Shown: in pieces, positions 1-12,503 of the stretch
How positions within the stretch are numbered: position 1 is the stretch's first letter
Layout of the letters: each line of letters begins with the position of its first letter
Assembly: GCA_946479475.1 (NCBI GenBank)
Contig: CAMLGG010000157.1
Coordinates: 1 to 12,503 of the forward strand
Source of the DNA: an uncultured Ideonella sp.
Lineage (GTDB): Bacteria; Pseudomonadota; Gammaproteobacteria; Burkholderiales; Burkholderiaceae
Reading direction: 5' to 3'
Length of the DNA stretch: 12,503 nt
Made by a program: the position numbers and the translations under genes
Notes under the pieces: generated by a model
Databases searched by the model: none
What the model was told of the DNA's origin: nothing
Seen by the model: only the letters and a program-made list of their open reading frames with translations

Positions 1-74
1 TGACCCACGATCGCGCCCTGGCCGAGCGCTGCGAGCGCCAGCTGCACATCGAGGCGGGCCGGCTCGTGGAGTGA
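1..74 (+). CDS. ABC transporter ATP-binding protein, C-terminal fragment (LolD/YbbA-like)
   Basis: Only the last 24 codons are inside the window; the gene begins upstream of base 1. In the frame of codons starting at base 3 it reads THDRALAERCERQLHIEAGR and then LVE, ending in TGA at 72-74. The THD near the start fits the H-loop (switch) histidine of ABC ATPases. The following 'LAERC-R---IEAGRLVE' pattern is typical of the C-terminus of the LolD/MacB/YbbA (FtsE-like) subfamily, which powers lipoprotein release or peptide/lipid handling at the inner membrane. The exact substrate cannot be told from so little. It is the only plus-strand gene, and it converges on the minus-strand PPIase gene with a shared hairpin between them. 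Confidence 0.62.
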   Translation, partial: THDRALAERCERQLHIEAGRLVE

Positions 75-83
75 ACGGCCATG

Positions 84-109
84 AAAAAGGGCGCCCCGGG
101 GGCGCCCTT
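84..109 (-). terminator. Rho-independent terminator between convergent genes
   Basis: A perfect 9-bp inverted repeat, AAGGGCGCC (87-95) and GGCGCCCTT (101-109), encloses a 5-nt loop. Read on the minus strand it is followed at once by a run of five T (complement of the A run 84-88), the classical intrinsic terminator shape. It lies 18 bp past the PPIase stop codon (127-129). On the plus strand the same hairpin follows the ABC ATPase stop (72-74) by 12 bp but has only a poor T stretch (CTTGCTT), so it should work best for the minus strand and perhaps weakly in both directions. Confidence 0.85.
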
Positions 110-126
110 GCTTCATGGAAGACAGC

Positions 127-921
127 TTATTGCTGCGCGAACTTGTAGTCCGTCTTGGCGGCCTTCTTCAGTTCATCCTGGTACTTCTGGAGCTTGGCCT
201 GCTCGACGCGCTGCATCAGCTGGGGCTTGACCTCCTCGAAGCTCGGGAACTGGGCTTCGCGGGTGTCTTCCAGCTTGATGATGTGGTAGCCGAACTGGCT
301 CTTGACCGGCGTCTCGGTCATCTCGCCCTTCTTCAGCTTGGTCATCGCGGCGCTGAACTCGGGCACGTAGTTGTCGGGCTTGGCGAAGTCCAGGTCGCCG
401 CCGTTCTCGGCCGAGCCGGTGTCCTTCGAGCTCTTCTTGGCCACGTCCTCGAACTTGGCGCCGGCCTTGATGTCGGCGATCAGCTTCTTGGCTTCGTCCT
501 CGCTCTCCACCAGGATGTGGCGGGCGTGGTACTCGGTGCCGCTCTGGGCCGCCTTGACGGTGTCGTACTCGGCCTTGGCCTCGGCTTCGGTCGCCGGGTG
601 CTTCTTCTTGTAGTCCTCGAACATCTCGCGGATCAGCACCGTCTGGCGCACCAGCTCCATCTGGTCCTTGTAGCTCTGGCTGGCGGCGATGCCCTGCTTC
701 TCGGCGGCCTGCGTGAAGATCTCTCGCATCACCACTTCGTCCTCGGCGCGCTTCTGCAACTCGGGCGTCACCTGCTGGCCGCCGCGGGTGGCCTGCTTGA
801 CCAGCAGGTCGACGCGCGCCTTGGGAACGGGCTTGCCATTCACCGTGGTCACGTTCTGCGCGTGCACTGCCAGCGGCAGCAGGAGGACAGCGGCCAGGGC
901 AGCGGTGGATTTCAGGTTCAT
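127..921 (-). CDS. Periplasmic parvulin-type peptidyl-prolyl cis-trans isomerase
   Basis: A 264-aa protein of the SurA/PrsA/PpiC type that isomerises prolyl bonds and assists folding of exported proteins. Residues 1-22 form a signal peptide (MNLK, hydrophobic ALAAVLLLPLAV, cleavage near HAQ-N). Residues about 25-125 are a helical SurA-N-like segment. Residues about 130-220 are the rotamase domain, with the family marks YHARHILV (131-138), GGDLDF (174-179) and FGYHIIKL (210-217); H135 and H213 sit where parvulins carry their active-site histidines. A charged helical tail follows. The open frame extends to 960, but ATG 919-921 is preferred: it has AAAGGCG about 6 bases upstream and directly starts the signal peptide. 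The gene is last in the msrB-ispZ-bolA-PPIase run, has its own candidate promoter, and ends at a strong terminator. The family is certain; the clients are unknown. Confidence 0.93.
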   Translation of the reverse strand: MNLKSTAALAAVLLLPLAVHAQNVTTVNGKPVPKARVDLLVKQATRGGQQVTPELQKRAEDEVVMREIFTQAAEKQGIAASQSYKDQMELVRQTVLIREMFEDYKKKHPATEAEAKAEYDTVKAAQSGTEYHARHILVESEDEAKKLIADIKAGAKFEDVAKKSSKDTGSAENGGDLDFAKPDNYVPEFSAAMTKLKKGEMTETPVKSQFGYHIIKLEDTREAQFPSFEEVKPQLMQRVEQAKLQKYQDELKKAAKTDYKFAQQ

Positions 922-930
922 GCGTGTCGC

Positions 931-960
931 CTTTAAGTGGTGACTCGTGACGAGTGTCAA
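931..960 (-). promoter_or_regulatory. Candidate sigma70 promoter of the PPIase gene with palindromic spacer
   Basis: On the minus strand a perfect -35 box TTGACA (955-960) is followed after 18 bp by TTAAAG (931-936), a weak -10. Within the spacer lies a small palindrome, ACTCGT-G-ACGAGT (943-955), that could bind a regulator. The -10 abuts the ribosome binding site, so the leader would be only a few bases long, which lowers confidence. This 157-bp bolA-PPIase gap (922-1078) shows no other gene. Confidence 0.35.
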
Positions 961-1078
961 CGAAGGGACGAAGGGAGGGGGTGGCTTGTCAGGCTTGCCG
1001 CGTCAGGCGCGACCGGGGCACAACGGGCGGCGGGGGAGCCGCGTGGACCTCGGAGGGCTTGCGCCGGCTGGGTTTACG

Positions 1079-1369
1079 TCAGGGCTCATCGGGTGCACGG
1101 GCGTCGATCGCCAGCGCATGGATGCCCTGCGGCAGCAAAGTGCTCAGGGCATCATACACGAGGCGATGTCGCGCCAGCCTGGGCAGGCCGGCGAAGCGCG
1201 CACTGACGATGCGCACGGAAAGATGGCTGCCCTCGCGCGCGCCGGCGTGGCCCGCGTGGGCCGCGCTGTCGTCGCGCACTTCGAGCGCCACCGGATCCAG
1301 CGCCTGCTGCAATGCGGCCTGCACGGCAGAGGCGCCGACGTGGGGGCGGCCGGCGGCAGGAGGGCTCAT
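1079..1369 (-). CDS. bolA: BolA family protein
   Basis: A 96-aa cytosolic protein, normal for BolA. The class fold is visible: helical start (VQAALQQALDPVALEVRDDS), then the AGHAGAREGSHLSVRIVSARF strand-turn-strand region split around residues 39-59, then LARHRLVYDAL (65-75) with the conserved histidine H68, and the terminal strand IHALAIDARAP. BolA proteins partner with monothiol glutaredoxins in Fe-S cluster handling and in E. coli affect morphology and stress response. Start ATG 1367-1369 overlaps the ispZ stop as ATGA (1366-1369), pointing to translational coupling. I chose this start because the longer upstream frame reads through ispZ and msrB in a non-coding phase. The residues fit BolA proper or its paralogue IbaG; neighbourhood and the RHRLVY motif favour a BolA-like assignment. 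Confidence 0.93.
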   Translation of the reverse strand: MSPPAAGRPHVGASAVQAALQQALDPVALEVRDDSAAHAGHAGAREGSHLSVRIVSARFAGLPRLARHRLVYDALSTLLPQGIHALAIDARAPDEP

Positions 1370-2037
1370 CGCGCCTGGTCCTGGCCGGCCTTCGGATCGG
1401 CGCCGGGCGTCTCGGCGGTCTTCTCCTCGGGCATGTGGCGGCCGATGTAGGCGGCCTGGCTGAGGATGAAGACGGCCATGAGCGCGTAGGTGCCGAAGGT
1501 GTGGAAGTTGGCCCACGCATCGTCCGAGAAGGCGTAGGCGATCCAGAGGTTGAGCGCGCCCATGACGAGGAAGAAGAAGATCCAGCCACCGAGCAGGCGC
1601 CGCCACACCCCCTCGGGCAGCTGCAGTTCCTCGCCCATGGTGTTGCGCAGCAGGTTGCGGTGGAAGAAGCGCTCGGCCACCCAGAAGATGGTCCCCATGA
1701 TCCAGAAGACCACGGTGGGCTTCCACTTGATGAACATCGGTTCGTGCAGCCACACCGTGGCACTGCCGAGCACGATGACCAGCGTGAGGCTGATCCACAG
1801 CATCAGGTCGATCTTGCGGCCCTGCCACTTCATCCAGGCGACCTGCAGGGCCGTGGCGAGGATGACCGCGATGGTCGCCAGCAGCATCGGGGCTTCGTCG
1901 ACGCCGACGACGCCGCCCGAGACCGCGAATCCGAAATGCTGGGTGGCGAAGGCGGCGGCCCAGTCCTTGTTGAACTTGCCGAACTGGTAGGTGCCGAAGA
2001 AAAGCAGCAGCGGCAGGAAATCGAGAAACAGCTTCAT
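1366..2037 (-). CDS. yciB: Inner membrane septation protein A (YciB/IspZ)
   Basis: A 223-aa polytopic membrane protein. It opens with MKLFLDFLPLLLFFGTYQ, the hallmark start of the YciB/IspZ family, then shows about five hydrophobic segments: residues about 5-18, 50-68, 80-97, 110-125 and 150-170, with a further one near 185-200. The intervening motifs KWQGRKIDLMLWISL, FIKWKPTVVFW and FFHRNLLRNTMGEELQLPEG are family signatures. The product is linked to cell-envelope synthesis and septation. It is longer than E. coli YciB (about 180 aa) because of a charged tail after the last helix (EEKTAETPGADPKAGQDQAR). It lies 57 bp after msrB and overlaps bolA by 4 bp. The 57-bp gap contains a 5-bp hairpin (2070-2084) too short to be a convincing terminator. 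No clear Shine-Dalgarno precedes the ATG. Confidence 0.95.
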   Translation of the reverse strand: MKLFLDFLPLLLFFGTYQFGKFNKDWAAAFATQHFGFAVSGGVVGVDEAPMLLATIAVILATALQVAWMKWQGRKIDLMLWISLTLVIVLGSATVWLHEPMFIKWKPTVVFWIMGTIFWVAERFFHRNLLRNTMGEELQLPEGVWRRLLGGWIFFFLVMGALNLWIAYAFSDDAWANFHTFGTYALMAVFILSQAAYIGRHMPEEKTAETPGADPKAGQDQAR

Positions 2038-2094
2038 GGCGCGGCGCGGAGTCTAACCGCGCCCGGCGCAGGGACTCACTCCCTCTTTTGGAAG

Positions 2095-2529
2095 TCAGTC
2101 CTTCTTCTCGAAATCGATCGCCGCCGAGTTGATGCAGAAACGCTCGCCGGTGGGCGCCGGGCCGTCGTCGAAGACATGGCCCAGGTGCGTGCCGCATCTG
2201 GCGCAGCGCACCTCGACGCGCGTCATGCCGTGGGTGTGGTCGATGACCCGCTCGATCTTGCCGTCCTCCACGCCCTGCCAGAAGCTGGGCCAGCCGCAGC
2301 CGGCGTCGAACTTGGTGTCGGACTGGAAGAGCACCTCGCCGCAGCCTATGCACTTGTAGACGCCGTTTTCCCAGTGGTCCCAGAAGCGGCCGGTGAAGGC
2401 CCGCTCCGTCGCGGCCTGGCGCGCCACGGCGTACTGGGCCGGGCTCAACTGGGCGCGCCATTCGGCATCCGTCTTGTGGACGGCGTAGCGCGGGTCGTCG
2501 TGGCGATGGGGGGTGTCGTCGGCGCTCAT
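2095..2529 (-). CDS. msrB: Peptide-methionine (R)-S-oxide reductase MsrB
   Basis: A 144-aa single-domain cytosolic enzyme that reduces methionine-R-sulfoxide in proteins, normally recycled by thioredoxin. All key residues are visible. The structural zinc site is two CxxC pairs, C60/C63 (CIGC) and C109/C112 (CARC). The catalytic cysteine is C132 in [10 protein letters not shown], and a resolving cysteine C78 lies in GCGWPSF. The [12 protein letters not shown] segment (113-124) is standard. Length is normal, with a short polar N-terminus. ATG 2527-2529 lies 70 bp after the citrate-synthase-like gene. A weak -10-like TACACT (complement of 2560-2565) lies 30 bp upstream with no good -35, so it may be transcribed either from there or with the upstream operon. 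No Shine-Dalgarno is obvious. Confidence 0.97.
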
Positions 2530-2599
2530 GGCAGGGCTGGTCGGGTGAAGTTCGGCGCCAGTGTAGGCACCGGCGCGCCGCCTGCCCCGGGCGGGGTCT

Positions 2600-3400
2600 T
2601 CAGGCCGGCCAGCGCCTGGGCGCCGGGCCTTCGTAGGCGACGTGCTCGCAGGCGATGGGCAGCACCGTCCGCTCCGGCTTCTCGCTCGCCTCGATGTAGC
2701 AAGGCGGCATGCCGGCCAGGAAGGCGGGGAACATGAAGTGGTAGTACTCGCGGGCCGTCAGGCCGAGGTCGAGGCCGAGTGCGGCCGCCAGTGCGCCGTA
2801 GTTCATGCGCCAGCGCCAGCGGCCCTCGACCAGGAAGCGCTCGAGCTCGAAGGCGAGCTCCAGGTGCGGCCCTTGGTGCAGGCCCAGCTCCCGGGCCAGC
2901 GTCATCATCGGCCCGATGCGCTCGTCGCCGTTCGCGATGGGCCGGCCGTAGCCCGCGATGGCGCGGTGCACGACAAGCTCTTCGCGCACGCATTCGTCCA
3001 GCGTGCCGCCCTGGCTGAGCGCCTCGCGGGTGCGAAGGAAGAAGTCCGCCGCGCGGATGTCGATGCCGCGGCCGTAGATGCTCGCCTCCGACACGGCGAG
3101 CGCGGCGGCCATGCCGAGGTTGCCGGTGCTGCGGGTCGTGCCGGCGAGCGCGGCGACCCGGTTGTTCCAGATGCGCGCGTCCGGATAGCTCGTGCAGACC
3201 CACAGCGCATGCAGCATGCGCAACTGCGGCGCGGTGAAGCGGCGACCCGTTATCCCGAAGGCATAGAGCGCGAGCCAGTCCATGTCCTTGAATTCGGCAT
3301 GCAGGTCGTGGCCCCTGAAGACGGCCTGGCGGCCGACGAAGCACGCGCCCATGCGGGTGCGCAGGCGGCCGGCGGCTTCGTGGAGAAGGAAGGGATTCAT
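2600..3400 (-). CDS. Citrate synthase / citryl-CoA lyase-fold protein B, canonical catalytic residues absent
   Basis: A 266-aa protein whose whole length reads like a short citrate synthase of citryl-CoA-lyase size (about 260 aa). By-eye matches: [20 protein letters not shown] (30-49) to the N-terminal 'GYDL--L' region; [19 protein letters not shown] (76-94) to the 'R--AST' region; [13 protein letters not shown] (150-162) to the 'GFGHR-YK--DPR' motif; [19 protein letters not shown] (169-187); and [11 protein letters not shown] (200-210) to 'VDFYSG---ALGIP'. The three residues used by citrate synthases do not survive in this alignment. The 'GPxHGGA' histidine lies in YGRGIDIRA, the 'GFGH' histidine is R153, and the catalytic Asp is not present (N200 or a neighbour). 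A strong GAGGAGG (complement of 3408-3414) lies 7 bases before the ATG, inside the preceding gene, whose stop it overlaps (ATGA). The fold call is good; whether it is an enzyme, a new activity or a regulatory subunit is open. Confidence 0.8.
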
Positions 3401-4215
3401 GCGAGCGCCTCCTCGGGCCGGTCCTCGAGATCAAGGGCGAAGAAGGGAAAGTTCTTGTGGCCGAGCCGGCGTTGCTCGAGCGCGTGGGCGGCGGCGCCGG
3501 GCAGTCGCAGGAGCAGGTGGAGCATCTCGCCCTGCTCGGGGTCGAAGCCCAGGTCATGCAAGGCCGCGGCCGCCAGGCCGGTCAGCGCCAGTGGCGCGCC
3601 AGCCTGCGCTTCGATCGCCTCGCGCCGGCTGGCCAGCCAGTGCAGCGCCGGGAAGGACGCGGGATCCGGCCGGGTGAGCGCCACCAGGCCGTCCAGCAGC
3701 CGAAGGACGAAGGTCGCGGCCCGGCGTGCATGCGGTTCGAAGCCGGCACGGTGCGCGGCTCCCGGCCAGATGCCGGGCCGCCGGCTCGGCGCTTCGAGGG
3801 CCTGCCTCCAGAGGGCCAGGTCGGTGCCGCAACGAGCCCACAGCCCCATCGCGTCGTGCACCTCGCGAGACCCGCCCGACTCGCCGGCACCGACTGCGAG
3901 CGCCGCCATCAGGCCGGCGGCTGCGGGCGAGCCGCCGACGCCGGCGCACATCGCCGCGTGCACCGCCGGATCGCGCGGGCCGGGATTGGCCAGTGCGAGC
4001 GCCAGGGCATCCAGCATGCGGACCTGCACGGGGCGCGGCGGCTCGCCGCGGAACAGCAGGAACAGCATGTCTGCCCAGGACGCGCGGCCGAGCATGTCGG
4101 TGGCGACATCGAAGCCATGGCAGCGTGCGCTGCGCGTGGAGAAGGCGTCATCGGGCTCGGGCTCCTCGTGCCAGATCCGCGTGCGGACCGGCTGGATCTT
4201 CGGGTTCGCGCTCAT
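3397..4215 (-). CDS. Citrate synthase / citryl-CoA lyase-fold protein A
   Basis: A 272-aa citrate-synthase superfamily protein of citryl-CoA-lyase length. Residues 34-60 (GFDVATDMLGRASWADMLFL and on to RGEPP) match the family's 'GYDL-DLIGR-SFA--FLLLRGELP' start. LDALALALANPG (68-79) and GSPAAAGLMAALAVGAG (95-111) match the central helices, and ALHDLGFDPE (218-227) with LLRLPGAAAHALEQ (235-248) matches the C-terminal 'LLDLGFP---LFALARLPGLLAHALEE'. At the 'GPLHGGA' position it has GESGGS, so the histidine is lost. GFEPHARR (158-165) may keep one histidine (H162). The catalytic Asp position of 'NVDGAL' is T212. It starts 7 bp after the SDR gene and ends overlapping protein B, so the two are surely co-translated. 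Family assignment is firm; a normal citrate synthase reaction is unlikely. Confidence 0.82.
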   Translation of the reverse strand: MSANPKIQPVRTRIWHEEPEPDDAFSTRSARCHGFDVATDMLGRASWADMLFLLFRGEPPRPVQVRMLDALALALANPGPRDPAVHAAMCAGVGGSPAAAGLMAALAVGAGESGGSREVHDAMGLWARCGTDLALWRQALEAPSRRPGIWPGAAHRAGFEPHARRAATFVLRLLDGLVALTRPDPASFPALHWLASRREAIEAQAGAPLALTGLAAAALHDLGFDPEQGEMLHLLLRLPGAAAHALEQRRLGHKNFPFFALDLEDRPEEALA

Positions 4216-4222
4216 GGCGGGC

Positions 4223-4972
4223 TCACAGCAGGCTCATGCCGCCGTCGACCGCCAGTTCCTGGCCGACGACGTAGGAAGCGTCGTCGCTGGCGAGGAACAA
4301 GGCGACCCGGGCCACCTCGGCCGGCTCGCCGAAGCGCCGGATGGGCGACTTGCGTTCGATGTCCTGCACGACCGCGTCGCGCGCCTCGCTTGGCAGGCCC
4401 AGGCGGCTCCAGATGGGCGTGGCGATGGGTCCCGGGCTGATCGCGTTGACGCGGATGCCGCGGCCGATGAGCTCCAGCGCCAGGCTCTGCACCAGCGAGC
4501 GCACGGCGGCCTTGCAGGCCGCGTAGACGCTGAAGTTCGGCGAGCCCAGCTGGTTGGCGATGGAGGTGGTCACGATCACCGAAGCGCCCCGGCGTAGCAG
4601 CGGCAGCGCCTTCTGGATCGTGAAGAACACGCCCTTGAAGTTGACGCTTTGCATGGCGTCGAACTGCGCCTCGGTGACGGCTTCGAGCGGGGCGGGCTGG
4701 GCCAGGGCGGCATTGACGAAGAGCACATCCAGCGACCCCAGCCGCGACTTCACCTGCCGCATGAGTTCTTCGATGTCGGGCAGGCTGCCGGCGTCGCTGC
4801 GCAGCGCCAGGATGCGGCCGTCCGAGCTTCGCTGGACTTCGTCGAGCGTGGCCGGGTCCCGCCCGGTGACGGCCACGCGGGCGCCTTCTTCGCAGAACAG
4901 CCGGGCCGCAGCCAGGCCGATGCCGCTGTTGCCGCCGGTGACGAGGGCGGTCTTTCCGTTGAGCTTGTTCAT
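4223..4972 (-). CDS. Short-chain dehydrogenase/reductase (SDR) family oxidoreductase
   Basis: A 249-aa classical SDR, a soluble NAD(P)-dependent oxidoreductase interconverting a ketone and an alcohol. Visible motifs: cofactor loop TGGNSGIG (12-19); R38 after the second strand (VTGRD), which favours NADP(H); D60 (RSDAG); a VNAA variant of NNAG (86-89); and the catalytic set N111 (VNFKG), S137 (TTSIAN), Y150 and K154 (YAACK). SPGPIATPIW (179-188) and the C-terminal VGQELAVDGG (236-245) are standard. The gene starts 13 bp after the ThDP enzyme's stop and ends 7 bp before the first citrate-synthase-like gene, so it belongs to their operon. The substrate is unknown; a hydroxyketone or 2-oxo compound made by the ThDP enzyme would fit the context, but that is inference. 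Confidence 0.93.
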   Translation of the reverse strand: MNKLNGKTALVTGGNSGIGLAAARLFCEEGARVAVTGRDPATLDEVQRSSDGRILALRSDAGSLPDIEELMRQVKSRLGSLDVLFVNAALAQPAPLEAVTEAQFDAMQSVNFKGVFFTIQKALPLLRRGASVIVTTSIANQLGSPNFSVYAACKAAVRSLVQSLALELIGRGIRVNAISPGPIATPIWSRLGLPSEARDAVVQDIERKSPIRRFGEPAEVARVALFLASDDASYVVGQELAVDGGMSLL

Positions 4973-4985
4973 GGGAGGTTCGGCT

Positions 4986-6830
4986 TCACTTCACGGCGCC
5001 CAGGGCCTTCAGGCGCTGGATCATGGGAGGGACTTCGTCGCGGTCGATGCGCACGTCGACCAGGGTCGGGCCGCGGCGGGCCAGGATGGCCTCGAAGTCG
5101 AGCGCCTGCAGGTCCTCGGGCGACTCGACCACGTGGCCGGGCACCCCCATGGCCTCGGCCACGGCGGCGAAATCGACCTTCGGCAACTCGAAGCCCACGG
5201 GCTCCGCCTTGGCGAGGCGCTGGCCGTGCATGACCATGCCGTAGGCGCTGTCGTTGAGCACGAAGTAGACGACCGTCAGGCCCTCGGCCGCCGCAACGCC
5301 TATCTCCTGGCCGCTCATCAGGTAGCTGCCATCGCCGGTGATGCAGACGACCGGGCAGCGCGGGTTGCCCCGCGCGATCCCCACGGCAGCGCCGATGGCC
5401 CAGCCCATGGGCGCGAAATCCATCATCACGCGCAGCCAGTGGGCTGTGCCGCTGCGGCGCTCGGCATCGCCGGTGCGGCGGCCACCCGTGCCCCCGCCCC
5501 CACCCCCGCTGCCGCGCCGGTTGCGCGGCTGCAGGTAGTGCACAGCCCAGATCATGCTGTTGCCGGTGTCGGCGACGAAGCGCGTGTTCGGCGGGCAGCG
5601 CCGCGAGAGCTCGCGCATCAGCCGCTGAGGCTTGATCGGCGTGGCGTCGCTGTCCACCTGCTCCGGCGCGTGCAGCGCGAGGTTGGGGTTCTGCGCATCG
5701 GGGTTGTGAATGGGCAGGCTCACCACGTTGCGGGCGTCGTTGGCGGCGAAGCCATCGATCAGCAGGCGGCACACGGACAGGATCCGGCCGCGCACGTGCA
5801 GCCGGGCCATCGGCGAGCGCATGAGGTGCTCGTCGGATGCATCGACGTGGATCAGGCGGCCGTTCATCAGCGCAGCGTTCCAGCCCCCGCTGGCCAGCTC
5901 GCTGAAGGCCGTGCCGAAGGCGACGACGAGGTCCGCGTGGCTCTTGAGCAGGGCCTCCGCGCTGGCGTGGCCCCCGAAGCCGAAGACGCCGTGGAAGGCA
6001 CGGTGGCGCGGGTTGACGAGGCCCTTGCCGTCGGGCGTGGTGATGAACTGCGCGCCGGTCAGGTCGACCAGCCGCATGATCGTGTCCACGGCCTCGCCGC
6101 AGCCGTCGCCGATCAGGAAGACCGGCGATTCGGCGCGCTCGAGCTCGCCGCGCAGCGCGCGCACCGCGTCGAGGTCGACCATGGCCGGTTTCGCATGGAC
6201 GAAGGCGCTGCGGTCGCAGTCCTCGCTGGGCGCAGCCACCGTGCTGCGCAGGATGTCCACCGGGATCGACAGGTGCACCGGCCCCTGCGGAGCCTGGAAG
6301 GCGCGCATCAATGCATGGATCAGCTTGGTCTCGAGCTGGTCGGGATGCGTGACGAGCGAGTTGTAGCGGGTGCAGTGGCGCAGCATGCCCACCGCGTTGA
6401 TGCCGGTGCAGCTGGATTCCTGCAGGGCGCCGCGGCCGAAGTTGCGCAGCGGTGGCTGGCCGGTGATGACCAGCATCGGCACGTTGTTGGCATAGGCCGT
6501 CGCCACGCCGGTGATCAGGTTGGTGGCGCCTGGGCCGGAGGTCGCGATCGCCACGCCGATCCTGCCGGTCTCACGTGCGTAGCCATCGGCCATGAATGCC
6601 GCGCCGGCCTCGTGCCTTGCCACGACGGGTCGCGGGCCGCCTCGCCGCTCGCTGCGGGCCAGGGCGTTGTAAAGAGGCTCAATGGCGCCGCCGGGGACGC
6701 CGAAAACCGCCTCGATGCCGAGGCGTCCCAGGTAGGTGACGATGAGTTCCGCTGCCTCCATCGTGGGGGCTGCATCGGGGGCGAAGGCCGGGTCGGGCAA
6801 TGCCGCCGCCGCTCGCTTCAGACTGTCCAT
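4986..6830 (-). CDS. Thiamine-diphosphate-dependent enzyme, acetolactate-synthase-like large subunit
   Basis: A 614-aa three-domain ThDP enzyme of the acetolactate synthase/2-oxoacid decarboxylase family. The N-terminal pyrimidine domain (about 25-195) carries VFGVPGGAIEPLYNAL (42-57) and the activating glutamate E74 in ARHEAGAAFMADGYAR. A central domain follows (about 215-360). The C-terminal domain holds the ThDP-magnesium motif GDGS (499-502) through N526-D527. It is complete and catalytic-looking, so it should decarboxylate a 2-oxoacid and possibly ligate the product to an aldehyde or ketone. The substrate is not readable. An odd low-complexity insert, about residues 438-461 (RRGSGGGGGGTGGRRTG), sits between NSMIWAVHYL and FAPMGWAIGAAVG. 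The open frame runs to a TTG at 6845, but ATG 6828-6830 is chosen because GGAG lies 9 bases upstream. First gene of the four-gene operon; no small regulatory subunit gene follows as in true ilvBH. Confidence 0.9.
   Translation of the reverse strand: MDSLKRAAAALPDPAFAPDAAPTMEAAELIVTYLGRLGIEAVFGVPGGAIEPLYNALARSERRGGPRPVVARHEAGAAFMADGYARETGRIGVAIATSGPGATNLITGVATAYANNVPMLVITGQPPLRNFGRGALQESSCTGINAVGMLRHCTRYNSLVTHPDQLETKLIHALMRAFQAPQGPVHLSIPVDILRSTVAAPSEDCDRSAFVHAKPAMVDLDAVRALRGELERAESPVFLIGDGCGEAVDTIMRLVDLTGAQFITTPDGKGLVNPRHRAFHGVFGFGGHASAEALLKSHADLVVAFGTAFSELASGGWNAALMNGRLIHVDASDEHLMRSPMARLHVRGRILSVCRLLIDGFAANDARNVVSLPIHNPDAQNPNLALHAPEQVDSDATPIKPQRLMRELSRRCPPNTRFVADTGNSMIWAVHYLQPRNRRGSGGGGGGTGGRRTGDAERRSGTAHWLRVMMDFAPMGWAIGAAVGIARGNPRCPVVCITGDGSYLMSGQEIGVAAAEGLTVVYFVLNDSAYGMVMHGQRLAKAEPVGFELPKVDFAAVAEAMGVPGHVVESPEDLQALDFEAILARRGPTLVDVRIDRDEVPPMIQRLKALGAVK
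5485..5507 (-). repeat. G-run tract with predicted G-quadruplex form, inside the ThDP gene
   Basis: The coding (minus) strand carries three runs of five G (complements of 5503-5507, 5497-5501 and 5491-5495) and one of three G (5485-5487), with loops of 1, 1 and 3 bases. That is a textbook parallel G-quadruplex pattern and would be present in the mRNA too. It encodes the glycine run of the ThDP enzyme's insert. Repeated G runs are also prone to slippage, though the reading frame is intact in this copy. Confidence 0.6.
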
Positions 6831-6914
6831 TTCGTACCGCTCCAAACAATCAAGAGAAAGCCTCGGCCACGCCCGGGCCGCAGCGTCGCGCTCGAGGCAG
6901 GACGCTGCCGGCCG

Positions 6915-6974
6915 GCGAAGAAGAATTCGCGGCGCAAAGGCGTGGCCACGCGGGGCACCGGATGGCGCCGCGAA
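6915..6974 (-). promoter_or_regulatory. Inverted repeat with U-rich tail: possible leader structure or terminator
   Basis: Perfect 10-bp arms TTCGCGGCGC (6926-6935) and GCGCCGCGAA (6965-6974) flank 29 bases that include a 12-bp perfect palindrome GCGTGGCCACGC (6940-6951). On the minus strand the stem is followed by TTCTTCTTC (complement of 6917-6925), so it resembles a weak intrinsic terminator. An alternative 5-bp hairpin, GCGAA (6915-6919) with TTCGC (6926-6930), shares bases with the large stem and would exclude it. An 11-bp direct repeat AAAGGCGTGGC (6936-6946 and 6973-6983) overlaps. It may end receptor transcripts or attenuate the ThDP operon. Confidence 0.35.
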
Positions 6975-7155
6975 AGGCGTGGCGGGGTGATCTCCCTGAA
7001 TGCGAACTGGCGGGCCGTGTCCTCGCGCTAGGACCCCGGCGCGTCATTCACCGATGGCGGCCCGGGCGGAGAGCCCTGGGTGCAGGCGATCACCGCCCCT
7101 GCATGGCGCAGGGGCGTGGGTCACCGGCCATCGGCGGCTGTAGCCGCGCGCATCT

Positions 7156-7180
7156 AATTTGTTACTTCGACGAACAAATT
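7156..7180. promoter_or_regulatory. AT-rich operator-like palindrome upstream of the ThDP operon
   Basis: Perfect 8-bp arms AATTTGTT (7156-7163) and AACAAATT (7173-7180) flank 9 bases that contain their own small mirror, TTCG-A-CGAA (7166-7174). Only 7 of 25 bases are G or C in a window of about 70% GC. The size and symmetry fit the operator of a dimeric regulator such as a TetR, MarR, GntR or LysR protein. No regulator gene is adjacent in the window. Confidence 0.45.
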
Positions 7181-7206
7181 GTCACGTTTGCGGCGAACCA
7201 CTGCAA
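7178..7206 (-). promoter_or_regulatory. Candidate promoter of the ThDP operon
   Basis: On the minus strand TTGCAG (7201-7206) and GACAAT (7178-7183) are spaced by 17 bp, matching sigma70 boxes at 3 of 6 and 4 of 6 positions. The palindrome at 7156-7180 overlaps the end of the -10 box and the expected start point near 7171, as a repressor site would. If used, the leader to the ThDP ATG is about 340 nt. Weak by sequence alone. Confidence 0.28.
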
Positions 7207-7259
7207 GGGCGTGGACGTGACTGAATCCGCGCTTTCAGAGCCAGAGGATGTCGGGATCT

Positions 7260-9353
7260 CTAAAGCCGGTACTCGGCCGTGACGAAGATCGCGCGCCCGG
7301 CCTGGGGCAGGTCGTTCGGGATGGAGACGAAAGGCGTGCCGAAGGGACTGGGCTCGCGCACGTCGGCATCGAAGAGGTTGCGCGCAGTGAGGACGATGGA
7401 CCACTGCGGGTTCAGCTCGGAGCGCAGGCTCAGGTCCACGGTGGTGTAGTCGGCGACGGCCGGCCGGATGTCCAGGGCCTGCCGTTGCCGGCCGGCGACC
7501 CAGTTGACCTGGGCGTCGGCCTGCCAGCCGCGGCTGGGCTGCCAGTCCACCCGCAGGTGAGCGTGCTGGCGCGGCGACATGCCCGGGTCCTGACCAGTCT
7601 GCTCGTCCACGGAATGCTGCCAGGCGTAGTTGGCACCGACGCGCCACTGCCGGGCCGGCTCCCACTCGGCTTCGAGCTCCACGCCCTTGCCCGTCTGCTC
7701 GCCCTGGTTCTGGTAGGTGAGGGTGCTGTCGAGCCGGATCAGGTCGCTCAGGCGGTAGCGGAAGACGTTGATCCCCAGGCGGGTGGCGGCATCGGCCTGC
7801 CAGGACAGCGCGGCCTCGATCGTGCGCATCCTCTCGGGCGTCAGCGAGGCGTTGCCGTTGGACGCGGGGTTGTTGATGGCATAGAGCTCGTTGAAGGACG
7901 GCGCGCGGAAGGCCGTGCCGTACAGCAGCTTGGCGGTGACGTCGTAGGCTGCCTCCCAGACCAGCGCCACGCGGGGATTGGTCGTGCCGCCGAAGTCCGA
8001 GTAGCGGTCGTGCCGGACGCCGGCGGTCAGCGCCCAGTCCCGCGCGATGCTCCATTCGTCCTGCACGTAGACGTGCTCGACGCTGCGCTGGTGCGGCACG
8101 ATGAACGGCACGGTGTGGGTGACGTCCGTCACGTCCTCGAACGAGCCGGTGCCGATGGGGCTGAAGTCGGGGTTGAAGTTCTTGGTCTCGCGGATCCGGT
8201 ACAGGTCCTGCCGGGTGTAGCCGGCGCCCAGCCTGATCCGATGGCCCGCCAGGCCGGTGTAGACGGCCGTGGCCTCGAGGCGGCCGGTTCGTTCCCACTT
8301 CTCCGGGTTGCCGATCATGCCGTCCTCGAAGAAGCCGCCGCCGAGGTTGGTGCCGGCCGGGAAGAGCACGAGGCGCGAGTGCTCCTCGTACTGGGCGGCG
8401 TAGGCCCGCAGCAGCAGGTCCCAGTCGGCGACGGGCAGGGCCGGGCGCCAGCTCAGGTCGGCGTCCACGTGCTCGCTCGAATTGCGGCCGGCGGGATCGA
8501 GCGCCTGGGCCACGCCGGCGCCCGAGCCCTGGTCGAACACGCGCTTGTAGCTGGTGCGCAGGCGCCAGCCGCCGGCCGACGCGTCCAGCGCCGCGTTGAC
8601 CATCCGGTAGCCGTCGTCCATCGGCCCTGGTGCATGCGACACCGGCGGGACGCCGAACGGGCCGAAGATGGCGTCCAGGCCGGTCTGCGCGTCGGCGCTC
8701 ACCGTGCGTTGCGCGCCGTCGGTGCGGCTGTAGGCGAGGTGGCCGGCGACTGCCACGCCTTCCCATTGCCCGCCCGCCTGCCACCAGCCGGCGGCGCTGT
8801 CGAACGACCCGGCGCGCAGGCCGACCTGCTGGCCGGCAATCTCATCCGCGCGCTTGGTCTGGATGCTGATGACGCCGGCATAGGCGTCTGCGCCGTACAG
8901 GGCCGAGCCCGGGCCGCGGATGACCTCGATGCGGGCAATGTTCTCCACCGGCATGCCGCCCCACTGCACCCCGCGGTCGCCGGCGTAGGCGCTCGTCTGC
9001 GGCTGGCCGTTGATCAGCAGAAGGACCTGGGGGTTGATCAAGGTGCTGCGCACCCCGCGGAAGATGTAGATGGGCGAATTGACGACGGGCGAGCGCGACA
9101 CGTGCAGTCCGGGCACCGTCTCGAGCACGTCGTCCAGGTCGGTGGCGCCCATGGCGCGGATGTCCTCCGCCGTGATCACCGTGGCCACCGAAGGCGCGCG
9201 GGCCACCGGCACGCGGGAGCCGGTGGCGATGCTGACGTGCGACTTGTCGCCGAAGGACATCGCGAGCTCTTCCTCCTCCGAGACTTCTGCGCCACGCGCG
9301 GTCATCACCAGGGTCGTCGCCAGGCCCAGGACGGCAAAGCGGGCAAGTCGCAT
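7260..9353 (-). CDS. TonB-dependent outer membrane receptor
   Basis: A 697-aa receptor, normal size for the family, that imports a scarce ligand across the outer membrane using TonB energy. Residues 1-22 are a signal peptide (MRLARFAVLGLATTLVMTAR and GA). A short linker EEEELAMSFGDKSHVSIATG (26-45) leads to the plug domain (about 45-168), with VATVITAEDIRAMGATDLDD (56-75), VPGLHVSRS, FRGV and IEVIRGPGSALYGADAYAG (142-160). The rest is a beta-barrel with alternating aromatic strands, including YGTAFRAPSFNELYAIN and a terminal strand ending AEYRL. The ligand cannot be read; the plug style is not diagnostic. ATG 9351-9353 is preferred over the upstream ATG at 9405-9407 because the latter lies inside a good -10 box and the shorter form starts straight at the signal peptide. 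It lies 139 bp after the hybrid kinase gene and likely works with it. Confidence 0.93.
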   Translation of the reverse strand: MRLARFAVLGLATTLVMTARGAEVSEEEELAMSFGDKSHVSIATGSRVPVARAPSVATVITAEDIRAMGATDLDDVLETVPGLHVSRSPVVNSPIYIFRGVRSTLINPQVLLLINGQPQTSAYAGDRGVQWGGMPVENIARIEVIRGPGSALYGADAYAGVISIQTKRADEIAGQQVGLRAGSFDSAAGWWQAGGQWEGVAVAGHLAYSRTDGAQRTVSADAQTGLDAIFGPFGVPPVSHAPGPMDDGYRMVNAALDASAGGWRLRTSYKRVFDQGSGAGVAQALDPAGRNSSEHVDADLSWRPALPVADWDLLLRAYAAQYEEHSRLVLFPAGTNLGGGFFEDGMIGNPEKWERTGRLEATAVYTGLAGHRIRLGAGYTRQDLYRIRETKNFNPDFSPIGTGSFEDVTDVTHTVPFIVPHQRSVEHVYVQDEWSIARDWALTAGVRHDRYSDFGGTTNPRVALVWEAAYDVTAKLLYGTAFRAPSFNELYAINNPASNGNASLTPERMRTIEAALSWQADAATRLGINVFRYRLSDLIRLDSTLTYQNQGEQTGKGVELEAEWEPARQWRVGANYAWQHSVDEQTGQDPGMSPRQHAHLRVDWQPSRGWQADAQVNWVAGRQRQALDIRPAVADYTTVDLSLRSELNPQWSIVLTARNLFDADVREPSPFGTPFVSIPNDLPQAGRAIFVTAEYRL

Positions 9354-9402
9354 GATCAGGAGGACCGCTGCAGCGGGCGGCGAGGCTGTGGAAGGCGCGC
9401 GA

Positions 9403-9431
9403 AGCATAGGGCGGCCCCACAGCGCTTACAA
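9403..9431 (-). promoter_or_regulatory. Candidate sigma70 promoter of the TonB receptor gene
   Basis: On the minus strand TTGTAA (9426-9431) and TATGCT (9403-9408) are separated by exactly 17 bp, each matching the consensus at 4 of 6 positions. Transcription would start near 9396, giving a leader of about 40 nt to ATG 9351-9353. It lets the receptor be expressed independently of the kinase gene upstream. No T-tailed terminator was found between the two genes; a 6-bp hairpin at 9471-9489 lacks a T run. Confidence 0.45.
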
Positions 9432-9492
9432 CCCGAGATCGCCGCCGTTGACAGGCTTCGTCGCGCGGCAGCGTCAGGGCGCTTGACGCGCG

Positions 9493-11526
9493 TCACGGCG
9501 GCGCGTCCACCCAGCGCAGCGCCAGCTGCTCGGTCAGCACGGCGGTGAGAAGCTCGTGCTGCACGGGCTTGGCCAGGAAGGCGTTGGCACCGCCTTCCAG
9601 GCAGCGGCGGCGGTCCTCCGGCGAAGCATTGGCCGACACCGCGACGATGGGCAGCCGGCGCGTCGCTTCTTCCGCTCGCAGCCGGGCCGTGGCCTCCAGG
9701 CCGTCCATCACCGGCATGCGGATGTCCATCAGCACCAGGTCGGGCTGCCCGGCGCGGACGCGCTCCAGGGCCTGCGCCCCGTCGTGGGCCTGGTCGACCT
9801 CGAAGCCCTGGCGCTCCAGCAGGTCGCGCAGCAGGTGCCGGTTGGCTGCCACGTCGTCGACGACCAGCACCCGGCGCCGGTGGCCCTCGTAGCGGCGCCT
9901 GGCCACGCGGGGCGGCGGCTCGGCCGCGCGTTTCGGCTCTTCGATCGATTCGGGGAAGTCGAGCACGAACCAGAAGCGGCTGCCCACGCCGTGCCGGGTG
10001 TCGACGTGGATCTCGCCGCCCATCAGCTCGACCAGCTGGCGGCTGATCGCCAGGCCGAGCCCGGTGCCCGCGGCGCGGTGATGCGCCTCGCCGGCCTGCT
10101 CGAAGGGCTGGAACAGGCGCCGCAGCGCCGACGGCTCGATGCCCACTCCGCTGTCGGACACCTCGAACCGCACGCGCGCGCCGCCGGAGGGCGTGCCGGG
10201 CTCCGGGCTGACCGACAGGGTGACATGGCCGCGGTCGGTGAACTTCACCGCGTTGCCCAGCAGGTTGATGAGCACCTGGCGCAGGCGCTTCTCGTCCGCC
10301 ATCACCGCGGCCGGGAGCTCGGGATGGGCCAGCACGTTGAAGGCCAGGCCCTTCTCCTCGGCCTTCAGACTGACGATGTCGCCGACGCCCTGCAGCAGGG
10401 GACGCAGGACCGTCGGCGCGACGAGCAGCTCGGTCTTGCCGGCCTCGATCCGCGAGAGATCGAGGATGTCGACGATCAGCGTCAGCAGGTGCTCGCCACT
10501 GGTCTGGATGTGGTCCAGCCCGGCCCTCTGGCGGCCGGTGAGGTTGCCGTCCATCTTGAGGATCTGGGTGTAGCCGAGCACCGCGTTCAGCGGCGTGCGC
10601 AGCTCGTGGCTCATGCGGGCGAGGAACTCGCTCTTGGCGGCGCTGGCCGATTCGGCCACCTCCTTGGCTTGCTGCAGCTCCCTGGTGCGTTCGCGGACCG
10701 CCTGCTCCAGGCGTTCGCGGTGGTGGCGCAACTCCAACTCGCGCAGGCGCTGGGCATCGAGCATGCGGTTGAAGGCGCGGGCCATCAGCGCGATGTCTCG
10801 CGGACCCAGGTGCGGATCCGCCTGGACCAGCGGGTCGCCTCTCTCCGCCCGGGCCATCACCTCGGACAGGGCGGTCAGCGGCCGTGTCAGGCGGCCGGCC
10901 AGCCAGCGAATCCCCAGCACGAACACCACCGCCACCGCCAGCGACGCGGCCAGGTTGGCCAGGAACACCTGGGCCATCATGCGCCGCAAGGTGCCCTTGC
11001 CCTGGGCCACGCGGACATCGCCCAGCAGCTCGTCGCCCGGCGTGCCGTTCACGTCGAAGGGCGACACCGGCCGGCGCGCGACGACCGGGGCCACGAAATG
11101 CCAGGCCTCGCCGGTCTCGGCGGCCAGGCGTACCTCGCCGGCCGCAGGCAGGCGCGGCCAGTCGGGCGGGGCGGCAGCGTCGCCGCGGGACAGCAGCACG
11201 TGACCGTCGGCGCTGCGCAGCTCGACGCCGATCACGTCGGGGAAGGCCAGCGTCGCCCGGACCGCCTCGGCGGCGTTGTCCGGCGTGGCCGACATCAGCG
11301 CCAGCGTGCCCTGCGAAGCCAGGCTCTGGGCCACCCGCTGGCCCTGCTCGATGAGGGTGGCCCGGATCTGCCGGCTCGCCTGCCAGGAGCTGACCAGCGA
11401 GGACAGCAGGGCCATCAGCAGCACGCCGACGGTGGCGGCCGTGCTCAGCTGCCGCCTGAAGCTGGTGGGCGGCAGGCCATCGACGGGCAGCGGGCGCGGC
11501 AGCAGGGCCTGGAGCATGCGCATCAT
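9493..11526 (-). CDS. Hybrid sensor histidine kinase/response regulator
   Basis: A 677-aa inner-membrane hybrid kinase. Order: TM1 about 29-48; periplasmic sensor about 50-182 (AEAVRATLAFPDVIGVELRS, a CHASE8-like pattern); TM2 about 187-209; HAMP about 210-262; coiled coil about 262-297; HisKA with H307 in SHELRTP; HATPase_c with N425 (NLLGNAVKF), DSGVG (458-462) and GTGLGL (487-492); receiver about 552-672 with acidic D557-D558, phospho-acceptor D601 (LMDIRMP), S631 and K653. All catalytic residues are present. There is no HPt or output domain, and no partner regulator gene is adjacent, so phosphoryl flow must leave through something outside the window. Start: ATG 11524-11526 forms an ATGA with the stop of the binding-protein gene, so the kinase is translationally coupled to it. 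The open frame continues upstream to 11853, but that part mirrors the binding-protein gene. Confidence 0.95.
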   Translation of the reverse strand: MMRMLQALLPRPLPVDGLPPTSFRRQLSTAATVGVLLMALLSSLVSSWQASRQIRATLIEQGQRVAQSLASQGTLALMSATPDNAAEAVRATLAFPDVIGVELRSADGHVLLSRGDAAAPPDWPRLPAAGEVRLAAETGEAWHFVAPVVARRPVSPFDVNGTPGDELLGDVRVAQGKGTLRRMMAQVFLANLAASLAVAVVFVLGIRWLAGRLTRPLTALSEVMARAERGDPLVQADPHLGPRDIALMARAFNRMLDAQRLRELELRHHRERLEQAVRERTRELQQAKEVAESASAAKSEFLARMSHELRTPLNAVLGYTQILKMDGNLTGRQRAGLDHIQTSGEHLLTLIVDILDLSRIEAGKTELLVAPTVLRPLLQGVGDIVSLKAEEKGLAFNVLAHPELPAAVMADEKRLRQVLINLLGNAVKFTDRGHVTLSVSPEPGTPSGGARVRFEVSDSGVGIEPSALRRLFQPFEQAGEAHHRAAGTGLGLAISRQLVELMGGEIHVDTRHGVGSRFWFVLDFPESIEEPKRAAEPPPRVARRRYEGHRRRVLVVDDVAANRHLLRDLLERQGFEVDQAHDGAQALERVRAGQPDLVLMDIRMPVMDGLEATARLRAEEATRRLPIVAVSANASPEDRRRCLEGGANAFLAKPVQHELLTAVLTEQLALRWVDAPP

Positions 11527-12503
11527 GATTCGGGGTACAGCTTGTCGATGCGGTGGGCGCGCAGGTCGAGGTCGACCCCCAGGTGCGCGGCCGTGCGCTG
11601 GTTGGCGGCGACCAGAACGTCGCGCAGCGGGAGCATGCCGCGCGGCGTCCTTCGGCCGGCGAGCGCGTCCTGCGCCGACTGCGCCAGGCTGCGGCCGAGG
11701 GCCGGGTTGTCGGGATACAGCGCGAACAGCGCGCCGCGCCGCACATGGGCGACGTTGCTGGAGCACACGGCGAAGTTGCGCTGCCAGGCCTCCTGCAGCA
11801 CCAGGGGCAGCAGGGTGCTTTCCTCGACCGTGGTCGCGTCCTGCGGGAGCCACACCGCGTCGCGCCGGGGGTCGATGGCGGACAGGACCTCCTGGTAGCT
11901 TCGCAGGGCGCGCTTGGGCTCGTCCGCCTCGATGGCCGCCAGCTCCATCCCGGCGGCCCTGGCGGCATCGGACGCGAGGCGGGCCAGCCAGCCGTTCTGC
12001 TGGGGATCGTGGACCATGAACACGCGTCGCGCGGCCGGCACCATCCGGCGCAGCTGGGCGAACACCAGGGCGGGGTCGGGGGCCAGGCTGTGGACGACGT
12101 AGGCCTGGGCCGGGCCCTCCGGCGCGCCGATCACGCAGCCGGCGACCACGCCGATGGCCCGGTCCAGCGCGGCGGCCGCCTTCAGGCCGCTGCGGCCCAG
12201 CGCGATGACGACCCGCACCTCGCGCCGGCGCAGCTCCTCGGCCAGGGCAGGCGGCGGGCCTTCGCCCCGGACCGCGAAGCCGGGCACGGGCTGGCGCGCC
12301 TGGTCGCGGATGCCCTCGAGGATCGTCGCGAAGACCGAGCGGAAGGGCTCGCCGATGTCGGGATAGAGCACCGCCAGCCCCGCCCCGCCCTCGGTGGCCG
12401 GCGCCGCCCGGGCGGTCGGGGTGCCCGCCCCCGCGCCTGCGCTCGCCAGTGCCGCCAGCATGCGCAGCGCTTGCCGTCGGGACGGGCAGGCGCGGTGTCG
12501 GGG
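11523..12503 (-). CDS. ABC-type periplasmic substrate-binding protein (PF04392-like), 5' end cut by window
   Basis: At least 326 residues are visible, ending at TGA 11523-11525. The body reads as a type I periplasmic binding fold: GLAVLYPDIGEPFRSVFATI, then VRVVIALGRSGLKAAAAL, PAARRVFMVHDPQQN, AVWLPQDATTVEESTLLPLV, FAVCSSNVAHVRRGALFALY. This is the style of the ABC_sub_bind (TrpX-like) family, which binds small ligands such as amino acids. Codons remain open to base 12503, and the segment before Met at 12459-12461 reads PSRRQALRMLAALASAGAGA. That resembles a twin-arginine signal (S-R-R-x-x-L and a weakly hydrophobic stretch), so the true start is probably beyond the window; the internal ATG would delete the twin arginines. 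No permease or ATPase gene is adjacent. The ATGA overlap with the hybrid kinase suggests a sensing role. The ligand is unknown. Confidence 0.85.
   Translation of the reverse strand, partial: PRHRACPSRRQALRMLAALASAGAGAGTPTARAAPATEGGAGLAVLYPDIGEPFRSVFATILEGIRDQARQPVPGFAVRGEGPPPALAEELRRREVRVVIALGRSGLKAAAALDRAIGVVAGCVIGAPEGPAQAYVVHSLAPDPALVFAQLRRMVPAARRVFMVHDPQQNGWLARLASDAARAAGMELAAIEADEPKRALRSYQEVLSAIDPRRDAVWLPQDATTVEESTLLPLVLQEAWQRNFAVCSSNVAHVRRGALFALYPDNPALGRSLAQSAQDALAGRRTPRGMLPLRDVLVAANQRTAAHLGVDLDLRAHRIDKLYPES

Follow-up and report, generated by a model that had tools for sequence, protein, structure and literature searches.

Two overlapping genes, here named A and B, were found to code for citrate-synthase-fold proteins in which the catalytic His-His-Asp triad is incomplete: A has the second His only, and B has none of the three residues. 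They lie in a 12,503-nt stretch of DNA from an uncultured Ideonella sp. (contig CAMLGG010000157.1; this whole stretch is referred to below as the window), in a set of seven co-directional genes on the minus strand, ordered SBP, sensor kinase, TonB receptor, ThDP enzyme, SDR, A and B (Table 1). Judged by these neighbours, the synthesis of a small molecule through a new acyl-CoA or C-C reaction is likelier than citrate metabolism. The genes for the ThDP enzyme, the receptor and the sensor, which were missing from an earlier reading of this DNA made from the sequence only, carry most of the meaning of the locus. Relatives of A and B, where named in databases, are called 'citrate synthase', 'citryl-CoA lyase' or 'hypothetical protein'; such enzyme names misfit a pair that retains, of the three citrate-synthase catalytic residues, one in A and none in B. 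We take the citrate lyase beta chain to belong to a different family from A and B. The Caulobacter 'citryl-CoA lyase' is, in the available text of PMC11005374 and PMC3751524, such a beta chain. The ThDP-A-B locus was not named in the titles and abstract starts of the open-licence literature searched.

Gene set in the window

Table 1. Genes of the set, with their positions in the window
Feature	Position	Strand	Remarks
B, 266 aa	2600..3400	-	citrate-synthase/citryl-CoA-lyase fold; catalytic positions are I113, R153 and G202
A, 272 aa	3397..4215	-	citrate-synthase/citryl-CoA-lyase fold; catalytic positions are S113, H155 (kept) and T212
SDR-family oxidoreductase, 249 aa	4223..4972	-	related SDR in 32 of 80 loci
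ThDP-dependent enzyme, 619 aa, TTG start as called	4986..6845	-	BbmA and CsmA are the best solved relatives; 74/80 loci have a relative
TonB-dependent outer-membrane receptor, 715 aa	7260..9407	-	relative in 70 of 80 loci
Hybrid sensor histidine kinase	9493..11526	-	HAMP, HisKA, HATPase_c, receiver
PF04392-like periplasmic substrate-binding protein (SBP), 312 aa	11523..12461	-	in 57 of 80 loci

The PF04392 match of the SBP scored 22.8 bits, slightly under Pfam's 25.9. The open reading frame listed for the kinase (9493-11853) has its 5′ part inside the SBP gene; judging from the sequence, the likelier start is an ATG at 11526 or 11523, abutting or overlapping the SBP stop codon. A methionine sulfoxide reductase B gene (MsrB; SelR domain) lies downstream of the set and was left out of it. 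The fetched locus closest to the window in gene order and in ThDP sequence (82%) was L034, labelled Vitreoscilla sp. MAG_67. The ThDP, TonB and MsrB genes and the gene at 127-960 showed 71-82% identity between the two, A and B showed 60-61%, and the SDR present in the window was not found in L034. Comparison of window positions 2095-6845 with L034 suggests that SDR-A-B may have been exchanged as one block.

Fold and catalytic positions of A and B

That both proteins have the citrate-synthase fold, as had been read from the letters, was borne out by sequence profiles and by predicted structure: the matches found with Foldseek and VIA were to citryl-CoA lyases, and a citryl-CoA lyase was the best Foldseek match of both models (E 2.9e-8 for A and 1.2e-7 for B). 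Both proteins fell under the NCBIfam cut-offs for citryl-CoA lyase (PRK06224), with best scores of 58 bits against 212 for A and 34 bits against 245 for B. The B model was the weaker of the two (pLDDT 76, pTM 0.70, with low values at the C-terminus and near residues 72-80). Its VIA alignments had high rmsd, the best one 8.0 over 236 residues; the residue positions of B were therefore taken from the profile alignment.

Residues were counted in 308 homologues of A and 204 of B, all distinct, these being the loci described below plus the best-scoring matches listed, so that both sets consist mostly of close relatives. In B, the position of the second catalytic His (His2) was Arg in 204/204 homologues, that of the first (His1) was Ile in 150/204, and that of the Asp was Ala or Gly in 189/204. 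The Arg of the DPR motif (R161) was kept in all 204, as were R29, D74, R76, W78, N79, N80, R81, R153, D159 and E160; these invariant polar residues were chosen by conservation within B alone, not against citrate synthase. In A, His2 is H155 (His in 300/308 homologues), R237 was kept in 304/308, and the Asp position was Ser or Thr in 242/308. The His1 position of A was variable, with Ser in 154, Leu in 44, Tyr in 43 and His in 20 of the 308.

The sequence-only reading had proposed that both proteins lack the triad. This holds for B, where all three residues are gone, and fails for A, in which the H162 suggested as a possible catalytic His was the wrong residue and H155 holds the position intact. 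The Ser at His1 (S113) and T212 at the Asp position of A were placed correctly. For B, the Ile at His1 (I113) and R153 at His2 stood, while for the Asp position, read then as N200 or a neighbour, the alignment gave G202. Conservation of the replacements across homologues, named then as support, was found in B, strongly at His2 and at most other sites. In A, His2 is intact and the His1 replacement is scattered, so that the grounds for refutation given in that reading apply to A in part.

For comparison, 31 further superfamily loci (23 short and eight full-length, including L088) were aligned to one profile. His2 was His in 31/31, and His1 was His in 12/31 (four short, eight full-length). It had been assumed that known lyase-type proteins keep His, His and Asp, but in 19 of the 23 short citryl-CoA lyase relatives (L145-L162 and L088) His1 was replaced by Phe, Ile or Thr in this profile-aligned count, with His2 kept in 23/23; short lyase-like proteins were thus ruled out as canonical. 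Since loss of His1 with His2 kept is common among these proteins, A resembles many of them at the two positions. As far as sequence can tell, the unusual features are the invariant Arg of B and the two-subunit arrangement.

Genetic linkage of A and B

A genome scan returned 216 relatives of B; 79 loci were kept and read which, together with the window, made 80 loci, all of them found through B. A was directly upstream of B in 80/80, including L059, which has N stretches and was also checked by eye. The ATGA overlap of four bases noticed earlier between the two genes was verified, and a four-base overlap was present at 73 of the 80 junctions measured (L059 and L066 were not measurable, and L030 and L036 were counted twice). 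L030 holds a tandem A-B-A-B-B arrangement (6396-10861), so that one B lacks an A partner, and L036 holds two ThDP-A-B sets behind a single TonB receptor (3605-10789). The locus occurs in named strains, such as Methylomonas koyamae, Collimonas humicola and Pelotalea chapellei. The only long reading frame containing both A and B, in L066, was frameshifted between them and was rejected as a natural fusion. With that frame as the query, no A-B fusion was seen among the matches listed (120 of 1758), each of which had the length of one protein (272-293 aa).

Linkage is judged more fairly from genome samples, in which whole genomes of an order were taken irrespective of B, although each order was itself picked for holding a carrier genome. 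They comprised 300 genomes from the order of G002 (the genome of L012, Herbaspirillum sp.) and 117 from that of G003 (the genome of L018, Geobacter sp. OR-1), 417 in total. In the former, B was detected in 14/300 genomes and A (at least 392 bits) in the same 14, with one extra weak A match of 44 bits in G071; in the latter, B was detected in 6/117 and A in the same six. By coordinates, A and B were adjacent in 20/20 positive genomes, and the ThDP enzyme was beside or close to them in 20/20. The divergence of A was correlated with that of B (rank 0.48, partial 0.41, p 0.0003; 47 loci). The earlier suggestion of an obligate A+B unit is thus well supported genetically, by 80/80 loci and 20/20 positive genomes of the 417.

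The ThDP enzyme and neighbouring genes

Neighbours in the 80 loci were tallied from homology-scored reading frames and tblastn. A ThDP relative was found in 74/80; five of the six loci lacking it start at or within ∼1.3 kb of A, which leaves L031 as the one genuine exception. At E 1e-200 or better, 16/300 genomes in the order of G002 had the ThDP type: the 14 A/B genomes, with at most one gene between it and A, and also G068 and G287. Among the genomes from the order of G003, the L018-type ThDP enzyme was present in the same 6/117 genomes as A and B, at about 1 kb or less from A.

Compared with solved structures, the ThDP enzyme of the window scored 270 bits with BbmA, 242 with CsmA and 200 with the acetohydroxyacid synthase (AHAS) of E. 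coli; the L018 type scored 454, 304 and 259 bits, respectively. BbmA is thus the nearest solved relative of both divergent types. The best NCBIfam match of the window enzyme was acolac_lg (297 bits, below the cut-off of 538), and since AHAS models also match, its product could be ordinary acetolactate. A glycine-rich stretch of the enzyme (RGSGGGGGGTGG..., window ∼5433-5534, minus strand) precedes the C-terminal domain and falls in an unaligned gap to BbmA. The available text of PMC12395478 describes CsmA and 'BpmA', the latter presumably the protein deposited in the PDB as BbmA, as homologues of CybE whose products are alpha-hydroxy-beta-keto acids. CqsB3 catalyses the same type of reaction and is followed by a KAS III-like enzyme in the text available for PMC7466098, and CybF is a 3-oxoacyl-ACP synthase in that available for PMC8777810.

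An SDR was found in 32/80 loci, a sulfotransferase in 7/80 and a P450 in 3/80; the P450 gene lies beside A, B or the ThDP gene in L002, L017 and L050. In L002 there is, in addition, another ThDP gene with a sulfotransferase gene after it. In G068 and G287, which have the ThDP gene and no A/B match, a sulfotransferase gene lies beside the ThDP gene (G068) or across the TonB gene from it (G287). Clustering of reading frames revealed no gene family outside the set in more than 9/80 loci, and hence no hint that a KAS III or an inner-membrane importer is dedicated to the set, as judged by clustering only and not by name. At L127 8436-10217 (G089), a partial ThDP relative (about 51-52%) lies beside a Peripla_BP_6 gene; the 19 kb fetched there contained no match to A/B, TonB or SBP.

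Receptor, binding protein and sensor

The TonB receptor was found in 70 of the 80 loci, the PF04392 SBP in 57 and the N-terminus of the sensor in 55; they were not found in 10/80, 23/80 and 25/80, respectively, some contigs being short. The presumed synthase genes are linked to receptor and sensor genes, but the linkage is not universal, the SBP not being found in 23/80 loci. Seven sensors that were compared had a common N-terminal input half, with HAMP in all and sCache_4 called in two. Their outputs differed: GGDEF-EAL in three (two with PAS), a kinase only in two, and a kinase with receiver, Hpt and GGDEF-EAL in two.

The Geobacter TonB and SBP proteins were only ∼33% and ∼24% like the query types. 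The divergence of the ThDP enzyme was correlated with that of the TonB receptor (0.72, 49 loci), but this proved to be mostly driven by Geobacter, and we place no weight on it (without Geobacter: rank 0.19, partial 0.088, p 0.12; 47 loci). Between ThDP enzyme and SBP, a modest correlation remained without Geobacter (partial 0.32, p 0.0007).

Loci with receptor and sensor but without ThDP-A-B

In the order of G002, the SBP type was present in 21/300 genomes, including all 14 A/B genomes. Beyond these, six genomes had it at E 1e-40 or better, two together with the ThDP enzyme and no A/B (G068, G287) and four with neither (G043, G077, G126, G201); G292 had a weak match. In G043, G126 and G077, the TonB receptor, SBP and sensor lie amid unrelated gene families, without ThDP-A-B. 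These receiver-only cases are three loci from genomes of unstated completeness, the contig of G201 being too short to judge. G077, the only one compared with a locus holding the synthetic genes, aligned with Sideroxydans L019 on both sides of a gap (82%, 74% and 84% identity over three blocks), revealing a clean empty site with 487 bases where L019 has ∼4.1 kb holding ThDP-A-B. In a tree of the SBP with midpoint root, in which the bootstrap had not settled, G077 was placed beside L019 and L026 (support 100/99), and the other receiver-only members lay inside well-supported clades of ThDP-A-B carriers, on open forks. The presence of receptor and sensor without ThDP-A-B indicates that perception genes can be kept where the synthetic genes are absent. 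This would be less expected of a degradation pathway than of a signal or a shared chelator.

Possible function of the locus

The locus may be a unit for making, importing and sensing a molecule. We propose, with our confidence evenly balanced for and against, that A and B form an obligate heteromer which joins the product of the ThDP enzyme with an acyl-CoA, and that the resulting molecule is perceived by the linked receptor and sensor. The heteromer, the reaction, its substrates, and the roles of the product as ligand and as signal are what we infer from the data above. By similarity, the ThDP enzyme would form an alpha-hydroxy-beta-keto acid. Gene context and fold suggest that A+B would then couple or transfer an acyl-CoA onto it, giving a C-C or ester product; A+B would take the place held, in the available text of PMC7466098 and PMC8777810, by the KAS III-type CybF and CqsB1 in the cyanobacterin and carquinostatin pathways. 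As to how this might proceed without the Asp base, one may speculate that the beta-keto acid itself supplies the nucleophile, for instance through decarboxylation, and that this acid is held by H155 and R237 of A and the Arg cluster of B. The SDR (by reduction or oxidation) and, in some loci, the P450 or sulfotransferase would tailor the product. The linkage and the receiver-only loci suggest that it would leave the cell, re-enter the periplasm via the TonB receptor and be bound by the PF04392 protein, which would act on the linked sensor (histidine kinase and/or c-di-GMP).

A step further, the locus might represent a new class of bacterial chemical communication: a ThDP carboligase and a citrate-synthase-fold enzyme of two subunits, its active site reinvented, would make a diffusible molecule, which would enter through its own TonB receptor and be read by a PF04392 protein with interchangeable kinase or c-di-GMP sensors, some relatives only listening; we offer this tentatively and consider it rather doubtful. 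Should the scheme of the preceding paragraph hold, an invariant Arg replacing the catalytic His in a heteromer would be new enzymology for the fold, and the locus would point to an unknown molecule that bacteria of several lineages both produce and sense.

Other explanations concern either the role of the whole locus or that of A and B. The enzymes might make a hydroxy-carboxylate metal chelator, with the TonB receptor retrieving the metal complex and the SBP and sensor reporting its arrival. The TonB receptor is indeed most like Cir, BtuB and siderophore receptors, many loci are from Gallionella, Sideroxydans and Geobacter, which are iron-cycling lineages, and the receiver-only relatives are also compatible with xenosiderophore users. 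However, the recurrent genes, as judged by clustering only, include no inner-membrane importer, the sensors have kinase or c-di-GMP modules as outputs, and the list of hosts may mirror groundwater sampling; we consider a metallophore locus unlikely. The direction could also be reversed, with a compound imported by the TonB receptor, detected by the sensor and degraded by the ThDP enzyme, the SDR and an A/B lyase. Lyase-fold proteins are generally reversible, the best NCBIfam match of the window kinase is TorS, under its cut-off, and an SBP with a hybrid kinase is a common nutrient-sensing layout. Such a catabolic role is nevertheless distinctly unlikely: receptor and sensor are kept where ThDP-A-B is missing, no permease recurs in the clustering, and P450 and sulfotransferase genes lie beside A/B in some loci.

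A and B might instead be non-catalytic, serving the ThDP enzyme as regulators that bind acyl-CoA or as scaffolds. The triad is lost in B, the ThDP enzyme is nearly always nearby and the divergences of A and B correlate, all of which would agree with this, and because B has no recognisable citrate-synthase catalytic residue, B at least may be only structural. On the other hand, the many invariant polar residues of B, and the H155 and R237 kept in A, suggest a working site, and G068 and G287 carry the ThDP gene but no A/B. A purely non-catalytic pair thus appears very unlikely.

Comparison with known systems

A and B have in common with citryl-CoA lyase (6hxp; PRK06224) and citrate synthase (PF00285) the fold, the second catalytic His (H155 of A), an Arg (R237 of A) and the Arg of the DPR motif (R161 of B). 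They differ from these enzymes in being two distinct subunits encoded by adjacent genes, and in the triad residues missing, three of three in B and two of three in A.

LuxP-LuxQ and TorT-TorS each consist of a periplasmic binding protein with a hybrid sensor kinase. Here, likewise, a periplasmic binding protein gene adjoins a hybrid sensor kinase gene, and the kinase and receiver parts of the window kinase match models of TorS and LuxQ below the respective cut-offs. Unlike those systems, the present one has a PF04392-like binding protein, includes a TonB receptor and, in some relatives, has a GGDEF-EAL output.

The pathways of the CybE/CqsB3 type (cyanobacterin, carquinostatin) also use a ThDP enzyme, and the nearest solved relatives of the one described here are BbmA and CsmA; any likeness to CybE and CqsB3 is drawn via these solved relatives. 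The pairing of a ThDP enzyme with a partner that uses an acyl-thioester may be shared as well. Unlike those pathways, the locus holds a citrate-synthase-fold pair, and no KAS III-type CybF or CqsB1 was recurrent in the clustering.
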